Positions 1 through 64,000 of a stretch of DNA of 64,000 bases are shown here, one piece after another; the first letter of the stretch is position 1, and the number at the start of each line of letters is the position of its first letter. The position numbers and the translations under genes are program-made. Location: assembly GCF_003001675.1 (NCBI RefSeq), contig NZ_PVYW01000004.1:310001-374000 (forward strand), written 5' to 3'. Under the pieces are notes generated by a model. That model saw only the letters and a program-made list of their open reading frames with translations. It searched no databases and had not been told where the DNA came from. Source of the stretch: Cohnella sp. SGD-V74 (GTDB lineage: Bacteria; Bacillota; Bacilli; Paenibacillales; Paenibacillaceae).

Positions 1-90
1 AATAATATAGTAGCATCACCGTAAGCGCTCTGGCTCCGGTTGGTTGTCTGCATCAAGAAGACGGAAGCACGCGGAAGGAAGTGGACATCG

Positions 91-453
91 ATGATCGTCG
101 CAGCGGTATTGGTGGGGCTTGTCGCTTTGGCGCACGTGATTTTGCTGCTGACGGAAACGCTGCTGTGGACGTCTCCGGGCAATCGCCAATCCCGGGGAAT
201 GACGTCCGGCTTCGCGCGGGATTCCAAGCCGCTTGCCGCGAGCAGCGGCCTGCACAACGGGTTTCTCGCCGCGGGGCTCGTCTGGGGACTGGTTTATCCT
301 TCGGCTTCGGTCGGCTACCAGATTCAAACCTTTTTTCTCGTATGCGCTTTAATCGCCGCGATCTACGGAATATGGAACGGAAGGAGATCGTTCGACTACA
401 TCCGGGGCGCCGCGGCCGCGGCCGCTTGGATCGCCGTGCTCTCGGTGTGGTGA
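91..453 (+). CDS. DUF1304 family small membrane protein
   Basis: This is a roughly 120-residue hydrophobic protein of the DUF1304 family, whose function is unknown. It has about four predicted membrane segments, and the family-like stretch KPLAASSGLHNGFLAAGLVWG lies near residues 46-66. The start at 91 was chosen because a purine-rich Shine-Dalgarno (AAGGAAG) sits just upstream and translation from there begins directly in the first membrane segment (MIVAAVLVGLVALAHVILLL). An in-frame start at 40 would add a charged tail that the family does not have. It is followed by a strong terminator, so it is transcribed separately from the regulator downstream. Confidence 0.8.
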   Translation: MIVAAVLVGLVALAHVILLLTETLLWTSPGNRQSRGMTSGFARDSKPLAASSGLHNGFLAAGLVWGLVYPSASVGYQIQTFFLVCALIAAIYGIWNGRRSFDYIRGAAAAAAWIAVLSVW

Positions 454-484
454 CGGTACGCGCCCGATAGGGATTTGCATGGGA

Positions 485-512
485 AGCTTGCCTTCGGGCG
501 GGCTCTTTTTTT
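485..512 (+). terminator. Rho-independent terminator
   Basis: An 8-bp stem (AGCTTGCC/GGCGGGCT, with G-U pairs) is closed by a TTCG tetraloop and followed by a run of seven T. It ends transcription of the DUF1304 gene. Confidence 0.8.
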
Positions 513-623
513 CGTTTCGAAGATTGGATAAGGATTCGAATATTGTACAGTAGAAGCGCGCCGGGAAGTGTGGGATGCTTGAAATCAAGCGGAAAAAACG
601 ATCCTACTACGGGAGTGATTCGG

Positions 624-2972
624 GTGCGGGTGCTGCAAGCCTACAAGTCGAAAAAGTATTTGTTGCGCATTCTCGTTTCCGTTACCCTGCTCATTGTCGC
701 CATTCTCGTCTTCGCCGCGTCCGCGCTGCAATTCAACGCGGAGCGAAGCGCGGTGCGCATGCAGCAGGAAGCCGACCGCAAGGTCATGAACCAAATTCAG
801 TTCAACGTATCCTACATGACCGACGTGTTGAAAAATCTGGCTCTGTCGCTCTATCTCGATCCGAATATCGCGCCGCTGTTCACCTTGCGGGACCCCGGCG
901 AGATGGCGACGATTCGCTCGATGAACACGTTGAAGCAAGCGTACTTGTCGTCGTCGTTCCTGCATTCCATCGCCGTATACAACGGGTTCGAGGATCTTCT
1001 GTACCCGGTGGGCGAGCTCGCTCTGAACAGGCCCGATTACGAGAACGCCGAACGGCTGGCGGAGCTGCTCAAGAAGCCGGAGAAGCTTCCCCGCATGCAG
1101 CTCGTTCCGATGAGGTTCGGCGACGGCGGGCAAACGGTCGACTTCTTCTCGCTCATCGTCTACCAGAACTTCAATCCGACCGCGGGGCGCGGCGAAAGCG
1201 CCCTGATCGTCAACATCAAGCCGGAGTGGCTGTACGACAACCTGCGGGCGATGAACGGCTTCACCGCGCCCGAACGATCGGGCATTTTCCTCCTCGACGA
1301 AGAGGGAAGCGTCATTGTCGCCGATAACGCGGCTCTCGTTCCCGACGGGGAGGAGCTAAGGAAGCAGCTCGCCGTCGAAGCGCGGGAGGCGGAGTCCTTC
1401 GGTTCCTTCTCCGGCAAGCTGGGAGGCAAGGAAAAGCTTCTTGTCACCTACTTGGGGATGAAGGATACGGGATGGACCATCGTCGGCGTCCAGCCGTACT
1501 CCGCGGTCGTAGGCGGAATAGGGGAGATGAGAAGCACGTCCATTGCCGTATCGTCGGCGTTCGTGCTTATCGGGGTCATGCTGGCCTTCCTGATGTCGCA
1601 CAAGCTGTACAGGCCCGTCCAGAGGCTGCTTAACCAGCTCGGAATCGGGCCTGAGAGCGGCGCGGAAGCCGGGGGCAAAGGCCGCGACGAGCTGACGGCG
1701 GTAGCCGGCGTATACAGCGCGATGATGCAGAAGCTGCATCGCACCTCGAACGAGCGGGATCAGCAGAGGCTCGTCGTTCGCAATTACTATTTGCGTACGC
1801 TGATCGGCAACAGCAAGGCGCTCGGCTCGGCCGAGCTGGCCGAGAAAGTCGAACAGACCGGCCTGCGAATCGACGCGAACGGGCCGTACCGGCTCGTGAT
1901 CGCCAAGGTGGACGATTGCTCTGGATTTTTGCGCTTAACGTCGGCCGAAGAACGGTCGCTGTACGGCTTCGCGGTGGAGAACATCGCGGAAGAGATCATC
2001 GGGCAGAGCCGGTTTCGCTGCGAGATCGCCGACATGCGCAGCGACCATTGGGCGATGCTGATCAGCCCGATCGGGGCGGCCGCTCCGGAAGAAGAGGAGC
2101 TGCTGCGGCTGCTGAGACTCGTTCAAGAGACCGTCTACGGATACTACAAGCTGTCTCTAACAATGACGGTCAGCGGCACCTGCATGAAGCACGATCGCAT
2201 TTCCGAGCTGTACGCGGAGACGCTGCACGCTTCTTCGCATAAGCTGCTGTTCGGTCACCGCGCCATCATCACGCCGGAGATGATCGCCCGCCGCGTTCGC
2301 GACGACGAAGATTACGTCTTTCCCGAAGAAGCGGAGAAGAAGCTTGCGGAGAGCATTCGCGTCAATCACCTTGCCGGTATGGAGAACGCGGTGTCGGAGA
2401 TTTTGCGGGAGCTGTCCGCGTATCATTACGATCGAATCGTCCACGGACTGCTCCATATCGTCGATCTGATCAAGTCGGTCGTCCGGGATCTGAACCGCAA
2501 TCGCGTCGTTCCGCTTCGAATCGATCTCGGATCGCTCAGCCGCAAGGTGCTGGAGAAGGAGACGATGGCCGAGATCGAGGAACTGATCGTCGGCGTATGC
2601 CGGGACATCCACGGGCAGGCCGGCCGCCAGGACAACGAGAAGAACGCGGCGCTGGTCGACGCGATCAAGGAAATTATCGAGTTGAATTACAAGGACCGCA
2701 ATTTGAACCTGCAAGGAATCGCCGCCATGCTCCACATGACGCCCGCCTACGTCGGAAGGATTTTCAAGACGAGCGAGCAGTCGTCGGTAGCGGAATATTT
2801 GAATGACGTGCGGCTGAAGCACGCGCAGCAGTATCTGGAGACGAGAAGCTTCAGCATCAAGGAGATCATGGAAGCGGTCGGCTACGTCAACGAGAGCACG
2901 TTCTTCAAGCTGTTCAAGAAGTCGTTCGGCGTGACGCCCAAGGAATACCGGCTGAAGCGGGCGCTGGGCTAG
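624..2972 (+). CDS. Membrane-bound Cache-AraC transcriptional regulator
   Basis: A 782-residue one-component regulator. One membrane segment lies at about residues 13-33, an extracytoplasmic Cache-like sensor fills about 36-290, a second membrane segment is near 302-325, and a C-terminal AraC double helix-turn-helix spans about 690-780 and ends in the family signature GVTPKEYRLKRALG. Such proteins sense an extracellular sugar and usually switch on a neighbouring ABC importer. The GTG start at 624 follows GGGAGTG at a good distance and gives an N-terminus (VRVLQAYKSKKYLLRILVS) that matches the paralogue at 7049-9355; the earlier start at 543 has no such support. It converges on the sugar-binding lipoprotein gene across a shared terminator. 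The ligand cannot be told from the sequence. Confidence 0.88.
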   Translation: MRVLQAYKSKKYLLRILVSVTLLIVAILVFAASALQFNAERSAVRMQQEADRKVMNQIQFNVSYMTDVLKNLALSLYLDPNIAPLFTLRDPGEMATIRSMNTLKQAYLSSSFLHSIAVYNGFEDLLYPVGELALNRPDYENAERLAELLKKPEKLPRMQLVPMRFGDGGQTVDFFSLIVYQNFNPTAGRGESALIVNIKPEWLYDNLRAMNGFTAPERSGIFLLDEEGSVIVADNAALVPDGEELRKQLAVEAREAESFGSFSGKLGGKEKLLVTYLGMKDTGWTIVGVQPYSAVVGGIGEMRSTSIAVSSAFVLIGVMLAFLMSHKLYRPVQRLLNQLGIGPESGAEAGGKGRDELTAVAGVYSAMMQKLHRTSNERDQQRLVVRNYYLRTLIGNSKALGSAELAEKVEQTGLRIDANGPYRLVIAKVDDCSGFLRLTSAEERSLYGFAVENIAEEIIGQSRFRCEIADMRSDHWAMLISPIGAAAPEEEELLRLLRLVQETVYGYYKLSLTMTVSGTCMKHDRISELYAETLHASSHKLLFGHRAIITPEMIARRVRDDEDYVFPEEAEKKLAESIRVNHLAGMENAVSEILRELSAYHYDRIVHGLLHIVDLIKSVVRDLNRNRVVPLRIDLGSLSRKVLEKETMAEIEELIVGVCRDIHGQAGRQDNEKNAALVDAIKEIIELNYKDRNLNLQGIAAMLHMTPAYVGRIFKTSEQSSVAEYLNDVRLKHAQQYLETRSFSIKEIMEAVGYVNESTFFKLFKKSFGVTPKEYRLKRALG

Positions 2973-3012
2973 AAGAAAACCGACTTGCATGACCATAGTG
3001 CCGGCCTGAAAA

Positions 3013-3054
3013 GGAGCTTCGCCGCACGGACGCGATGTCCGCAGGCGAAGCTCC
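3013..3054. terminator. Bidirectional terminator between convergent genes
   Basis: An 11-bp stem GGAGCTTCGCC/GGCGAAGCTCC encloses a second small stem (CGGAC/GTCCG). It lies between the convergent AraC regulator and the binding-protein gene. The flanking T runs are short on both strands. Confidence 0.7.
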
Positions 3055-3068
3055 TCATTGTCTTATCG

Positions 3069-4637
3069 CTATCTTAACCCTTTCTCCTTCAGGAAGGCGT
3101 CCCATTGCGCGGCAACTTCCTGCTCGTATTTCTCGAGACCCGAAGCCTTCATCTTGTTGAGATACTCCGGAACGATCTTATCCGGATCGACGGCGCCGGT
3201 CTCGAGCGCGGTGGCGTATTCGTTGCGCACGGCGTTCAGGTTGGCCCCTTCGGCTTTGACGTTCTCCTCGCTGAAGCCGAAACCGTTGCTGACGGGAACG
3301 ACTGCGTTGTCGTTCAATTGGATCGTCTTCTCCCATGTATCGGGAGCCATGCCCGGCTTCAGGTAGGCGTTGAACTGGTTGCCGAATACCCAGTCTCCGT
3401 TCGGAGCGTAGCCGGAATCCGCAATCGGTTCGATGAATTGGTCGTCGACCTTGTTGTAGTGCTTGCCCTCGATTCCGTTGCAGATCAGATTGTACAGATA
3501 ACGATCCGTATTGAGCAGATTCAGGAACATGAGCGCTCTTTCCGGATTTTTGGAGCTCTTGTTAATGACGTGCATCGCGCTGGCGATGCCGGTAAAGTAG
3601 CTGTCGGAGATTGGCGCGTAGACGACATCGTTGCCGCCGTTGATCGCTTTCTCCCCGATCTCGCCGCCCGGCTTGGAGGTGAACTCCAGCGACACGGCCA
3701 CTGTGCCCTTGCCCTTAAGGTCGTTAATGTTTTGCAGCACGGGAGCGTCTTTGTTGATGTAACCGGCTTTATACCAGGCGTGCATCGTCCGGTAAAAGTC
3801 CTGCTTCTTGTTCAGCGATTCTTCGGCCAAGATCAGCGAATAGGTCGGATCGTCCTTCTTGTAGCCGACAGCAGCTCCGTCCGGAGACACCGCGTCCGGA
3901 TCGACGTACAGGCCGTTGGAGTTCTGGGCCAGGCCGAGCGGAACGATTCCTTTCTCATTTTCCTTCAGCGTTTTCAAGAATGGCTCGAGATCCTTGTAGC
4001 TCTGAATCGCGCTTAAGTCCAGGTTGTACTTGTCGACGAATCGCTTCTGAATGATCAGGCTCTTCTGCTTGGCCGCGATCTGATAGATCGGGAAGCCGTA
4101 TACTTTGCCGTCGGCCGCCTTCATGTCCGGCCAGAATTTGTCCGGAATGTTGGCGCGGGCTTCAGGCGCGTATTGATTGATCATGTCGTCCGTCAATTCC
4201 AGGTAGGCGCCTTTGTCGATGTACGGCTGGTAGTTGCCCAGCCATCCTTTCGAACTCCAGCCGATGTCGAAGTCTTCCCCCGCCGCCAGCATCGCGTTCA
4301 GCTTCGGCTCGTATTCGTCGAAGGTAAGCGGCTTCAATTCGACGGTGGCGTTGATCTTTTCTTTAAGATATTTGTTGATCTCGTCGTTGACGAGCTTCTG
4401 ATCGGGGCCCGGGTTGGCCGCGACCGGATAGATGAAGGTGAGCTTGACCTCGGGAAGTCCCGGATCCTCGGAGCTGGCGGACGGAGCCGGATCCGCGCTC
4501 GCCGGCGCGCTGGAGCCCGCCGCTTGCGAGGGACTGGAGACGGGGGCGTTATTGCCGTTGCTGCAGGCTGCGATAACGGCGAAGACGAGCAGAAGCATGC
4601 CAAGCTGAACGATCGTCTTATTCTTTGTTTTGTTCAC
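3069..4637 (-). CDS. Extracellular solute-binding lipoprotein of carbohydrate ABC transporter (YtcQ/LplA-like)
   Basis: A 522-residue family-1-type solute-binding lipoprotein. The signal peptide ends in a clear lipobox (VFAVIAAC, Cys near residue 24), followed by a Ser/Pro/Ala-rich linker and a large periplasmic-binding-protein fold (PEVKLTFIYPVAANPGPDQK onward). It would sit on the outer face of the membrane and pass oligosaccharides to the two permeases encoded just upstream. The GTG start at 4637 has GGAGG eight bases before it; the upstream ATG inside that GGAGG is unlikely. No ATPase is encoded here, which is normal for this class because a shared MsmX-type ATPase is used. A 122-nt gap separates it from the permease gene. 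The substrate is unknown. Confidence 0.9.
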   Translation of the reverse strand: MNKTKNKTIVQLGMLLLVFAVIAACSNGNNAPVSSPSQAAGSSAPASADPAPSASSEDPGLPEVKLTFIYPVAANPGPDQKLVNDEINKYLKEKINATVELKPLTFDEYEPKLNAMLAAGEDFDIGWSSKGWLGNYQPYIDKGAYLELTDDMINQYAPEARANIPDKFWPDMKAADGKVYGFPIYQIAAKQKSLIIQKRFVDKYNLDLSAIQSYKDLEPFLKTLKENEKGIVPLGLAQNSNGLYVDPDAVSPDGAAVGYKKDDPTYSLILAEESLNKKQDFYRTMHAWYKAGYINKDAPVLQNINDLKGKGTVAVSLEFTSKPGGEIGEKAINGGNDVVYAPISDSYFTGIASAMHVINKSSKNPERALMFLNLLNTDRYLYNLICNGIEGKHYNKVDDQFIEPIADSGYAPNGDWVFGNQFNAYLKPGMAPDTWEKTIQLNDNAVVPVSNGFGFSEENVKAEGANLNAVRNEYATALETGAVDPDKIVPEYLNKMKASGLEKYEQEVAAQWDAFLKEKGLR

Positions 4638-4759
4638 TTCCGAACCCTCCATTTTAGGTGCGTATTGAAAAGAATACTGCATGCGACCGTACCGATCCTG
4701 CCGCGGAGACGGACTCACCTCCTTCAAGGCGCGATTGCGGGGCGATGCGGCGCGTTATC
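4638..4759 (-). other. Leader between permease and binding-protein genes
   Basis: This 122-nt intercistronic stretch precedes the binding-protein gene. It contains a near-perfect Shine-Dalgarno (AAGGAGGTGAG, about 4709-4719 on the complement) with no start codon at a usable distance, well upstream of the real GGAGG/GTG. GC-rich sequence lies beside it. It may be a processing or stabilising leader that raises lipoprotein expression over the permeases, but no defined structure is shown here. Confidence 0.3.
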
Positions 4760-5638
4760 TCAGCCTTTCAAGGAGCCTACCGTGATGCCTTTGACGAAGT
4801 ATTTCTGGAAGAACGGGAAGACGAGCAGCATCGGGCCGCTGGCCACGATGGCCATGGCCATGCGCACCGTGAGCGTCGGAAATTGCGCGAACCGCAGCTT
4901 GTCGGACACTTCCGCCATCGGCGAGTTGGCCAGAAATTCCGCTTGCGACAAAATGCGGACGAGCAGCAGTTGCAGCGGAATGTACTTGTCGTTGTCGATG
5001 AACAGCAGGGCGTTGAACCATTCGTTCCAGTAGCCGAAGGCGATGAACAGTCCCAGCGTCGCCAGCACGGGCGTCGACAGCGGCAGGATGATGCGGAAGA
5101 AGATACGGAATTCCCGCGCTCCGTCGATTTTGGCCGACTCGATGATCTCCATCGAGATTTTGTCCAGGAATCCTTTCATGATCATGATGTTGAACGGATT
5201 CATCACGGCCGGAATAATGAGCGCCGCCAGCGAGTTTTTCAGATGCAGGTACTGGGTCATCAGAATATAGAATGGGATAAGCCCTCCGTTGAACAGCATC
5301 GTGAAGAACACGTAGAACGTCACCGGACGGTTGTAGCGGAAGTCCCGGCGCGAGATCGGATAGGCCATCAGCGCGGTCATGAACAAGGAGACGGCCGTGC
5401 CTACTACCGTAATCAGAATCGTGACCCCGTATCCCTTGATCAGCGGGTCGGGCTTCTCGAATACGATGCGATAGGCTTCGAGACTCCATTCCTTCGGGAT
5501 GAACTGGTAGCCGTATTCGTACAGACTTTCTTCCGAAGAGACGGAGATCGCGATGACCAGGAGAAAAGGAACGGCGATCAAAAAGCAGACGACGACGAAA
5601 AACGCGTTGATGAGTACTTGAACGTTTTTGGAACTCAC
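4760..5638 (-). CDS. Carbohydrate ABC transporter permease (YtcP type)
   Basis: A 292-residue permease of the MalG/YtcP type with about six membrane segments. The conserved cytoplasmic EAA loop, which docks the ATPase, reads EIIESAKIDGAREFRIFFRI near residues 180-199. The protein ends in the common form KGITVGSLKG. It starts at GTG 5638 behind GGAGG, 18 nt after the stop of the first permease, so both are one transcript. With that permease it forms the channel for the sugar delivered by the lipoprotein encoded next. Confidence 0.92.
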   Translation of the reverse strand: MSSKNVQVLINAFFVVVCFLIAVPFLLVIAISVSSEESLYEYGYQFIPKEWSLEAYRIVFEKPDPLIKGYGVTILITVVGTAVSLFMTALMAYPISRRDFRYNRPVTFYVFFTMLFNGGLIPFYILMTQYLHLKNSLAALIIPAVMNPFNIMIMKGFLDKISMEIIESAKIDGAREFRIFFRIILPLSTPVLATLGLFIAFGYWNEWFNALLFIDNDKYIPLQLLLVRILSQAEFLANSPMAEVSDKLRFAQFPTLTVRMAMAIVASGPMLLVFPFFQKYFVKGITVGSLKG

Positions 5639-5656
5639 AGTGGATTCGCCTCCGAT

Positions 5657-6649
5657 TCAGAACAATGCGCTGTCCCGGTCGACCTTGCGCACGATATAGT
5701 TCGCGGTTACGACGGTGACAAGCCCGACGACCGATTGCAGGAAACCGACGGCGGCCCCGGAGTTGACGTCTCCCAGCTTGGTCAGCGCGCGGTACACGTA
5801 GGTATCGATAATGTCGGTCGTCGGAAAGTTGGGCCCTACGTTGTTCGGAATGAAGTAGTGCAGCCCGAAGTCCCCCCGGAAAATGTTGCCCAGCCCCAGA
5901 ATGAACAGGATGATGATGAGCGGCTTCAGCAGCGGGAGCGTAATGCGCAGCATCATCTGCACGCGGTTCGCTCCGTCCAGCTTGGCGGCCTCGTAGTAGT
6001 CGGAGCTGATCCCCGTAATGCCGGCGTAGTAGACGAGCGTGGAGAAGCCGACGCCCTTCCACAGAGCCACGAGCGGCAAGATGAACAGCCACGGCTTCGT
6101 CTCCAAGTACCAGTTATGGGGCTCCAATCCGAAATAGCCGAGCACCTCGTTTAAATATCCGTTCTCGAAATCGAGGAAGGCGTTGCCGATATAGCCGACG
6201 AGCACCATCGACAGGAAGAAAGGAAGGAACATCGTCGTCTGGTAGATTTTCATCAGTTTGCCCGTCAGCTCGTTCAGCAGCAGGGCGAACAGGAGCGCCA
6301 CGAGCGTGCCGGTAATAATGTAGGTGAAGTTGTACAAGAGCGTGTTGCGGATGATTCGGAAGGCGTCCTGAGCTTTGAACAGAAATTCGAAGTTGCGAAA
6401 TCCGACCCATGCGCTGCCGAACAAGCCTTGATCGTATCGGAAGTTTTTGAAGGCGAGAATGAGTCCGACCATGGGCAAGTAGGCGATGACGAATTTGAAC
6501 AATATTCCCGGCAGCGACAGAATGACCAGCTCTTTGTTTTTGCGGAACAGTCGGAATTCGTTGCGGATCCATTGGCTGACGCTTCTGCGGCCGCGGACGG
6601 GAGCGGCCTTCGGAACGGCGCGCGGGGCGGCGGGTTTGGCTTCGGCCAT
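5657..6649 (-). CDS. Carbohydrate ABC transporter permease (LplB/YteP type)
   Basis: A 330-residue permease of the MalF/LplB type. A Pro/Ala-rich, basic N-terminal tail (about residues 1-25) is followed by about six membrane segments, and the EAA loop is seen as DYYEAAKLDGANRVQMMLRI. It starts at ATG 6649 with AGGAGG nine bases before it and is the first gene of the importer operon. The regulator encoded upstream on the same strand (7049-9355) is the likely activator, but a palindromic element lies between them, so the operon may have its own promoter there. The protein ends VDRDSALF, typical of this subfamily. Confidence 0.92.
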   Translation of the reverse strand: MAEAKPAAPRAVPKAAPVRGRRSVSQWIRNEFRLFRKNKELVILSLPGILFKFVIAYLPMVGLILAFKNFRYDQGLFGSAWVGFRNFEFLFKAQDAFRIIRNTLLYNFTYIITGTLVALLFALLLNELTGKLMKIYQTTMFLPFFLSMVLVGYIGNAFLDFENGYLNEVLGYFGLEPHNWYLETKPWLFILPLVALWKGVGFSTLVYYAGITGISSDYYEAAKLDGANRVQMMLRITLPLLKPLIIILFILGLGNIFRGDFGLHYFIPNNVGPNFPTTDIIDTYVYRALTKLGDVNSGAAVGFLQSVVGLVTVVTANYIVRKVDRDSALF

Positions 6650-6808
6650 TGTGCGATTCCTCCTCTCTTCGGTATGCCCCCATCATGCCACGCTTCGGAA
6701 ACGGAATATACGATTCAATCTTCGAAAAACTGTCCCGAACGACTGTAAAAAATGCGAATTCATGCGAATAACGAGACTGTGCAGGGTAGAGTGCGGTCAA
6801 CAAAAAGA

Positions 6809-7029
6809 GGGGGCTGTCCCGTAAGCAAGGGCGTACAAGATTATCGATGCAAAAAAAGGCTGGGCATCTATCTCCCGGAGACTGCCTCATACGGTCCTGA
6901 AACCACCTTATCTCGGGTTTACCCAATCAGGTTTCAGGATCGTATAGCATCGGAGGGAGATAGATGCCCGTGGCCATCCATTCATCGATAATCGTTCGGT
7001 ACGACTCTTTTACTTAGGGGACAGCCCCC
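6809..7029. mobile_element. MITE-like long imperfect palindrome (221 bp)
   Basis: The element runs from GGGGGCTGTCCCG to GGGGACAGCCCCC, which are inverted copies of each other. The two arms stay complementary in blocks across the whole length: ATTATCGATG/CATCGATAAT, GGGCATCTATCTCCC/GGGAGATAGATGCCC and CCTGAAACC/GGTTTCAGG, with a short centre near 6905-6929. It holds no plausible gene. Ends beginning GGGCTGTCC are common among transposase-mobilised elements, so a non-autonomous transposon (MITE) is the best reading. It sits 19 bp after the stop of the AraC regulator and upstream of the importer, so as RNA it would form one long hairpin that could act as a terminator or processing site. No target-site duplication is obvious. 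Confidence 0.65.
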
Positions 7030-7048
7030 GATAGCCGAAGCGCGCCGT

Positions 7049-9355
7049 CTAGGAAAGCGAGCGTTTCAGCCGATATTCTTTGGGCGTGCTGCCGAATTTT
7101 GCTTTGAACAAGCGGAAGAAGTGGCTCTGGTTGCCGTAGCCGCATTTGTCCATAATCTCGGCGATCGTATCGTCTGTCTGGAGCAGCAGCTTCCTGGCAT
7201 GCTCCAGCCGGACTTCGTTGATGTATTCCGTGATCGTCACGCCCTCCCGCTCCTTGAACAGCTTGCCGGTATAGGCGGAGGTCAGCTTGACGTTCGCCGC
7301 GATCGACTGCTGGCTCAGGTTCGGATCGGCGAACTTGCGCTCGATCAGCTCCCGCACCGTCCCGACGATCAGCTCGGTACGCTCGACGCCGGACGCTTTG
7401 CTGCCTTCGCAGATCCGGGCGCATGAGGCGAGGAACGCCAGGTACATATCCTCCAGCGTCACATTGTCTTCGCCCGTCCGATGAATCCGGTCGGTATCCG
7501 CGGGAGCGGAGGCGATCCGGTTGCGCGCGATGTCCGCGGAGGTGTTCTCGATCGCCCAAGCCAGATCGGACACCGCCCTTCTCATATCCTCGTAAGTGAA
7601 GGTTTGCAGCAGGGAGAAGGCGCGTTCCAGCTCGTTGCCGGCTTCGTCGAGACGGCCTTTCTTCAGCGCCTCGGCCAATCTTCGTTCGATATCCGGCGGC
7701 AGCAGCTTCGGCGCTTCCGCCAGATGGCTGCGAATATCGTCCGGAGTGACGATCGACCGGTAGCCGAAGACGAACAGATATAAGCTCGCCTGGTAAGCTT
7801 GGCGATAGGCGGACGACAGTTGGGTGCAGCGGGCGACGGGACGGCTGATGCCGCAGGTCAGAGAGAGCCCGTAGAACCGCTCTATCGTATGCTGAAGGTC
7901 GCCGACGAGCCGTTTCGCGCGTGCAAGCCCTTCTTCTCCGTCCATTCCCGACACGACCAGAACGGCATGGTCGGCCTGCATCTCCGCGGCTTCGCAGGCG
8001 AAGGCGGAAGAGAGCAGTTCATGGGCGATGTTGACGATGGCGAAGCTGTGCAGCTTTTTCGCCGAACCCGGCGTCGACGAGTCGTAGGCCGTGTAACGGT
8101 CGATTCTCAGCACGATCGCCGTCAGCGATGCTTCGCTGGACAGGTTGAGGCCGTGCTTCCCGATCAATTGCTTCATATCGTGCTCGGCGAACATGCCGCT
8201 GTCGGTCAGAAACTTGCGAAGATAATATTTGCGCACGATCTGCTCGGAGCTGATCTCCTGCAGTCTCTCGGACATCCGCAGAACGTTGTCGCCCATCGCG
8301 TCCAGCTCGTTGCCGGCCGCGTCGTCGCGATCGCCGCGCCCCAGGTGGGGACGGATGCGCCGAAGCATCGTTTCGATCGGATGGTAGAGCCGGTAGGACA
8401 GCCAGACGGATACGCCGACGGAGAGGAGCAGGAATGCCCCCGCGACGAGCAGAGAGCTGGTCCGGGCCTTGTCGACGTCCTGCATCAGCGTCCGGTAGGA
8501 CTGAACGTACAAAATTGTCCAATCCCCGATGCCTTCCATATAAGTGACGACGCTCTTGCCGTCTCCTGCGTCGCCGATGACGAATCCGGACGAGCCGTTC
8601 CCTTCGATCAGGGCCGCTATAGCCGCCTCGGAGGGAGCTTCCCGCAGCGCCCGCTCTCCTCCGGCGAGCAGCCGTCCGTCGGCGGTTCGGATGTAGACTT
8701 CCCCCTGAATCCCGCTGCCGGCGTCGTTCATGCGGCGAAGGCTGTCGAACACCCAGTCGGGTTTGATATACAAAATCAAGGCCGATTCCTCGCCGAGGAA
8801 CGGCTTGTAGGCATCGGTCACGATGAAGGCGAACGCGTCGACGGGACCGCCCTCCTCCGTCAGGCCGATCGGAATCAGCCGGTAAGGAAGATGTGGGCGC
8901 CGCGCATCGATCAGCCACTCCATCATCCGTTGTTTGGTCTTGCCGTCGTCGAGCAGGAAGTTCGAGGAGGAGCCGTACAATTCGCCGGAGCGGGCATTGT
9001 ATACGGCCATCGAATGGAGGAACGAAGCGCTCTCCATCAGCTTGTTCATCTCGTTGTAGCCGCGAATGTAGTCCATGGCCGGGATCGGATCGGAGAACAG
9101 AAGAGGCGTGAGGAAATTGTCCTTCAAGGCGAACGAAGCCAGATGGGTGATCATCTCGTTCATGTAGTTCAGATTATATTGAATTTGCGTCAGCACCTTC
9201 AGGTTGGAGTCCTCCTGCGCCTTCCGGACGGACCGCTCGAGCACGTACGTGTTGACGACCGATAGACAAGTCAGAATCAGCGCCATGGCGAGAGCGATCG
9301 AGAACATGACGCGTTGGAAATACTTCTTGGACTTGAAAAATTCGAAGGCTCTCAC
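7049..9355 (-). CDS. Membrane-bound Cache-AraC transcriptional regulator
   Basis: A 768-residue paralogue of the regulator at 624-2972. The first membrane segment is at about residues 13-32, an extracytoplasmic sensor domain at about 35-290, a second membrane segment near 298-320, and an AraC-type double helix-turn-helix at about 665-765 ending STPKEYRLKRSLS. The start is GTG 9355, preceded by GGAG with a spacing of about eight; the N-terminus MRAFEFFKSKKYFQRVMFS mirrors that of the paralogue. It is the gene nearest upstream of the ABC importer on the same strand and is its likely regulator. It is divergent from the secreted beta-helix protein gene, which may belong to the same regulon. Confidence 0.88.
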   Translation of the reverse strand: MRAFEFFKSKKYFQRVMFSIALAMALILTCLSVVNTYVLERSVRKAQEDSNLKVLTQIQYNLNYMNEMITHLASFALKDNFLTPLLFSDPIPAMDYIRGYNEMNKLMESASFLHSMAVYNARSGELYGSSSNFLLDDGKTKQRMMEWLIDARRPHLPYRLIPIGLTEEGGPVDAFAFIVTDAYKPFLGEESALILYIKPDWVFDSLRRMNDAGSGIQGEVYIRTADGRLLAGGERALREAPSEAAIAALIEGNGSSGFVIGDAGDGKSVVTYMEGIGDWTILYVQSYRTLMQDVDKARTSSLLVAGAFLLLSVGVSVWLSYRLYHPIETMLRRIRPHLGRGDRDDAAGNELDAMGDNVLRMSERLQEISSEQIVRKYYLRKFLTDSGMFAEHDMKQLIGKHGLNLSSEASLTAIVLRIDRYTAYDSSTPGSAKKLHSFAIVNIAHELLSSAFACEAAEMQADHAVLVVSGMDGEEGLARAKRLVGDLQHTIERFYGLSLTCGISRPVARCTQLSSAYRQAYQASLYLFVFGYRSIVTPDDIRSHLAEAPKLLPPDIERRLAEALKKGRLDEAGNELERAFSLLQTFTYEDMRRAVSDLAWAIENTSADIARNRIASAPADTDRIHRTGEDNVTLEDMYLAFLASCARICEGSKASGVERTELIVGTVRELIERKFADPNLSQQSIAANVKLTSAYTGKLFKEREGVTITEYINEVRLEHARKLLLQTDDTIAEIMDKCGYGNQSHFFRLFKAKFGSTPKEYRLKRSLS

Positions 9356-9372
9356 TCTATCGCTCCTTCCAC

Positions 9373-9418
9373 ATTCACGGGCCTGCAGCTAATTATAGTT
9401 GTAAACGGATTCACGGGC
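9373..9418 (-). promoter_or_regulatory. Promoter region with paired direct repeats upstream of AraC regulator
   Basis: On the minus strand a perfect -10 (TATAAT, 9397-9392) has no good -35. It is flanked by two identical 10-bp direct repeats, ATTCACGGGC on the plus strand, at 9373-9382 and 9409-9418. Their starts are 36 bp apart. A weak -35 with paired sites fits an activator-dependent or self-regulated promoter. This is inference. Confidence 0.4.
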
Positions 9419-9652
9419 GCGCGCAAGGCTATTTCGGACAGAGGGGAGAGGAATCGCAGTTTTTCGCGTTTTTCATAGCCTTCGGCTTCAGCTTTTGATA
9501 GATTAAGCAGTTTATGTGCCGCTGAAGGCATGGCAGAATGGGCTTGTAGAGGAGGTGATCCGCAAAAGCGACTCCGCCGAAGAGGCGGCAAAAAGGAAGG
9601 AAAGTGGAGACGAGGTCAGACTGAATCCAATCTCCGACAAACGAAAGGATGG

Positions 9653-12600
9653 ATGATGATGACAAAGCTGCGCGAGAAGCCGGCAAGCGCGAAGAGGCTG
9701 AGAAGGGCGGGCTTGTGGCTCGCCCTGTTGCTGCTGCTGCCGGCCTTTCCTGCTCCGACCGCCTTCGCGGCGACGATCGACGTCGTATCGTTCGGCGCGA
9801 ACGGAAGCGATTCGAACGACGACGCGGCGGCGATCCAGAGCGCGATCGATGCCGCGTCGAGCGGGGATACGGTTTATTTTCCCCCGGGGACTTACTATCT
9901 CTCGGCCAATCTTCAAGCCAAATCCGGGATCAAGCTGATCGGCCAGAGCAGAGACGCTTCGATTTTGAAGTATACGGGCTCCTCGGGAGGAGCGATCCTC
10001 TCGTTGAACAACACGACGAACGTCGAGGTCGCGCACTTGACGATCGACGCGAACAACAGCGCGTCGCCGAGCGCGGGCATCTGGGGAGAGCCCGGAGGGG
10101 GACATTACATTCACCATAACCGGATCAAGGATCTCGCCAAGAGCGACGGGTTCGCTCCGTTCGGCATTCTGATGTCGGCTTCTTCCAACGTCGTTATTAC
10201 CGACAACGAATTTTCCAACATCGGCGTCAACTCGATGTGGGGAGGAGCGATCCGCGTCGGCTGGGGCTCGGACGCTCCGGTCATCGAGCGGAACACGATC
10301 GCGGATACCGGGCGCGGCGGCATTTTCGTCAACGACGGAGTAGACGGGGCGATCGTTCGGAACAACGTGATCACGGGCTCCGGACATCACAGCGAAGGGC
10401 TCGGCATCGAGCTGCATACGGACGTGAATCACTCGCTCGTGGAAGACAACCAGGTCGACCATTGGCTGAGCGTCGTCCGTTCCGAATACAACGCGATTCG
10501 CCGCAATACGATCCATACGACGGCGAATACGGTCAAAGGAATCGGGCTCGAGATCATGTCCAACCATTCCGTCACTTCCGACAATCTGGTCGACGGCGGC
10601 CAGCAGGTCGGCATGCAGCAGTCGCCGGGAACCGGCTACCAGCTCTGGAACTACAATACGATCCGCAATATCGTCATGTGGGGCATGCAGCTTCAAGGCG
10701 AAGGAACGGGGGAAATCGAGCAGTTCCAGTATTTCTACAAAAATACGATAGAGGACGGCCCGATCGGCCATCCTGCCGCCGCCTATCCCGGTTATGACGG
10801 CAACGCGATCCGCATTCACGGCAATACGCGCAATATCGTGTTCGACGGCAACATCGTCCGCAATAACGGCCGCAAGGCGATTGAGATTACGGGCGCAGCC
10901 GGCACGGACCGAATCTCGTTCATCAACAATACGATCACGGGCAACGGCGGACCTTCGATCGATCAGTATCCGTCGTCGGCCGCCGATCTCGAATGGAGCA
11001 ACAATACGGTGAGCGGCAACGGAACGGATACGCAGCTGACGAGCCGCGGATTCGCCGATCCGAAGCCGACGGCCAGCTTCTCGGCCCCGCTGAGCGTGCA
11101 GCTTGGCCAGCCCGTGACGTTCACGAACTCGTCTACCGATAACGGGACGATCGTCGAGAACTTGTGGGATTTCGGAGAAGGCGTTCCGGTGACAACTGTC
11201 AGTCCGACTTATACGTACGAGAAAGCGGGTACGTATCGGATAACGCTGGTCGTCTGGGACGATACGGGCCGTGCGAACATTCAGGAACGGTCGATTCTGG
11301 TGTACGAAGGGCCGCCCGATACGGAAGCGCCGACCGCGCCGACGAATCTGGCTTCTCCTTCCAAGTCGAACGTGACGGTCGATCTCTCCTGGACGGCCTC
11401 CACGGATAACGTAGGGGTAGCTGGTTACGACGTCTATCGCGGAGGAACGCTGATCGGATCGACGACGGGCGCCAATGCGACGACGTTCACGGCGACGGGA
11501 CTGACTCCGAGCACGTCTTACAGCTTCACGGTCAAGGCGAAGGACGCGGCGGGCAACGAGTCGGCCGCCAGCAATACGCTGAACGTCACGACGGATGCCG
11601 GCGATACCCAGCCTCCGACCGCGCCGGCGAATCTGACGAATACGGCGAAGACCGATACGAGCGTCAGCCTGGCGTGGACGGCTTCGTCGGACAATGTCGG
11701 CGTGACGGGCTACGACGTCTATAACGGAGCTTCTATCGCGGGCTCTACTTCGGGCGCTGGCGCTACGACGATTACGCTGACGGGGCTGAGCCCGAATACG
11801 TCGTACACCTTCACGGTGAAAGCGAAGGATGCGGCGAACAACGTCTCGGCCGCGAGCGCTCCGCTGACGGTGACGACGAATCCGGCAGCCAACTGGGTGC
11901 ACTGCGCCGGCGAGAACAATCCGTGCAACTTTACCGGCACGAAGGAAGTCCGGTACGGCGCTAACGGAATTTATGCCTACGGCACGTTCACGAACACGGT
12001 CATGTGCTCGAATCACGGCTTCGGCGGCGATCCGGTTCCGGGCTACTACAAAACGTGCGACGTGAATCTCGCCAGCGAAGGCGGGGGAGGCGGCGATACG
12101 CAAGCGCCAACCGCTCCGACGGGCTTGACGTCGACAGGAAAGACGTCGTCCAGCGCCAGCTTAAGCTGGACGGCCTCGACCGATAATGTCGGCGTAACGG
12201 GCTATGATGTCTATAACGGGGGCTCGTTGGCGGGTTCCACGGGAGGAGCGACCTCCATTACGATCGGAGGCCTGTCCGCGAACACCGCGTATACGTTCAC
12301 GGTCAAGGCGAAGGACGCGGCGAACAACGTCTCGGCGGCCAGCAGCGCGGTCACGGTGACGACTGATCCTTCCGGAGGCGGCGGAGAGCCGTCCGAGACC
12401 GGCACGATCGTCCGCGAATACTGGACCGGCATCTCGGGACCGACGGTAGCGAGCATCCCGCTCGGCACGGCGCCGACAGGCACCTCCGTCCTGACGAGCT
12501 TCGAAGCGCCTTCGAATTGGGGCGACCATTATGGCACGCGCATTCGCGGCTACATCGTGCCGACGGTGACCGGGACGTACCAGTTCGCGATCGCGGGAGA

Positions 12601-12868
12601 CAACAACACGCAATTATGGCTCAGCACGGACGACTCGCCCGCCAACAAGTCCAAAATCGGCGAGGTGGTCGATTGGACGAACGAACGGGAATGGAATCGC
12701 ACCTCTTCCCAGCAGTCGGGCAGCATCGCATTAACGGCCAACCAGAGGTATTACGTCGAGATTCTGCACAAGGAAGAATCCGGCGGAGATCATCTGGCGG
12801 TCGGTTGGAAAGTGCCAGGCAGCTCATCGTTCAGCGTGATCGACGGCGCAAACTTGGCTCCTTATTGA
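9653..12868 (+). CDS. Secreted multidomain right-handed beta-helix protein (pectate-lyase-like, PKD, three Fn3, PA14)
   Basis: A 1071-residue exported protein, probably a polysaccharide-active enzyme. The signal peptide ends near TAFA-ATIDV (about residue 35). A pectate-lyase-3/beta-helix domain covers about 36-460 with many Asn-rich coils (for example IRNNVITGSGHH). A PKD domain lies at about 469-551. Two Fn3 domains lie at about 556-744, then a Cys-rich module (about 745-805), a third Fn3 (about 814-904), and a C-terminal PA14 domain (about 913-1071) that probably binds carbohydrate. Three adjacent ATG codons (9653, 9656, 9659) follow AAAGGATGG; the first is reported but the exact one is uncertain. 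No cell-wall anchor is visible. Its position beside the importer and AraC regulators suggests it breaks down the polymer whose products are imported. Catalytic specificity is not predictable here. Confidence 0.85.
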   Translation: MMMTKLREKPASAKRLRRAGLWLALLLLLPAFPAPTAFAATIDVVSFGANGSDSNDDAAAIQSAIDAASSGDTVYFPPGTYYLSANLQAKSGIKLIGQSRDASILKYTGSSGGAILSLNNTTNVEVAHLTIDANNSASPSAGIWGEPGGGHYIHHNRIKDLAKSDGFAPFGILMSASSNVVITDNEFSNIGVNSMWGGAIRVGWGSDAPVIERNTIADTGRGGIFVNDGVDGAIVRNNVITGSGHHSEGLGIELHTDVNHSLVEDNQVDHWLSVVRSEYNAIRRNTIHTTANTVKGIGLEIMSNHSVTSDNLVDGGQQVGMQQSPGTGYQLWNYNTIRNIVMWGMQLQGEGTGEIEQFQYFYKNTIEDGPIGHPAAAYPGYDGNAIRIHGNTRNIVFDGNIVRNNGRKAIEITGAAGTDRISFINNTITGNGGPSIDQYPSSAADLEWSNNTVSGNGTDTQLTSRGFADPKPTASFSAPLSVQLGQPVTFTNSSTDNGTIVENLWDFGEGVPVTTVSPTYTYEKAGTYRITLVVWDDTGRANIQERSILVYEGPPDTEAPTAPTNLASPSKSNVTVDLSWTASTDNVGVAGYDVYRGGTLIGSTTGANATTFTATGLTPSTSYSFTVKAKDAAGNESAASNTLNVTTDAGDTQPPTAPANLTNTAKTDTSVSLAWTASSDNVGVTGYDVYNGASIAGSTSGAGATTITLTGLSPNTSYTFTVKAKDAANNVSAASAPLTVTTNPAANWVHCAGENNPCNFTGTKEVRYGANGIYAYGTFTNTVMCSNHGFGGDPVPGYYKTCDVNLASEGGGGGDTQAPTAPTGLTSTGKTSSSASLSWTASTDNVGVTGYDVYNGGSLAGSTGGATSITIGGLSANTAYTFTVKAKDAANNVSAASSAVTVTTDPSGGGGEPSETGTIVREYWTGISGPTVASIPLGTAPTGTSVLTSFEAPSNWGDHYGTRIRGYIVPTVTGTYQFAIAGDNNTQLWLSTDDSPANKSKIGEVVDWTNEREWNRTSSQQSGSIALTANQRYYVEILHKEESGGDHLAVGWKVPGSSSFSVIDGANLAPY

Positions 12869-12893
12869 CGAAAAGGATGTAGAGTTTGACGAA

Positions 12894-12930
12894 GAGGCCG
12901 CCGGGCAAAGCAGGGAAGCCCGGCGGCCTC
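12894..12930 (+). terminator. Probable terminator after beta-helix gene
   Basis: A perfect 13-bp GC-rich stem (GAGGCCGCCGGGC/GCCCGGCGGCCTC) with an 11-nt loop lies 26 nt after the stop. The following T run is short, so termination may be partial. Confidence 0.6.
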
Positions 12931-13039
12931 TTGCCGGGGAACGTGGTAAGTCGGATGCGAGGGCAGCAGCGCGATGAATGCGTGAAATCGGGAGAAAAAT
13001 AACGCAAACGAGATAAGCGCGGGAGGACGAGACACGGAC

Positions 13040-15139
13040 ATGGAAGAGCTGAGACTGCATGTAAGCCCGAACGGTTCCGATGAGGGGGACGGCAGCGCGG
13101 AAAGGCCGTACTTAACGATCGCGGCGGCCCAGAATGCGGTGAGGGCCGCCATAACAAGCGGCTTCGAAGGGACAATCGAAGTGTGGATCGGAGGCGGAGT
13201 CTACGAGTTGGAAGAGCCGCTTCGGTTCGGCGCGGACGATGCGGCCGGCGAACGTTGCCGCGTCGCCTATCGCGGCGTGGAAGGAGATATGCCGGTGCTG
13301 CAAGGCGGCGTCGCCTTGAGCGGGTGGGAGCCGTGGCGCGACGGAATTTGGCGGACGGCCGTGCCTGGAGGGCGGCGGTTCGATACGCTGTACGCCGACG
13401 GACGGAGGGTGGCGAAGGCGAGATGGCCGGCGAGCGGCTATGCGGAGACGAGATCGGTCGACGGGAAGGAGCGCGACGGCATCGGCTGGCGGGACGGGGA
13501 TCTGCCCGACGCCGCGAAGCTCGGAACGGGCGGGCTGCAGGTGTTCGTCTGGCCGGGCGAAGGAGAGTGGAACTGGTTCTCGGAGACGATTCCGGTTCGC
13601 GCGATCGATGCCGAGGCGAAGTTCCTCGAGTTCGCCAGGCCGAGCACCTGGGGAATCGGGAAAGGCTCGCGGTACTACGTGCAAGGTGCGCTTGCCCTGC
13701 TTCGCGAGCCGGGACAGTTTTACTTGGACGAAGAGGCGGGGATCGTCTATTATTGGCCCGAGCGGGGCAGCCCGCTCGAACAGCGCGTGGTCGCGCCGCT
13801 CGTACGGACGATTGTGCGCATCGAGGGCGAAGGCGCGGACGCTCCGGTATCGGGCTTGACGTTCGAGGGATTGGCGCTGACGTGCACCGATTTTACCGGC
13901 GATTACAAGATGATGTCCAGTCGGCCGGACATGGCCAATTCCGAGCCCGACGAGCATCGCAACGGTCTCGTCTATATCCGCAACGCCTCCGATGTGACGA
14001 TCGCGTCCTGCCGTCTTGCGCTCTCCGGCTGCAACGGCATCTTCCTGGACCGCTGCGCGGAACGAATCAAGCTTTCCGGAAACCTGATCGAGCGCGTTGG
14101 ACATACGGGAATATACGCTTCGGGGCATGCTCCGGGCGAGGGGGAATTCGCAGACGCTTCGTCCGCCGACCGCAATTGCGGCCATACGATCGAGGACAAC
14201 GTTATCGTCGACGGGGGAGAACTGGTCGGGCACGGCTGCGGTATTATGCTGTATCAGTGCGGGGACTGCGACGTTGCCCACAACCGAATCGCAAATATGC
14301 CCCGCTACGGCATCTCGATGAAGGGGCTGCGCCAAGGAGCGATGCCGCCGTCGCTATGGGGCATCCCCGTTACGTGGGACAATCATTGGGACTTCCTCTT
14401 TTCACGCGGCAACCGGATCCGATATAACGACATTTCGAACGTCATGACCGACAGTCAGGACGGGGGAATGATCGAGTCGTGGGGTTGCGGCCGCGGGAAC
14501 AGGATCGTCGGCAACCGGCTGCATCATAGCGGCATTCATTTCTCGTTCGGCTTCGGCATCTACCTCGATGACGCGACGGATGACACGGAGGTGTCGCACA
14601 ATGTGCTCGACCACCTGTACAGCACGGGAACGGGCAAGCTGTGGATGGCGATTTTCGCCAAAGGGATCGGCAATCGGATCGTGAACAATCTGATCGCCGA
14701 CAACCCGGACGCGATCAACGCGATCGGAACGCAAGAAATGGTCGGGGAAGCCAACCGCGAGCTGGTCGTGGAGCGGAATATCGTCTCGGATTCCGGGCAC
14801 CTCTACTGCTTCGTGAATTGGAGTCCGGAGCGGCTGGAGCGGGCGGATCGCAACTTGTTCTGGAGGGGCGGTGTCCGGACCCGGGTTACGGGCGATCTGC
14901 CGCTGCCGGCGATCTGCGCCAGTCCGGCTTGGGGTTGGGAGTACGAATGGGAGGATTGGCAGGAGATGAGCGGCCGCGTTTACGACCAGAGCTCGGCGTT
15001 CGCCCCTCCCGAATTCGCGCATGATGCGGACCGGGAGGCGGGAGAATATCGGTTGCTGCCGTCCTCTCCCGCTTACGCGCTCGGTTGGGAAGAGATCGAT
15101 TATGCGCAGTTCGGGCCGAGAAAGCGGGACTGGCGATAA
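13040..15139 (+). CDS. Right-handed parallel beta-helix protein, probable cytoplasmic glycosidase-like
   Basis: A 699-residue protein that opens directly with the domain start typical of this group (LHVSPNGSDEGDGSAERPYL), followed by GGGVYELEEPLRFG. Many right-handed beta-helix coils follow (about residues 280-600; for example GNRIVGNRLHHSGIHF). No signal peptide or membrane segment is visible, so it is probably cytoplasmic. The N-terminal pattern resembles beta-helix glycoside hydrolases such as GH141; this is recalled family resemblance, not a proven match. It probably acts on oligosaccharides brought in by the nearby importer. GGGAGG lies 14 nt before the ATG, slightly far. It follows the secreted protein gene by 171 nt. 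Confidence 0.75.
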   Translation: MEELRLHVSPNGSDEGDGSAERPYLTIAAAQNAVRAAITSGFEGTIEVWIGGGVYELEEPLRFGADDAAGERCRVAYRGVEGDMPVLQGGVALSGWEPWRDGIWRTAVPGGRRFDTLYADGRRVAKARWPASGYAETRSVDGKERDGIGWRDGDLPDAAKLGTGGLQVFVWPGEGEWNWFSETIPVRAIDAEAKFLEFARPSTWGIGKGSRYYVQGALALLREPGQFYLDEEAGIVYYWPERGSPLEQRVVAPLVRTIVRIEGEGADAPVSGLTFEGLALTCTDFTGDYKMMSSRPDMANSEPDEHRNGLVYIRNASDVTIASCRLALSGCNGIFLDRCAERIKLSGNLIERVGHTGIYASGHAPGEGEFADASSADRNCGHTIEDNVIVDGGELVGHGCGIMLYQCGDCDVAHNRIANMPRYGISMKGLRQGAMPPSLWGIPVTWDNHWDFLFSRGNRIRYNDISNVMTDSQDGGMIESWGCGRGNRIVGNRLHHSGIHFSFGFGIYLDDATDDTEVSHNVLDHLYSTGTGKLWMAIFAKGIGNRIVNNLIADNPDAINAIGTQEMVGEANRELVVERNIVSDSGHLYCFVNWSPERLERADRNLFWRGGVRTRVTGDLPLPAICASPAWGWEYEWEDWQEMSGRVYDQSSAFAPPEFAHDADREAGEYRLLPSSPAYALGWEEIDYAQFGPRKRDWR

Positions 15140-15165
15140 CATCCCGGAGAAGGGGGCATACGCGA

Positions 15166-15190
15166 GGCCGGCTCGGGGAGTCGGTCTTTT
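15166..15190 (+). terminator. Rho-independent terminator
   Basis: A 9-bp stem (GGCCGGCTC/GAGTCGGTC, two G-U pairs) with a GGG loop is followed by TTTT, 27 nt after the beta-helix stop codon. Confidence 0.65.
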
Positions 15191-15263
15191 CGACTTGCGG
15201 ATGAGCGTTCCAGCCAGACCTCGGCGTTGCAGACGAGAGATCGTCCGAGAGACAAGGCAACCA

Positions 15264-15292
15264 TTGCCCGGAACGTCAGGATTCGTTACACT
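15264..15292 (+). promoter_or_regulatory. Putative sigma-A promoter for VTT-domain protein
   Basis: TTGCCC (15264-15269) and TACACT (15287-15292) are 17 bp apart, each matching the consensus at four of six bases. It lies 35 nt before the gene start. Confidence 0.4.
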
Positions 15293-15327
15293 GATGAGGA
15301 GATGCGCGAGAGGGAGGTCGTTGTATA

Positions 15328-16185
15328 ATGACCCGTAAAATGCCTGTAATCGCTCTGCTGCTATTTCCTATTATTCCAGTGCTGCTGTTTAAGTTCGAAT
15401 TTATGCAGACCCTTCATCCCGAATTTCGATATTCGCTGATGGGGTTCGGCCTTCTTTTGTTTCTGTCCGGCATCGCGGCCATGTCGCTCAAGCGTTACGG
15501 ATGGGCGCACGTGGTCAAGTGGGTATCCGTCTATTATCTGGTTTTCACCTGCGCGATATGGATTTTGTATCTGGTAAGCCGCATTATCGTGTTTACCGAC
15601 GTGTACGGCATGGAAAAGCTGCTTCAAGAGCATCAGTCGGCGGCGCAGTGGATCTACATTGCGATTTGTTTCGCCCAGCCGATTCTGCTGCCGATTCCCG
15701 AGGCCGTTACGGTCGTGGCGGGAAGCACGATTCTCGGAGCCTCTCAGGCGTTCCTGCTCGGCTTCGCCGGAACGATGCTGGGCGTCGCGACGATGTTCTA
15801 TCTGGCCCGGATCGGAGGAACGCGGCTCGTCAGCCGTCTCGTGAAAGCCGAGCAATTGGAGCGCTATCACCGTTTCGTCCGCAGAAACGAGAGCTTCATC
15901 ATGGGGCTGCTGTTCGTCATTCCCGTGCTGCCCGATGAGATCGTGTGCGTCGGCGCCGGAGTCAGCGGAGTGACTCCGCGGAAGTTTCTGCTGATCGCCG
16001 GCATATCGAAGCTGGCGACTTCGTTCCTGCTCGCGTATTCCGTTCAGGTGGCGGAGTGGCTGTCGATGTCGCCGTCTCAGGTGACGATCGCCTTGTCGAT
16101 CGCGATAGGCGTTATGCTGCTGGCCGTCTTCGTATTCAAGAAAAGAATGAACCGCCAACCCGCTCATAAGGATAGCAGCTTCTAG
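15328..16185 (+). CDS. TVP38/TMEM64 (VTT domain) family membrane protein
   Basis: A 285-residue integral membrane protein with about seven predicted segments. The VTT/SNARE-associated domain covers about residues 115-245. Its signature is seen in PIPEAVTVVAGSTILGASQA and in the later FVIPVLPDEIVCVGAGVSG. Relatives (DedA, TVP38) are implicated in lipid scrambling and membrane homeostasis; the exact role of this one is unknown. An extra N-terminal pair of membrane segments (about 5-55) precedes the core. The ATG at 15328 has GGGAGG about ten bases upstream. It converges with the lipoprotein gene at 16188 with only two bases between stops. Confidence 0.88.
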   Translation: MTRKMPVIALLLFPIIPVLLFKFEFMQTLHPEFRYSLMGFGLLLFLSGIAAMSLKRYGWAHVVKWVSVYYLVFTCAIWILYLVSRIIVFTDVYGMEKLLQEHQSAAQWIYIAICFAQPILLPIPEAVTVVAGSTILGASQAFLLGFAGTMLGVATMFYLARIGGTRLVSRLVKAEQLERYHRFVRRNESFIMGLLFVIPVLPDEIVCVGAGVSGVTPRKFLLIAGISKLATSFLLAYSVQVAEWLSMSPSQVTIALSIAIGVMLLAVFVFKKRMNRQPAHKDSSF

Positions 16186-16187
16186 TC

Positions 16188-17423
16188 TTATACGAGCTCG
16201 TCGATGGCCGCGCATGCGGCTTCGTCGCTCCATACCGGATTGGCGTAGCCGGCCGGCGCATTAAGATAGGCGATCCACGACGCATCGTAGCCGCTTTTCT
16301 TTGCGGCGGCCGCGCATGCGCGTTCTTCAATCTCTCCCCGCGACAGAGCTTCGAGCCGTTCCTTCCGAAATCCCGCGAACCGCCGAACGACCTCCTCGAA
16401 TTTCTTTTCCTCGTCCTCGAGCGTTCCTCCTTCGACCCATTCGCCGCCGAAGACGAAAGCATAATCCCGGTAGCTCTCGACTTTCAAGGAAGCTGCGGCT
16501 TTATAGTAGCCGATCGCCCTCTTCGCGTCGCCGTCCGCTTCCGCCCACAACCCGTCCAACAACAGATGATACGGAGTCTCAGCTTCGGCGAAAACGCGGC
16601 TTTCCCGGTTCAGAGCGCCGTCCGCGACCGTATATGTATCGGTATATTCTCTCTGCCAGGGTCCCGCACCGACGGAATTAATCAGCCCTCCGGAGATGCT
16701 TAATTTTCCGTTGCGAATAACGGCTTCGTTCACGCTCGGAACGATCGCGGCTCCTCGTAAATTGTCGAGGTTCCCGTTGTTCCAGCTCGATACCGTATAG
16801 GTGGAAGTGGAGGTGTGAGCCCCGATTCCCAGCGAGGCCCAGACGATCTCCTGCTTGCCGTCGCCGCTCAAATCGCCGATCCCCTCGATCTTCGCCCGGC
16901 CGTAGTCTTCCGCGGGGAAAACAAAGCTTTGCCATTCGTACTCGCCGTCGTTCAGGGCCGCGACGATTCCGTAGGCGTAGCGATACTCGACGTCTTCCGT
17001 GATCCGGCTCTCGTAGACGACGGCCGCCCATTCGCGTTCGAAGCCGTCCCGGTCGAGGTCGGTTCGGATGACGACAACCGGGTAATCGCCCGGATTGTCT
17101 TGTTCGGCGCGGGAGCGCAGCCATTCGGCGAACTGATCTTCTTCCGGATGCTCCAAGATCAGCTCCGACGGGAGCCGATCCAATAGAGGGAGCTTTACTT
17201 CTTCGGGTTTGGCCGGTTCGAAAGAAGCGGATTCCTGCAGCGCCGCATCGGGCGGGGCCGATTCCCGAACGTCTTCGGTTGGGGAGGCTGCGCTTCCCGT
17301 CTCCGCCGCCAAGACGGCTCGCGTGCTTCTCGAAGCGTCTTCCCGCGGGCTGCAAGCCGTCGTCATCATCAGAGCGGCGAGCAGAATCCCAGCTGCCACT
17401 CTGTTAAGTTTCAAGTCGACCAT
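16188..17423 (-). CDS. Lipoprotein of unknown function with FG-GAP/VCBS-like repeats
   Basis: A 411-residue exported lipoprotein. The signal peptide ends in a lipobox (LMMTTACS, Cys near residue 24), followed by a Ser/Glu-rich linker (about 25-85). Two segments resemble integrin-like FG-GAP/VCBS calcium-binding repeats: VVVIRTDLDRDGFEREWAAV and IEGIGDLSGDGKQEIVWASL. The C-terminal third is charged and helical. A weak AAAGGCGTG serves as ribosome binding site for ATG 17423. It is divergent from topB and convergent with the VTT protein, so it is a single-gene unit. I do not recognise a specific function. Confidence 0.75.
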   Translation of the reverse strand: MVDLKLNRVAAGILLAALMMTTACSPREDASRSTRAVLAAETGSAASPTEDVRESAPPDAALQESASFEPAKPEEVKLPLLDRLPSELILEHPEEDQFAEWLRSRAEQDNPGDYPVVVIRTDLDRDGFEREWAAVVYESRITEDVEYRYAYGIVAALNDGEYEWQSFVFPAEDYGRAKIEGIGDLSGDGKQEIVWASLGIGAHTSTSTYTVSSWNNGNLDNLRGAAIVPSVNEAVIRNGKLSISGGLINSVGAGPWQREYTDTYTVADGALNRESRVFAEAETPYHLLLDGLWAEADGDAKRAIGYYKAAASLKVESYRDYAFVFGGEWVEGGTLEDEEKKFEEVVRRFAGFRKERLEALSRGEIEERACAAAAKKSGYDASWIAYLNAPAGYANPVWSDEAACAAIDELV

Positions 17424-17508
17424 TGGAAAATCACGCCTTTTATATGGATACGTAACTGACGTCCGAGAAGGGCGGCAGGTTCATTTTCGCGAGGCGGTGC
17501 AAATCCTG

Positions 17509-17517
17509 TGATATAAT
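17509..17517 (+). promoter_or_regulatory. Extended -10 promoter upstream of topB
   Basis: TGATATAAT is an extended -10 element 62 nt before the GTG start. A second perfect TATAAT occurs at 17523-17528. No convincing -35 is seen for either. Confidence 0.5.
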
Positions 17518-17578
17518 CGAGCTATAATGATCGATTCGCGGAGCGGTTGCGCGGATTGTTAACGGAGAGGACGAAGCC

Positions 17579-19879
17579 GTGTTGAAGACGTTGGTCATCG
17601 CGGAGAAACCCGATATGGGCCGCAATATCGCGGCCGTGATCGAGCCGAAGGCGCAGAACAAACGCTCTTATCTGGAGGGCGAACATTATATTATTACCTG
17701 GGCGATCGGCCACCTGATCGGCTTGGCCGAACCCGATCTCTACGATGAAAAGTATAAAAAATGGCGATTCGGCGATCTCCCGATCATTCCGGACAATTTC
17801 AAGCTGCTGCCCAATCCTCGGACGAAGGACCAGCTCCAGGTGATCGCGGATTTGGCGGCGCGCAGCGGCGAACTCGTCAACGCGTGCGACGCCGGGCGCG
17901 AAGGTCAGCATATTTTCTCCCTCATCGTAAGACATCTGGGGTTGCAGCATCCGGTGAAAAGGCTGTGGATTTCCGATTTGACGGCGGAGACAATTCGCAA
18001 AGGGTTCGATCAGTTGAAGGACAATGCGGAATACGCGAACCTGACCCAGGCCGCCCGCGCGCGCAGCGAAGCGGACTGGCTGATCGGGATGAACGGCTCC
18101 CGCGCGTTCACGACCAAGCATAACGAGCTGCTGTCCGTCGGCCGGGTGCAGACGCCGGTTCTGGCGCTGATCTACGACAGGCAGAAGCAGATCGAAGCGT
18201 TCGATTCTCTGAAATTTTACGAGATTGCGGCGACGTTCGAGCAGAGCGGCAGCGCTCCGTATAGAGGGAATTGGCAGGGAGACAGGCTGACCGATCCCGA
18301 GAAGGCGAAGGCCATCGCCGACAAGGTGAGGGGCAAGACGGGAGCGATCGCGAGTTACGAGGTTAAGGATACGAAGGAGTATCCGTTCAAGCTGTACGAC
18401 CTGACGCTGCTGCAGCGGGAGGCGAACGGCAAGTTCGGCTTCTCCGCCAAGAAGACGCTCGACGTTGCGCAGGCACTCTATGAGAAGCACAAGATCATCT
18501 CGTACCCGCGTACGAACTCGAACTACGTGAATGCGGAGAACATCCCGGAGATGCACAAGATTTTGGATGCGATGCGGAACTCTCCGGAATACGGGGATTT
18601 CGTGAACGGCGCGAACAAGCGGTTCGTCCACGCGAACAACAAGAACGTGTGCAATCCGGCCAAGGTCGAGGATCACCACGCGATTATGCCGACGATGAGA
18701 AAACCGCAGGGGCTGAGCCCGGACGAGCGCAAGCTGTACGATCTGGTCGTGAAAAGGTTTCTGTCCCACTTCTATCCGGCTGCGGAGTACAAAGTGCATA
18801 CCGTGTTGACCGAGGTGGAGAAGGAGACGTTCAAGACGACGGTGAAGCAGCTGCTGTCTCTCGGTTGGAAGGTTATCTATGCGGGAGACGCTCCGGCGGC
18901 CAAAGGCGGCGGCAAGGAGAAAGGCAAGGAAAAGGACGACGGGGCGGCGGAGGAAGAGGAACAGGAGACGGACGCGCCGTTCGAGGTCGATCCGCAGAAG
19001 CCCGTCGTCTGCGCGGATGCCGAGGTCAAGGAGAAGGAGACTCAGCCTCCGAAGCCGTACACCGAAGGAACGCTGCTGAAGGCGATGGAAAGCGCGGGCA
19101 AGCAGATCGAGGACGAGGAGCTGCGCGACGCGATGAAGGATTCCGGTCTCGGCACTCCGGCGACGCGCGCGGCGACGATTGAACGGCTGAAGCAGGTCGG
19201 GTACATCGACATGCAGGGCAAGCGGATCGTCATTACGCCCAAAGGAAGAACAGCGGTCGAGCTCATCCGCGGAGCGGGCATCGAGCTGCTGACGTCGCCG
19301 GAGATGACCGGACACTGGGAGCGGCGGCTGACGGAGATTTCGCGCGGACAAGCTTCAGCCGAGGCGTTCATGGGCAACGTGAAAAAGTTTACGAGGTTGA
19401 TTATCGACAAGGTTAACGTTCAGCGTCCTGCAGCCAGAAACGCGTTCGCCAGACCGGAGCCGGCGGCGAAAGGGGCGCGAGGCGGCAAGAAGGCGTCCGG
19501 CGGCGGAGAGACGGGCGGTTCGGTCGCCGTCGCCGCGAAGAAATCTCCGGCGAAGCGGGCATCGGCGCCCAAGACGTCGTCCGCGGAGCAGAGCGGGGAG
19601 CCGGTCGTGATCGGCGTCTGCCCGAGCCCCGGGTGCGGGGGCAACATTTTCATGGGGCGTAAAGGCTACGGGTGCAGTCACTACAAAACGGGCTGCAAGT
19701 TCGTCATCTGGAAAGAGAGCCTGGGTCGAACGTTAACGGACGCGATGGTCAAGGCGCTAATCGGCAAGGGCCGGACCGGCAAGCTCAAGTTCCCGGGCAC
19801 GGGCGGCGGAGAAGCGTTCGAAGCCAGAATCGTGCTGAAGAACGACAAGACGGGGGAGCTGGCTTTGGAGCGGGAGTGA
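17579..19879 (+). CDS. topB: DNA topoisomerase III
   Basis: A 766-residue type IA topoisomerase that cuts and rejoins single DNA strands to decatenate or relax DNA. An N-terminal Toprim domain (MLKTLVIAEKPDMGRNIAAV; acidic motif ACDAGREGQ) comes first. The active-site region IISYPRTNSNY follows, with its Tyr near residue 308, along with SVGRVQTPVLALI. An unusual Lys/Glu/Asp-rich, low-complexity insert lies at about 440-465. After the core comes an Ala/Lys-rich linker (about 620-675) and a C-terminal zinc-ribbon-like segment with four Cys (CPSPGCGG...CSHYKTGCKF). The GTG start follows GGAGAGG. It is slightly longer than the Bacillus enzyme because of the linker and insert. It stands alone, with no conjugative genes nearby, so a chromosomal copy is likely. 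Confidence 0.93.
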   Translation: MLKTLVIAEKPDMGRNIAAVIEPKAQNKRSYLEGEHYIITWAIGHLIGLAEPDLYDEKYKKWRFGDLPIIPDNFKLLPNPRTKDQLQVIADLAARSGELVNACDAGREGQHIFSLIVRHLGLQHPVKRLWISDLTAETIRKGFDQLKDNAEYANLTQAARARSEADWLIGMNGSRAFTTKHNELLSVGRVQTPVLALIYDRQKQIEAFDSLKFYEIAATFEQSGSAPYRGNWQGDRLTDPEKAKAIADKVRGKTGAIASYEVKDTKEYPFKLYDLTLLQREANGKFGFSAKKTLDVAQALYEKHKIISYPRTNSNYVNAENIPEMHKILDAMRNSPEYGDFVNGANKRFVHANNKNVCNPAKVEDHHAIMPTMRKPQGLSPDERKLYDLVVKRFLSHFYPAAEYKVHTVLTEVEKETFKTTVKQLLSLGWKVIYAGDAPAAKGGGKEKGKEKDDGAAEEEEQETDAPFEVDPQKPVVCADAEVKEKETQPPKPYTEGTLLKAMESAGKQIEDEELRDAMKDSGLGTPATRAATIERLKQVGYIDMQGKRIVITPKGRTAVELIRGAGIELLTSPEMTGHWERRLTEISRGQASAEAFMGNVKKFTRLIIDKVNVQRPAARNAFARPEPAAKGARGGKKASGGGETGGSVAVAAKKSPAKRASAPKTSSAEQSGEPVVIGVCPSPGCGGNIFMGRKGYGCSHYKTGCKFVIWKESLGRTLTDAMVKALIGKGRTGKLKFPGTGGGEAFEARIVLKNDKTGELALERE

Positions 19880-19890
19880 GCAGAGATGGC

Positions 19891-20124
19891 ATGAGACGAA
19901 CAACGCGGCGAGACGCCAGAGCGAACTCCGATATCGATCTGTCTTTAATAGGCGAGAATATCCCCCTATCCCTCCATACTAAGCTGCGAGAGAACGTAGG
20001 ATTGTACTCGTTAGACATCGTGAGGATGAACGAACTGGACGATGAGCTTCTGCTCGAAAGCAAAAATATGGATGGCGTATTGCTATATAGCAGGGAAGAG
20101 TCGGCAGCGCTTTGCTCTTCTTAA
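19891..20124 (+). pseudogene. Truncated MNT-type nucleotidyltransferase remnant
   Basis: The 77-residue reading frame carries the C-terminal two thirds of a minimal nucleotidyltransferase domain: RRDARANSDIDLSLIGENI, then LYSLDIVRMNELDDELL and a typical GVLLY end. The two Asp of the SDID motif are present. The N-terminal part, including the Gly-Ser pair that binds nucleotide, is missing, and the apparent ATG follows directly on the 3' end of topB with only a weak ribosome binding site. Full-length relatives are about 100-140 residues and often pair with a HEPN toxin as an antitoxin; no HEPN gene is next to it. It is probably a decayed fragment; a short functional protein cannot be excluded. 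Confidence 0.6.
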
Positions 20125-20143
20125 CAACTACAAGAGAAAGTAA

Positions 20144-20179
20144 AAACCCACTCCAAGGTTTCCGGCCAAAGGTGGGTTT
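20144..20179 (+). terminator. Possible terminator hairpin
   Basis: An 8-bp stem AAACCCAC/GTGGGTTT with a 20-nt loop lies 20 nt after the nucleotidyltransferase remnant. The T run is short and partly within the stem. Confidence 0.4.
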
Positions 20180-20231
20180 CTGCGCTCTTCATTGCACTTG
20201 AAGGGACATCCCATCCAAGCCAATTGTATAG

Positions 20232-20259
20232 GCCGAGTGTTACTAGCACTCGGTCTTTC
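20232..20259 (+). terminator. Rho-independent terminator
   Basis: A 9-bp stem GCCGAGTG(T)/(A)CACTCGGT with a short loop is followed by CTTTCT. It isolates the VOC gene from upstream transcription. Confidence 0.65.
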
Positions 20260-20320
20260 TGTATGTCATTTTAGCATAAGAAGTACGTTTTGAACAAGAG
20301 AGAGAAATGGGTGATTCCTC

Positions 20321-20349
20321 TTTACTATCGAAAATATACCTGGTATAAT
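20321..20349 (+). promoter_or_regulatory. Sigma-A promoter for VOC-HxlR operon
   Basis: A perfect TATAAT (20344-20349) has an extended TGG just before it and a TTTACT -35 (20321-20326) at 17-bp spacing. A strong AAGGAGG follows before the ATG at 20376. Confidence 0.7.
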
Positions 20350-20375
20350 TTCGGTATTACAAGGAGGGTGATGAG

Positions 20376-20738
20376 ATGTTCGTTCCGGGATTTACTGTAT
20401 GGTATAACGTCAAAAGCATCGAACGTACGCTGGCATTCTATACCGAAAAGCTGGGCTTCGAGGTACTGTTCCACAATCCGGAGTGGGGGATGGCGATGGT
20501 GAAGACGAATACGGAGGGCTGCGTGATCGGCTTCTCCGAAGCGGAGACGGTCGAGCCCTCGACCTCTTCCACCGTGTTCGACGTGGAGAATATCGACGAT
20601 GCCGTGAGTAAGCTCAAACGGCTTGACGTCAGCTTCTCCGGAGAGATCGAGGTCATCGACGATTTCGTCAAGCTGGCGACGTTCGCCGATCCGGACGGCC
20701 ATTCGCTCATGCTTTCGGAGCAGTTGACGCAGCTTTGA
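20376..20738 (+). CDS. VOC/glyoxalase-like family protein
   Basis: A 120-residue single VOC-fold protein. It opens with a beta strand (FTVWYNVKSIERTLAFYTEKLGFEV) typical of glyoxalase, bleomycin-resistance and extradiol-dioxygenase relatives, and closes with FADPDGHSLMLSEQL. The DPDGH motif supplies a possible metal ligand. The substrate is unknown. It has a strong promoter and AAGGAGG. Its stop codon overlaps the TTG start of the HxlR regulator, so the two are co-translated. A link to a reactive electrophile sensed by the regulator is plausible but unproven. Confidence 0.85.
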   Translation: MFVPGFTVWYNVKSIERTLAFYTEKLGFEVLFHNPEWGMAMVKTNTEGCVIGFSEAETVEPSTSSTVFDVENIDDAVSKLKRLDVSFSGEIEVIDDFVKLATFADPDGHSLMLSEQLTQL

Positions 20739-21298
20739 GCAAAGAGCAGTTCGTGCTGCAGCTTGCGCAGCAGCTGTCCGGCCGCTGGACGATTCCGATC
20801 CTGCTCTCGCTCGAGAGCAGCGGCGGGCGATTCACACCGCTGCAGAGGCAGCTGGACATTGCGCCGGCCCGGCTCAGCGACAACCTTAAGCAGTTGAGCG
20901 ACGCGGAACTCATCCATCACCTGACTCCTCTGGAGCGTCGCCATCCTCTGCTGCCGGAGTACAAGCTCACCGAGAAAGGCAAGCTCTACCGGGAGGCGGC
21001 CCAGGCGATCCGCAGCTCCGAGGCGCAGATCGGTCACGGGACGTTGTCCGCCAAAGCCTGGAATATGCCGGTGCTCGTCGCGCTGAACTACCAGCATGGC
21101 AGATTTCAGGAGATCCGGCGCGTATTGCAGCCCGTCACACCCCGCATTCTGTCCGCGCGTCTCGACGAGCTGCACGTCGAGGAACTGATCGTCAAGCAGA
21201 TCGCCGACCAGCCGAGGCCGTCTTTCCTGTACGAGCTGTCCTCGCTCAGCGAGAGGCCGATCACGGTTCTGACGGCCGATTTGTCCTCTCTGGCCTAG
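20735..21298 (+). CDS. Tandem-domain HxlR family transcriptional regulator
   Basis: A 187-residue regulator that appears to hold two HxlR-type winged-helix domains in one chain. The first covers about residues 1-90 (RWTIPILLSLESSGGRFTPL...RLSDNLKQLSDAELI...YKLTEKGKLY). The second covers about 105-187 (NMPVLVALNYQHGRFQEIRR...ILSARLDELHVEELI). Usual HxlR proteins have one such domain of about 100-120 residues and bind DNA as dimers, so this may be an internal pseudo-dimer. The conserved N-terminal Cys of many redox-sensing HxlR/YodB proteins is absent. Its TTG start overlaps the TGA of the VOC gene, indicating translational coupling. It probably controls its own operon. Confidence 0.8.
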   Translation: MSKEQFVLQLAQQLSGRWTIPILLSLESSGGRFTPLQRQLDIAPARLSDNLKQLSDAELIHHLTPLERRHPLLPEYKLTEKGKLYREAAQAIRSSEAQIGHGTLSAKAWNMPVLVALNYQHGRFQEIRRVLQPVTPRILSARLDELHVEELIVKQIADQPRPSFLYELSSLSERPITVLTADLSSLA

Positions 21299-21311
21299 AC
21301 GGACGAAGCAC

Positions 21312-21356
21312 AAAAGGCACATGCGTTTCCCGAATAAGGGGGCGTATGTGCCTTTT
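21312..21356. terminator. Bidirectional terminator
   Basis: A 14-bp stem (AAAAGGCACATGCG/CGTATGTGCCTTTT, one G-T pair) with a 17-nt loop. T runs lie at the stem foot on both strands. It ends the VOC-HxlR operon. Confidence 0.8.
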
Positions 21357-21469
21357 CAAATCCGAAATAAAGTCAACTTTTCCCGTAAAGAAGATAAGCA
21401 TCGGACGCCCCAATTTTTTTATGATGGAGTCGTAACCGAAATCGTGTACGATAAGGGGAGGAAACGAAT

Positions 21470-22216
21470 ATGGCGGCAAATGGAAGGTTGACGGAGGAGC
21501 AGCAGCAAGAATACAAGGATCAGGGGTACACGTTGTATCGTAAGCCGTTGTTCGGACCGGAAAAAATGCAAAAGCTCACCGATATTTTCGAAGAGCAGTG
21601 GGCGGCGGTCGGACGCAAGCTGAACAGTGAGCTGGATACGCCGCATTTTCGCGACGAGAGATTGCTGGAATTTCTGCTGGCCGACGAGGTGCTCGATCTG
21701 GTAGAGCCGATCATCGGTCCGAATATCGGGCTGTGGTCCAGCCATTTCATTTGCAAGGAGCCGGTGACCGGGAAGCAGACGCCGTGGCACGAGGATTCGG
21801 CTTATTGGAAAGGACGGCTGACCCGCTTCGACAAGATCGTGACGGTCTGGCTGGCGATCGACAGAAGCAGCAAGGAAAACGGCTGCATGAGGGTTATTCC
21901 GGGCACTCACCGGAACGGCTTCTCGAAGTACGAGAACGTCGACGAGGGGCAAAATATTTTTTCGACAGAGATCAAAAGAAGCGAGATCGACGAATCGAAA
22001 GCGGTGTACTTCGAGCTTGAGCCGGGACAATGCTCGCTGCACGACTCGCGAATTATCCACGGAGCACCGCCGAACACGAGCCCGCATCGCCGGTGCGGCT
22101 ACACGATGAGGTATTTCTCCACGGAGGCTGCGGTCATCCCGGAGGCCAATCCGGGCTTCAAGATTTGGCTGGCGCGCGGCCGGGATCTGGGAGGCAATAC
22201 GTTTGTGAACGTTTAG
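21470..22216 (+). CDS. Phytanoyl-CoA dioxygenase (PhyH) family protein
   Basis: A 248-residue Fe(II)/2-oxoglutarate-dependent oxygenase-fold protein. The iron-binding facial triad is readable as the His and Asp of TPWHEDSAYW and the later His of RIIHGAPPN. The 2-oxoglutarate-binding Arg is probably that of RRCGYTMRYF. MRVIPGTH is also typical. Such enzymes hydroxylate diverse small molecules, and the substrate is not evident. GGGGAGG precedes the ATG at a good distance. An AraC regulator with a cupin sensor follows 51 nt downstream on the same strand, and the two probably form one unit. Confidence 0.88.
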   Translation: MAANGRLTEEQQQEYKDQGYTLYRKPLFGPEKMQKLTDIFEEQWAAVGRKLNSELDTPHFRDERLLEFLLADEVLDLVEPIIGPNIGLWSSHFICKEPVTGKQTPWHEDSAYWKGRLTRFDKIVTVWLAIDRSSKENGCMRVIPGTHRNGFSKYENVDEGQNIFSTEIKRSEIDESKAVYFELEPGQCSLHDSRIIHGAPPNTSPHRRCGYTMRYFSTEAAVIPEANPGFKIWLARGRDLGGNTFVNV

Positions 22217-22267
22217 CGGTTGCAGAGTCTGAAGAAGGCTGGCCGGAAGAAGGAGGGGGAGAGGGTT

Positions 22268-23155
22268 ATGAAAATCCAACAGTTGCCCGAGAGGCTGCTG
22301 AACGATCAGTATATGGACTCGTTATCTTCCTTTCGGATGTATCGGCATACGCTGGAGCAGGAGATCGGCACGCATTGGCATCAATTTTACGAGTTGGGAG
22401 TCGTCGTCTCGGGAACGGGCGCCCATCACATCAACGGCGTTCCGTTTCGCATGGAGAGGGGTCATGCGTTTCTGATGACTCCTGCCGATTTTCACCGAAT
22501 CGTTCCCGATCCCGGCCAGACGCTTCGGCTGTACAATCTGATTTTCACGGAACGAATGATCTCGGATGAGCTTGCGGAACAACTCTTCGAGCGCGGCAAT
22601 GCGTATCATTGCGAGTATGGAGAAAAGGAATACGCGGATGCGGAGCATGAATTCGAACGGATTGTCCGCGAGTCGGGCGATTGGCGGGAGCTTAGCGGCG
22701 TTGTTGTGAAGGGGTGCATCGAGCGCTTGCTCGTAGATCTGTGCCGCGGCTGTCCGCCATCGAATACGGAAGCTTCCAAGGAGCCGAACCTGTCGATGCA
22801 TCCGTCCATCCGCAAGGCGCTCGTCTACGTGCAGCATCATTTTCGCGAGCCGCTGCTGCTGGAGGAGGTCGCTAGATTCTCCGGACTGTCGGTCAATTAT
22901 TTCAGCGAAAGCTTCCGCAAGCAGACCGGTCAAACCTTTCAGACGCATGTGCGCGATAGGAGGCTTGGTTTCGCCAAGTCGCTGATCGAAGCGACGGATC
23001 TTCCGATTACGGAAATCTGTCATGCGGCGGGCTTTAACACCTTGACGTATTTTGTGAGGGCGTTCAAAGCGAAGTATCGGATGTCTCCCCGCAAGCTTCG
23101 AGGCTCGGGGATGGCCGCGCCGGGCGGGGATGAGGGATGGGAAGCGAACGGTTGA
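22268..23155 (+). CDS. AraC family regulator with N-terminal cupin sensor
   Basis: A 295-residue cytoplasmic AraC regulator. An N-terminal cupin-like effector domain (about residues 20-130; THWHQFYELGVVVSGTGAHH) is followed by a C-terminal double helix-turn-helix (about 185-285; FSGLSVNYFSESFRKQTGQT and ICHAAGFNTLTYFVRAFKAK). The ATG at 22268 is preceded by GGAGGGGGAGAGG; an earlier in-frame start at 22220 would add an Lys-rich tail without support. It lies right after the PhyH-type oxygenase gene, and that gene is its likely target. A strong terminator follows. Confidence 0.88.
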   Translation: MKIQQLPERLLNDQYMDSLSSFRMYRHTLEQEIGTHWHQFYELGVVVSGTGAHHINGVPFRMERGHAFLMTPADFHRIVPDPGQTLRLYNLIFTERMISDELAEQLFERGNAYHCEYGEKEYADAEHEFERIVRESGDWRELSGVVVKGCIERLLVDLCRGCPPSNTEASKEPNLSMHPSIRKALVYVQHHFREPLLLEEVARFSGLSVNYFSESFRKQTGQTFQTHVRDRRLGFAKSLIEATDLPITEICHAAGFNTLTYFVRAFKAKYRMSPRKLRGSGMAAPGGDEGWEANG

Positions 23156-23172
23156 ACGGACCGGGAAAAGAG

Positions 23173-23215
23173 AGCGCAAGTCGAGGCGGATTCCGCCTGC
23201 GAACTTGCGCTTTTT
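23173..23215 (+). terminator. Rho-independent terminator
   Basis: Stem AGCGCAAGT/ACTTGCGCT has an inner GGCGGA/TCCGCC stem and is followed by TTTTT. It separates the AraC gene from the convergent etfA gene. Confidence 0.8.
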
Positions 23216-23237
23216 CTTCGGAGTTTGCATACACGCC

Positions 23238-24221
23238 CTAGGAGAGAGCCTTCTCGAACTCTTCCGTCAGCAGCGGCACGACTTCGAACAGATCGCCGAC
23301 GATGCCGTAATCGGCAATCTTGAAGATCGGCGCTTCCGGATCTTTGTTGATGGCGATGATGACGCGGGACTGGCTCATGCCGGCCAGATGCTGGATCGCG
23401 CCGCTGATGCCGCAGGCGATGTAGATTTCGGGGGTGACGACTTTGCCGGTCTGCCCGATCTGCAGCGCGTAGTCGCAGTAGCCGGCGTCGCATGCGCCGC
23501 GGGAAGCGCCGACGGCGGCGTTCAGCGCTTCGGCGAGCCGCTCCAGCGGCTTGAAGCCTTCGGCGCTCTTCACGCCGCGTCCGCCGGAGACGACGATCTT
23601 CGCTTCGGCCAAGTCGACTTTGCCGGATGTTTTGCGGACGACTTCCTTTACGGCCGAGCGAAGGCTCGGGAGCGGAGACGCGCTGGAGACGACGACCGGG
23701 CCAGAGGAGGGAAGCGGCTCTGCTGCCGGGAAGTTGTTGGGGCGGACGGTGACGATCTGAGCGCCGGCGTTCTCGACGAACCGTTTACGTTCGAAGGCTT
23801 TGCCGGCATACAGCGGTCTGACGTAGAGAGGACTGCCATCTTCGGCGCTTTCGATCGCGGTGACGTCGGAAATTTGTCCCGCTTCCAGGCGGGCAGCGAT
23901 CATCGGCGCCAGATCGCGGCCGATCGCCGTGTGGCCGAGGAAGACGGCGCTGGGACTCAGCTCGTTCAGCGCTGCGCTCGCCGCCGCGAATGTCGCCTCG
24001 GCGTGATAGACCGCCAAGTCGGGGCGGTCGACGACATGCACCGGGCCGTCCACATAGCGCGCCAGTTCCTCCGCCAGCTCCGACACCTGATGCCCGATCA
24101 GCACGGCGGCGATCCGGTCGTTCTCCCCCTTGGCCTGCCTGGCCGCTTCGATCGCCTCGAACGTCACCTGCCTCAGCTTGCCTTCACGCGTCTCCGCGAT
24201 AATCGCATAAGTCTGGCTCAT
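23238..24221 (-). CDS. etfA: Electron transfer flavoprotein, alpha subunit
   Basis: A 327-residue ETF alpha subunit. With EtfB it takes electrons from acyl-CoA dehydrogenases (FadE here) and passes them to the membrane. The C-terminal FAD-binding domain is clear (about residues 200-325): SGGRGVKS, then [20 protein letters not shown] and the end [14 protein letters not shown]. The length is nearly the same as Bacillus EtfA. It starts at ATG 24221 with AGGAGG seven bases upstream, 35 nt after etfB. It is the last gene of the leftward fadR-etfB-etfA group. Confidence 0.95.
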
Positions 24222-24256
24222 CGTTCGTTCCTCCTTCTCTATTGGACTTGAATTGG

Positions 24257-25033
24257 TTACAGGACTTTCGCTTCCGTGCGCAGAAGCTTGACCAGCTCTG
24301 CCGCCTGCTGTGCCGGATCGCCCTTCAGCAGTTTTCCGGCTTGGCGGGCCGGAGGCAGGGCCAGCGACTCCCGCTTCGTCTTCGGCGCGATGTCCGCTTC
24401 CCTCAGGCCGATGTCTTCCAGGCTTAGCGTCTGCAGCGGCTTCTTCTTCGCTTTCATGATGCCGGGAAGCGAAGGGTAGCGGGGCTCGTTCAGCCCTTGC
24501 TGCGCCGTGATCAGCGCCGGCAGCGTCAGCTCGATCGTCTCGGCGTCCCCTTCGGCGTCGCGCAGAACCGTGGCTTGGCTGCCGTTAACGGTCAGCCTTG
24601 TAACTGACGCGGCATGCGGAATGTCCAGCAGCGCCGCAAGCCGGACGGCCACCTGCCCGCTTCCGTTGTCGATCGAGAAGTTGCCGCCCAGGATGAGGTC
24701 GTACGGCTGCGATGACTGAGTTTTCAAATAGGCGGCAAGCGCCCTGGAGACGGAGTATTCATCTTGGCCGATGCGTTCGTCGGAGATCAGCGCCGCTTCG
24801 TCGGCCCCCATCGCGAGCGCAGTCCGCAGCGCCTCCGCCGTGCGATCCGTGCCGACGGATACGGCCACGATCGTGCCGCCGTGCCGTTCCTTCAGTCGGA
24901 TCGCCTCCTCCACGGCATACTCGTCGTATGGGTTAATCACAAACTTGACGCCGTCCTCCTCAATCTCTCCGTCCCGCAGCACGATTTTCTCCTCGGTGTC
25001 GAACGTTTGCTTCAAAATGACGTAAATGTTCAT
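24257..25033 (-). CDS. etfB: Electron transfer flavoprotein, beta subunit
   Basis: A 258-residue ETF beta subunit that binds AMP and completes the EtfAB electron carrier for fatty-acid oxidation. Family segments include VKFVINPYDEYAVEEAIRLK and GNFSIDNGSGQVAVRLAALL. ATG 25033 is preferred over a TTG six bases earlier because GGAGAG is spaced eight bases from it and the protein then begins MNIYVILKQTFDT as in relatives. It lies downstream of fadR, but a repeat element of about 240 bp separates the two, so transcription from fadR must cross it or etfB has its own promoter. Confidence 0.95.
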   Translation of the reverse strand: MNIYVILKQTFDTEEKIVLRDGEIEEDGVKFVINPYDEYAVEEAIRLKERHGGTIVAVSVGTDRTAEALRTALAMGADEAALISDERIGQDEYSVSRALAAYLKTQSSQPYDLILGGNFSIDNGSGQVAVRLAALLDIPHAASVTRLTVNGSQATVLRDAEGDAETIELTLPALITAQQGLNEPRYPSLPGIMKAKKKPLQTLSLEDIGLREADIAPKTKRESLALPPARQAGKLLKGDPAQQAAELVKLLRTEAKVL

Positions 25034-25057
25034 TCGCAATCTCTCCTTTCTTTTGTG

Positions 25058-25117
25058 GACGCCGAGTCCGCATCCCTGAACAGCTTCGTGATCAAAATCG
25101 GTTTTTTGAATTACCGC
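25058..25117. repeat. Truncated right-end copy of the 25130-25302 repeat element
   Basis: This 60-bp segment is nearly identical to 25243-25302, with one or two base differences. Both contain GACGCCGAGTCCGCATCCCT and end ATCAAAATCGG...TTTTTGAATTACCGC. Only the right end of the element is present here, directly upstream of etfB. Confidence 0.85.
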
Positions 25118-25129
25118 ATTCCAATAAGA

Positions 25130-25302
25130 TTCAAAAAGTCGGTTTTCAGCACCGAGAAGGTTGGATGAAGCTTAGGGAGTGAGGAGCGGAGCGTAGGAAG
25201 AGCCTACGTGAGCACCGGAAGGCCCGGCTGAATGCAAGATTCGACGCCGAGTCCGCATCCCTGAATAGCTTCGTGATCAAAATCGGCTTTTTGAATTACC
25301 GC
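25130..25302. repeat. Short dispersed-type repeat element with inverted ends
   Basis: The left end TTCAAAAAGTCGGTTTT (25130-25146) is the inverted match of the right end AAAATCGGCTTTTTGAA (25279-25295), with two mismatches. The inside is GC-rich and self-complementary (CGTAGG/CCTACG; CCGG/CCGG) after GGAGTGAGGAGCGGAGCG. It has no gene. The right end touches the fadR stop codon. I recall similar GGAGTGAGGAGCGGAGCGTAGG repeats as common in Paenibacillaceae, but could not check this. It may be an RNA element or a MITE/REP-like sequence. Confidence 0.7.
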
Positions 25303-25880
25303 TCCAACCCTCTTAGGAAGAAATCTACCGTTTTGTCCACCTGCCCCGCCAGCGAATATTTCCGTCCCGAGATCAACCACGAGGTGACGACCTGGTCCAT
25401 CGCCCCGAACAGGAGCAGCCGGGTCAGCTTCGTGTCCAGATCGGCGCGGAACGTGTTCTCTTCGATCCCCTTTCTTACGATATTCTCGATCAGCACGATA
25501 TAGGGCTTAACCGTAAGTCCGATGGCGCTTCGCAGCCGAGGGGAACTCTGCCGCAGCTCGATCTGGGTGACGTGGGCGAGATCCGGGTGCTTCTCCAGCA
25601 TCGTGAAGTGGATGCCGCATACGATGCGCAGCGCTTCGCCGGCGGTGTGCGTCTCCCGTATGCTGTCGTGAAAACGCTGAACGAGTGAGCCGAGACGTTC
25701 CCGGAACAGGGACACGAGAAGGTCCTCCTTGTTTTTGAAATACAAGTAGACCGTGCCGTCCGCGACCCCGGCTTCCCTCGCAATGCGCGACACTTGAGCG
25801 CCGTGATAGCCGCTGCTGGCCATCACCTTCTCGGCGGCATCGAGAATGAGGCCGTACTTCTCCCTTTTTCTTCCCATCAT
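25296..25880 (-). CDS. fadR: TetR family fatty-acid-degradation repressor FadR
   Basis: A 194-residue TetR repressor, the same length as Bacillus FadR (YsiA). The N-terminal helix-turn-helix is at about residues 8-55 (ILDAAEKVMASSGYHGAQVS, then IAREAGVADGTVYLYFKNKE), followed by an all-helical ligand domain that in relatives binds long-chain acyl-CoA and releases DNA. The double ATG at 25880/25877 is used; an in-frame start at 25931 would lie inside the operator and adds an unlike tail. It is divergent from fadF with a textbook FadR site between, and it heads fadR-etfB-etfA as in Bacillus. Its stop codon abuts a repeat element. Confidence 0.92.
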   Translation of the reverse strand: MMGRKREKYGLILDAAEKVMASSGYHGAQVSRIAREAGVADGTVYLYFKNKEDLLVSLFRERLGSLVQRFHDSIRETHTAGEALRIVCGIHFTMLEKHPDLAHVTQIELRQSSPRLRSAIGLTVKPYIVLIENIVRKGIEENTFRADLDTKLTRLLLFGAMDQVVTSWLISGRKYSLAGQVDKTVDFFLRGLER

Positions 25881-25912
25881 CGCGAAACACCCCAGTGGAA
25901 AAAATCGACCGC

Positions 25913-25930
25913 TGAATGAAGCCTCATTCA
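25913..25930. promoter_or_regulatory. FadR operator
   Basis: TGAATGAAGCCTCATTCA is a perfect inverted repeat (TGAATGA/TCATTCA, 4-bp centre) that fits the known Bacillus FadR box TGAATGAnTAnTCATTCA apart from its centre. It lies between fadR and fadF and should repress both until acyl-CoA accumulates. Its position also rules out a fadF start at 25916. Confidence 0.85.
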
Positions 25931-25987
25931 TTTTATTCGCCTTCCGGCCATATCATGAGAAAAAGCGGGAGGGGAGGGCGAGCGACG

Positions 25988-28165
25988 GTGTGGCTGACGA
26001 TAAACGCGGCTTTGTTTCTGGCGGTAACCGGGTACGGCTGCTATTTGTTCGGAAAAGCCGTGTACCATCGGTATTTGTACGTAAGGCTGGGGCAGGCGGG
26101 GGAACTTCATCTCAGGGGAAAAGAAGGAGCGGGGACGTTCCTCTCGCAGGTGTTCGGCCAGAAAAAGCTGTTTAAGGACTTGCGCAGCGGCCTCATGCAC
26201 TTCGTCGTGTTTTACGGGTTCATTATTTTGCAATTCGGGGCGATCGATCTGATCGTAAAAGGGTTAACCGCGGGCGGCCATCTGCCGCTTCCGGCTTACG
26301 AGCTGTTCGGTCTGCTGCAGGAAGTGACGGTGCTGCTCATTCTCGTCGCGATGGGATACGCCGCTTACCGGCGCTACGGGGAGAAGCTGAGCAGGCTGAA
26401 GCGCGGCTGGAAGCCAAGCATCGTGCTCTATTTTATTTTCTCGCTCATGCTGTCCGTGCTGCTGTCGCTTGGCTTCGAGCGCCTGTGGCTGGGCCTCGAG
26501 TATTCGGGCTACGCGCCGGTATCCTCCGCTATCGCGCTATTGTTCCAACACCTGTCCCCCGTCGCGGCGCAAGCGCTCTTCTACATCTTCTGGTGGCTGC
26601 ATCTGCTCATTCTGCTCGCTTTTCTCGTCTATGTTCCGCAATCCAAGCATTTTCACCTGATTTCCGCTCCGATCAACCTCTGGCTCGGTCGCGCCGAGAC
26701 GCCCGGCAAGCTGAAGAAGCTCGACCTGGAGGACGAAGAGGCGGAATCGTTCGGCGTCGGCCGGATCGAGGACTTCACGCGGAAGCAGATGATCGACTTC
26801 TACGCCTGCGTGGAATGCGGTCGCTGCACGAACGTATGCCCGGCCTCGAACACCGGCAAAACACTGTCGCCGATGCACCTCATCACGAAGCTAAGGGACC
26901 ACCTGACGGAAAAAGGAGCCGCAGTGACGGGCAAGTCGCCCTGGGTGCCGGAGTTTGCGTTTGGAGGCGGCGCAGCGAAGGCGCATTCGCTGTCAGAGGC
27001 GGCGGACAACAAGGTTGCATGGGACGGAATGGGAGGCGCGATCACGGACATTCGCCCGACGCTCGCCTGGCAGCAAGCCTTTTGGACCGCGGAGCTCTCC
27101 GCGATCCCCCAGCAGACGGAACTGATCGGAGGTGTCATGACCGAAGACGAAATCTGGTCCTGCACGACATGCCGCAACTGCGAGGACCAATGTCCGGTCG
27201 GCAATAGCCACGTCGACAAGATTGTCGATCTCCGCCGCCACCTCGTGCTGATGCAGGGCAGCATTCCGCACGAAGGCCAGCGCGCGCTGCAGAACATCGA
27301 GCGCCAGGGCAATCCCTGGGGGCTGAGCCGCAGCGACCGCGACAAATGGACCGGAGAGATCGAAGGCGTACGCGTCCCTACGGTAAAAGACAATCCGGAT
27401 TTCGACTATCTGTTTTTCGTCGGCTCGATGGGGGCTTACGACTTGCGGGCGCGCAAAGTATCGCGGGCGCTCGCCCGGCTGCTGAACGAGGCCGGAGTCC
27501 GCTTCGCCATTCTCGGCAACGAGGAGCGCAACTCGGGCGACACGCCGCGCCGGATGGGCAACGAAATGCTGTTCCAGCAGCTCGCGTCGGACAACATCGA
27601 GACGTTCCGCAAATACAGCGTGCGAAGGATCGTTACCGCCTGCCCTCATACTTTTAACACGTTCAAAAACGAATACCCCGACTTCGGCCTCGACGGCGTC
27701 GAGGTGCTGCACCATACGCAGCTGCTCGACAGGCTTATCCGGGAAGGCAAGCTCCATCCCCGTCACGAGGTCAGGGAACGCATCGCGTACCACGACTCCT
27801 GCTATCTCGGGCGTTACAACAACGTGTACGACGAGCCCCGCAACGTGCTGAAAGCGATTCCGGGAGTGGAACTGGCCGAGATGGCCAGAAACCGCGAGAA
27901 CGGAATGTGCTGCGGCGCGGGAGGCGGCATGATGTGGATGGAGGAAACGGCGGGCAAGCGCGTCAACTTGGCCCGCACCGAGCAAGCGCTGGAAGTGAAG
28001 CCGACCGTCATCGGCAGCGCCTGCCCTTACTGCCTCACGATGATGGAGGACGGGACGAAAATGAAGGAAGCGGACGACGTTCGGGCCAAGGACATTGCGG
28101 AAATTTTGGAGCAGGCCGTGTTCGGCGATTCGCCGCTTCGCCAGAACCATTCGATCGGAGGTTAG
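25988..28165 (+). CDS. fadF: Membrane Fe-S oxidoreductase linked to beta-oxidation (FadF/YwjF type)
   Basis: A 725-residue membrane iron-sulfur protein thought to pass electrons from EtfAB to the quinone pool. The N-terminal third (about residues 1-230) has five or six membrane segments resembling the NarI/heterodisulfide-reductase gamma subunit. Two 4Fe-4S motifs follow: CVECGRCTNVCPASNTGKTL (about 275-295) and CTTCRNCEDQCPVGNSHVDK (about 395-415). The C-terminal half has two CCG-type domains, seen as ACPHTFNTFKNEYPDF and NRENGMCCGAGGGMMWMEE. The GTG start at 25988 follows GGGAGGGGAGGG and lies beyond the FadR operator; earlier ATGs at 25916 and 25955 are worse placed. It is first in the rightward fad operon. 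Confidence 0.92.
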   Translation: MWLTINAALFLAVTGYGCYLFGKAVYHRYLYVRLGQAGELHLRGKEGAGTFLSQVFGQKKLFKDLRSGLMHFVVFYGFIILQFGAIDLIVKGLTAGGHLPLPAYELFGLLQEVTVLLILVAMGYAAYRRYGEKLSRLKRGWKPSIVLYFIFSLMLSVLLSLGFERLWLGLEYSGYAPVSSAIALLFQHLSPVAAQALFYIFWWLHLLILLAFLVYVPQSKHFHLISAPINLWLGRAETPGKLKKLDLEDEEAESFGVGRIEDFTRKQMIDFYACVECGRCTNVCPASNTGKTLSPMHLITKLRDHLTEKGAAVTGKSPWVPEFAFGGGAAKAHSLSEAADNKVAWDGMGGAITDIRPTLAWQQAFWTAELSAIPQQTELIGGVMTEDEIWSCTTCRNCEDQCPVGNSHVDKIVDLRRHLVLMQGSIPHEGQRALQNIERQGNPWGLSRSDRDKWTGEIEGVRVPTVKDNPDFDYLFFVGSMGAYDLRARKVSRALARLLNEAGVRFAILGNEERNSGDTPRRMGNEMLFQQLASDNIETFRKYSVRRIVTACPHTFNTFKNEYPDFGLDGVEVLHHTQLLDRLIREGKLHPRHEVRERIAYHDSCYLGRYNNVYDEPRNVLKAIPGVELAEMARNRENGMCCGAGGGMMWMEETAGKRVNLARTEQALEVKPTVIGSACPYCLTMMEDGTKMKEADDVRAKDIAEILEQAVFGDSPLRQNHSIGG

Positions 28166-28170
28166 ACGAG

Positions 28171-30570
28171 ATGAACAAACCGATTCGCAAAGCCGCCGTC
28201 ATCGGCTCGGGCATTATGGGCTCCGGCATCGCCGCCCACCTGGCCAACGTCGGCATCCCGTGCATGCTGCTGGACGTGACGCCCGCCAAGCTCACTGAGG
28301 AAGAAGCCGCCAAAGGGCTGACGCTGGAGAACCTCTCCGTGCGCAACCGGCTGGCCGCGGCCGCCGTCGCCAAGCTGAAGAAGACGAACCCGCCCCCGCT
28401 CTACGACGAGGCGTTCGCGGAGCGCATTACGCCGGGCAATCTGGACGATCATCTGGCGTCGATCGGCGAGGCCGATTGGGTGATCGAGGTCGTCGTCGAA
28501 AACTTAGGGGTGAAAAGGGAGCTGCTGTCCCGGATCGAGCGTTACTGGAAGCCCGGCACGATCGTCTCGTCCAACACGTCGGGCATCTCCATCGACGCGA
28601 TGTCGGCGCAATGCGGTGAGGATTTCCGACGGCACTTTATGGGTACGCACTTTTTTAACCCGCCCCGCTACATGAAGCTGCTGGAGATCGTGCCGGGTCG
28701 TGATACGAGTCCGGAACTGATTGCCCGCATGAAGTCGTTCTGCGAGAATACGCTCGGCAAAGGCGTCGTGCTGGCCAAGGATACGCCGAACTTCGTCGCC
28801 AACCGCATCGGCACTTACGGGATGCTGGCGACGCTTCGGGAGATGGAGACGGGCGGGTTTACGGTGGAGGAGATCGACGCGGTGACCGGTCCCGCCCTGG
28901 GTCGGCCGAAAAGCGCGACGTTCCGCACGCTGGACCTCGTCGGCATCGACACGTTCGTGCATGTGGCGGACAACGTATACGACAATGTTCCGGACGAAGC
29001 GGAGAAGGAGGCTTTCATCGCTCCGGAGGCATTAAAGCGTTTGGTAGAGAGAGGCTGGCTCGGCGAGAAGTCCGGGCAAGGCTTCTATCGCAAGACGAAA
29101 GGGCCGGACGGTCGAAGCGAGATCGCCTCGCTCGATCTGGCCGCGATGACCTATTCGCCTCAGAAGAAGGTGACTTCAGGTTCGCTGGAGGCCGCCAAGC
29201 TGGCCAAAGGCGCGAGGGAGAAGGTCAAGGCGCTGCTGGCCGGAGGCGACCGCTACTCCGAGTTGGCCTGGAGCCTGCTCAAGCAGGTGCTCGTCTATTC
29301 CGCGGAGAAAGTCGGCGAAATCGCGGACACGATCGAAGAAATCGACAATGCGATGAAATGGGGCTTTAACTGGGAGCTCGGACCGTTCGAGACTTGGGAC
29401 GCGATCGGGCTCGCCAGTTCGGCGGAGCGGATGGAACGGGAAGGGACGTCGGTTCCGCAATGGGTGAAAGCTTGGATTTCTCAGGGGAACGAGACGTTTT
29501 ATCGCAAGGAGAATAGCTCGCTGTTCTACGTTCATGAAGGGAAGTATCGGATGGCGGCAGAGCGGCCGGAAGTCGTGTCTCTGCGCAGGCTGAAGGAGCG
29601 CGGGCATACGATCCGGGGCAACGGTGGAGCCAGCCTGATCGACCTGGGCGACGGCGTGGCGTGCCTGGAGTTCCATTCCCCGAACAACGCGATCGGCGGC
29701 GACATTCTGGGTATGATCGCGCAGAGCGTCGAAGAGGTGCGGCGTAATTACGAGGGACTGGTCATCGCGAACCAGGGCCGCAACTTCTGCGTCGGGGCCA
29801 ATCTGATGCTGCTGCTCATGGAAGCGCAGGAAGAGGAATGGGACGAAGTGGACAATATCATCCGCTTGTTCCAGAACGCCATGTACGCGGTGAAAAAACT
29901 GGAGAAACCGGTCGTGGCCGCGCCCCACCGGATGACGCTGGGCGGCGGCGTCGAGGCGTGTATGCCCGCGGATCAGGTCATTGCCTCCGCTGAGACGTAT
30001 TACGGGCTTGTCGAGACCGGAGTGGGGTTGATTCCGGCGGGCGGCGGCTGCAAGGAGTTCGCGCTGCGGATCAGCAAGAGCGCCGGACTTCCGGAAGTTG
30101 ACTTGCAGCCTTATCTGAACCGGGCGTTCGAGACGATCGGTATGGCCAAAGTATCTTCGAGCGGGCACGATGCCAAGCGTCTTGGCTACTTGCGCGAGAC
30201 GGACCGCGTGCTGGCGAATCAGGACCATCTCATCTATGAAGCGAAGCAAGCCGTGCTGCGGATGGCGCGGGCGGGCTACGAGCCGATCGCGCCGGAACGG
30301 ATTCGCGTCGCCGGCTCGGAAGGCAAGGCGGTGCTGCAGCTCGGAGCGATCGGCATGAGGGAGAGCGGGTATATCAGCGACCACGATTTGAAGATCGCCA
30401 AGAAGCTGGCGCATGTGCTGGCCGGCGGCGACGTTCCGGCGGGTACGCTCGTGACGGAACAGTACCTGCTGGATCTGGAGCGGGAGGCGTTCCTCAGCCT
30501 ATGCGGCGAGCCGAAAACGCAGCAGCGGATGCAGTACATGCTGACCAAGGGCAAGCCGCTTCGCAACTAA
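28171..30570 (+). CDS. fadN: 3-hydroxyacyl-CoA dehydrogenase / enoyl-CoA hydratase
   Basis: A 799-residue bifunctional beta-oxidation enzyme of the Bacillus FadN (YusL) type, catalysing hydration of enoyl-CoA and NAD-dependent oxidation of the 3-hydroxy product. The order is dehydrogenase first and hydratase last, opposite to E. coli FadB. The NAD-binding loop is AAVIGSGIMGSGIAAHLANV (residues about 8-27); ANRIGTYGMLATLREMETGG belongs to the dehydrogenase C-domain. The crotonase part (about 485-720) has FCVGANLMLLLMEAQEEEW and a GGGVEACMPADQ segment. ATG 28171 has GGAGG nine bases before it, overlapping the end of fadF by context (5-nt gap). FadA follows 24 nt after. Confidence 0.95.
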   Translation: MNKPIRKAAVIGSGIMGSGIAAHLANVGIPCMLLDVTPAKLTEEEAAKGLTLENLSVRNRLAAAAVAKLKKTNPPPLYDEAFAERITPGNLDDHLASIGEADWVIEVVVENLGVKRELLSRIERYWKPGTIVSSNTSGISIDAMSAQCGEDFRRHFMGTHFFNPPRYMKLLEIVPGRDTSPELIARMKSFCENTLGKGVVLAKDTPNFVANRIGTYGMLATLREMETGGFTVEEIDAVTGPALGRPKSATFRTLDLVGIDTFVHVADNVYDNVPDEAEKEAFIAPEALKRLVERGWLGEKSGQGFYRKTKGPDGRSEIASLDLAAMTYSPQKKVTSGSLEAAKLAKGAREKVKALLAGGDRYSELAWSLLKQVLVYSAEKVGEIADTIEEIDNAMKWGFNWELGPFETWDAIGLASSAERMEREGTSVPQWVKAWISQGNETFYRKENSSLFYVHEGKYRMAAERPEVVSLRRLKERGHTIRGNGGASLIDLGDGVACLEFHSPNNAIGGDILGMIAQSVEEVRRNYEGLVIANQGRNFCVGANLMLLLMEAQEEEWDEVDNIIRLFQNAMYAVKKLEKPVVAAPHRMTLGGGVEACMPADQVIASAETYYGLVETGVGLIPAGGGCKEFALRISKSAGLPEVDLQPYLNRAFETIGMAKVSSSGHDAKRLGYLRETDRVLANQDHLIYEAKQAVLRMARAGYEPIAPERIRVAGSEGKAVLQLGAIGMRESGYISDHDLKIAKKLAHVLAGGDVPAGTLVTEQYLLDLEREAFLSLCGEPKTQQRMQYMLTKGKPLRN

Positions 30571-30594
30571 CTTTGCAGGGGAGTGAATTGGGCG

Positions 30595-31779
30595 ATGAGA
30601 GAGGCTGTAATCGTGTCCGTCGCGCGCACCGCGGTGGGCAAGGCGAAGAAGGGCAGTCTGGCGCAGACGCGCGCCGACGACTTGGGCAAGGCGGTGCTGG
30701 AGGCGGTCGTGGACCGGGTTCCCGGCTTGCGGAAGGCAGACATCGAGGACGTCATCATCGGCTGCGCGATGCCGGAGGGCGAGCAGGGGCTGAACTTCGC
30801 GCGCATCATGTCGCTGTACGCGGGTTTTCCGAGCGAGGTACCCGCGCTGACGATCAACCGCTTCTGCTCCTCCGGCCTGCAGGCAATCGCGTTCGCCGCC
30901 GAACGGATCATGCTCAGCCACGCCGACGCGATCGTCGCCGGAGGAGTCGAAAGCATGAGCCATGTGCCGATGACCGGCTTCAAAATCTCTCCGAATCCTC
31001 GCATCGTCGAGGAAATGCCGCAGGTGTACATCGGCATGGGGCATACGGCGGAGAACGTCGCCGCGCGGTTCAGTGTGTCGCGGGAGGACCAGGACGCGTT
31101 CGCAGCGAGGTCGCATGCGAAGGCGGCGAAGGCGATCGCGGAGGGCAGGTTCAAGGATGAAATCGTGCCGGTGACGGTCGAGCGGAGAAGCTTGGACGAC
31201 AAGGGTAAGCTGCGGACGGAGCGGCTGATATTCGATACGGACGAAGGAGTTCGCGCCGATACGAACGTGGAGACGCTGGGCAAGCTGAAGCCGTCGTTTA
31301 AGCTTGGCGGCACGGTGACGGCGGGCAATGCTTCGCAGATGAGCGACGGGGCGGCGGCAGCCGTCGTGATGAGCCGGGAGCGGGCGGATGCGCTCGGCTT
31401 GAAGCCGCTTGCGACGTTTCGCTCGTTCGCGCTGGCCGGCGTAGATCCCGACATTATGGGCGTCGGCCCGGTCAGGGCGATCCCGAAGGCGCTAAAGATG
31501 GCCGGCATCTCGCTGGACGACGTCAAGCTGTTCGAAATCAACGAAGCGTTCGCCTCCCAATGCGTGCACATTATTCGCGAACTGGGCATCGACGAGGAGA
31601 AGGTGAACGTGAACGGCGGCGCAATCGCGCTCGGTCATCCTCTAGGCTGCACGGGCACGAAGCTGACGGCGACGCTGCTCCATGAGCTGCGCCGACGGGG
31701 CGGCGGCTACGGCGTCGTCTCGATGTGCATCGGCGGAGGCATGGGCGCGGCGGGCGTGTTCGAGGTGTGTACCGATTAG
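30595..31779 (+). CDS. fadA: Acetyl-CoA acyltransferase (3-ketoacyl-CoA thiolase)
   Basis: A 394-residue thiolase that cleaves 3-ketoacyl-CoA with CoA to shorten the chain by one acetyl-CoA. The acyl-accepting Cys is in [19 protein letters not shown] (near residue 90). The catalytic His is in [15 protein letters not shown] and the second Cys in [16 protein letters not shown], all in usual places. The ATG at 30595 is preferred over GTG 30583, which would sit directly on the GGGGAG ribosome binding site. It completes the FadN-FadA trifunctional set. A 320-bp repeat-containing gap separates it from fadE. Confidence 0.95.
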
Positions 31780-31848
31780 GCGGTAGTTGGGCTGACGAGC
31801 GATAGCGGAAGGACTGCCCTCCTCTCGCGGACTCGGGCTCCTGACTTT

Positions 31849-32017
31849 GCGAAGGCCAAAAAAGTGCCTCCGCGCTATGGTCTCGGCATTGCGAAGGCCA
31901 AAAAGGTGCCTTGAAGGTGGGGAGACGGGAGCGAGAGTAGAGTGCGAAGGCCAAAAAGGTGCCTCGGAGCACCTTGGAGCAGCGGCCCCGACTACGCGAA
32001 GGCCAAAAAAGTGCCTC
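31849..32017. repeat. Four copies of a 22-bp intergenic repeat
   Basis: Four nearly identical 22-bp units (core GCGAAGGCCAAAAARGTGCC) lie at 31849-31870, 31891-31912, 31944-31965 and 31996-32017. The units are 42, 53 and 52 bp apart, and variation is limited to A/G at one position and the last base. Each core contains AGGC...GCCT, a short inverted repeat around an A-run. The sequence between units is unique and GC-rich. The block fills the gap between fadA and fadE, with no gene in it. Its role is unknown. Confidence 0.85.
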
Positions 32018-32099
32018 CGAGCTACCGAGCTCGCTGAACGAGGGAGCCCAGCCACGAGATACGCACGTTCAGAACATCTTCAAAAGGAGCGATAAAGCG

Positions 32100-33869
32100 A
32101 TGGGCAAAGTGATAGGCGGGAGCTTCATCATCGAGGATATCGAAGCGGACCGCATTGTGACGCCGGAGGACTTCACCGAGGAGCATCGGATGATCGCGCA
32201 GACGACAGAGGATTTCGTCACGGCGGAGATTGCGCCCCATGATGAAGCGATCGAGAAGCTGAACTATGAGCTGACCGTCGCGAAGCTGCGGCAGGCGGGA
32301 GAGACCGGCCTGCTCGGCGCGGACGTGCCCGAAGCCTATGGCGGACTGGGCCTGGACAAAGTCGGCACGACGCTGATCGGCGAGCGCTTCGCCAAGGCCG
32401 CCTCCTTCGCGCTGTCCGCCGGAGCGCATGTCGGCATCGGTACGCTGCCGATCGTCTACTTCGGCACCGAGGCGCAGAAGCGCAAGTATTTGCCGGAGCT
32501 GGCCTCGGGCGAGAAGCTGGCCGCTTACTGCCTGACGGAGCCGTCCTCCGGCTCGGACGCGCAAGGCGCGAAGACGACGGCGACGCCGACGGAGGACGGC
32601 CAATTTTACGTGCTGAACGGCACGAAGCAGTTCATTACGAACGCGGGCTTCGCCGACATTTTCATCGTGTACGCCAAGGTGAACGGCACTGACTTCAGCA
32701 CGTTTATCGTCGAGCGGACGATGCCGGGCGTCAGCATCGGTCCGGAGGAGAAGAAGATGGGCATCAAGGGTTCTTCCACCTGTCCGCTCATCCTGGAGGA
32801 CGTCAAGGTGCCGGTCGAAAATCTGCTGTGGGAAGCCGGCAAAGGCCATCTGATCGCCTTCAACATTTTGAATATCGGCCGTTTCAAGCTGGCCGCGGGC
32901 GCGCTCGGCACCGCCAAGGAAGCGATTGGGCTGTCCGCCAAGTACGCCAACGAGCGCGTGCAGTTCGGCCGCCCGATCTCCTCATTCCCGCTGATCGGCA
33001 AGAAGCTGGCGGAGATGAACATTCGCTCTTATGCGCTGGAGAGCATGGTGTATCGCACGGCCGGGCTGTTCGACGAGGGGCTGGCCGAGGTCGATCACGG
33101 CGCGGACAATGTCGGGTTCCAGGCGGCCAAGGCGATCGCGGAATACCAGCTCGAATGCTCGATCAACAAAGTGTTCGGCTCGGAAGCGCTCGATTTCGTC
33201 GCCGACGAGGGCGTGCAGATTCATGGGGGCTACGGCTACATCCAGGAGTATCGCATTGAGCGAATTTACCGGGATTCGCGCATTAACCGCATTTTCGAAG
33301 GGACGAACGAGATCAATCGGCTGCTTATTCCCGGAGCGCTGATCAAACGAGCTATGAAAGGCGAGCTGCCGCTGATGCAGAAGGCGATGGCGCTCCAGGC
33401 CGAGCTGATGGCGCCGATGCCGAGTCGGGAATTCGAGGGAACGCTGGAGCAGGAGACGCATTTGCTGGCCATGGCCAAAAAGATATTTCTGATGGTCGGA
33501 GCTCAGGCGGTGCAGAAGTATCAGACGAAGCTGGACCGGGAGCAGGAGGTGCTCAGCCATCTGGGCGATATGCTGATCTCCGTGTTCGCGATGGAGAGCG
33601 CGCTGCTGCGCACCCGCAAGCTGCTCGGCCGAAGCGGCGAGGCGAAAGCGGCGAATGCGATCGACATGACGACCGTCTTCGTCCATGAGGAGTTCGGCAA
33701 AGTCGAGGAACGAGCGCGGGAGGCGCTGGCTGCGATGGAGTCGGGAGACATGCTGCGAACGCAGCTGTCCATTCTGAAGAAACTCGGACGCCGAGCCGCG
33801 GTCGATACGATCGGGCTGAAGCGGAGGATCGCGGCCAAAGTGATCGAAGCGGAAAAGTACGTCGTGTGA
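32100..33869 (+). CDS. fadE: Acyl-CoA dehydrogenase
   Basis: A 589-residue flavoenzyme of the Bacillus FadE (YusJ) type, which makes the trans-2-enoyl-CoA in the first oxidation step and hands electrons to EtfAB. The core (about residues 35-410) shows LAAYCLTEPSSGSDAQGAKT (flavin/substrate loop), then MGIKGSSTCPLILEDVKVPV. The motif GYGYIQEYRIERIYRDSRIN leads to IFEGTNEINRLLI, which is typical of the family. The extra C-terminal about 170 residues are helical and characterise this long subfamily. ATG 32100 follows AAAAGGAG. It lies after the repeat block, so it may have its own promoter as well as readthrough from fadA. Confidence 0.95.
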   Translation: MGKVIGGSFIIEDIEADRIVTPEDFTEEHRMIAQTTEDFVTAEIAPHDEAIEKLNYELTVAKLRQAGETGLLGADVPEAYGGLGLDKVGTTLIGERFAKAASFALSAGAHVGIGTLPIVYFGTEAQKRKYLPELASGEKLAAYCLTEPSSGSDAQGAKTTATPTEDGQFYVLNGTKQFITNAGFADIFIVYAKVNGTDFSTFIVERTMPGVSIGPEEKKMGIKGSSTCPLILEDVKVPVENLLWEAGKGHLIAFNILNIGRFKLAAGALGTAKEAIGLSAKYANERVQFGRPISSFPLIGKKLAEMNIRSYALESMVYRTAGLFDEGLAEVDHGADNVGFQAAKAIAEYQLECSINKVFGSEALDFVADEGVQIHGGYGYIQEYRIERIYRDSRINRIFEGTNEINRLLIPGALIKRAMKGELPLMQKAMALQAELMAPMPSREFEGTLEQETHLLAMAKKIFLMVGAQAVQKYQTKLDREQEVLSHLGDMLISVFAMESALLRTRKLLGRSGEAKAANAIDMTTVFVHEEFGKVEERAREALAAMESGDMLRTQLSILKKLGRRAAVDTIGLKRRIAAKVIEAEKYVV

Positions 33870-33940
33870 AAAAGAGAGATTTCCTGCAAAGCAGCGCTGC
33901 AACCAGAGCAACTCACAAAAGTGAGAGCGAGGTGTCGGTT

Positions 33941-35620
33941 GTGTCCAATGCACCCTGGTTAAAGGAATATCCTGCCGAAGTTCCGCATTCGCACGAGTAT
34001 CCGAAAAAGAATTTGGCCTGCTTTCTGATCGATTCCGCTTCGGCCTATCCCGACAATGTCGCCCTGGAGTTTCTGGGGAAAAAGGTGACGTACGGCTCGC
34101 TTCTGGAGCAGTCCCGCCGCTTCGCGAACGCCTTGCTTCGTCAGGGCGTCCGCAAGGGCGACCGCGTCGCCGTCATGCTGCCGAACTGCCCGCAGGCCGT
34201 CATCGCTTACTTCGGCATTCTGATGATCGGCGGAGTCGTCGTCATGACCAATCCGCTCTATATGCCCCGCGAGCTAGAGCATCAGCTTGCCGATTCGGGC
34301 GCTCGTATCATCGTTACGCTCGACCTGCTCTTGAATCGCGTTCAGCAATCGACGGTTAAGCGTCCGCTGGAACGGATCGTCGTCACGTCGATCCAGGATT
34401 ACTTGCCTTTTCCGAAGAACGCGCTGTACGTGCTGAAACAGAAAAAAGAAGGCAAGTTCGTCAAGGTGACGTACACCGAGCAGGTGCTGTCGTTCCGTGA
34501 GCTGATCAAGAGTTCCCCCGCCTATCCCGTCCTGGCGGACGTCGACGCGGAGGAGGATCTGGCGCTCGTCCAGTATACGGGAGGAACGACCGGACTGGCC
34601 AAGGGCGTCATGCTGACGCACTACAACCTGGTGGCGAACACGGTGCAGACCCGGCTGTGGTGTTACAAAACGGAGAACGCGAAGGAGCGGCTGCTCGCCG
34701 CGCTGCCTTTTTTCCACGTGTTCGGGCTGACCGTCCTGCTCAATCTGGGGGTGTATGCGGCGAATACGCTCGTGCTGCTGCCGCGCTTCGAGATCGATCA
34801 GGTGCTGAAGACGATTCACAAGAGGAAGCCGACGCAGTTTCCGGGCGCTCCGACGATGTACATCGCGATCGTTAACCATCCCAACGTGCGGAAGTACGAC
34901 TTCTCCTCGATCAATTTCTGCATCAGCGGCGCCGCTTCTTTGCCCCTGCACGTGCAGGAACGTTTCGAGGAGATGACCGGCGGCAAGCTGATCGAAGGCT
35001 ACGGGCTGACCGAGGCATCTCCGGTCACGCATGCGAACAACATTTGGGCGCGGCGGAAGAACGGCTCTATCGGTCTCCCTTTTCCGGATACCGAAGCTCG
35101 TTACGTCGATCCGGACACGTTCGAAGAGGTGCCGGTCGGGCAGATCGGGGAGCTGGCGATCCGCGGGCCGCAGGTAATGAAGGGGTACTGGAACCGGCCC
35201 GACGAGACGGCGAAGGTGCTGCAGGACGGCTGGCTGCTGACCGGAGATCTGGGCAGACAAGACGAGGAAGGCTACTGCTATATCGTCGACCGGCGCAAGG
35301 ACGTCATTCTCGCGGGAGGCTACAACGTCTACCCTCGGGAAGTAGAGGAGGTTCTCTACGAGCACCCGGACGTGGAAGAGGCGAGCGTTGCGGGGGTGCC
35401 GGATCCCTACCGCGGAGAAACGGTGAAAGCTTTCGTCGTGCTTCGGCAGGGAGCGATGAGCGACAAGGAAGCGCTGGAACGGTGGTGCAGAGAGAAGCTG
35501 GCGGCATACAAAGCGCCGAAAATCATCGAGTTCCGCGAGACGCTGCCGAAGACGATGTCGGGCAAAGTGCTGCGGCGCAAGCTGCTTGAGGAGGAGCCGG
35601 ACGACTCGGTCCGCAAGTAG
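33941..35620 (+). CDS. lcfA: Long-chain fatty acid--CoA ligase
   Basis: A 559-residue adenylate-forming enzyme that activates fatty acids to acyl-CoA at the expense of ATP, supplying FadE. The AMP-binding signature YTGGTTGLAKGVMLTHYN is near residue 210, YGLTEASPVTHANN near 353, and TGDLGRQDEEGYCYIVDRRK followed by DVILAGGYNVYPREVEEVLY near 430-465. The C-terminal lysine lies in LPKTMSGKVLRRKLLEE. GTG 33941 has GAGCGAGGTG upstream and gives exactly the Bacillus LcfA size; a GTG at 33866 overlapping the fadE stop would add 25 unconserved residues. Confidence 0.93.
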   Translation: MSNAPWLKEYPAEVPHSHEYPKKNLACFLIDSASAYPDNVALEFLGKKVTYGSLLEQSRRFANALLRQGVRKGDRVAVMLPNCPQAVIAYFGILMIGGVVVMTNPLYMPRELEHQLADSGARIIVTLDLLLNRVQQSTVKRPLERIVVTSIQDYLPFPKNALYVLKQKKEGKFVKVTYTEQVLSFRELIKSSPAYPVLADVDAEEDLALVQYTGGTTGLAKGVMLTHYNLVANTVQTRLWCYKTENAKERLLAALPFFHVFGLTVLLNLGVYAANTLVLLPRFEIDQVLKTIHKRKPTQFPGAPTMYIAIVNHPNVRKYDFSSINFCISGAASLPLHVQERFEEMTGGKLIEGYGLTEASPVTHANNIWARRKNGSIGLPFPDTEARYVDPDTFEEVPVGQIGELAIRGPQVMKGYWNRPDETAKVLQDGWLLTGDLGRQDEEGYCYIVDRRKDVILAGGYNVYPREVEEVLYEHPDVEEASVAGVPDPYRGETVKAFVVLRQGAMSDKEALERWCREKLAAYKAPKIIEFRETLPKTMSGKVLRRKLLEEEPDDSVRK

Positions 35621-35718
35621 CTTAGACAAGACGAAGAGACTAGGCGGGCCCGAACTGCTCGCATCCTGGTGCAGACTGGGGCCGGGAAGTTGGAAGAAAG
35701 GGAGGAGGAGACGAACGG

Positions 35719-36141
35719 ATGGAGACGAACAAGGGAGTTGAGCTTCCTCCGCAGATGGAACAGTGGAAGGAGAAGGCGGAATCGACGTTCTGGGGCTGGG
35801 TCGGCTGCTCGTTCGAGCGGGTGGACGAACGGCGGATCGTAGTGTCGCTGGACGTGAAGCCGCATCATCTGAATTTGATCGGCATTCTGCACGGCGGGGT
35901 GCATGCGACGATGATCGATTCCGCGATGGGGCTTGCGGCGATGATTGCCCGCCCGAACGCCGGCGTCGTGACGACGCATCTGAACCTGAACTACGTCGCG
36001 CCCGTCGGAGCGGGCCGCGTCTACGTCGAAGCGGAGATCGCGCACATGACCCGCAAGACGGTGACGACGCAGGCGCGCGTCAGAACGGAGGACGGCGAGC
36101 TGCTGGCGTTCGGGACGGGAACGTTTCGCGTGCTCGATTAA
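35719..36141 (+). CDS. Hotdog-fold thioesterase (PaaI family)
   Basis: A 140-residue single hotdog-domain protein of the PaaI thioesterase group, which hydrolyses acyl-CoA thioesters. The conserved pattern is LIGILHGGVHATMIDSAMGL, with an HGG turn followed by the catalytic-type Asp, and then TTHLNLNYVAPVGAGRVYVE. It comes last in the rightward fad operon, 98 nt after lcfA, with GGGAGGAGG well before ATG 35719. It may release CoA when acyl-CoA intermediates build up; its substrate is not defined by sequence. Confidence 0.88.
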   Translation: METNKGVELPPQMEQWKEKAESTFWGWVGCSFERVDERRIVVSLDVKPHHLNLIGILHGGVHATMIDSAMGLAAMIARPNAGVVTTHLNLNYVAPVGAGRVYVEAEIAHMTRKTVTTQARVRTEDGELLAFGTGTFRVLD

Positions 36142-36144
36142 CGG

Positions 36145-36179
36145 ACAACGGCCGCAGTCGAAGGGACTGCGGCCGTTGT
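36145..36179. terminator. Bidirectional terminator
   Basis: A perfect 15-bp stem (ACAACGGCCGCAGTC/GACTGCGGCCGTTGT) with a 5-nt loop lies directly after the thioesterase stop. It serves both the fad operon and the convergent epimerase operon. Confidence 0.8.
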
Positions 36180-36195
36180 CTGCGATCGGCAGCGA

Positions 36196-37041
36196 TTATT
36201 GAAAGAGGCTCTTCAGAAACTTCAATCCGTTCACCGCCAGAGCGTCCTGGGATTCGGCGAGCGGGCGCCACAGGGAGACGGCTCGCGCGATCTCCGTAAT
36301 GTCGGTCGTGAACGATTCGATTACGACCGCGCCGTCGTAACCGATGTCCTTGAGCGCCAGGGAGATGCCGGGCCAGTCGAGATGGTCTTCTCCGGGAGTG
36401 CCGCGGTCGTTGGCGCAGGCATGGAAGGAGAAGAGCTTGTCACCGGCGCTTCGGATCGCGGCGGGGATGTCCTTCTCCTCGATGTTCATATGGAACGTAT
36501 CCAGCAGCAGACCGACATTGTCCGCCCCGACCTGGGAGAGGAAGAGCAGGGCTTGTTCCGTCGTATTCAGGAAGTCCGTCTCGAACCGGTTAAGCGGTTC
36601 GATGGCCAGACGTATTCCTTTGCCGGCGGCATACTCCGAGAGAGCTTGCATGTTGCGGACCGCCCAATCGGTTTGACGCCGCTTTTCTGCGGGAGTCGCG
36701 AGCCTGGTTTTGCCCACCGCAGAATACATTGGCCCTGATACGTAAGGGGAACCGATCGCTTCGGCCATATCGATCAGCGTTCGGACGTAGCTTATCCCGT
36801 TCTCCCGCACCTCTTCCTGTTCGGAGCTGATATCCCTGTCCGGTCCGAAAGCGCCGCAAATGGTGCATTGAATACCCGCCCGCGAAGCCGCTTGTTCGAC
36901 GGCGCGGATGTCGACGAGACCGGGCTGCTCCACCGCCAATTCGTAGAGGTCGAAGCCGATGTCTTTGGCTTTCTGGAACTGGTCGAGCGTGTCGTTGCCG
37001 AATGGCGAAACCCAAATATAAGAGCTGGCTCCGAACTTCAT
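36196..37041 (-). CDS. Sugar-phosphate isomerase/epimerase-like TIM-barrel protein (D-psicose/D-tagatose 3-epimerase type)
   Basis: A 281-residue TIM-barrel enzyme of the AP-endonuclease-2/xylose-isomerase-like superfamily, closest in pattern to ketose 3-epimerases. The four expected metal ligands are visible: Glu in LAIEPLNRFETDFLNT, Asp in LLLDTFHMNIEE, His in FHACANDRGTPGEDH, and Glu in VVIESFTTD. It would interconvert a ketose at C3 in the cytoplasm. It is the last gene of the leftward binding protein-ATPase-permease operon, 15 nt after the permease, so it probably acts on the imported sugar. A pairing of ribose-type transporter and epimerase is reminiscent of allose/allulose (als) operons; that substrate is inferred only. 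Confidence 0.85.
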   Translation of the reverse strand: MKFGASSYIWVSPFGNDTLDQFQKAKDIGFDLYELAVEQPGLVDIRAVEQAASRAGIQCTICGAFGPDRDISSEQEEVRENGISYVRTLIDMAEAIGSPYVSGPMYSAVGKTRLATPAEKRRQTDWAVRNMQALSEYAAGKGIRLAIEPLNRFETDFLNTTEQALLFLSQVGADNVGLLLDTFHMNIEEKDIPAAIRSAGDKLFSFHACANDRGTPGEDHLDWPGISLALKDIGYDGAVVIESFTTDITEIARAVSLWRPLAESQDALAVNGLKFLKSLFQ

Positions 37042-37056
37042 GCGAATTGCTCCCCT

Positions 37057-38079
37057 CTATCTCGCAGCTTGTTTCTTCTGAAGCAGTACGGCAAGAATGA
37101 CCAGAGTGCCCTTGATCGCGTTCACGAGGAATACGTCGACTCCGGCGATATTCAGAATATTGCTGATGATGCCCAGCAGCAGCACGCCAAGAACGGCTCC
37201 GACGATCGATCCTCTTCCCCCGGTCATCGCCACTCCGCCTATGACAACCGCCGCGATGGCATTCAGTTCGTACCCTTGCCCCGAAGAAGTCGCGTTGATG
37301 CTGTTCAGCCGGGAAGTTTCGATAATGACGGCGATCGCGACCATGATGCCCATCAGCATGAAGACAAGAATTTTAACCTTGTCGGTATTGATGCCGCTAA
37401 GGCGAGCGGCTTTCTCGTTGCTGCCTACGGCATAGACGTGGCGTCCGAAACGGGTATGCTTCGCAATATAGTAACATACCGCGGCAACCGCCGCAAAATA
37501 AACGATAGGGAGAGGAATGACGCCGAACAGCTCGGAATTCGAGATTTTCTGGAAGGCCGGGATGTCGCAGAAAAATCCGCCTCCCTTCATATAATACATG
37601 CTTACGGATCGATAGATGCTCATGAAGCCCAGCGTGACGATAAAGGAAGGCACTCTGCCTTTCGTCGTGATCCATCCGCACAAAACGCCGAAGAACGCGC
37701 TGCAAATCAAGGCGGTCAATATGCCGAGCGAGATGGCCAGCCAGCCCAGTTCCGGACCGAGCTGGACTCCGAAGAAATTGGTGACGGCAATGGCGATGGC
37801 GCCAACCGCCACCAGAGCGGAGCCGATGCTGAGATCGATATTCCCGGAAATGATCACGAAGGCCATTCCCAGCGCCAATATGCCCAGAATGGCATTGTTG
37901 CGAAGGATGTTGACGAAGTTCTGAGCGTCCAGAAACGTATCTCCCAGAAATAAAGAAGCGACGGCGATAATCCCGAGCATGACCCATATGATGCTGTATT
38001 GCCCCCATAGATCCCGTGCCTGAAGCTTCCGCCATACGCTCGCCGCATGGCTCTCGCCGACTTTAGGATTGACTTCCAT
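37057..38079 (-). CDS. Ribose-type sugar ABC transporter permease (RbsC-like)
   Basis: A 340-residue inner-membrane permease of the BPD_transp_2 (RbsC) family with eight to ten membrane segments. Typical segments are ISGNIDLSIGSALVAVGAIA and AVVIGGVAMTGGRGSIVGAV, the second being near-universal in this family. ATG 38079 overlaps the TAA of the ATPase gene (TAATG) and has AAAGGTGG nine bases upstream; an ATG at 38088 is too close to that site. It is coupled with the ATPase and passes the sugar to the cytoplasm, where the epimerase encoded next would act. Confidence 0.93.
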   Translation of the reverse strand: MEVNPKVGESHAASVWRKLQARDLWGQYSIIWVMLGIIAVASLFLGDTFLDAQNFVNILRNNAILGILALGMAFVIISGNIDLSIGSALVAVGAIAIAVTNFFGVQLGPELGWLAISLGILTALICSAFFGVLCGWITTKGRVPSFIVTLGFMSIYRSVSMYYMKGGGFFCDIPAFQKISNSELFGVIPLPIVYFAAVAAVCYYIAKHTRFGRHVYAVGSNEKAARLSGINTDKVKILVFMLMGIMVAIAVIIETSRLNSINATSSGQGYELNAIAAVVIGGVAMTGGRGSIVGAVLGVLLLGIISNILNIAGVDVFLVNAIKGTLVILAVLLQKKQAAR

Positions 38080-39608
38080 TAAGCGCATCCACCTTTAGCT
38101 GAATTTAACGAACCGCCGGTCGACAGAATCATCAGAGACTCCTCGGAGCATTCGCCTCGCGTCAACTCTCCCTTGATCTCTCCGTGATACATGACGCATA
38201 CTCTGTCGCATATATTTTGCACCTCGTGTGCTTCTCCCGACATGACGATCACGCCGACGCCGTTCTTGGCCAGCTCCATGATCTGGGCGTAGATTTCGTT
38301 TTTGGCCCCGACATCGACCCCTTGGGTAGGGTTGGCGAAAATCATAATTTCGGGCCGGGTATGGAGCCACTTGGCCAGCACCGCTTTCTGCTGGTTTCCT
38401 CCTGAAAGGCTGGTGATCGGAGAGTGGAGCGCGGGCGCCTTGATTTTCAAAGCGTCGACATATTCGGCCGCGACGGCCAGTTCCTTTTTCTTATCAAGTC
38501 CTGCAAGCTTCCGGAAGCTTCCCAGAGTGGAGAGCGTGATGTTTTCCGTAACGGTAAGATCTTGGACAATGCCGTTTTCCTTGCGATTGTCCGGCACGTA
38601 GCCGAACCTTCTCGTCTTGGCTTGCTCGGGACTTTTGTTGACGATCTTGTTCCCCTTTACCTTGATCGTGCCGGAATCGATGCCAAGATCGCCGAAGAGC
38701 GCTCTCGCCAGCTCCGTGCGCCCGTCTCCCAGAAGTCCGGTAAACCCCAGAATTTCTCCTCTGTTCAATTGGAACGATATATTTTTCAAGCTGCCGCGTA
38801 CGGACAAATTGTCGACTTCCAGCAAGACGCCTCCGATCGGATGCGGCTCGTATACCTCCACGCTTAGCACATCCCGGCCGACCATATGCCGGGCGAGCAT
38901 CTCCGGAGTGGCCGAGCCTTCGGGCTTGCGAATGTCGTCTTCCACGATCTTTTCGCCGTTTCTAAGCACCGTATACCGGTCGCAAATCTCGACCACCTCT
39001 CCCAGCTTGTGCGAGATGAAGATAATGGAGGCTCCCTTTTCCTTCAAGGTGCGCATGATGGCGAAGACATGCCCGATTTCCGCGCTGGTCAGCGATGTGG
39101 TCGGTTCGTCCATAATGATGAGGTTGGCATTCCGAAGCAGCGCTTTGGCGATCTCGATAATTTGCTTATAGGAAGCGTCCAATTCGCCGACCATCGCTTT
39201 CGGATCCAGATGAATGCCCATATAATCGAAGATTTCCCGGCACTTGCGGATCATTTCCTTGGCTTGGATACGACCGTATCCGTTCGTCAATTCGTATCCG
39301 AGAAACAGATTTTCGTAGACGCACAGATCGTTAACGACGTTTAATTCCTGGTGAATAAAAGCAATGCCCAGGCGCTGGGATTCGCCGGGAGAGTGGAGCG
39401 CGACTTCCTTGCCGCTTATTTCCACTTGGCCGCTGCTGGCAGGAAATACGCCGCCAAGAATGTTCATAAGGGTGGACTTCCCCGCGCCGTTCTCGCCCAG
39501 CAAAGCATGGATCTCCCCCCGGCGCACGTTCAAGCCTACATTCTTCAGCACGGGAACGGTATCGAAGGTTTTGTTGATCTCGATCATTCGCAGCGCATAC
39601 TCGGACAT
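38079..39608 (-). CDS. Ribose-type sugar ABC transporter ATP-binding protein (RbsA-like)
   Basis: A 509-residue protein with two ABC ATPase domains. The first (about residues 1-240) has a complete Walker A (ALLGENGAGKSTLMN) and Walker B (NLIIMDEPTTSLTSAE). The second (about 255-495) has the usual degenerate P-loop GFTGLLGDGRTELARA and a signature LSGGNQQKAVLAKWL, as in all RbsA-type proteins. It powers import together with the RbsC-like permease. It starts at ATG 39608 behind GGAGG, 64 nt after the binding-protein gene, and overlaps the permease gene at its end. Confidence 0.95.
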   Translation of the reverse strand: MSEYALRMIEINKTFDTVPVLKNVGLNVRRGEIHALLGENGAGKSTLMNILGGVFPASSGQVEISGKEVALHSPGESQRLGIAFIHQELNVVNDLCVYENLFLGYELTNGYGRIQAKEMIRKCREIFDYMGIHLDPKAMVGELDASYKQIIEIAKALLRNANLIIMDEPTTSLTSAEIGHVFAIMRTLKEKGASIIFISHKLGEVVEICDRYTVLRNGEKIVEDDIRKPEGSATPEMLARHMVGRDVLSVEVYEPHPIGGVLLEVDNLSVRGSLKNISFQLNRGEILGFTGLLGDGRTELARALFGDLGIDSGTIKVKGNKIVNKSPEQAKTRRFGYVPDNRKENGIVQDLTVTENITLSTLGSFRKLAGLDKKKELAVAAEYVDALKIKAPALHSPITSLSGGNQQKAVLAKWLHTRPEIMIFANPTQGVDVGAKNEIYAQIMELAKNGVGVIVMSGEAHEVQNICDRVCVMYHGEIKGELTRGECSEESLMILSTGGSLNSAKGGCA

Positions 39609-39672
39609 TCTTGCACCTCCTGGAGGAAGATAAGCCGGAATCCGGATCGTTCCCGAACTCCGGCGCGATATT

Positions 39673-40632
39673 TTAGTAAGGAGAGCTTTCGTCCAGGTAA
39701 TCCTTTACGTTGTCTCTGTCCACGATCTGGGAAGGCACGATCGTCTCAGCCGCCGGCGATTCTCCTTTGAGCACGGCGTCCGCGATTTTGACGCAGTCGA
39801 CGATCATGTTCGGCGAGTACAGAGCGCTGGCCAGCCACAGGTCGTCCGGCACGATGGACATCAGCTTGAAGTACGACTGGGCGCCGCCGCCTCCGGTCAT
39901 CACTTTAATGTCCGTTCTGTTCTGCTCTTTGATAGCTTGGTAGAGACCGACCGAGAGCTCGTCGTCGATCGAGAAGACGCCGTCGATCTTTTTGTTGGCC
40001 TGGAGCGCATCCGTCATCGTTTTTAATCCGGATTCCGGCGAGCCGTTCGGGCTGTCGTATTCTCCGATGATCTTAATGTCCGGCGCGATTTGAGCGATTG
40101 TGTCCTTGAAGCCCTTGATGCGCGATCCGTTGACCGCTTCCCCGTAGGCGGCGATGCCGGCGATAATGACGTCGCCTTTCTTGCCGAGCTTCTCGGCGAT
40201 GTAGTTCGCCCCCGCGACGCCCATTCCGTAGTTGTCGCCTGCGAGGTAGTGGTCCGGCGAGGTCGGGTTGATGCTTCTGTCGAAGGTGATCAGCTTGATT
40301 CCCGCATCCTTGATTCTCTGGGCGGCAACCGCGACCTGGTCGTTATGCGGGAACAATACGATCGCTTGCGGCTTCAGGTTGATCAGATCGTCGATCTGGC
40401 TGGATTGCTCGTTGGGATCGGCCGAAGCGACCACCTTGTAGTTCAGGCCAAGCTCTTGAGCCGATTTGTTGGCGTAATACTGGACGGCGGCAACCCATCC
40501 GGTCGGAGCCAGGGGGACGCTGATGCCGACGAGCGGTTTGTCGGAACCTCCGGAATTCGACTTCCCCGACGAACAGGCCGCCAGTACGGCGACGAGCGTC
40601 ACGGCCATAAGGAAAGCTAACGTTTTTTTCAT
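39673..40632 (-). CDS. Sugar-binding lipoprotein of ribose-type ABC transporter (RbsB-like)
   Basis: A 319-residue periplasmic-binding-protein-fold lipoprotein. The signal peptide with lipobox VAVLAACSS (Cys near residue 20) is followed by a Ser/Gly linker, then the RbsB-type fold (LVGISVPLAPTGWVAAVQYY at about 33-52; ITFDRSINPTSPDHYLAGDN). ATG 40632 follows GGAAGGG; an earlier in-frame codon at 40674 would place the signal peptide inside the protein. It heads the leftward import operon and is divergent from the sensor operon at 40861, so it is the likely target of that response regulator. Sugar identity is not evident. Confidence 0.93.
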   Translation of the reverse strand: MKKTLAFLMAVTLVAVLAACSSGKSNSGGSDKPLVGISVPLAPTGWVAAVQYYANKSAQELGLNYKVVASADPNEQSSQIDDLINLKPQAIVLFPHNDQVAVAAQRIKDAGIKLITFDRSINPTSPDHYLAGDNYGMGVAGANYIAEKLGKKGDVIIAGIAAYGEAVNGSRIKGFKDTIAQIAPDIKIIGEYDSPNGSPESGLKTMTDALQANKKIDGVFSIDDELSVGLYQAIKEQNRTDIKVMTGGGGAQSYFKLMSIVPDDLWLASALYSPNMIVDCVKIADAVLKGESPAAETIVPSQIVDRDNVKDYLDESSPY

Positions 40633-40771
40633 GAGAACCCTTCCTTTTCGTTTTGTAGGATGACTCGGTAACATGACCCCATTATAAGGAACGCGATCGC
40701 CTCGGAATTCTCCCTTTCTTAACCCGTTTGGTGGATTTTTTCAACTTTGGAACGAGAGCCGCGGGGGAGCG

Positions 40772-40780
40772 TGCTATAAT
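40772..40780 (+). promoter_or_regulatory. Extended -10 promoter of the sensor operon
   Basis: TGCTATAAT (40772-40780) is a perfect extended -10, 81 nt before the kinase start. No good -35 is seen at 17 bp. Confidence 0.5.
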
Positions 40781-40792
40781 AATCGCAATAAG

Positions 40793-40807
40793 ATGAAAGC
40801 GCATTAT
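40793..40807 (+). promoter_or_regulatory. Possible CcpA (cre) site
   Basis: ATGAAAGCGCATTAT agrees with the cre pattern WTGNAANCGNWNNCW at all fixed positions but one. It lies just downstream of the -10, where catabolite repression would block transcription. It could also act on the divergent import operon. Confidence 0.35.
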
Positions 40808-40860
40808 AAGGGAGTTCATAGACGAATCGATCCGAATGAAAAGTGGGGCCGGGGGAATCC

Positions 40861-42687
40861 ATGAAGCCGAATTCTATTCAACGTTTCTTCCGCTCGGCGG
40901 CAGCTTATTTGCAGTTGATCAAATGGAAGCTGTTTATTTCGTATGTGATTTTGTCCGTTCTGCCGATCTCCGTCATCTCGGTCGTTCTCTATTCCCAAGC
41001 CACCAAAACGATCGAAAATAAAATCGCCGTCTATTCGCGGCAAATCATCTACCAAACGGTAGGCAAGCTGGACGGCAAGCTGGAAAGCGTCCAGGATTTA
41101 AGCTTGCAGATCGTAGCCGACGCCGGCTTCCAGGAGCGGCTGGAACGCGTGCGGAAGCAGACGGACTCGGAGCTGGCGACTCGGGAAATGAAAGATGTGG
41201 AGCGGGAGCTGGACCGAATTATCGGCTCGCGAAGCGACGTGGTCGGCGCGGAAATCGTCCTGAGCGGCTCGGACCGGGTCATGTCGTCCGGAGAATACTT
41301 GGTCAGCCCTCGGGAGCTCGGGAACGACCCGGCGTATTCGGAGCTGATGAGCCAGTCGGGCGCTTACGCTTGGAAGGGGGCCGTCAATTACGCGAGCTCT
41401 CAGGTGCTGTATCCGAACATCTCGATTCTGATGCGCAAAATCAAGTCGCTGCACAGCGGGGAAGACATCGGCGTGCTCGTCATGGGCATCAAGGAATTCG
41501 CGCTTGCCGATACGTACTCCTACATCGATCTGGGACCGACCGGATTCGTATTCGTCGTCGACTCCGACCGCCGGCTGGTATCGCACCTCGACAAGAGCGA
41601 GCTGAACCGGGTGTCCGATTACCCGTTCATCTCCCGGATCGTTCGGTCGTCGGTGGACGAGAGCCGGACGTTCCCCTCCTATCTCGACGATAGGAAGGTG
41701 CTCGTCTCTTACGGCGTCTCGGAGCTTGCCGATTGGTACATGGTCAGCGTCGTTCCGTACGACTACTTGACCGAGGACATCGGCCAGATCAGGACCGTCT
41801 CCGTCAGGCTCGGGCTCATCCTGCTGCTGATCTCCGTCTTCGTCTCGTTCTATATTTCCTCTACGATATCCCGGCCGGCGGAGGTTCTCGTCCGCGCCAT
41901 GAGAAGGGTGGAGAGCGGGGACCTGAGCGTGAACGTGTCGCTGAGAACGGGCAACGAGATCGGCATGCTCGGCGGGCATTTCAATCATATGGTCAGGCGG
42001 ATGAACGAATTGATCAAGCGCGTGTACGAGTCGGAGCTGGTCAAGAAGGAGGCGGAGGTGAAGGCGCTGCAATCGCAGATCAATCCGCATTTTCTCTACA
42101 ACACGCTATCGATCATCGACAGCATGGCTTCCATTAAGAAGGAGAAGGAAATCAGCGAGCTCGCGCAGCGGCTCAGCGATATTTTCCGATACAGCATCAG
42201 CGGCAACGACGTATCGACGATTCGGGAAGAAATCAATCAAGTGGAGCGCTACCTGTATATTCAAAAAATCCGTTACAAGGACAAAATCTCGGAAACGATC
42301 GAGGTCGATCCGGAAACGGAAAAAGGTCTGATTACGAAGCTGCTGCTGCAGCCGATTGTCGAGAATGCCATCGTTCATGGCATCTGCAAGTCGCGGACGC
42401 CGGGCCATCTGACGATCAAGGTGTACTTGTCGAGCGAGGAGACGCTGAAGATCGAAGTCGCCGACGACGGAGCCGGGATGTCCCGGGAGCGGCTGAAGGA
42501 AGTTCAGAATCGTCTTCGCGAGGCGGACCGGCACTCGTTGTCTGTGGAGCCGCGGGACGGCAACATCGGCATTGCCAACGTCCACAGGCGGATTCGTCAT
42601 ACATTCGGCGAGGAGTACGGTTTGGAAATCGACAGCGAGCCCGGCAAGGGCACTCGGGTCGTCATGAAAATCCCGATGCTGACTTAA
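40861..42687 (+). CDS. YesM-type sensor histidine kinase
   Basis: A 608-residue membrane kinase. One membrane segment lies at about residues 20-42, an extracytoplasmic Cache-like sensor at about 43-310, a second segment near 313-335, and a HAMP linker at about 336-388. The His_kinase domain follows, with the phospho-acceptor in SQINPHFLYNTLSIIDSMAS (His near 409), and then the HATPase domain (about 490-605) with VENAIVHGICK and ADDGAGMSRERL. ATG 40861 follows GGGGGA; an ATG 18 nt upstream is less well placed. It phosphorylates the YesN-type regulator encoded 29 nt downstream, and the membrane-anchored sugar-binding protein encoded third probably feeds it the signal. Confidence 0.93.
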   Translation: MKPNSIQRFFRSAAAYLQLIKWKLFISYVILSVLPISVISVVLYSQATKTIENKIAVYSRQIIYQTVGKLDGKLESVQDLSLQIVADAGFQERLERVRKQTDSELATREMKDVERELDRIIGSRSDVVGAEIVLSGSDRVMSSGEYLVSPRELGNDPAYSELMSQSGAYAWKGAVNYASSQVLYPNISILMRKIKSLHSGEDIGVLVMGIKEFALADTYSYIDLGPTGFVFVVDSDRRLVSHLDKSELNRVSDYPFISRIVRSSVDESRTFPSYLDDRKVLVSYGVSELADWYMVSVVPYDYLTEDIGQIRTVSVRLGLILLLISVFVSFYISSTISRPAEVLVRAMRRVESGDLSVNVSLRTGNEIGMLGGHFNHMVRRMNELIKRVYESELVKKEAEVKALQSQINPHFLYNTLSIIDSMASIKKEKEISELAQRLSDIFRYSISGNDVSTIREEINQVERYLYIQKIRYKDKISETIEVDPETEKGLITKLLLQPIVENAIVHGICKSRTPGHLTIKVYLSSEETLKIEVADDGAGMSRERLKEVQNRLREADRHSLSVEPRDGNIGIANVHRRIRHTFGEEYGLEIDSEPGKGTRVVMKIPMLT

Positions 42688-42716
42688 CGGCGCAGGAACG
42701 GAGGCGAGCGGAACCG

Positions 42717-44345
42717 GTGACGGACAAAATGAAGGTGATGATCGTCGAGGACGAGGAGATTACCCGCAAAGGAATCCTGGCGAAAATCGACTGGGAAGCG
42801 TTGGAGCTGGATTTGGCGGACGAGGCGGAAGACGCGGAATCGGCGCTGGACATTCTGGAGAGCCGCAAGGTGGATCTCATTATTACGGATATTTGCTTGC
42901 CCCGGATGGACGGCTTCGAGTTGATTCGCGACGTGGTCGGGCAGGGCAAGCAGGCGAAGTTCATCGTCATCAGCGGGCACGACAAGTTCGAATATGCCCG
43001 CACTGCGATGAAGTACAAGGTGACCGAATATTTGCTTAAGCCGATCAAGGAAGCCGATCTGAACGAATCCCTGCGCAAAATGAAGCAAGAGCTGCTGGAC
43101 CAGCGTTCGCTCGACAGCCGGATGAGAGACGCGGCCCATCTGACCGATCAACAAAGGCAGCAATGGAGAGACGAATGGCTGGGCAGGCTCCTCGGGGCTC
43201 ATTCTCCTGGGCCAGGAGATCTCGAGCATTTTCGCGAGCATATCGGATGGCGGGGCTCGGACCATGCCGTCGTCTCGGTCATGTCCTTGGCCCCTTTGGC
43301 CGAGGGGAGACCGGGGCTGCCGGAAGATCTTCTATATTTCGGCTTGCGGAATATTTACCGCGAGGTCGCGGCGGAGGAGAAGACGGAGACGCTGTTGTTC
43401 CGCCATCCGCAAGTTCCCGGCGAGTACGTGTTCCTGAGCGGAGGTTCGGAAGCGCATCTGAAGACGAGGCTGTATTCGCTGTTCTATGCTTATATCGAGG
43501 CGATAAAACAGTATTTGCGAATGCAGGCGACGATAGGCGTCGGCACCGCTTGCCAGGGTCTCGGGCAGATCGGGCGTTCCTACGCGGACGCTTCGTTCGC
43601 CGTCAGGGAACGCATATTGCGGGGAGCCGGCTCGGTGATCGATTACGGCTCGCTGTCCCGGCCGCAGCAGCCGGCACGATTGCCGCAGATCGATCGCGAG
43701 CTGCTGCTGTGTCTGGAGGAACGCAAGAAGACGCAAGCCCTTGCCTGCGTTCGCGCGATGTTCGAACGAATGGAGGCGGAGCGCCATCGTCTTAATCATC
43801 TCGACGTTCAGGAGATGATTATCCGCGCGTACATGCTGGTCAAGAAGCATGCCGAAGACAACTGGCCTGGACAGGAGGGCGAGCGGACGCTGACGGACGA
43901 CGTGCCCCGGCTGCTCACCAGCTGGCAGAGTCTCGACGAAGCGGAGCGCTGGTTCTCGAGGCTGATCGAACGCTATTTCGATAGGACCGCCCATGCGGCC
44001 GACCGAACGGGCAAAGATATCGTGGACATCGTTCGCAAGTATATCGATACCCATTTTCACCAAGACATCGGCCTTCAGTTCATCTCCGAGACGTATCATA
44101 TTCACCCGATCTACTTCAGCCGGATCTTCAAGGAGCATGTCGGCCGGAGCTTCAACGGGTACTTGACCGGCAAACGGATGGAGAGAGCCAGGGAGCTGCT
44201 GCGCGATACGTCGCTGCGGCTGCAGGAAATCGCCGAGATCGTCGGGTACGAAGATCCGAAGTATTTCAGCAAAGTGTACAAGAAGTACTATGGAGCGAGT
44301 CCGAGTCTGCGAGGAGAAACCCTAGAACGGGAGAGGGACCGATGA
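42717..44345 (+). CDS. YesN-type response regulator with AraC output domain
   Basis: A 542-residue response regulator. The receiver domain covers about residues 1-125: MIVEDEEITRKGIL gives the acidic pocket, LIITDICLPRMDGFELI holds the phospho-acceptor Asp (about 58), and the Lys is in TEYLLKPIKEADL. The middle is a helical linker, and the C-terminal AraC double helix-turn-helix (about 440-538) includes IHPIYFSRIFKEHVGRSFNG and EIAEIVGYEDPKYFSKVYKK. The GTG start at 42717 has GGAGG 12 nt upstream. It shares an ATGA overlap with the next gene. It should activate the divergent sugar-import and epimerase operon. Confidence 0.93.
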   Translation: MTDKMKVMIVEDEEITRKGILAKIDWEALELDLADEAEDAESALDILESRKVDLIITDICLPRMDGFELIRDVVGQGKQAKFIVISGHDKFEYARTAMKYKVTEYLLKPIKEADLNESLRKMKQELLDQRSLDSRMRDAAHLTDQQRQQWRDEWLGRLLGAHSPGPGDLEHFREHIGWRGSDHAVVSVMSLAPLAEGRPGLPEDLLYFGLRNIYREVAAEEKTETLLFRHPQVPGEYVFLSGGSEAHLKTRLYSLFYAYIEAIKQYLRMQATIGVGTACQGLGQIGRSYADASFAVRERILRGAGSVIDYGSLSRPQQPARLPQIDRELLLCLEERKKTQALACVRAMFERMEAERHRLNHLDVQEMIIRAYMLVKKHAEDNWPGQEGERTLTDDVPRLLTSWQSLDEAERWFSRLIERYFDRTAHAADRTGKDIVDIVRKYIDTHFHQDIGLQFISETYHIHPIYFSRIFKEHVGRSFNGYLTGKRMERARELLRDTSLRLQEIAEIVGYEDPKYFSKVYKKYYGASPSLRGETLERERDR

Positions 44346-45409
44346 GAATACGCGGCAACCGCAGACATTGGCTGTCGATGCTGCTTGCGCTGGCGGTGCT
44401 GGGAGGAATGGCGGCCGTCGGATTGCGGACCTGGAACGGGGCGGGAGAAACGGCCAGGCCGCTGATCGTAGGCGTCAGCAACGGCTTTATCGGCAGCAGC
44501 TGGAGAACGCAGATGATCGAGAACATCGAGAAGAAGGCGGAAGAATACAAGCGCAAAGGCTGGATTTCCGAGCTGTACGTGCAGAACGCGGGTCAGGACG
44601 TCAACAATCAGATTGCCCAAATCCGCAATATGATCGACAAGAAGGTCGATTTGCTGCTGATCGATCCGAATTCGGAAAGCGCCTTGAATCCGGTCATTGA
44701 GGAAGCCCATCGCAAAGGAATCCGCGTCATTACGTTCGACCAGTCGGTGACGAGCCCCTACGCGCTGAACGTCGTCATCGACCAGAAGGCTTGGGGAGCC
44801 CGGCAGGCGCAATGGCTGACCGAGCAATTGGGGGGAACCGGCCGCATCGTCATCATCGGAGGAGTGGCGACGAATCCGGCGAATGTCGACCGGCTGGAAG
44901 GGATGAAGGAAGTGCTTGCCGGGTTCCCCGGTATCGAGGTGCTGGCGGAAGAGAACGGAAGCTGGGATTATTTGATCGCGCGCCGGGTCATGGCGGATAT
45001 GCTGGCCTCTTACGCGGAGATAGACGGCGTGCTCACGCAGGATTCCATGCCCCTTGGCGTACTTAACGCCTATCAGGTGGCGGGCAAGAAGCTGCCGGTC
45101 GTAACCGGGGAGACGTGGGCCGTGTTTCTGCGCAAGTGGAAGCAGCTGAAGGATGCGGAAGGCTTCGAAAGCTTCGGACAGAACAACCCGCCGGGCATCG
45201 GCGTCACCGCGCTGGGTATCGGCGTCCGGCTGGAACAAGGCAAGATTTGGCGTGAACCTCCGTCCGGAGGCGCGTTCCATTACGAAGTGAGAAGGTTCGT
45301 CACCAACGATAATCTGGAAGCCGAGCTGGACAAGATCAAGCATTTGCCGGACACGTACATTAGCGACGAATGGCTTTCGGAGCAGGAGTTGGACGAGTTG
45401 TTTCAGTAA
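44342..45409 (+). CDS. Membrane-anchored sugar-binding protein of three-component sensor
   Basis: A 355-residue RbsB-fold protein with an uncleaved-looking N-terminal membrane segment (WLSMLLALAVLGGMAAVGLR, about residues 10-30) and no lipobox Cys. The sugar-binding fold runs from PLIVGVSNGFIGSSWRTQMI to KIKHLPDTYISDEWL. Its start codon overlaps the stop of the response-regulator gene (ATGA), so it is co-translated with the two-component pair. In such operons the binding protein usually presents the sugar to the kinase sensor domain rather than to a transporter. That role is inferred from gene order and anchoring. Confidence 0.87.
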   Translation: MRIRGNRRHWLSMLLALAVLGGMAAVGLRTWNGAGETARPLIVGVSNGFIGSSWRTQMIENIEKKAEEYKRKGWISELYVQNAGQDVNNQIAQIRNMIDKKVDLLLIDPNSESALNPVIEEAHRKGIRVITFDQSVTSPYALNVVIDQKAWGARQAQWLTEQLGGTGRIVIIGGVATNPANVDRLEGMKEVLAGFPGIEVLAEENGSWDYLIARRVMADMLASYAEIDGVLTQDSMPLGVLNAYQVAGKKLPVVTGETWAVFLRKWKQLKDAEGFESFGQNNPPGIGVTALGIGVRLEQGKIWREPPSGGAFHYEVRRFVTNDNLEAELDKIKHLPDTYISDEWLSEQELDELFQ

Positions 45410-45469
45410 GTTGCGGCCATGATCGGCTATAATGATCGTAAAACCGATAATCGCCTGGAGGATGAAGCA

Positions 45470-46150
45470 ATGTCGAAAACGATCGTGGATAAGCTGGGCC
45501 TGCGTAAATACGAGAGAGCCGCGATTTTGAACCAGCCGGAAGATGCGGATTATTTCGCGGAATTAACCGGGTACGATACGTCGCTCAAGGACGGCGGGTA
45601 TGATCTTGTGTTCGCCTTCGTGCTGGATATGGAATCGTTGAAGAACCTTGTCGGCCGCGTTATCGCCGAGGGGGCGCTGCGTCCGAGCGGCTATCTGTTC
45701 GTCGCCTATCCGAAGCTGGGCAATAAAAAGTACGCAACGTCCATTCACCGCGACGATCTGTTCCCTGGTCTCGGAGCGGACGAGGAAGGGTACATCTCGG
45801 GAAGCGCAGTTAAGTTCGCGAGGATGGTCGGACTGGACGACGTGTTTACCGTCGTCGGATTCAAGGAGGACTCCGCGGGCAAAGGGAAGATTTCGTCACG
45901 GGCGGCTCAGCCAAGCCAGCGGGTGGACGACTACGTCGAGCTGATCCCGAGCGTGGAGCAGGATTTGGCCGATTCCCCCGAGCTTCTGGCTTTCTACCGG
46001 TCGCTTACCCCGGGCTATCGCAAGGACTGGGCGCGATACGTCTACAGCGCCAAGCAAGAGGAGACGCGGGCGAATCGGCGGGAGGAGATGAAAGCGATCC
46101 TTAAGGCCGGCTACAAGAGCCGCGAGCTCTATCGGCAAGCCGAAAAATAG
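45470..46150 (+). CDS. YdeI/OmdA family protein with N-terminal DUF-like domain
   Basis: A 226-residue cytoplasmic protein. The C-terminal about 60 residues match the YdeI/OmpD-associated (OmdA) domain: LLAFYRSLTPGYRKDWARYV, then YSAKQEETRANRREEMKAIL. The N-terminal about 140 residues form an alpha/beta domain I do not recognise with confidence (YDLVFAFVLDMESLKNLVGR). In other bacteria OmdA-domain proteins are linked to stress or bacteriocin protection, but the biochemical role is unclear. GGAGG lies seven to eight bases before ATG 45470; an earlier ATG at 45419 lacks this. TATAAT at 45429-45434, after the sensor operon stop, may be its own -10. Confidence 0.75.
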   Translation: MSKTIVDKLGLRKYERAAILNQPEDADYFAELTGYDTSLKDGGYDLVFAFVLDMESLKNLVGRVIAEGALRPSGYLFVAYPKLGNKKYATSIHRDDLFPGLGADEEGYISGSAVKFARMVGLDDVFTVVGFKEDSAGKGKISSRAAQPSQRVDDYVELIPSVEQDLADSPELLAFYRSLTPGYRKDWARYVYSAKQEETRANRREEMKAILKAGYKSRELYRQAEK

Positions 46151-46260
46151 GAGGGTGAGTCTGTGGCGGACGGTAACGAGCGGTATCAATAGAGGATTAT
46201 CGGGCAATATCGTATTGCCAAAACCGTGAGCATAAGATAAGTTATAGATAATTGAATCGC

Positions 46261-46356
46261 AAAGAAACGGGTGCTTGATGAAGTCAGGCTGAGATTGCGG
46301 CCGTATGCCGCTGACCGTCGATCTGATCTGGGTAATGCCAGCGTAGAGACAACTTT
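46261..46356 (+). promoter_or_regulatory. TPP (thiamin pyrophosphate) riboswitch
   Basis: The THI-element core is plain: ACGGGTGC, then CTGAGA (46289-46294), GACC, then CTGATCTGGGTAATGCCAGC and GTAGAGA. The ends AAAG/CTTT close stem P1. With the terminator just downstream it should switch off the ECF transporter genes when TPP is abundant. Confidence 0.95.
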
Positions 46357-46385
46357 GGTCGCGTATCTTCGGATGCCGTGCGCTA

Positions 46386-46416
46386 GCCTGCCCTGCTCGT
46401 AAGGGGCGGGCTTTTT
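46386..46416 (+). terminator. Riboswitch-controlled terminator
   Basis: Stem GCCTGCCC/GGGGCGGGC and TTTTT lie 30 nt after the TPP aptamer and 124 nt before ykoE. This is the expected expression platform. Confidence 0.8.
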
Positions 46417-46539
46417 CGTTTGCGGTCAAGCCGCTTCGGGGCGTGCGGAGTACAAGGGCAGCCCGGAAGACTTCGTTGCTCGATTGCCCGTCTAAGCGTT
46501 CAAGAGGGAACACAATACGGGAGAGGAAGTGTTGAAGTT

Positions 46540-47148
46540 ATGGCGCAAGCCGGACAAGGGACGAAGTCCCGGGGATTGAAATTGACCGATATTCTGGTCA
46601 CGGTCGTGATCGCGGTCGTATTCGGCATCATCTACAAAATATGGGGCCCGATGTACGACGTCTTTAAGCCGCTCGGGCTGCATGCGGAGCAGTTGTCGTA
46701 CGGTATGTGGTTCCTGGCGGGGACGTTCGCGTTCCTCGTCATCCGCAAGCCGGGCGTGGCGGTGCTGGCCGAGGTCGCGGCGGCCAGCGTAAGCGCGCTG
46801 CTCGGCAGCGAATGGGGCATCTCGACGCTGTGGTACGGGCTGCTGCAGGGGCTCGGAGCTGAGATCGTGTTCGCGATCTTCCTGTACCGCAACTTCTCGG
46901 TGTGGGTCGCATCTCTGGCGGCGATCGGTGCGGCGGCGGGGTCGCTGGTGCTGGATTTTGGCTACGGCTACATTGAGCAGCTCACGGCGTGGAACTACAC
47001 GCTGTTCATCGGGCTGCGCCTGATCGGCAGCATCGTCATCGCGGGCATCTTCGCTTATTCGTTGGCCAAGGCGCTGGAGCTGACGGGCGTGACCAAGGTG
47101 CTGCGTCCCGCTTCGAAGCAGGACTTCGACGCGCTTCACCGGGCATGA
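46540..47148 (+). CDS. ykoE: ECF transporter substrate-binding (S) subunit for thiamin or its precursor (YkoE)
   Basis: A 202-residue membrane protein with about six segments, matching the YkoE S-component (LTDILVTVVIAVVFGIIYKI, then LGSEWGISTLWYGLLQGLGA). S-components bind the vitamin, here probably thiamin or hydroxymethylpyrimidine, as the TPP riboswitch upstream implies. ATG 46540 has GGGAGAGG upstream; an earlier start at 46420 lies close to the terminator and has no support. Its stop overlaps the start of the ATPase gene (ATGA). The protein is close to the usual YkoE size (199). Confidence 0.92.
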   Translation: MAQAGQGTKSRGLKLTDILVTVVIAVVFGIIYKIWGPMYDVFKPLGLHAEQLSYGMWFLAGTFAFLVIRKPGVAVLAEVAAASVSALLGSEWGISTLWYGLLQGLGAEIVFAIFLYRNFSVWVASLAAIGAAAGSLVLDFGYGYIEQLTAWNYTLFIGLRLIGSIVIAGIFAYSLAKALELTGVTKVLRPASKQDFDALHRA

Positions 47149-48755
47149 CGGGGGACGCGACAGCGACAGGCAGCGCTGCAGCGGCGCTTGCGGCGGATAC
47201 TTCAACGCCGACTGCGTACGGAGCATCCGCGGCGGCAGCATCTCCGGCGGCGACTATGCCCCGGGCATCCGTGCCGACGCCGGGTGAGCTGCCCGATGCC
47301 GTCGCGGCGGCAGTATCCAATCTGAAGCTGAAGTTCGCGGGAGAGGACGCCTTGTTGTTTCAAGGCGTTTCTCTTTCTTTTCGCAAAGGGGAGCATACGC
47401 TGCTGCTCGGGCCGAGCGGCTGCGGCAAGTCGACGCTGCTTCAGGTGATGAGCGGACTGATCCCCGGCTCGATCGAGGTGCCGATGATCGCCGACGAGAC
47501 GGTCGTGCCTGATCGGTGGGGATACGTGTTCCAGGACCCGGACACGCAGTTCTGTATGCCCTACGTAGGCGAGGAACTCGCCTTCGTGCTGGAAAACCTG
47601 CTGGTGCCGCGAGAGGAGATGCCCGCCCGCATCTCCCGGCATCTGCGGCAGGTGGGACTCGACCTGCCAGACCCCCACGTGCCGATTCAGACGCTCTCGC
47701 AAGGGATGAAGCAGCGGCTGGCGATCGCCGCAGCGCTGGCGACGGAGCCGGAGGTGCTGTTCCTGGACGAACCGACGGCGCTGCTCGACGAAGAGGGCAC
47801 GGAGCAGGTGTGGCGGACGATCCGTTCGGTCGCAAGCGGCATGACGCTGATTGCCGTCGAGCACAAAATCGAGGGAGTGGCCGATCTGTTCGACCGGGTC
47901 GTCGTTCTCGGACCTGGCGGAGAGATCGTGGCGGACGGCGCGGCTGCCGATGTATTCACGCAATATCGATCCGAGCTGAACCGCTACGGAATCTGGTATC
48001 CGGGCATTTGGGAGGAGCGGGACCGGAAGCTGGGCAAGCGGCCGGGGAAAGCTAAACCGGAAGCTTCGGATCGACCGATCGCCGAGCTCCAAAACTATCG
48101 CGGACTAAGAGGAACGAAGCCGGTCATCGAAGTGGAGAGCGCGGAGATCAAGCCGGGGGACTGGATCGCCGTCATGGGCGACAATGGAGCGGGCAAAAGC
48201 TCTCTCCTGCTCGCGATGATGCGCCTGATCAAGACGGAAGGGCTATGCAGGGTAGCTGGAGGGGAGTTTAGCAAGACGGAGCAACTGGCCGAACATGCGG
48301 CTTTCGTGTTCCAGAACCCGGAATTTCAATTCGTGACCCATACGGTTCGGGACGAGATCGAGTATTCGCTGCTGGTCGACGGAGTGGAAGCGGGAGAGCG
48401 GCGCGAGAGAAGCGAGCGGCTGATGGAGGAGCTGCAGCTAACCGATTGCGCGAGCCGCCATCCCTATCAATTGTCGATGGGACAGAAGAGGCGGCTCAGC
48501 GTCGCTTCGGCAATCGTCCGCGGCCAGCGGCTGCTGCTGCTCGACGAGCCGACGTTCGGGCTGGATGCGCGCAACACGTTCGCCATGCTGGAACTGCTGG
48601 AGCGCCTGCGCTCGGAAGGCATGGCGATTCTGATGGTGACGCACGATCCCCGGATTGCGGAACGCTATTGCACGGCCGTCTGGCGCGTTCGGGAGGGGAG
48701 GCTGGCGAATGCAATTGACCTTTCCGCATCGGCGGACATGGCTGCATCGCGTTAA
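47145..48755 (+). CDS. ykoD: ECF transporter double ATPase subunit (YkoD)
   Basis: A 536-residue protein with two ABC ATPase domains. Walker A motifs are TLLLGPSGCGKSTLLQVMSG (near residue 90) and AVMGDNGAGKSSLLLAMMRL (near 345); signatures are LSQGMKQRLAIAAALA and LSMGQKRRLSVASAIV. It powers uptake by the YkoE S-component. The first about 48 residues are an Ala/Thr/Pro-rich tract absent from usual YkoD proteins (about 490 aa); the true start could be downstream, for instance near the Met at about residue 38. The ATG at 47145 overlaps the ykoE stop and has no strong ribosome binding site, so coupling is likely. It overlaps the 5' end of ykoC by 47 nt. Confidence 0.9.
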   Translation: MTGDATATGSAAAALAADTSTPTAYGASAAAASPAATMPRASVPTPGELPDAVAAAVSNLKLKFAGEDALLFQGVSLSFRKGEHTLLLGPSGCGKSTLLQVMSGLIPGSIEVPMIADETVVPDRWGYVFQDPDTQFCMPYVGEELAFVLENLLVPREEMPARISRHLRQVGLDLPDPHVPIQTLSQGMKQRLAIAAALATEPEVLFLDEPTALLDEEGTEQVWRTIRSVASGMTLIAVEHKIEGVADLFDRVVVLGPGGEIVADGAAADVFTQYRSELNRYGIWYPGIWEERDRKLGKRPGKAKPEASDRPIAELQNYRGLRGTKPVIEVESAEIKPGDWIAVMGDNGAGKSSLLLAMMRLIKTEGLCRVAGGEFSKTEQLAEHAAFVFQNPEFQFVTHTVRDEIEYSLLVDGVEAGERRERSERLMEELQLTDCASRHPYQLSMGQKRRLSVASAIVRGQRLLLLDEPTFGLDARNTFAMLELLERLRSEGMAILMVTHDPRIAERYCTAVWRVREGRLANAIDLSASADMAASR

Positions 48756-49500
48756 TCCCGTCGTGAAGCTGGCGCTGTTTTCCCTCTGGTTTTTCGCGGT
48801 CATTCTCATTCACGACTTCAGCGTCATGGCGAACGTGGCGGCCGGTTCCGTGCTTCTGCTGCTCTGGTCGGGCCACCCGTGGCGCAGGCTGCTGCTGTAC
48901 GCTTCTCCTTTCCTTCTCGTATTCGTCTCCTCGACGACGGGCATGATGTTTTTCGGCAAAGGGGAGACGCCGTGGTTTTCTTGGGGCATCGTGAACATTA
49001 CCGAAGAAAGCTATTACCGCGGGCTTCATCTCGGCTTCAGGGCGCTGAGCATGGCCGCGGTAGGCCTGCTGTTCGGATTGACGACGCGGCCGGTCGACCT
49101 GTTCTACGCGCTGATGCAGAAGGCGAAGCTGCCGCCGAAATACGCGTACAGCTTTCTCGCAGCGATGCGGATGATCCCGATTCTCGTCGAGGAGTTCCAG
49201 ACGCTGCGCCACGCGCTGAAGATCCGGGGGATGAAGAAGCAGGGCAGACTGAAGACGTTCTATCAGACATGGCACCGCTATGCGATTCCGCTGCTGGCGC
49301 AGAGTATTCGCAGGGCGCACCGGATCGCGGTCGCGATGGAGGCGAAGCGGTTTGCCGGCCAGGGGCGAAGAACCTATTATTATATTATCGGGTTCAGCTG
49401 CCGGGACATCGTCTTCGGAGCCGTGACGGCCGCCTTGTTCGGACTGTCGTTCGCGCTGGGAACCCAGTGGCCGTACGTCGGCATTACCGACGTGCGATGA
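48709..49500 (+). CDS. ykoC: ECF transporter transmembrane T subunit (YkoC)
   Basis: A 263-residue EcfT-type permease with about five membrane segments. The conserved charged motif that docks the ATPases is seen in the C-terminal half: RMIPILVEEFQTLRHALKIR and RRAHRIAVAMEAKRFAGQGR. GGGAGGGGAGG lies seven bases before ATG 48709, inside the end of ykoD, so the genes overlap by 47 nt. It completes the thiamin-type ECF transporter. It is followed after 18 nt by an IF-3-like gene rather than ykoF. Confidence 0.92.
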   Translation: MQLTFPHRRTWLHRVNPVVKLALFSLWFFAVILIHDFSVMANVAAGSVLLLLWSGHPWRRLLLYASPFLLVFVSSTTGMMFFGKGETPWFSWGIVNITEESYYRGLHLGFRALSMAAVGLLFGLTTRPVDLFYALMQKAKLPPKYAYSFLAAMRMIPILVEEFQTLRHALKIRGMKKQGRLKTFYQTWHRYAIPLLAQSIRRAHRIAVAMEAKRFAGQGRRTYYYIIGFSCRDIVFGAVTAALFGLSFALGTQWPYVGITDVR

Positions 49501-49518
49501 GAAAAGAGGATGAAAGCC

Positions 49519-50010
49519 ATGCTGATCATGAATGAGAAAATAAAAGCTTCCGAGGTGAGGCTGACGGGAGCGGACGGAGAGGAACTGGGCATTGTCTCCA
49601 GAGACGAAGCTCTGGCTCTGGCGCGCGAGCTGAAGGCGGATCTGGTGTGCACTTCGCTGTTGAGCAGCCCGCCGCCGTGCAAGCTGACGCCGCGGGGAAC
49701 AGCCAAGCAGGCAGCCGCCAAGGAGAAGCAGCAGGAGCGCAAAGCCGCGCAACCCCCGAAGGTGAAGGAGATTCGCCTGACGCCCCACATTGAGGATCAC
49801 GACTACGAGACGAAGCGCCGTCAGGCGGAGAAGCTGCTCGCCTCCGGCGACGCGGTGCAGTTCGTCGTGAAGATTCAAGGCAAGGAAGGGCAGAAGGCGA
49901 AGGAACTGCTGGAGCAATTGCTGAAGGATCTTGCGGAGGTCGGGCGCAAAGCGACCGGCATCCAGCTCAGCGGCAAACAAGCGGCCGTCCAGGTCAACCC
50001 CGTTCGATAG
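49519..50010 (+). CDS. Divergent paralogue of translation initiation factor IF-3
   Basis: A 163-residue protein with both IF-3 domains. The N-domain is seen as IMNEKIKASEVRLTGADGEE, followed by LGIVSRDEALALARELKADL. The C-domain is seen as VKEIRLTPHIEDHDYETKRR. It differs from housekeeping IF-3 in the linker (no Tyr/Lys-rich DYGKYKYE-like motif; instead PPPCKLTPRGTAKQAAAKEK) and in the C-domain, where the basic GRE-type loop reads IQGKEGQKAKELLEQ. It is therefore probably a second, modified copy. ATG 49519 with AAAAGAGG nine bases upstream is chosen; starts at 49510 or 49528 are possible. It follows the thiamin ECF genes with an 18-nt gap and may share their TPP control. It is not next to rpmI/rplT, as the main infC gene would be. 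Confidence 0.85.
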   Translation: MLIMNEKIKASEVRLTGADGEELGIVSRDEALALARELKADLVCTSLLSSPPPCKLTPRGTAKQAAAKEKQQERKAAQPPKVKEIRLTPHIEDHDYETKRRQAEKLLASGDAVQFVVKIQGKEGQKAKELLEQLLKDLAEVGRKATGIQLSGKQAAVQVNPVR

Positions 50011-50062
50011 GGGCTGCCCGGCGGCCGCTTGGCATGCGGTGCGGATAGAGGAGAGCGGCTGC

Positions 50063-50983
50063 TTAGGCTTTCAAAGCAACGGCGATCTGAGCCGCGACTT
50101 TGGCGTTATGGTAGACGAGCGCGATGTTCGTCTCCAGGCTGCGTCCTTCGGTCAGTTCCTTGATGCGGGCGAGCAGGAACGGAGTGACCTTCTTGCCGGT
50201 AATGTTCTGTTCCTTGGCTTCGCTCAGCGCCTGTTGAATGACGCCTTCGATCTCGGCTTGCGGAAGGGCGGATTCGGCCGGCACCGGATTGGCGACGATG
50301 GCGCCGCCGTTCAGGCCAAGCTGCCATTTCTTCTTCAGCACGTCGGCGACTTGAGCAGGCTCGTCGAGGCGGAAGTCGACGCCGTAGCCGCTCTCCCGGG
50401 CGTAGAAGGACGGGAATTCGTCGGTCTTGTAGCCGATGACGGGCACGCCGTGCGTCTCCAAGTATTCGAGCGTGCGGCCGATGTCGAGAATCGACTTGGC
50501 CCCTGCGCATACGACGGCAACGTTCGTCTGCGCCAGCTCGGTCAGGTCGGCGGAGACGTCCATTGTCGTCTCGCCTTCGCGGTGCACGCCGCCGATGCCG
50601 CCGGTCGCGAACACCTCGATGCCGGCCAGCGCGGCGCCGATCATCGTGGCGGATACTGTCGTCGCGCCGATTTTGCCGGAGGACAGCAGGTAAGGGAAGT
50701 CGCGGCGGCTGACTTTCTCGACGGGATTGGAGGTCGCGAAGGCTTCCAGCTCTTGCTCGTTCAGGCCGATCTTAACGCGGCCTTCCATAATGCCGATCGT
50801 CGCCGGGACAGCTCCCTGCTCGCGAATGATCCGTTCGACGGTGCGGGCCATTTCGATGTTTTGCGGATAAGGCATGCCGTGGGAGATGATCGTCGTCTCG
50901 AGAGCGACGATCGGCTTGCCGGCGGAGAGCGCCTCGCGAACTTCGTCCGTATAGGTCAGGTACTGGCTGATTGCGTTGTTCAT
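50063..50983 (-). CDS. psuG: Pseudouridine-5'-phosphate glycosidase
   Basis: A 306-residue enzyme of the PsuG/YeiN family that breaks the C-C glycosidic bond of pseudouridine 5'-phosphate to uracil and ribose 5-phosphate. Family landmarks are [20 protein letters not shown] at about residues 27-46, [39 protein letters not shown] with the likely catalytic Lys, and [16 protein letters not shown]. It starts at ATG 50983 directly after the psuK stop (TAAATG), with GGAGAG inside the end of psuK. The kinase and glycosidase thus form a complete pseudouridine salvage route. Confidence 0.94.
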
Positions 50984-52078
50984 TTAGAATCTCTCCTCTA
51001 GAGTTTGTTGGAGCGTATGCTCGCTAAGCTGGGCCGAGACGGACTCGGCGGTCTGCAAGGTCAGATGAGAGGCGGCCAGTCCGAGCCGGCAAGCCTCGCG
51101 ATAAGAGCGGTCGTGCAGTATGCCGTACGCGACTCCGGCGACGAAGGCGTCCCCGGCTCCCGTCACTTCGACGACTTCCGTCGGAATCGGGGGAATAAGC
51201 GCCCGATCGCCGTCCGCCGACGAGTGGAAGACGCCTTGCTCCCCGGAGGTAATGAAGACGTGGGCGACTCCGCGTTCATGAATGGCCCGGGCCAGCTCCG
51301 CATAGTCAGGCACGTCTGAGGGGATCGCTCCGGCCAGCTCGACCGCTTCCTCCAGATTGGGGAAGATCGCGGTTACGCCGGTCAGGTCGGCGGGCAGCTT
51401 CTTCGCCTTGCCGGAGGAGACCGGGTCGATCAGCAGCGGCAGCGAGCCGTCGCGGCACCGGCCGACCAGCTCGGCCAGCGTCTCGGCCGGCAAGTTCGCG
51501 TCGGCGACAACGAGCTTCGACGCGGCGATGTGCGGCCAGCGCTCCTGCACAATTTGCGGAGAGAAGCGGTCGTAAATGTCCATGTCGGCATAAGCGACGA
51601 ACATCTCTCCGTCCGGATCGAGCAGAGCGGTGTACGTGCCTGTCTTCTCGCCGGGCAGCACCTGGGCAAGCGAAGTGTTCACGCCGGCTGCGGCGGTTTC
51701 CTTCAGCACCCATTGTCCGGCCTGGTCGTCTCCGACAACGGTGAGCAGGGAGACGGTGCAGCTCAGACGGGCCAGATTTTCAGCGATGTTGCGTGCAACG
51801 CCTCCGCAGGCTGTCGCTACGCTGGCCGGGTTGGAAGAGCCCGCCCGGATGAGCTGCTTGGCGGTGGCCTTGCTGTCCAGGTTGGCCCCGCCGATGCACA
51901 GCACGGTATTCTCCTCCGCGGTGATGTATGCCCGACCGCGGATGACGCCCCGCTTGGTCAGCGCGGCGATGTAGCCCGCGACCGCGGATCTGGAAATGCC
52001 GATGCTGGCGGCGATGTCGTTCTGCGATATAAAAGGATTGTGGCGGATCAGGTCCATAATTTGCCGCTCGCGGTCCAT
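50984..52078 (-). CDS. psuK: Pseudouridine kinase with N-terminal helix-turn-helix
   Basis: A 364-residue PfkB-family kinase with an N-terminal winged helix-turn-helix (about residues 1-55; NPFISQNDIAASIGISRSAV). The kinase part begins NTVLCIGGANLDSKATAKQL and ends with the PfkB signature EVTGAGDAFVAGVAYGILHD (about 300-320), which holds the catalytic Asp. It phosphorylates pseudouridine for PsuG. The DNA-binding domain suggests it also regulates its own operon, as proposed for this fusion type. ATG 52078 follows AAGGAGG. A good promoter with repeated TTTGTC motifs lies just upstream. Confidence 0.9.
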   Translation of the reverse strand: MDRERQIMDLIRHNPFISQNDIAASIGISRSAVAGYIAALTKRGVIRGRAYITAEENTVLCIGGANLDSKATAKQLIRAGSSNPASVATACGGVARNIAENLARLSCTVSLLTVVGDDQAGQWVLKETAAAGVNTSLAQVLPGEKTGTYTALLDPDGEMFVAYADMDIYDRFSPQIVQERWPHIAASKLVVADANLPAETLAELVGRCRDGSLPLLIDPVSSGKAKKLPADLTGVTAIFPNLEEAVELAGAIPSDVPDYAELARAIHERGVAHVFITSGEQGVFHSSADGDRALIPPIPTEVVEVTGAGDAFVAGVAYGILHDRSYREACRLGLAASHLTLQTAESVSAQLSEHTLQQTLEERF

Positions 52079-52120
52079 TGTCCGATCCTCCTTCGTTCAT
52101 ATTGAAACTGAAGCAAGTTC

Positions 52121-52167
52121 ATCATACACCTTGTCTAAACATTTGTCTATAAAATAAACTTTTGTCC
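52121..52167 (-). promoter_or_regulatory. psuK promoter with repeated TTTGTC motifs
   Basis: Reading leftward, TAGACA (-35, 52149-52144) and TATGAT (-10, 52126-52121) are 17 bp apart, each five of six. On the plus strand TTGTCTA (52131-52137), TTTGTCTA (52142-52149) and TTTTGTCC (52160-52167) form direct repeats across the promoter, a possible operator, perhaps for the HTH of PsuK itself. Confidence 0.6.
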
Positions 52168-52202
52168 GGTTGAGGGCGAGAAGGAGAAAAGAGGAAACTA
52201 CG

Positions 52203-53348
52203 GTGACGAGATCGGCAACAGGAACAGGAAATGTAGCAGGAACAGGCGCAGGCTCTGTAGCGGCAACAAGAACGACCACGGGGAGAATCCCTGAAGCTCT
52301 TGCGCAAGCAGCGCGGTATGCGGGCTTATCCGAAGGGACGACGCTGCCTGCGGACGTGCTGGCGGACATTTACGACGCCAAGCTGTTTAAACAGTTCGTG
52401 CCGGAGGAGCTGAACGGCCTGATGCTGCCGCTGCCCGAGGCGCTGCGCGTCTTCGCTGAGGCATCCGAGATCGACGGAAGCTTCGGCTGGCTCGTCACGA
52501 TCGGGTCGGGCGGCGGCTTTTTCTCGGCGGCGCTGCCTCCCGAGCAGGCGCGGGAGCTGTTCGGTCCGGCGAACGCAGTCGTAGCCGGCAGCGGACACCC
52601 GAACGGAGTCGCCGTTCCGGTCGAGGGAGGCTACCGGGTCAGCGGCCAGTGGAAATATTGCAGCGGCTCGACGTTCGCCAGCCTGTATACGGCCAACTGC
52701 CGTATCGACAGAGGAGACGGAGCTGAGCCGGAAATTCGCTCGTTCGCGTTTCTGCCCGAGCAGGTTCGCGTCATCCGCGATTGGAACTCGTTCGGCCTGA
52801 AAGGCACGGACAGTCATTCGATGGCGGTGGACGAAGCGTTCGTGCCCTCGGAGCGTACATTCAGTATTATGAGCCCGCCCAACTATGACGATCCCATTTT
52901 CCGCTATCCGTTTCTGCCGTTCGCGCAGACGTCGTTCGCCGCCGTATGTCTGGGCATTTGCCGCCATTTTCTCGCGGAGGCCCGTTCGTTCGTCGCTTCC
53001 AAACGCGCCGAGTGGGATACGGCCAAACCGGGACGGGCTGAAGGAACGGAGCGCGCCATCTCCGAGCAGGAAGCGAAGCTGGAGACGGACGCAGTCCATT
53101 TCTACGAGACGGTCGAGCGGACATGGGACGCTTTCGTCGCGGCCGGGGAAATGTCGGAGGTCGATCAAGCCGAGGTCGGACAGGTTTGCCAGGCGCTGTC
53201 CAGAAGCGCATTAGCGCATGCGCATACGATTTTCCCGCTGCTCGGCATGGCCGTGCTGATGGAGGATCATCCGATCAACCGGATCTGGCGCGATCTTCAT
53301 ACGGTGACGCAGCACGCGGTTCTGGTGGCGAAACCCGAGCCAGCCTGA
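52203..53348 (+). CDS. Acyl-CoA dehydrogenase-fold flavin enzyme (DszC/HpaH-like monooxygenase type)
   Basis: A 381-residue protein with the acyl-CoA dehydrogenase fold. The N-terminal about 30 residues are a Thr/Gly/Ala-rich tract. The core has FKQFVPEELNGLMLPLPEAL, then VSGQWKYCSGSTFASLYTAN and DWNSFGLKGTDSHSMAVDEA, the pattern of the group that includes flavin-dependent monooxygenases (DszC, HpaH) rather than true dehydrogenases. No catalytic Glu of short-chain dehydrogenases is evident. It may hydroxylate or desulfurise an aromatic or small organic substrate with reduced flavin from elsewhere. GTG 52203 follows AGAGG. It is divergent from psuK. Its substrate is unknown. Confidence 0.8.
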   Translation: MTRSATGTGNVAGTGAGSVAATRTTTGRIPEALAQAARYAGLSEGTTLPADVLADIYDAKLFKQFVPEELNGLMLPLPEALRVFAEASEIDGSFGWLVTIGSGGGFFSAALPPEQARELFGPANAVVAGSGHPNGVAVPVEGGYRVSGQWKYCSGSTFASLYTANCRIDRGDGAEPEIRSFAFLPEQVRVIRDWNSFGLKGTDSHSMAVDEAFVPSERTFSIMSPPNYDDPIFRYPFLPFAQTSFAAVCLGICRHFLAEARSFVASKRAEWDTAKPGRAEGTERAISEQEAKLETDAVHFYETVERTWDAFVAAGEMSEVDQAEVGQVCQALSRSALAHAHTIFPLLGMAVLMEDHPINRIWRDLHTVTQHAVLVAKPEPA

Positions 53349-53458
53349 CCGGCAAGAACACCGAACGCCGAACACCGAACGCCGGAAGAAGCCAATCGGT
53401 TCATCGTAAGGAAGGACGCAAAACCGGCAGGGAACGCTAATCTCGGGAGGGTAACCGC

Positions 53459-54448
53459 ATGGAGGGTTTCAAAGCGCTGATCGTGGATCGTACGCAAGAC
53501 GGGAATCACAGATGCGAGGTCGGAATGCTGAAGAAGGAGCAGCTGCCGCAAGGGGAGCTGCTCGTCAAGGTAACCTATTCCAGTCTGAACTACAAGGACG
53601 CGCTGGCCGCTGCGCCGGACGGCAACATCGTGACAACCTATCCGTTCGTCCCCGGCATCGATCTGGCAGGCACCGTCGTCTCCAGCGAGGACGCGCGCTT
53701 CCGGGAGGGGGACGCCATCGTGGCGACAGGCTACGGGCTCGGCGTCACCCATTTCGGCGGGTACGGCGAATACGCGAGCATCCCGGCCGACTGGGCAGTC
53801 CCGCTTCCGGACGGCTTAACGCTGAAGGAAGCGATGATCTGCGGGACGGCGGGCTTCACCGCCGCGCTGTCGGTTCAGGCTCTGCGGGACAACGGAGTCG
53901 TCCCGGAAGGCGGGCCGGTGCTGGTAACCGGAGCGACCGGAGGCGTAGGCAGCGTCGCGACGGCGATTCTGGCGAAGCTCGGCTACGAGGTGACGGCCAG
54001 CACGGGCAAGCCGGAGGCGAAGGAGGAACTGCTCGGACTCGGAGCCGCCAGCGTCATCGACCGCAGCGAACTCGCACCGGCGGCTCCCCGCGCTCTGGAC
54101 AAACAGCGCTGGGCCGGCGTCGTCGATTGCGTCGGCGGCAAGACGCTCGCCGCCGTACTGGCCGGCGTGAAATACGGCGGAACCGTCGCCGCCAGCGGAC
54201 TGACGGGAGGAACCGACCTGCCGGCGACGGTGTTCCCGTTCATACTTCGCGGCGTCCGTCTGATCGGCATCGATTCGGTGTTCGTCCCGATGCCAATCAG
54301 ACGGAAGACATGGGAGCTGCTGGCGTCCGAATTCCGGCCGGACAAGCTGCACGAGCTGTCGTCGGAAATCCCGCTCGAAGACGTTCCGGCCGCGCTGGCC
54401 GCCATGCTCGCCGGCAAGTCCAGGGGACGAGTCGTCGTGAAGCTATAG
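53459..54448 (+). CDS. YhdH/AcuI-type NADPH-dependent quinone oxidoreductase
   Basis: A 329-residue MDR-superfamily enzyme of the YhdH/YhfP group, some of which reduce acryloyl-CoA (AcuI). N-terminal GroES-like domain: VTYSSLNYKDALAAAPDGNI and FVPGIDLAGTVVSSEDARFR. The NADPH-binding fold has VLVTGATGGVGSVATAILAK near 160. No structural zinc Cys cluster is present, as usual in this group. GGGAGG precedes ATG 53459. Its last bases overlap the stop of the convergent molybdenum enzyme gene in a 24-bp perfect palindrome. The electron acceptor in this organism is not known. Confidence 0.9.
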   Translation: MEGFKALIVDRTQDGNHRCEVGMLKKEQLPQGELLVKVTYSSLNYKDALAAAPDGNIVTTYPFVPGIDLAGTVVSSEDARFREGDAIVATGYGLGVTHFGGYGEYASIPADWAVPLPDGLTLKEAMICGTAGFTAALSVQALRDNGVVPEGGPVLVTGATGGVGSVATAILAKLGYEVTASTGKPEAKEELLGLGAASVIDRSELAPAAPRALDKQRWAGVVDCVGGKTLAAVLAGVKYGGTVAASGLTGGTDLPATVFPFILRGVRLIGIDSVFVPMPIRRKTWELLASEFRPDKLHELSSEIPLEDVPAALAAMLAGKSRGRVVVKL

Positions 54449-54457
54449 CTTCACGAC
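54434..54457. repeat. Perfect 24-bp palindrome spanning two convergent stop codons
   Basis: The palindrome is centred on CTATAG, whose two halves contain the stop codons of the reductase (plus) and the molybdopterin enzyme (minus). Both proteins therefore end Val-Val-Lys-Leu from identical codons. It may act as a hairpin at the end of both transcripts, though it has no T run. Confidence 0.9.
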
Positions 54458-56479
54458 TTCGACCCGCGTGGAGAAGAACGTCGCCCCGCCGCCCATGTCG
54501 GCCAGCCGCTGCGAGGTCAACGAATTGACGGCCTGAACGCCGTCGTTGCCGTGCTCCCACCACAGGCCTTGCGTGACGAGCACGCCCGGCAGCACGTTGT
54601 CCGCTACTTTCGCTGTCAGACGAACTTCGCCGCGCCCGTTCCACATCCGCACCGAATCTCCGTGCGCGATGCCCCGGGCGGCGGCGTCTTCGGCGTTCAT
54701 GTCGACGACGGGCCCCTTCTCCAGCTTCTTCAGCCGCTCTTGATTGCCGAACGTGGAGTTGATGAAGCTGTGGTTCGGCCCGGTGACGAGCAGGAACGGA
54801 TATTCCTCCGGCTCCCGCAGCGGCGAATATTCCGGCACGGGCGGCAATCCCGCGCGCAGCATCCGCTCGGAGTAGAACTCGATTTTCCCTGAAGGGGTCG
54901 GAATCCGCTGCGGAACGAGCGACGGCCGATCCAGCTTCATTCTCACGGAACCTTCCCGCCGCAGCTCCTCGTAGGTCAGACCGTCCAGGAACGGGCTCTT
55001 GTAATCCAAAGCCTCGCGAATCATCTGCTCCTCGGTCACGTCGAATACTTCCGGCTCGAATCCCATGCGCAGCCCAAGCTCCTTGAACAGCGTGAAGTTG
55101 GACTTGCATTCGCCCATCGGCTCGAGAATCGGCTCGTGAAGCTGCAAGTACAGGTGCCAATAGGATGCGAACAAGTCGAGGTTTTCAAAATGGCTTGTCG
55201 CGGGCAGTACGATATCGGCGTACTTGCATGTGTCGGTCAGGAACAGGTCGTGCGTCACGGTGAACAGATCGTCCCGCATCAGCCCTTGGCGCACCCGATT
55301 CTGATCGGGCGCGACGACCGCGGGATTGCTGTTGTAGACGAACAGCACGTCGACGGACGGCTCCGACGCCAGCAGCGCTTCGCCGAGCCGGTTCATGCTG
55401 ATCGAGCGGACGTTGCGGTCGGGCAGCAGGTCCGGCCGTTCCAACTGCAAAGCATTCACCGAAGAATAATGGCTGTTGCCCTTGATCGCGCCGCCGCCGG
55501 GAATGCCCCATTGGCCGACCAGGGCGGGCAGGCACGCGATCGTGCGGATCGCCATGCCTCCGTTATCGTGGTGCTGAAGGCCGTTGCCGATGCGGATGAA
55601 CGACGGCGTCGTTCCCGCGTATTCGCGGGCCAGCCTGACGATCGTATCCGCCGGAACGCCGGTAATTTCCGCGACCCGCTCCGGCGGGTATTTCTCCGCT
55701 TGGACGGCAAGCTCCTCGAATCCCTTCGTATACTCCGCGATAAAACGCTCATCCGTCAGCTTTTCTTTGATCAGCACATGCATCATGCCGAGCGCCAGCG
55801 CCGTGTCGGTTCCCGGGAGAATGCCCACGAACTCGTCGGCCCAAGCCGAGGTGCGGTTGCGGTGCACGTCGATGTGGACGATTTTCGCTCCGCGCTTGCG
55901 GGCTTCGGTCAGATACATCACTTGATGCATGTTGGTCGATACGAGATTGCAGCCCCAGATCAGGGCATACTTCGTATGAACCGTCGTTTCGGGATCGGTG
56001 CCCGCCGAAGCGCCCATCGTATAGCCGTAGCCCGCCGATCCGGCCGCGTTGCAGATCGTCCTCTCCAGCTGGCTGGCGCCGATCCGGTGGAAGAAACGCC
56101 GGTCCATCCCTTCGGCGTTCAGAATGCCCATATTGCCATAGAAGCTGTAGGGAAGAATCGATTCCGCTCCTTTGGCGGCAATGGCGCTCTTCAGTCTGGA
56201 GACGATCTCGTCGTAGGCTTCGTCCCAGGCGATGCGTTCGAATTCCAGCGTTCCCTTGGGACCGATTCTGCGCAGCGGGTGCAGCACGCGGTCGGGGTGG
56301 TACACGCGCTCGCGCAGATGGCGGACTTTGTTGCAGATCGCGCCCTGAGTGACCGGGTGGTCGGGATTGCCGTCTATGGATACAATGGCGTTGTTCTCCA
56401 GGGTGACGTGCAAGCTGCACGTGTCGGGACAATCGAAAGGACAAACCGAGCGAACGACTTTGCTCTCTGTTACGGTCAT
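54443..56479 (-). CDS. Molybdopterin-dependent oxidoreductase
   Basis: A 678-residue enzyme of the DMSO-reductase/formate-dehydrogenase superfamily. An N-terminal 4Fe-4S motif is present (CPFDCPDTCSLHV, with the fourth Cys in GAICNKVRHL), followed by the molybdopterin core (about residues 60-520) and the C-terminal dinucleotide-binding domain (about 560-675; YPFLLVTGPNHSFINSTFG). There is no Tat twin-arginine signal, so it is probably cytoplasmic. The residue binding Mo could not be assigned. The start is ATG 56479, 12 nt after GGAG; a TTG at 56491 touches that site. The likely partner and substrate are unknown; no neighbouring Fe-S or cytochrome subunit is encoded. Confidence 0.9.
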   Translation of the reverse strand: MTVTESKVVRSVCPFDCPDTCSLHVTLENNAIVSIDGNPDHPVTQGAICNKVRHLRERVYHPDRVLHPLRRIGPKGTLEFERIAWDEAYDEIVSRLKSAIAAKGAESILPYSFYGNMGILNAEGMDRRFFHRIGASQLERTICNAAGSAGYGYTMGASAGTDPETTVHTKYALIWGCNLVSTNMHQVMYLTEARKRGAKIVHIDVHRNRTSAWADEFVGILPGTDTALALGMMHVLIKEKLTDERFIAEYTKGFEELAVQAEKYPPERVAEITGVPADTIVRLAREYAGTTPSFIRIGNGLQHHDNGGMAIRTIACLPALVGQWGIPGGGAIKGNSHYSSVNALQLERPDLLPDRNVRSISMNRLGEALLASEPSVDVLFVYNSNPAVVAPDQNRVRQGLMRDDLFTVTHDLFLTDTCKYADIVLPATSHFENLDLFASYWHLYLQLHEPILEPMGECKSNFTLFKELGLRMGFEPEVFDVTEEQMIREALDYKSPFLDGLTYEELRREGSVRMKLDRPSLVPQRIPTPSGKIEFYSERMLRAGLPPVPEYSPLREPEEYPFLLVTGPNHSFINSTFGNQERLKKLEKGPVVDMNAEDAAARGIAHGDSVRMWNGRGEVRLTAKVADNVLPGVLVTQGLWWEHGNDGVQAVNSLTSQRLADMGGGATFFSTRVEVVKL

Positions 56480-56570
56480 GATTGTGCTCAACTCCGTTTC
56501 TATTGCCAGTATAGCTCAAACAAACGTTTGGCGGGAATGGGGCGGCGGAAGCGAACCTCTGTTTTTCGTT

Positions 56571-56615
56571 GACGATTCAGAAAGTATAAAATCCGCTATC
56601 CTTATCTGAATCGTC
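56571..56615. promoter_or_regulatory. Inverted repeat upstream of SDR gene
   Basis: Perfect 11-bp arms GACGATTCAGA (56571-56581) and TCTGAATCGTC (56605-56615) flank a 23-nt AT-rich centre. It lies between the divergent molybdenum enzyme and SDR genes and could be an operator or a leader hairpin. No T run follows. Confidence 0.5.
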
Positions 56616-56726
56616 TCCGACAAAACGAATTCATCGTCCAGAGGACGCCGAAGGCGTTTTTGCTTAGGAAAAGCGGGGTAATTCAGGTTGAGGCTGGCAA
56701 CAATACGAGCAAAGGAGGTGTAAAAA

Positions 56727-57512
56727 ATGGCGGAGCTCGAGGGGAAGGTCGCAATCGTAACCGGCGGTGGCTCGGGCATCGGCAAGGGGGCGGCGTTGAA
56801 AATGGCGGCCCACGGGGCCAAAGTCGGCGTCGTCGACCGGGATTCGGAGCGGGCGGAACGAGTGCGCGAAGAAATCGAACGGGCTGGAGGAGAGGCGTTG
56901 GATTTGGAAGCGGACGTCGCGTCGGCGGATTCGATCCGCTCCGCGATTGAACGAGCGGCCTCGCGCTGGGGGCGATTGGACATTGTTTTCGCGAATGCCG
57001 GCATTAACGGAACGTGGACGCCGATCGAGCATCTGACCGAAGAGGATTGGGATCGGACGATGGACATCAATCTGAAGGGGACGTTCTTGACGCTGAAGCA
57101 TGCCATTCCGCATCTGAAACGGCAAGGAGGCAGCGTGATTATCACCAGCTCGGTCAACGGCAACCGGATCTTCTCCAATATCGGGGCGAGCGCCTACAGC
57201 ACGAGCAAGGCGGGACAGGTCGCGCTGATGCAGATGGCTGCGCTGGAGCTGGCGGAGCATCGTATCCGGGTCAATGCGATCTGTCCGGGAGCTATCCGCA
57301 CGAATATCGGGGAGAATACGAACAAGACGCCCGAAGCCGAGGCGGCGCAAATCCCGGTGGAGTATCCGGAAGGCTCGAATCCGCTGGCGCATCGCCCGGG
57401 CACGCCGGAGCAGGTGGCCGAGCTGGTGCTGTTCCTGGCTTCCCCGCGCTCATCGCTGATCACGGGAACGAAAGTGTACATCGACGGGGCAGAATCTTTG
57501 CTCATCGGATGA
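56727..57512 (+). CDS. Short-chain dehydrogenase/reductase (SDR)
   Basis: A 261-residue classical SDR with a Rossmann fold. The cofactor loop TGGGSGIG is near residues 12-19, and Asp at the end of beta-2 (VGVVDRDSE) points to NAD over NADP. The catalytic residues are Ser in VIITSSVNG and the Tyr/Lys of YSTSKAGQV, with NAG near the expected position. An exceptionally good AAAGGAGGTG lies six bases before ATG 56727. It is a single gene, divergent from the molybdopterin enzyme. The substrate is unknown. Confidence 0.9.
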   Translation: MAELEGKVAIVTGGGSGIGKGAALKMAAHGAKVGVVDRDSERAERVREEIERAGGEALDLEADVASADSIRSAIERAASRWGRLDIVFANAGINGTWTPIEHLTEEDWDRTMDINLKGTFLTLKHAIPHLKRQGGSVIITSSVNGNRIFSNIGASAYSTSKAGQVALMQMAALELAEHRIRVNAICPGAIRTNIGENTNKTPEAEAAQIPVEYPEGSNPLAHRPGTPEQVAELVLFLASPRSSLITGTKVYIDGAESLLIG

Positions 57513-57589
57513 ATGAACGCATGAAGGTTGGACATACTAAGCTTTGACAGAAGAATAAGTTGCTTTTTGCATGGGAACCTGTTATAGTA

Positions 57590-57598
57590 AGGACTATC
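57590..57598 (+). promoter_or_regulatory. Extended -10 promoter of csp gene
   Basis: TGTTATAGT is an extended -10, giving a leader of about 120 nt before the cold-shock gene. No -35 is recognisable at the usual distance. Confidence 0.5.
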
Positions 57599-57616
57599 GA
57601 AATCGTGACCTGAATT

Positions 57617-57691
57617 CACAAAATGGAAAGGGTTATCATTTTGAAGTTAACCCTGCCGTTTTGTGGATTTTTTATTCGTATGAATAAAAAA
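57617..57691 (+). promoter_or_regulatory. Structured csp leader with competing hairpins
   Basis: Hairpin 1 pairs CACAAAATGG and AGGGTTA with TAACCCT and CCGTTTTGTG (57617-57665) and is followed by TTTTTT (57668-57673), which looks like a terminator. Hairpin 2 pairs that T run, as TTTTTTATTC (57668-57677), with GAATAAAAAA (57682-57691) around a GTAT loop. The second could shield the T run or act on its own. It ends 35 nt before the cold-shock start. Confidence 0.6.
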
Positions 57692-57726
57692 GTTCATGAG
57701 GCAATTGTAATTTGGAGGTGAAATAC

Positions 57727-57927
57727 ATGCAAGAGGGTACAGTTAAATGGTTCAACGCTGACAAAGGCTTCGGATTCATCGAAGTTGAAGGCGGAAACGA
57801 CGTATTCGTGCACTTCAGCGCGATCACGGGCGAAGGCTTCAAGACTTTGGATGAAGGCCAACGCGTTCAATTCAACGTGGTTCAAGGCAACCGCGGACCG
57901 CAAGCGGAAAACGTAGTTAAGCTGTAA
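57727..57927 (+). CDS. Cold-shock protein (CspA/CspB family)
   Basis: A 66-residue single cold-shock-domain protein, an RNA chaperone that binds single strands. RNP1 is KGFGFIEV (about residues 16-23) and RNP2 is VFVHF. The length is exactly that of Bacillus Csps. ATG 57727 follows TTGGAGGTG; an in-frame start 15 nt upstream would overlap that site. It has a long structured leader and a strong terminator, so it is a single-gene transcript. Confidence 0.97.
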
Positions 57928-57942
57928 GCTTAACGCGCCGCA

Positions 57943-57985
57943 AGAGAGATTCTCGACGATTTTCGTCGGGAGTCTCTCTTTTTTT
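57943..57985 (+). terminator. Rho-independent terminator
   Basis: Stem AGAGAGA/TCTCTCT, with the inner CTCGACGA/TCGTCGGG part, is followed by seven T. It ends the csp transcript. Confidence 0.85.
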
Positions 57986-58009
57986 GCGCCCGAAGGCACC
58001 CTGTTGCTC

Positions 58010-58042
58010 ATGACCGACTTAGTGACCGCGGTAACTGGTCAT
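58010..58042. promoter_or_regulatory. Possible operator upstream of flavin monooxygenase
   Basis: AGTGACCGCGGTAACT (58021-58036) is a near-perfect palindrome (14 of 16), and ATGACC...GGTCAT (58010-58015, 58037-58042) flanks it. It resembles TetR/MarR-type operators. No matching regulator gene is beside it. Confidence 0.4.
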
Positions 58043-58116
58043 ATGACAGAGACCGGGGATACGATGGGGGGAGATCATTTCGGCCCTGATGGGGCGGAAG
58101 GACAGGGGAGATGACG

Positions 58117-59376
58117 ATGAGTTTCGATGTGATCGTGGTGGGCGCCCGCGTGGCTGGGGCTTCTCTCGCGTATTATTTGGCCAAGGCAGGATACCAGGTA
58201 CTGCTGCTGGATCGGGCGACCTTTCCGAGCGACACGTTGTCCACGCACAATATGTTCAGCAACTCGCTTGGAATACTGCAGGAGATGGGAGTGCTGGAGG
58301 CCGTGATGGCGACGGACACTCCGCTCTACCGCAGAGGGCGGATTCAATTCGACGGAGCGGTCATCGACGGACTGTTCCCCGAGACGAACGGGATTCAGGG
58401 CTGTCTGTGCGTGCGGCGGAAGTATTTGGACCGGATTTTGTTCGAGCATGCCAAGCAGCAACCGGGAGTAACGGCCGTTGAAGGCTTCAAGGTAACGTCG
58501 CTGATTCGGGTTGACGGGGTCGTCGCGGGAGTGGAAGGCAGGCGCAGGGACGGTCAGGGAGAGACGGAAAGATTCGAGGCCAAGCTTGTCGTAGGGGCGG
58601 ACGGAAGATTGTCCAGAGTCAGGGAGTGGGTGGGAAGCGAACGCAAAATTTCCCTTCCGACGGATTTCGCTTCTTACGTAGCCTACTTGTCGGACTTCCG
58701 GCAAGAGGGGGAGACGCATGTGGAGTTCCACAAAAACGGGGATAAGCTGGCGATCGTTTTCCCGACGAGCGATGGCCAGTTTGTCGTCGGAGGGATGTTC
58801 CCGCTTAACGACATTGCCCGCTTGGAGCGCTTCAAAGCGAACCCGGAAGCGAGCTTCCGCGAGCTGATCGACGAGGGCTTCGGGCATACGACGCTTGCCG
58901 AGCGCTTCCGCGGCGCCCGGTTTGTCGAGCCGATCCGCGGCTTGCACGGCTATGACAACGATTGGTACGTCGGCATGGGAGAAGGCTGGGCCTTGCTCGG
59001 GGACGCGCTTACCTTCAAGGACCCTTGCGTCGGCCAAGGGATGCACGACGCGCTGTTCGGCGCGCGGCTGCTGGCGGACATTTTGTCGCGGCGCCCTTCG
59101 GACGAGTGGCAGGGGAACTGGGCGTCGATGGGAGAGGCGTATCAGTCGGCCATGGAGGAGAAGCTGATGTCCCGCTTCTGGCTCGGCTGTCAGTTCACGA
59201 AGAACGTGCCGGTCTCCGAAGAAATGACGGCGGCTTACAATTTGGTCGGCTCGGACCGGAGCGCGACCGGGACGTTCCTCGGCATGTACAACTACGCGAG
59301 CGAGCCGGAGGATTTGCAGGCCGAGATCGGACGGTTGCTTGCAAGCGTGCAAGGGGGAGCTCCGACGCAGGTCTGA
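58117..59376 (+). CDS. FAD-dependent monooxygenase / geranylgeranyl-reductase-like oxidoreductase
   Basis: A 419-residue flavoprotein of the PHBH fold. The FAD-binding GxGxxG-type motif reads VVGARVAGASLAYYLAKAGY (residues about 8-27), the DG motif is ADGRLSRVREW, and the later GD motif is ALLGDALTFKDPCVGQGMHD (about 300-320). The family includes aromatic hydroxylases and geranylgeranyl reductases; which of these this is cannot be told. ATG 58117 is preferred, as GGGGAG lies six bases before it and directly on the ATG at 58111. A palindromic site lies about 75 nt upstream. Confidence 0.85.
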   Translation: MSFDVIVVGARVAGASLAYYLAKAGYQVLLLDRATFPSDTLSTHNMFSNSLGILQEMGVLEAVMATDTPLYRRGRIQFDGAVIDGLFPETNGIQGCLCVRRKYLDRILFEHAKQQPGVTAVEGFKVTSLIRVDGVVAGVEGRRRDGQGETERFEAKLVVGADGRLSRVREWVGSERKISLPTDFASYVAYLSDFRQEGETHVEFHKNGDKLAIVFPTSDGQFVVGGMFPLNDIARLERFKANPEASFRELIDEGFGHTTLAERFRGARFVEPIRGLHGYDNDWYVGMGEGWALLGDALTFKDPCVGQGMHDALFGARLLADILSRRPSDEWQGNWASMGEAYQSAMEEKLMSRFWLGCQFTKNVPVSEEMTAAYNLVGSDRSATGTFLGMYNYASEPEDLQAEIGRLLASVQGGAPTQV

Positions 59377-59470
59377 AGGAGATAAGAGGCGTCAGGTTCT
59401 TAGGCGACGGAGAAGGGTATGCTTTTCGTCTGTCATCGTCTGTCGATGGGGACGGTATGCCCGGAATCGA

Positions 59471-59511
59471 GGAAAGCCAAGCCACCCCTGTCCGGGGCGG
59501 CTTGGCTTTCC
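59471..59511. terminator. Bidirectional terminator
   Basis: A perfect 13-bp stem (GGAAAGCCAAGCC/GGCTTGGCTTTCC) separates the convergent monooxygenase and SLH genes. It abuts the SLH stop codon. Confidence 0.75.
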
Positions 59512-60747
59512 TTATTGCGCGCTTTTCTTCGTGATGGAGAAGATGACCGTTTTGCCGGTCAGATCGACCAGTACGTCCACTTTATCGTCTCCGATTTCGA
59601 GCTGTTGGGAAGCGACCTTGGCGCCGGATTCGACTTTGACGCAAATGTCGTTGAATCGCTCGCGGAACGTCGCCGAGTTGTAGCCGAACAAATAGTTGGA
59701 GAACGACTCGACCGCCTCCTGATTGCGCGCCAGCGTCCCTTCGCGCAGCCGGATCGTTATGCCGTAGGTATTGTACTGGGGATCGAGCCACAGCGCCGTC
59801 TCCTCGAGCGTCTTGCCCGAATTCGCGGCGGACAGGACGGCGTCCTTCTCCTTCTGGTCCTTGAACAGTCTCAGCTTCGTATCCAGCAGATCGTGGTTGG
59901 AGCCCCGCAGCGCCCCCGCCTGTTTGAGAACTTCGTAAGCGTCGCGCATTCTCCTGTCGGGGAATACGACGATCCGCGTGCCTCCGCCGACGGTCGGAAC
60001 GGCGAGCTGGAGGTCGTTCTTCTCCCCGGAAGTGACGGAGATGCGGTTTTTCTTCTCCGTTAAGCGATTCAGAAGAACGAGGGACTGCGCTCGCGTAACT
60101 TTGTCTCCGACGCCGAAATAGCCGTTCGGGTACCCCTGCATAATGCCTTTGACCAGCGCTTCCGCGATGAACTTCTGCTCCCGCTCCGAGGCGCTCATCA
60201 AGTCTCCGTAAGCCTGCGCCAGCTGGCGGCTGAACTGCGAATCCTCCAGAAACTCCGTCTCCTGAAGCGTATAGTAGATCACTTCCGCGACGTTCTCGCG
60301 CGTCATATCGTTCTGAAAATCGCTGTAGCGGCTTCGGTTCAGGAAGTGCAGATCGCTGGCGACGTCGATGTAGGGCTTGGCCCAATACCCGGTAGTCGCC
60401 GGCTTGAAGTCGAAATAGCGGTAATCCTGCTTCAGAATCGTCTGGTTCTCCGCGCTCAGGCTTTGCAGGAACGAGGAATTCCAGCTTCGCTCTCCGTTCT
60501 GGTGCAGGTCGGTATAGGACAATACGAGCATCTTGATGAATTGATCGACTTTCACGGGCGCGTCGGGCCGGAACGTTCCGTCCGGATAGCCGTCCAGTAT
60601 GCCCTTGGACACCATGTCCACGATCGTTTGCTCGGCCCAATGTCCCCGAATGTCGGTAAAAGGGGTTTTGCTTGTTCCTTGCGCATAGGCCGAACTTCCC
60701 GTGCTTATAAGCGCGATAAGGATAGCGAAAAACGTAAAACGACGCAT
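59512..60747 (-). CDS. Secreted S-layer-homology (SLH) domain protein
   Basis: A 411-residue exported protein. The signal peptide (FTFFAILIALISTGSSAYAQ) is cleaved near residue 23. SLH domains are recognised by PFTDIRGHWAEQTIVDMVSK and the GILDGYPDGTFRPDAPV that follows (about residues 28-75), and a second, less clear one by IMQGYPNGYFGVGDKVTRAQ (about 190-215). The rest (about 230-411) is a mixed alpha/beta region I do not recognise. SLH domains bind pyruvylated cell-wall polymer, so the protein is probably attached to the wall. Three SLH repeats are usual, and only two are clear here. ATG 60747 follows GGGAGG. Confidence 0.85.
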   Translation of the reverse strand: MRRFTFFAILIALISTGSSAYAQGTSKTPFTDIRGHWAEQTIVDMVSKGILDGYPDGTFRPDAPVKVDQFIKMLVLSYTDLHQNGERSWNSSFLQSLSAENQTILKQDYRYFDFKPATTGYWAKPYIDVASDLHFLNRSRYSDFQNDMTRENVAEVIYYTLQETEFLEDSQFSRQLAQAYGDLMSASEREQKFIAEALVKGIMQGYPNGYFGVGDKVTRAQSLVLLNRLTEKKNRISVTSGEKNDLQLAVPTVGGGTRIVVFPDRRMRDAYEVLKQAGALRGSNHDLLDTKLRLFKDQKEKDAVLSAANSGKTLEETALWLDPQYNTYGITIRLREGTLARNQEAVESFSNYLFGYNSATFRERFNDICVKVESGAKVASQQLEIGDDKVDVLVDLTGKTVIFSITKKSAQ

Positions 60748-61017
60748 GAAAATCCTCCCGTTTCTGATTTGCCTGTCAGGCACCCTAATAAGCTAACCAT
60801 AATCGGGATCGGGTTGGAAACCGCCGAGGAGACTAATGTGGCGGAGGGCGGTTGCGGTCTTAAGTTGCGTTTTTGCGTAGGTCTTGAGGTGCGCAATCCC
60901 GGTCGGAGCGATCGGCGCGGATAAAGCCGAAATTGCGTATGAGCTGATAGAACCAGTAAGGGGTCGTTCGAACCGCGTCTGCAGAACGAGTCGATCATGG
61001 GCCAAGCCATGCGGGAG
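60748..61017. other. Intergenic region with no supported gene
   Basis: Between the SLH gene and gerAB there is 270 bp. Short open frames of 60-100 codons occur on both strands, but none has a ribosome binding site and family resemblance. No terminator for gerAB is obvious. Confidence 0.5.
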
Positions 61018-62130
61018 TCAGGGGGACCCGGCCCGGACCTTCCTTCCGCGGCGGAAGAGAGAAACGAGATAGACGACGAGGAAAGGAAGCACGGAGCCGA
61101 GAATTCCCCACAGCGGATGAATGCCGGAGACGATGAAGTTCCAGTTGGCCTCCCCGCGCATGCCGACCGTGATGGAGATGACCGCGCAGAGCAGCGTAAG
61201 CGGGAAGATCAGCTGCCGGTTGTCCACGGGCAGTCCGAGCAGCCCGTTCAGCGTAGCGTTCGAGATGAACAGGACGATCGAAGCCTTCATGAACGAAGCG
61301 ACGATCATGGAGTATCCCATCAGCGCTTCGATCCGCTGGAACAATTCCGTCATTTCGATCGTGCGCGACACTTCGAACATGGAATATTTGCGTTCTCCCG
61401 CGAGCGGCCCGAAAGTCAGTATGGTCGCCAGCGTCACCATAATCAGGGAGGCCATATTAAGCAGTACCGCCAGAGCCAGCTTGCGTCCGATCCGGTCGGA
61501 CGGACGAAGGTGAACGAAAGGGAGGATCATCGTAAACAGAACGACTTCCCCGAACGGAAATCCGAATACGAAGTACGTGCCGTGCAGCAGAGGCTTAATG
61601 CCGTCTTCGGCGACCGGCAGGAGGAAATGCCAATCGTAGCGCACGGACGACAGGATCGTAATAAATACGATGAAAATCATGACGCTCAGCATCAGGAGTC
61701 CGAACATGCCGACGAACTTGCCTAACCCGATCCGGACCGTGCAGGCAGAGGCGAGGAAGGTGAACACGATGAAGACCGTATAGTAGGTCGCCCGCATCAT
61801 GGAGCTCTTCAGGAACATGGCGATATCCATTACGATGGCGGCGACCATATGAATCTGATAGAGCAGGAAGACGAACAGAATCGCGAAGGCCAGAGGTTTG
61901 CCCAGCAGCTTGGAGACGTATTGAACGTAGCTCGTCTCGGGGTAGCGCCGGGCCAAGGAGACGAGGGGGATGAGAAGCAGAAGGCCGGCCGCTCCCGCGG
62001 CAAGGAGGCAGATCCATGAGCCGGTCCCGCTGGTCGCGATGAGCGGCGCGGGAATATTGATGATCGACGAGCCCGTCAGGAAGACGAAAAGCAGAATGGC
62101 AGCCTGGGTGGGGGTGATCGCGTTCTTCAA
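61018..62130 (-). CDS. Spore germination protein, GerAB/amino-acid-permease type
   Basis: A 370-residue integral membrane protein of the GerAB family with about ten segments. It forms the germinant-binding B subunit of a GerA-type receptor in the spore inner membrane. The characteristic opening is KNAITPTQAAILLFVFLTGS. It ends in a basic tail (FRRGRKVRAGSP). TTG 62130 is chosen: AAAGGGTGA lies about six bases before it and the length fits GerAB; GTG 62139 is possible. It is last in the partial gerAA-gerAC-small ORF-gerAB operon. The germinant cannot be told. Confidence 0.9.
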   Translation of the reverse strand: MKNAITPTQAAILLFVFLTGSSIINIPAPLIATSGTGSWICLLAAGAAGLLLLIPLVSLARRYPETSYVQYVSKLLGKPLAFAILFVFLLYQIHMVAAIVMDIAMFLKSSMMRATYYTVFIVFTFLASACTVRIGLGKFVGMFGLLMLSVMIFIVFITILSSVRYDWHFLLPVAEDGIKPLLHGTYFVFGFPFGEVVLFTMILPFVHLRPSDRIGRKLALAVLLNMASLIMVTLATILTFGPLAGERKYSMFEVSRTIEMTELFQRIEALMGYSMIVASFMKASIVLFISNATLNGLLGLPVDNRQLIFPLTLLCAVISITVGMRGEANWNFIVSGIHPLWGILGSVLPFLVVYLVSLFRRGRKVRAGSP

Positions 62131-62135
62131 GCAGT

Positions 62136-62387
62136 TCACCCTTTCGAGTTGAAATATGCGAACAAGGAGTCGACCGCCGGGCCGAATACGAGAGTGACCG
62201 TATCGTAGAAGGAGTAGCTGCGCAGCCATCCTTTCACGATCAACATGTGGTAAGCGGCCAGCAGCAGGAGCGCGACGTACGTCGCCTTGACCTTGGCCGG
62301 GCTCGAAGCGAGGCGGCCCGGCCTGAGATCGTACATAAGCATGGCGGCAACGGCGGAGCCTATCAGCGCGTAGACCACGGATCTCAC
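62136..62387 (-). CDS. Small membrane protein in gerA operon
   Basis: An 83-residue protein with two likely membrane segments (VVYALIGSAVAAMLMYDLRP at the N-terminus and VALLLLAAYHMLIVKGW in the middle). Its GTG at 62387 overlaps the gerAC stop (GTGA), so it is probably co-translated, though GGAG is very near; a GTG at 62378 is an alternative. It lies five bases from gerAB. I recognise no family with confidence. Small accessory membrane proteins (GerD- or GerX-like) do accompany germinant receptors, so a subunit role is plausible but unproven. Confidence 0.6.
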   Translation of the reverse strand: MRSVVYALIGSAVAAMLMYDLRPGRLASSPAKVKATYVALLLLAAYHMLIVKGWLRSYSFYDTVTLVFGPAVDSLFAYFNSKG

Positions 62388-63580
62388 ATCTCCGATCGAA
62401 TGGGTTTGCCGGCATTGGTGCCTGTCGTTATGATCGCGATATCGGCATGAACCTCGTAGCTTGAACGGGCAAACCTGTTCGGCCAGTCTTCCTTCCAGCT
62501 TTTCCACAACCGCGGATTCGTTTCGTGAAGGCGATTCCCGGCGCCTACGAGATCAAGGCGCTTCTCCAGCATCCAATCCGCGCTTTCGCTCATCGCCTGT
62601 TCCAAAGAACGCTGCACTCTGTCCCGAAGCTTGACCTCGTCGTCCGGCGTCAGCGTTTTTCCACAGACCATCTCGGAAATGGCCACGTACCCTTTCGCCC
62701 GGAAGATAAGATGAAGACGATTGTCCTGCACCTTAACGGTCGTACGGCTATGAAGCTGCAGAACTTCGGCTGCGTCCTCCTGCAGCAGGCGAGGGGCGGA
62801 GGCTTTCCCTTCGCAAGGAACTTCGAGGATTCCGCTGCGATAGTCGTTCCTCAGCGTCAGCAGACCTTCGAGCAGCTGCGAGGGAACGATCGTGCGCACG
62901 CGTCCCTGTGCGAGCACGGCAGCTCCCGCGATGTTCGGATTCGTAAGGCGATCCTCGTTCTGGAGGTACAGGTAAGGAAGCAGCGCCGTTCCGGATTCGC
63001 TTCTGGCCTGCAAGGCCAGGTCAAGCAGATCGATTCGCGAAGTTTTCCCGGAGAGCTGGTGGGCAGCCTGTTCGCTCTGAAAATACTGCTGGCTGATCGT
63101 GTTCTCGATATAGGGAGGAACGTTCAGATAGTCGGCCGCCCGCCCTTTCGTAATCAGGATGTGGGAGGTGAGCCGCGGCTCATGGTCCCGGTAGAAAAAC
63201 TCGAGCACGTCCAGCAGCGGCATCTGTCTCGCTAATTCTTCGCCGACGAGGATGACGCGCATATGGCTCCATTGGGCTTTGCGCCCCAGATGGATCGTAA
63301 TGTCCCGAACCGCTTCGATGACCGATTGATCTTCGGTTCGAACGTTGATGTACGCTCTGCCCGATTTTCCTTTGCCCGTTACGCTCTGCGAAGGTTTGAA
63401 GAATTGGACGCTTAATTGGATGCTTCCCCGGTCCGTCGCATCCAAGGCGACTCCCATCACGAAGCCCTTGCGGGGAAGCTCCGCCCGATCGCCGCAAGCC
63501 GACAGGCCCAGAACGGAGATCAGGAACGGAAGGCAGGCGGCCAGGCCGTATACGATCCGGCGCAACGATCCGGTTGTCAT
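62384..63580 (-). CDS. Spore germination lipoprotein, Ger(x)C family (GerAC)
   Basis: A 398-residue lipoprotein of the GerAC family, the C subunit of a germinant receptor. The lipobox LSAC is near residue 26-29 after a hydrophobic signal. The family opening RAELPRKGFVMGVALDATDR, then SGRAYINVRTEDQSVIEAVR and the typical HMRVILVGEELARQMPLLDV, are all present. ATG 63580 follows AAGGAG. Its stop overlaps the small membrane protein start. It is displayed on the spore inner membrane. Confidence 0.93.
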   Translation of the reverse strand: MTTGSLRRIVYGLAACLPFLISVLGLSACGDRAELPRKGFVMGVALDATDRGSIQLSVQFFKPSQSVTGKGKSGRAYINVRTEDQSVIEAVRDITIHLGRKAQWSHMRVILVGEELARQMPLLDVLEFFYRDHEPRLTSHILITKGRAADYLNVPPYIENTISQQYFQSEQAAHQLSGKTSRIDLLDLALQARSESGTALLPYLYLQNEDRLTNPNIAGAAVLAQGRVRTIVPSQLLEGLLTLRNDYRSGILEVPCEGKASAPRLLQEDAAEVLQLHSRTTVKVQDNRLHLIFRAKGYVAISEMVCGKTLTPDDEVKLRDRVQRSLEQAMSESADWMLEKRLDLVGAGNRLHETNPRLWKSWKEDWPNRFARSSYEVHADIAIITTGTNAGKPIRSEM

Positions 63581-63601
63581 GGGCGGAACTCTCCTTCTCG
63601 T

Positions 63602-64000
63602 CTAGTTCGCGCGCGGAGGTTTCGTCCGCCGGATCAGCACGGGCAGCCTCTCGCGTATGAGCGTGTCGCGGAACTGACGCGCATTCCACGGAGCAAGGGG
63701 CTTAAGATAGGGGACGTTCAAGGAGGTCAGAGTCGAGAGATGGATCCAGATGAACAAGTACCCCAGCAGGATGCCGAATCCGCCCAGTACCGCGGCCATG
63801 GCCATCAGCGGGAATTGGAGCAGCCGCATGGCGATGGACATGTTGTATTGGGGCAGGCTGAACGAAGCTATCCCCGTCAGCGAGACAACGACGACCATAA
63901 TCGGGGAAGCGATGCCGGCGCTGATTGCCGCTTCCCCGATAACGAGCGCTCCGACGATGCTGACCGCCGCCCCTACCGTTCTCGGCAGCCGTATTCCGGC
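63602..64000 (-). CDS. Spore germination protein GerAA family (partial, C-terminus only)
   Basis: Only the last roughly 133 residues are present; the 5' end lies beyond the window. The part seen is the membrane-domain end of the A subunit, with GEAAISAGIASPIMVVVVSLTG and the later LQFPLMAMAAVLGGFGILLG, followed by the short tail LIRRTKPPRAN. These match the GerAA C-terminal region. gerAC follows 21 nt after the stop, as in a typical gerA operon. Confidence 0.88.
   Translation of the reverse strand, partial: AGIRLPRTVGAAVSIVGALVIGEAAISAGIASPIMVVVVSLTGIASFSLPQYNMSIAMRLLQFPLMAMAAVLGGFGILLGYLFIWIHLSTLTSLNVPYLKPLAPWNARQFRDTLIRERLPVLIRRTKPPRAN

Follow-up and report, generated by a model that had tools for sequence, protein, structure and literature searches.

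A divergent second IF-3 behind a TPP-riboswitch operon in Cohnella: an old paralogue that may bind the 30S subunit without checking start codons

The window analysed here is a 64,000-nucleotide stretch of the Cohnella sp. SGD-V74 genome. It carries the genes of an ECF thiamin transporter behind a thiamin pyrophosphate (TPP) riboswitch, and the last gene of the series encodes a divergent translation initiation factor IF-3, here called IF3p. The order is riboswitch, terminator, ykoE, ykoD, ykoC and IF3p, with these features:

46257..46367, forward strand: TPP riboswitch aptamer (RF00059; 51.7 bits, E 3e-9, full model 1-105)
46385..46412, forward strand: hairpin of a terminator following the aptamer, with a stem of 10 pairs including 7 G-C, then TTTT (sequence scan)
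46540..47148, forward strand: ykoE, ECF thiamin transporter S component (PF09819, E 2.1e-38 in a search begun at 46558; start set by reading the sequence)
47145..48755, forward strand: ykoD, double ABC ATPase (PF00005 in two stretches, E 3.4e-54)
48709..49500, forward strand: ykoC, T component, CbiQ (PF02361, E 6.7e-35)
49504..49509, forward strand: likely ribosome binding site of IF3p, AAGAGG (read from the sequence)
49510-50010, forward strand: open reading frame of IF3p, divergent second IF-3 (166 aa; 163 aa from the ATG at 49519)
49528..49731, forward strand: IF3_N match, domain and linker (profile search)
49759..50001, forward strand: IF3_C domain (profile search)

The ATG at 49519, with AAGAGG 9 nt before it, is a likelier start of IF3p than the ATG at 49510. 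The hairpin at 46385-46412 is the likely expression platform of the riboswitch. A default Rfam scan of the window at the gathering threshold returned no riboswitch, the aptamer lying just below the gathering score of 54.3 bits; the copies found in three further Cohnella species (see below) also fall just under it, so that default annotation would miss all of them.

The ykoC stop at 49500 leaves a gap of 18 nt to the IF3p start, as a sequence-only reading of this DNA had stated, and from this short distance we infer a single transcript that reaches IF3p and shares the leader with its aptamer and terminator. In this Cohnella the IF3p transcript is probably read through from the riboswitch operon and would probably fall when TPP is plentiful. 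The suggestion that the gene could be under TPP control is therefore plausible in this strain, on the strength of riboswitch, terminator and gap. In a scan of positions 46000-50100 the single promoter-like site lies within ykoC (49352-49380; shuffles predict 0.9) and none precedes the riboswitch, so part of IF3p expression could be TPP-independent. The same reading had put IF3p in the place of ykoF, which is off: ykoE comes first after the riboswitch and no ykoF was seen between the two. In Bacillus subtilis ykoF is the first and not the last gene of the operon. It appears as an additional gene of the operon in some species, according to the available part of PMC5037267.

IF3p passes all three curated cut-offs that apply to InfC: IF3_N (63.8 bits, cut-off 26.9), IF3_C (57.3 bits, cut-off 34.8) and the infC equivalog TIGR00168 (112.3 bits, cut-off 60). 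The presence of both IF-3 domains, read earlier from the translation, is thereby confirmed; the nearest named protein relatives are from Cohnella. That IF3p is the sole InfC of the genome was rejected, as a genome-wide search gave two IF3_C matches, each above the cut-off. The other, housekeeping copy adjoins rpmI and rplT (named from their open reading frames) with an L20-leader match below the gathering score, and IF3p lies outside this infC-rpmI-rplT locus. The two proteins are about 35% identical, with contact residues replaced in IF3p, and the gene is a true paralogue as had been proposed. In the available part of a Paenibacillus paper, infC appears solely as the housekeeping gene with the L20 leader (PMC5670726).

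The thiamin link is a feature of part of the genus. Five of 37 Cohnella genomes have ykoE some 3 kb upstream of IF3p, so the linkage extends beyond one strain but is not general, and the wider connection with thiamin that the sequence-only reading had raised is not borne out. Cohnella sp. AR92 has ykoE on a different contig from IF3p; two further ykoE matches are weak (35% and 26% identity) and probably belong to other transporters. In three species, C. cholangitidis, C. endophytica and C. panacarvi, a genome search found no ykoE anywhere, yet a TPP riboswitch (51.2-52.6 bits) and its terminator precede IF3p by about 100-300 nt; between riboswitch and IF3p these species hold differing remnants of the ykoC 3' end. 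The varied remnants indicate that they once had ykoEDC and lost it, probably in more than one event, keeping the riboswitch and IF3p, which makes TPP control of IF3p plausible in those species also. In 6 of the 14 rows of the relevant Cohnella sub-clade (from a quick tree, SH-aLRT 86) IF3p is present with no riboswitch or ykoC within 1.5 kb upstream; these six species speak against a necessary link. The upstream TPP scan took in 29 of the 33 other matching Cohnella genomes; at the gathering threshold TPP was found in 2 of 12 longer Cohnella loci, and more hold a sub-threshold element. No ykoC or TPP element lies upstream at the tested loci outside Cohnella, some of which are incomplete.

An initiation factor tied in its function to thiamin or nutrient supply would agree with the 18-nt gap, with the riboswitch and terminator, and with their survival beside IF3p in the three species devoid of ykoEDC. 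We judge it very unlikely, given the five linked genomes in 37, the lack of the arrangement at the loci tested outside Cohnella, and a family far older than the link. A thiamin-specific family was rejected on the same ykoE count and on the varied neighbours elsewhere: TPP regulation would be a local arrangement and not part of the core function of IF3p.

The distribution of IF3p was followed through samples of increasing breadth. Within the genus, matches of at least 195 bits occur in 33 of 37 genomes, while housekeeping copies reach at most 87 bits; G002 holds two IF3p fragments, and no match was obtained in G003, G013 and G030 (78% complete). For family and order, presence was defined by a best match better than 1e-30 and counted by hand. 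IF3p occurs in 351 of 394 family genomes, a number that includes the partial- or split-looking copies of G002, G177 and G361, and is missing in 43, six of which (G090, G184, G290, G292, G293, G295) may retain fragments, each giving two or three weak matches. Some matches contain one internal stop (e.g., G025). Outside the family the order sample has IF3p in 103 of 126 genomes, namely 94/104 in family f6, 7/8 in f7 and one of one in both f2 and f11; no strong match occurs among the 12 genomes of f3, f4, f5, f8, f9 and f10 (1 to 4 genomes each). In the class sample (n = 299, hand count) 26 of 27 own-family genomes and 22 of 272 others reach at least 196 bits, the latter confined to f32 (Brevibacillus) and f21 (Aneurinibacillus), both recognised from close named proteins, and f37, placed close to an Ammoniphilus protein by the tree; the best score after these is 134 bits. 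In the phylum sample (n = 299, hand count), from which f21, f32 and f37 are absent, none of 294 genomes outside the family exceeds 129 bits.

A tree was built from E. coli IF-3, 68 paralogues and 20 housekeeping rows, both sets hand-picked from far more matches, with identical rows dropped; the paralogues all fall on one side of a long stem with full support (100/100). Judged from these sequences, IF3p is an old second IF-3 of single origin, widespread in the Paenibacillus/Cohnella order, in Brevibacillus and in Aneurinibacillus. A few copies from Paenibacillus (P0200, P0204, P0210, L124) cluster with the Brevibacillus ones (branch 95/92), suggestive of either gene transfer or loose naming.

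IF3p is under strong purifying selection. Between this strain and C. phaseoli dN/dS is 0.038/0.427, about 0.09 (0.005/0.135 for the housekeeping infC), on which ground a pseudogene was rejected, and 32 columns are invariant among 61 IF3p sequences. A decaying, useless copy of infC might account for the long stem branch, the 43 family genomes that lack the gene and the fragments in a few; with this selection, and with retention in most family genomes and beyond, it is hardly credible.

Genomic context elsewhere gives little direction, as no conserved neighbour in the surveyed loci points to a process. Outside the linked Cohnella the neighbours vary, with topoisomerase III, DUF445-like genes (both labels are our own reading of the proteins, not family matches) and a small divergent gene, none of them general. 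A conserved operon partner was rejected because the commonest neighbour, the small divergent gene, occurs in 22 of 80 named loci, antisense shadow reading frames aside. This gene, of about 100 aa and divergent from IF3p, is conserved in many Paenibacillus lineages (46 loci, some genomes counted twice; e.g., L206, near offset -380).

Some IF3p copies probably have promoters of their own, to judge from the motif TATAAT, which occurs in 34 of 139 distinct unlinked upstream regions (related sequences, not independent ones) against a mean of 11.4 and a maximum of 18 in 50 shuffles. Rfam scans of 57 loci (three sets of 19, one locus being the housekeeping one) returned three TPP and five c-di-AMP riboswitches, three cspA-like elements and, at the housekeeping locus, the L20 leader. 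Downstream of IF3p in four Cohnella (L018, L020, L024, L029) a c-di-AMP riboswitch stands about 70-130 nt away on the same strand, so that IF3p precedes a c-di-AMP-controlled gene there. The matches resembling the cspA thermoregulator are from three Paenibacillus and score 48-67 bits (gathering score 78); two (L044, L045) lie on the strand of IF3p, some 400 nt upstream, and hint at a cold-shock neighbour, and one (L043) is downstream on the other strand. Upstream of the IF3p Asn codon, at a distance of about 30-60 nt, terminator-like candidate hairpins stand in L034-L047, L174-L212 (mostly Paenibacillus clade g16) and L120-L142 (clade g4); the candidate lies between TATAAT and the ribosome binding site in one Paenibacillus clade and abuts that site in another. 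Attenuation or self-regulation by such leaders is possible.

The residues of IF3p were compared with canonical IF-3 in E. coli numbering over the 68 paralogues and 20 housekeeping rows. In canonical IF-3, Arg91, Arg123, Arg125 and Arg159 lie at codon, mRNA and anticodon and the linker on h23/h24, according to the available part of PMC5037330; Arg123, Arg125 and Arg159 correspond to Arg131, Arg133 and Arg168 in our own numbering, the last through its beta-hairpin position. The same part of that source states that Tyr75 mutants lose fidelity and keep full 30S affinity (PMC5037330). The available part of PMC8266586 held no residue data on IF-3.

In the linker, Asp69 and Tyr70 each survive in 1/68 paralogues and Gly71 in 45/68, against 20/20 housekeeping rows for all three, and Tyr75 is present in none of the paralogues, whereas 18 of the housekeeping rows have it and two have Phe. 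IF3p thus lacks both the canonical linker motif (MDYGK / MDY..K) and the platform tyrosine. It likewise lacks the canonical arginines at codon and anticodon: Arg131 is found in 0/68 paralogues and 20/20 housekeeping rows, while Arg133 has become Lys in 66/68 and Arg168 Lys in 68/68, both kept in the housekeeping rows. Positions 135-137, including His137, are kept in housekeeping rows and deleted in all paralogues, with a gap placement that depends on the alignment. The earlier expectation that linker and C-domain residues contacting rRNA had changed thus holds across the 68 paralogues, at the contacts with 16S rRNA, mRNA and tRNA. Other positions facing 16S rRNA are retained: Lys94, Glu95 and Lys110 in 68/68, and Arg or Lys at 116 in 68/68. 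Retention is weak at Arg112 (44/68), at position 147 (Arg or Lys in 16/68, Arg147 in 15/68), at Lys72 (6/68) and at Lys79 (21/68), so that contacts with the 30S subunit would be weaker or different, and affinity may be low or absent. Arg99 (1/68) decides nothing, being present in only 10/20 housekeeping rows.

Other positions have become fixed in IF3p. Cys55, Ser57, Ser61, Leu67, Gln113, Leu152 and Gly161 are invariant in the alignment of paralogues, and Gln164 and Ser166 nearly so; close relatives carry the signature DLVC.SL.SSPPPC.L in the N domain and linker. The Cys44/Cys54 pair (cysteine at E. coli position 55) occurs in 67/68 paralogues, in 61/61 rows of alignment A2 and in 0/20 housekeeping rows, and in the structural model would flank one beta hairpin of the N domain.

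From the replacement of the codon, anticodon and platform contacts, together with the keeping of other residues that face 16S rRNA, a factor still directed to the 30S subunit and devoid of proof-reading may be deduced. In this preferred account, to which we give about even chances, IF3p keeps 30S docking, does not proof-read start codons and serves in storage, assembly or permissive initiation. The IF-3 fold could also serve another RNA. In that case IF3p would work off the ribosome and with a new surface, as an RNA-binding regulator whose target is an mRNA, a small RNA or its own leader, as the loss of Tyr75, Arg131 and His137 in every paralogue, the new invariant positions and the candidate leader hairpins of two Paenibacillus clades would allow; we hold it rather unlikely, as the four 16S-facing positions conserved throughout, and an overall charge and domain layout that match IF-3, speak for the ribosome.

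The predicted structure has the two-domain IF-3 fold with a helical linker. Confidence is high in the C domain (pLDDT blocks 90-94, 81 in the final three residues) and low in the linker (52-54), and the prediction does not fix how the two domains lie to each other (pTM 0.51). Foldseek superposed the C domain on 1tig (rmsd 1.1 over 86 columns) and the N domain on 1tif (1.7 over 74). Its matches also include, by their titles, mitoribosomal assembly intermediates (7pua_IB, 7pub_IB) and IF-3 on the 30S subunit of a RimM knock-out (9ss1). These entries would suit a factor acting mainly in 30S assembly or quality control, on maturing rather than initiating subunits, and such a role would also fit the loss of codon-reading residues beside retained rRNA-facing positions. 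Ordinary IF-3, however, dominates the same Foldseek list, and no ribosome-assembly gene was recognised among the neighbours, a minority of which were identified, so that assembly as the main role appears improbable.

Returning to a 30S-directed factor without proof-reading, IF3p would dock on 30S subunits, whether free or still maturing, in or close to the site used by IF-3, and once docked would leave start codons unchecked. Its role beside housekeeping IF-3 might be anti-association, storage or assembly, or else permissive initiation. A broader proposal, speculative and of low probability as a whole, is that much of the order and at least two more lineages run two IF-3s, the second acting on the 30S subunit without codon reading, with Cys44/Cys54 as a redox switch and possible control by small molecules (TPP in some Cohnella).

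In general IF-3 is regarded as one essential factor. A widespread second copy with changed residues for codon inspection and platform contact on a conserved fold would provide a natural experiment in which the fidelity, anti-association and RNA-binding roles of IF-3 are separated. No description of the IF3p family was found in the literature searched (openly licensed PMC papers). Sources that give these proteins a name call them 'translation initiation factor IF-3', so studies of Paenibacillus or Brevibacillus may have merged both copies.

Three known systems invite comparison. The operon has the riboswitch, ykoE, ykoD, ykoC order of the available description of ykoEDC (PMC5037267); it differs in its final cistron, an IF-3 gene, and in that ykoF was not seen. 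With canonical IF-3 (InfC; TIGR00168, PF05198 + PF00707) IF3p shares domain order, predicted fold and similar charge, and it departs from it in its 35% identity, the loss of Asp69-Tyr70, Tyr75 and Arg131, the change of Arg168 to Lys, the deletion of three residues including His137, the new Cys pair and a location away from rpmI/rplT. The mitochondrial IF-3s (yeast Aim23, human mtIF3) are, like IF3p, divergent members of the group, and Aim23 is unable to replace E. coli IF-3, yet alters ribosome association, as far as the available part of PMC6147165 goes. The effect of Aim23 on E. coli ribosomes depends on terminal extensions, whereas IF3p has the length of IF-3 and no such extensions; and a mitochondrial IF-3 serves its own ribosome as the IF-3 there, whereas IF3p coexists with a canonical one.
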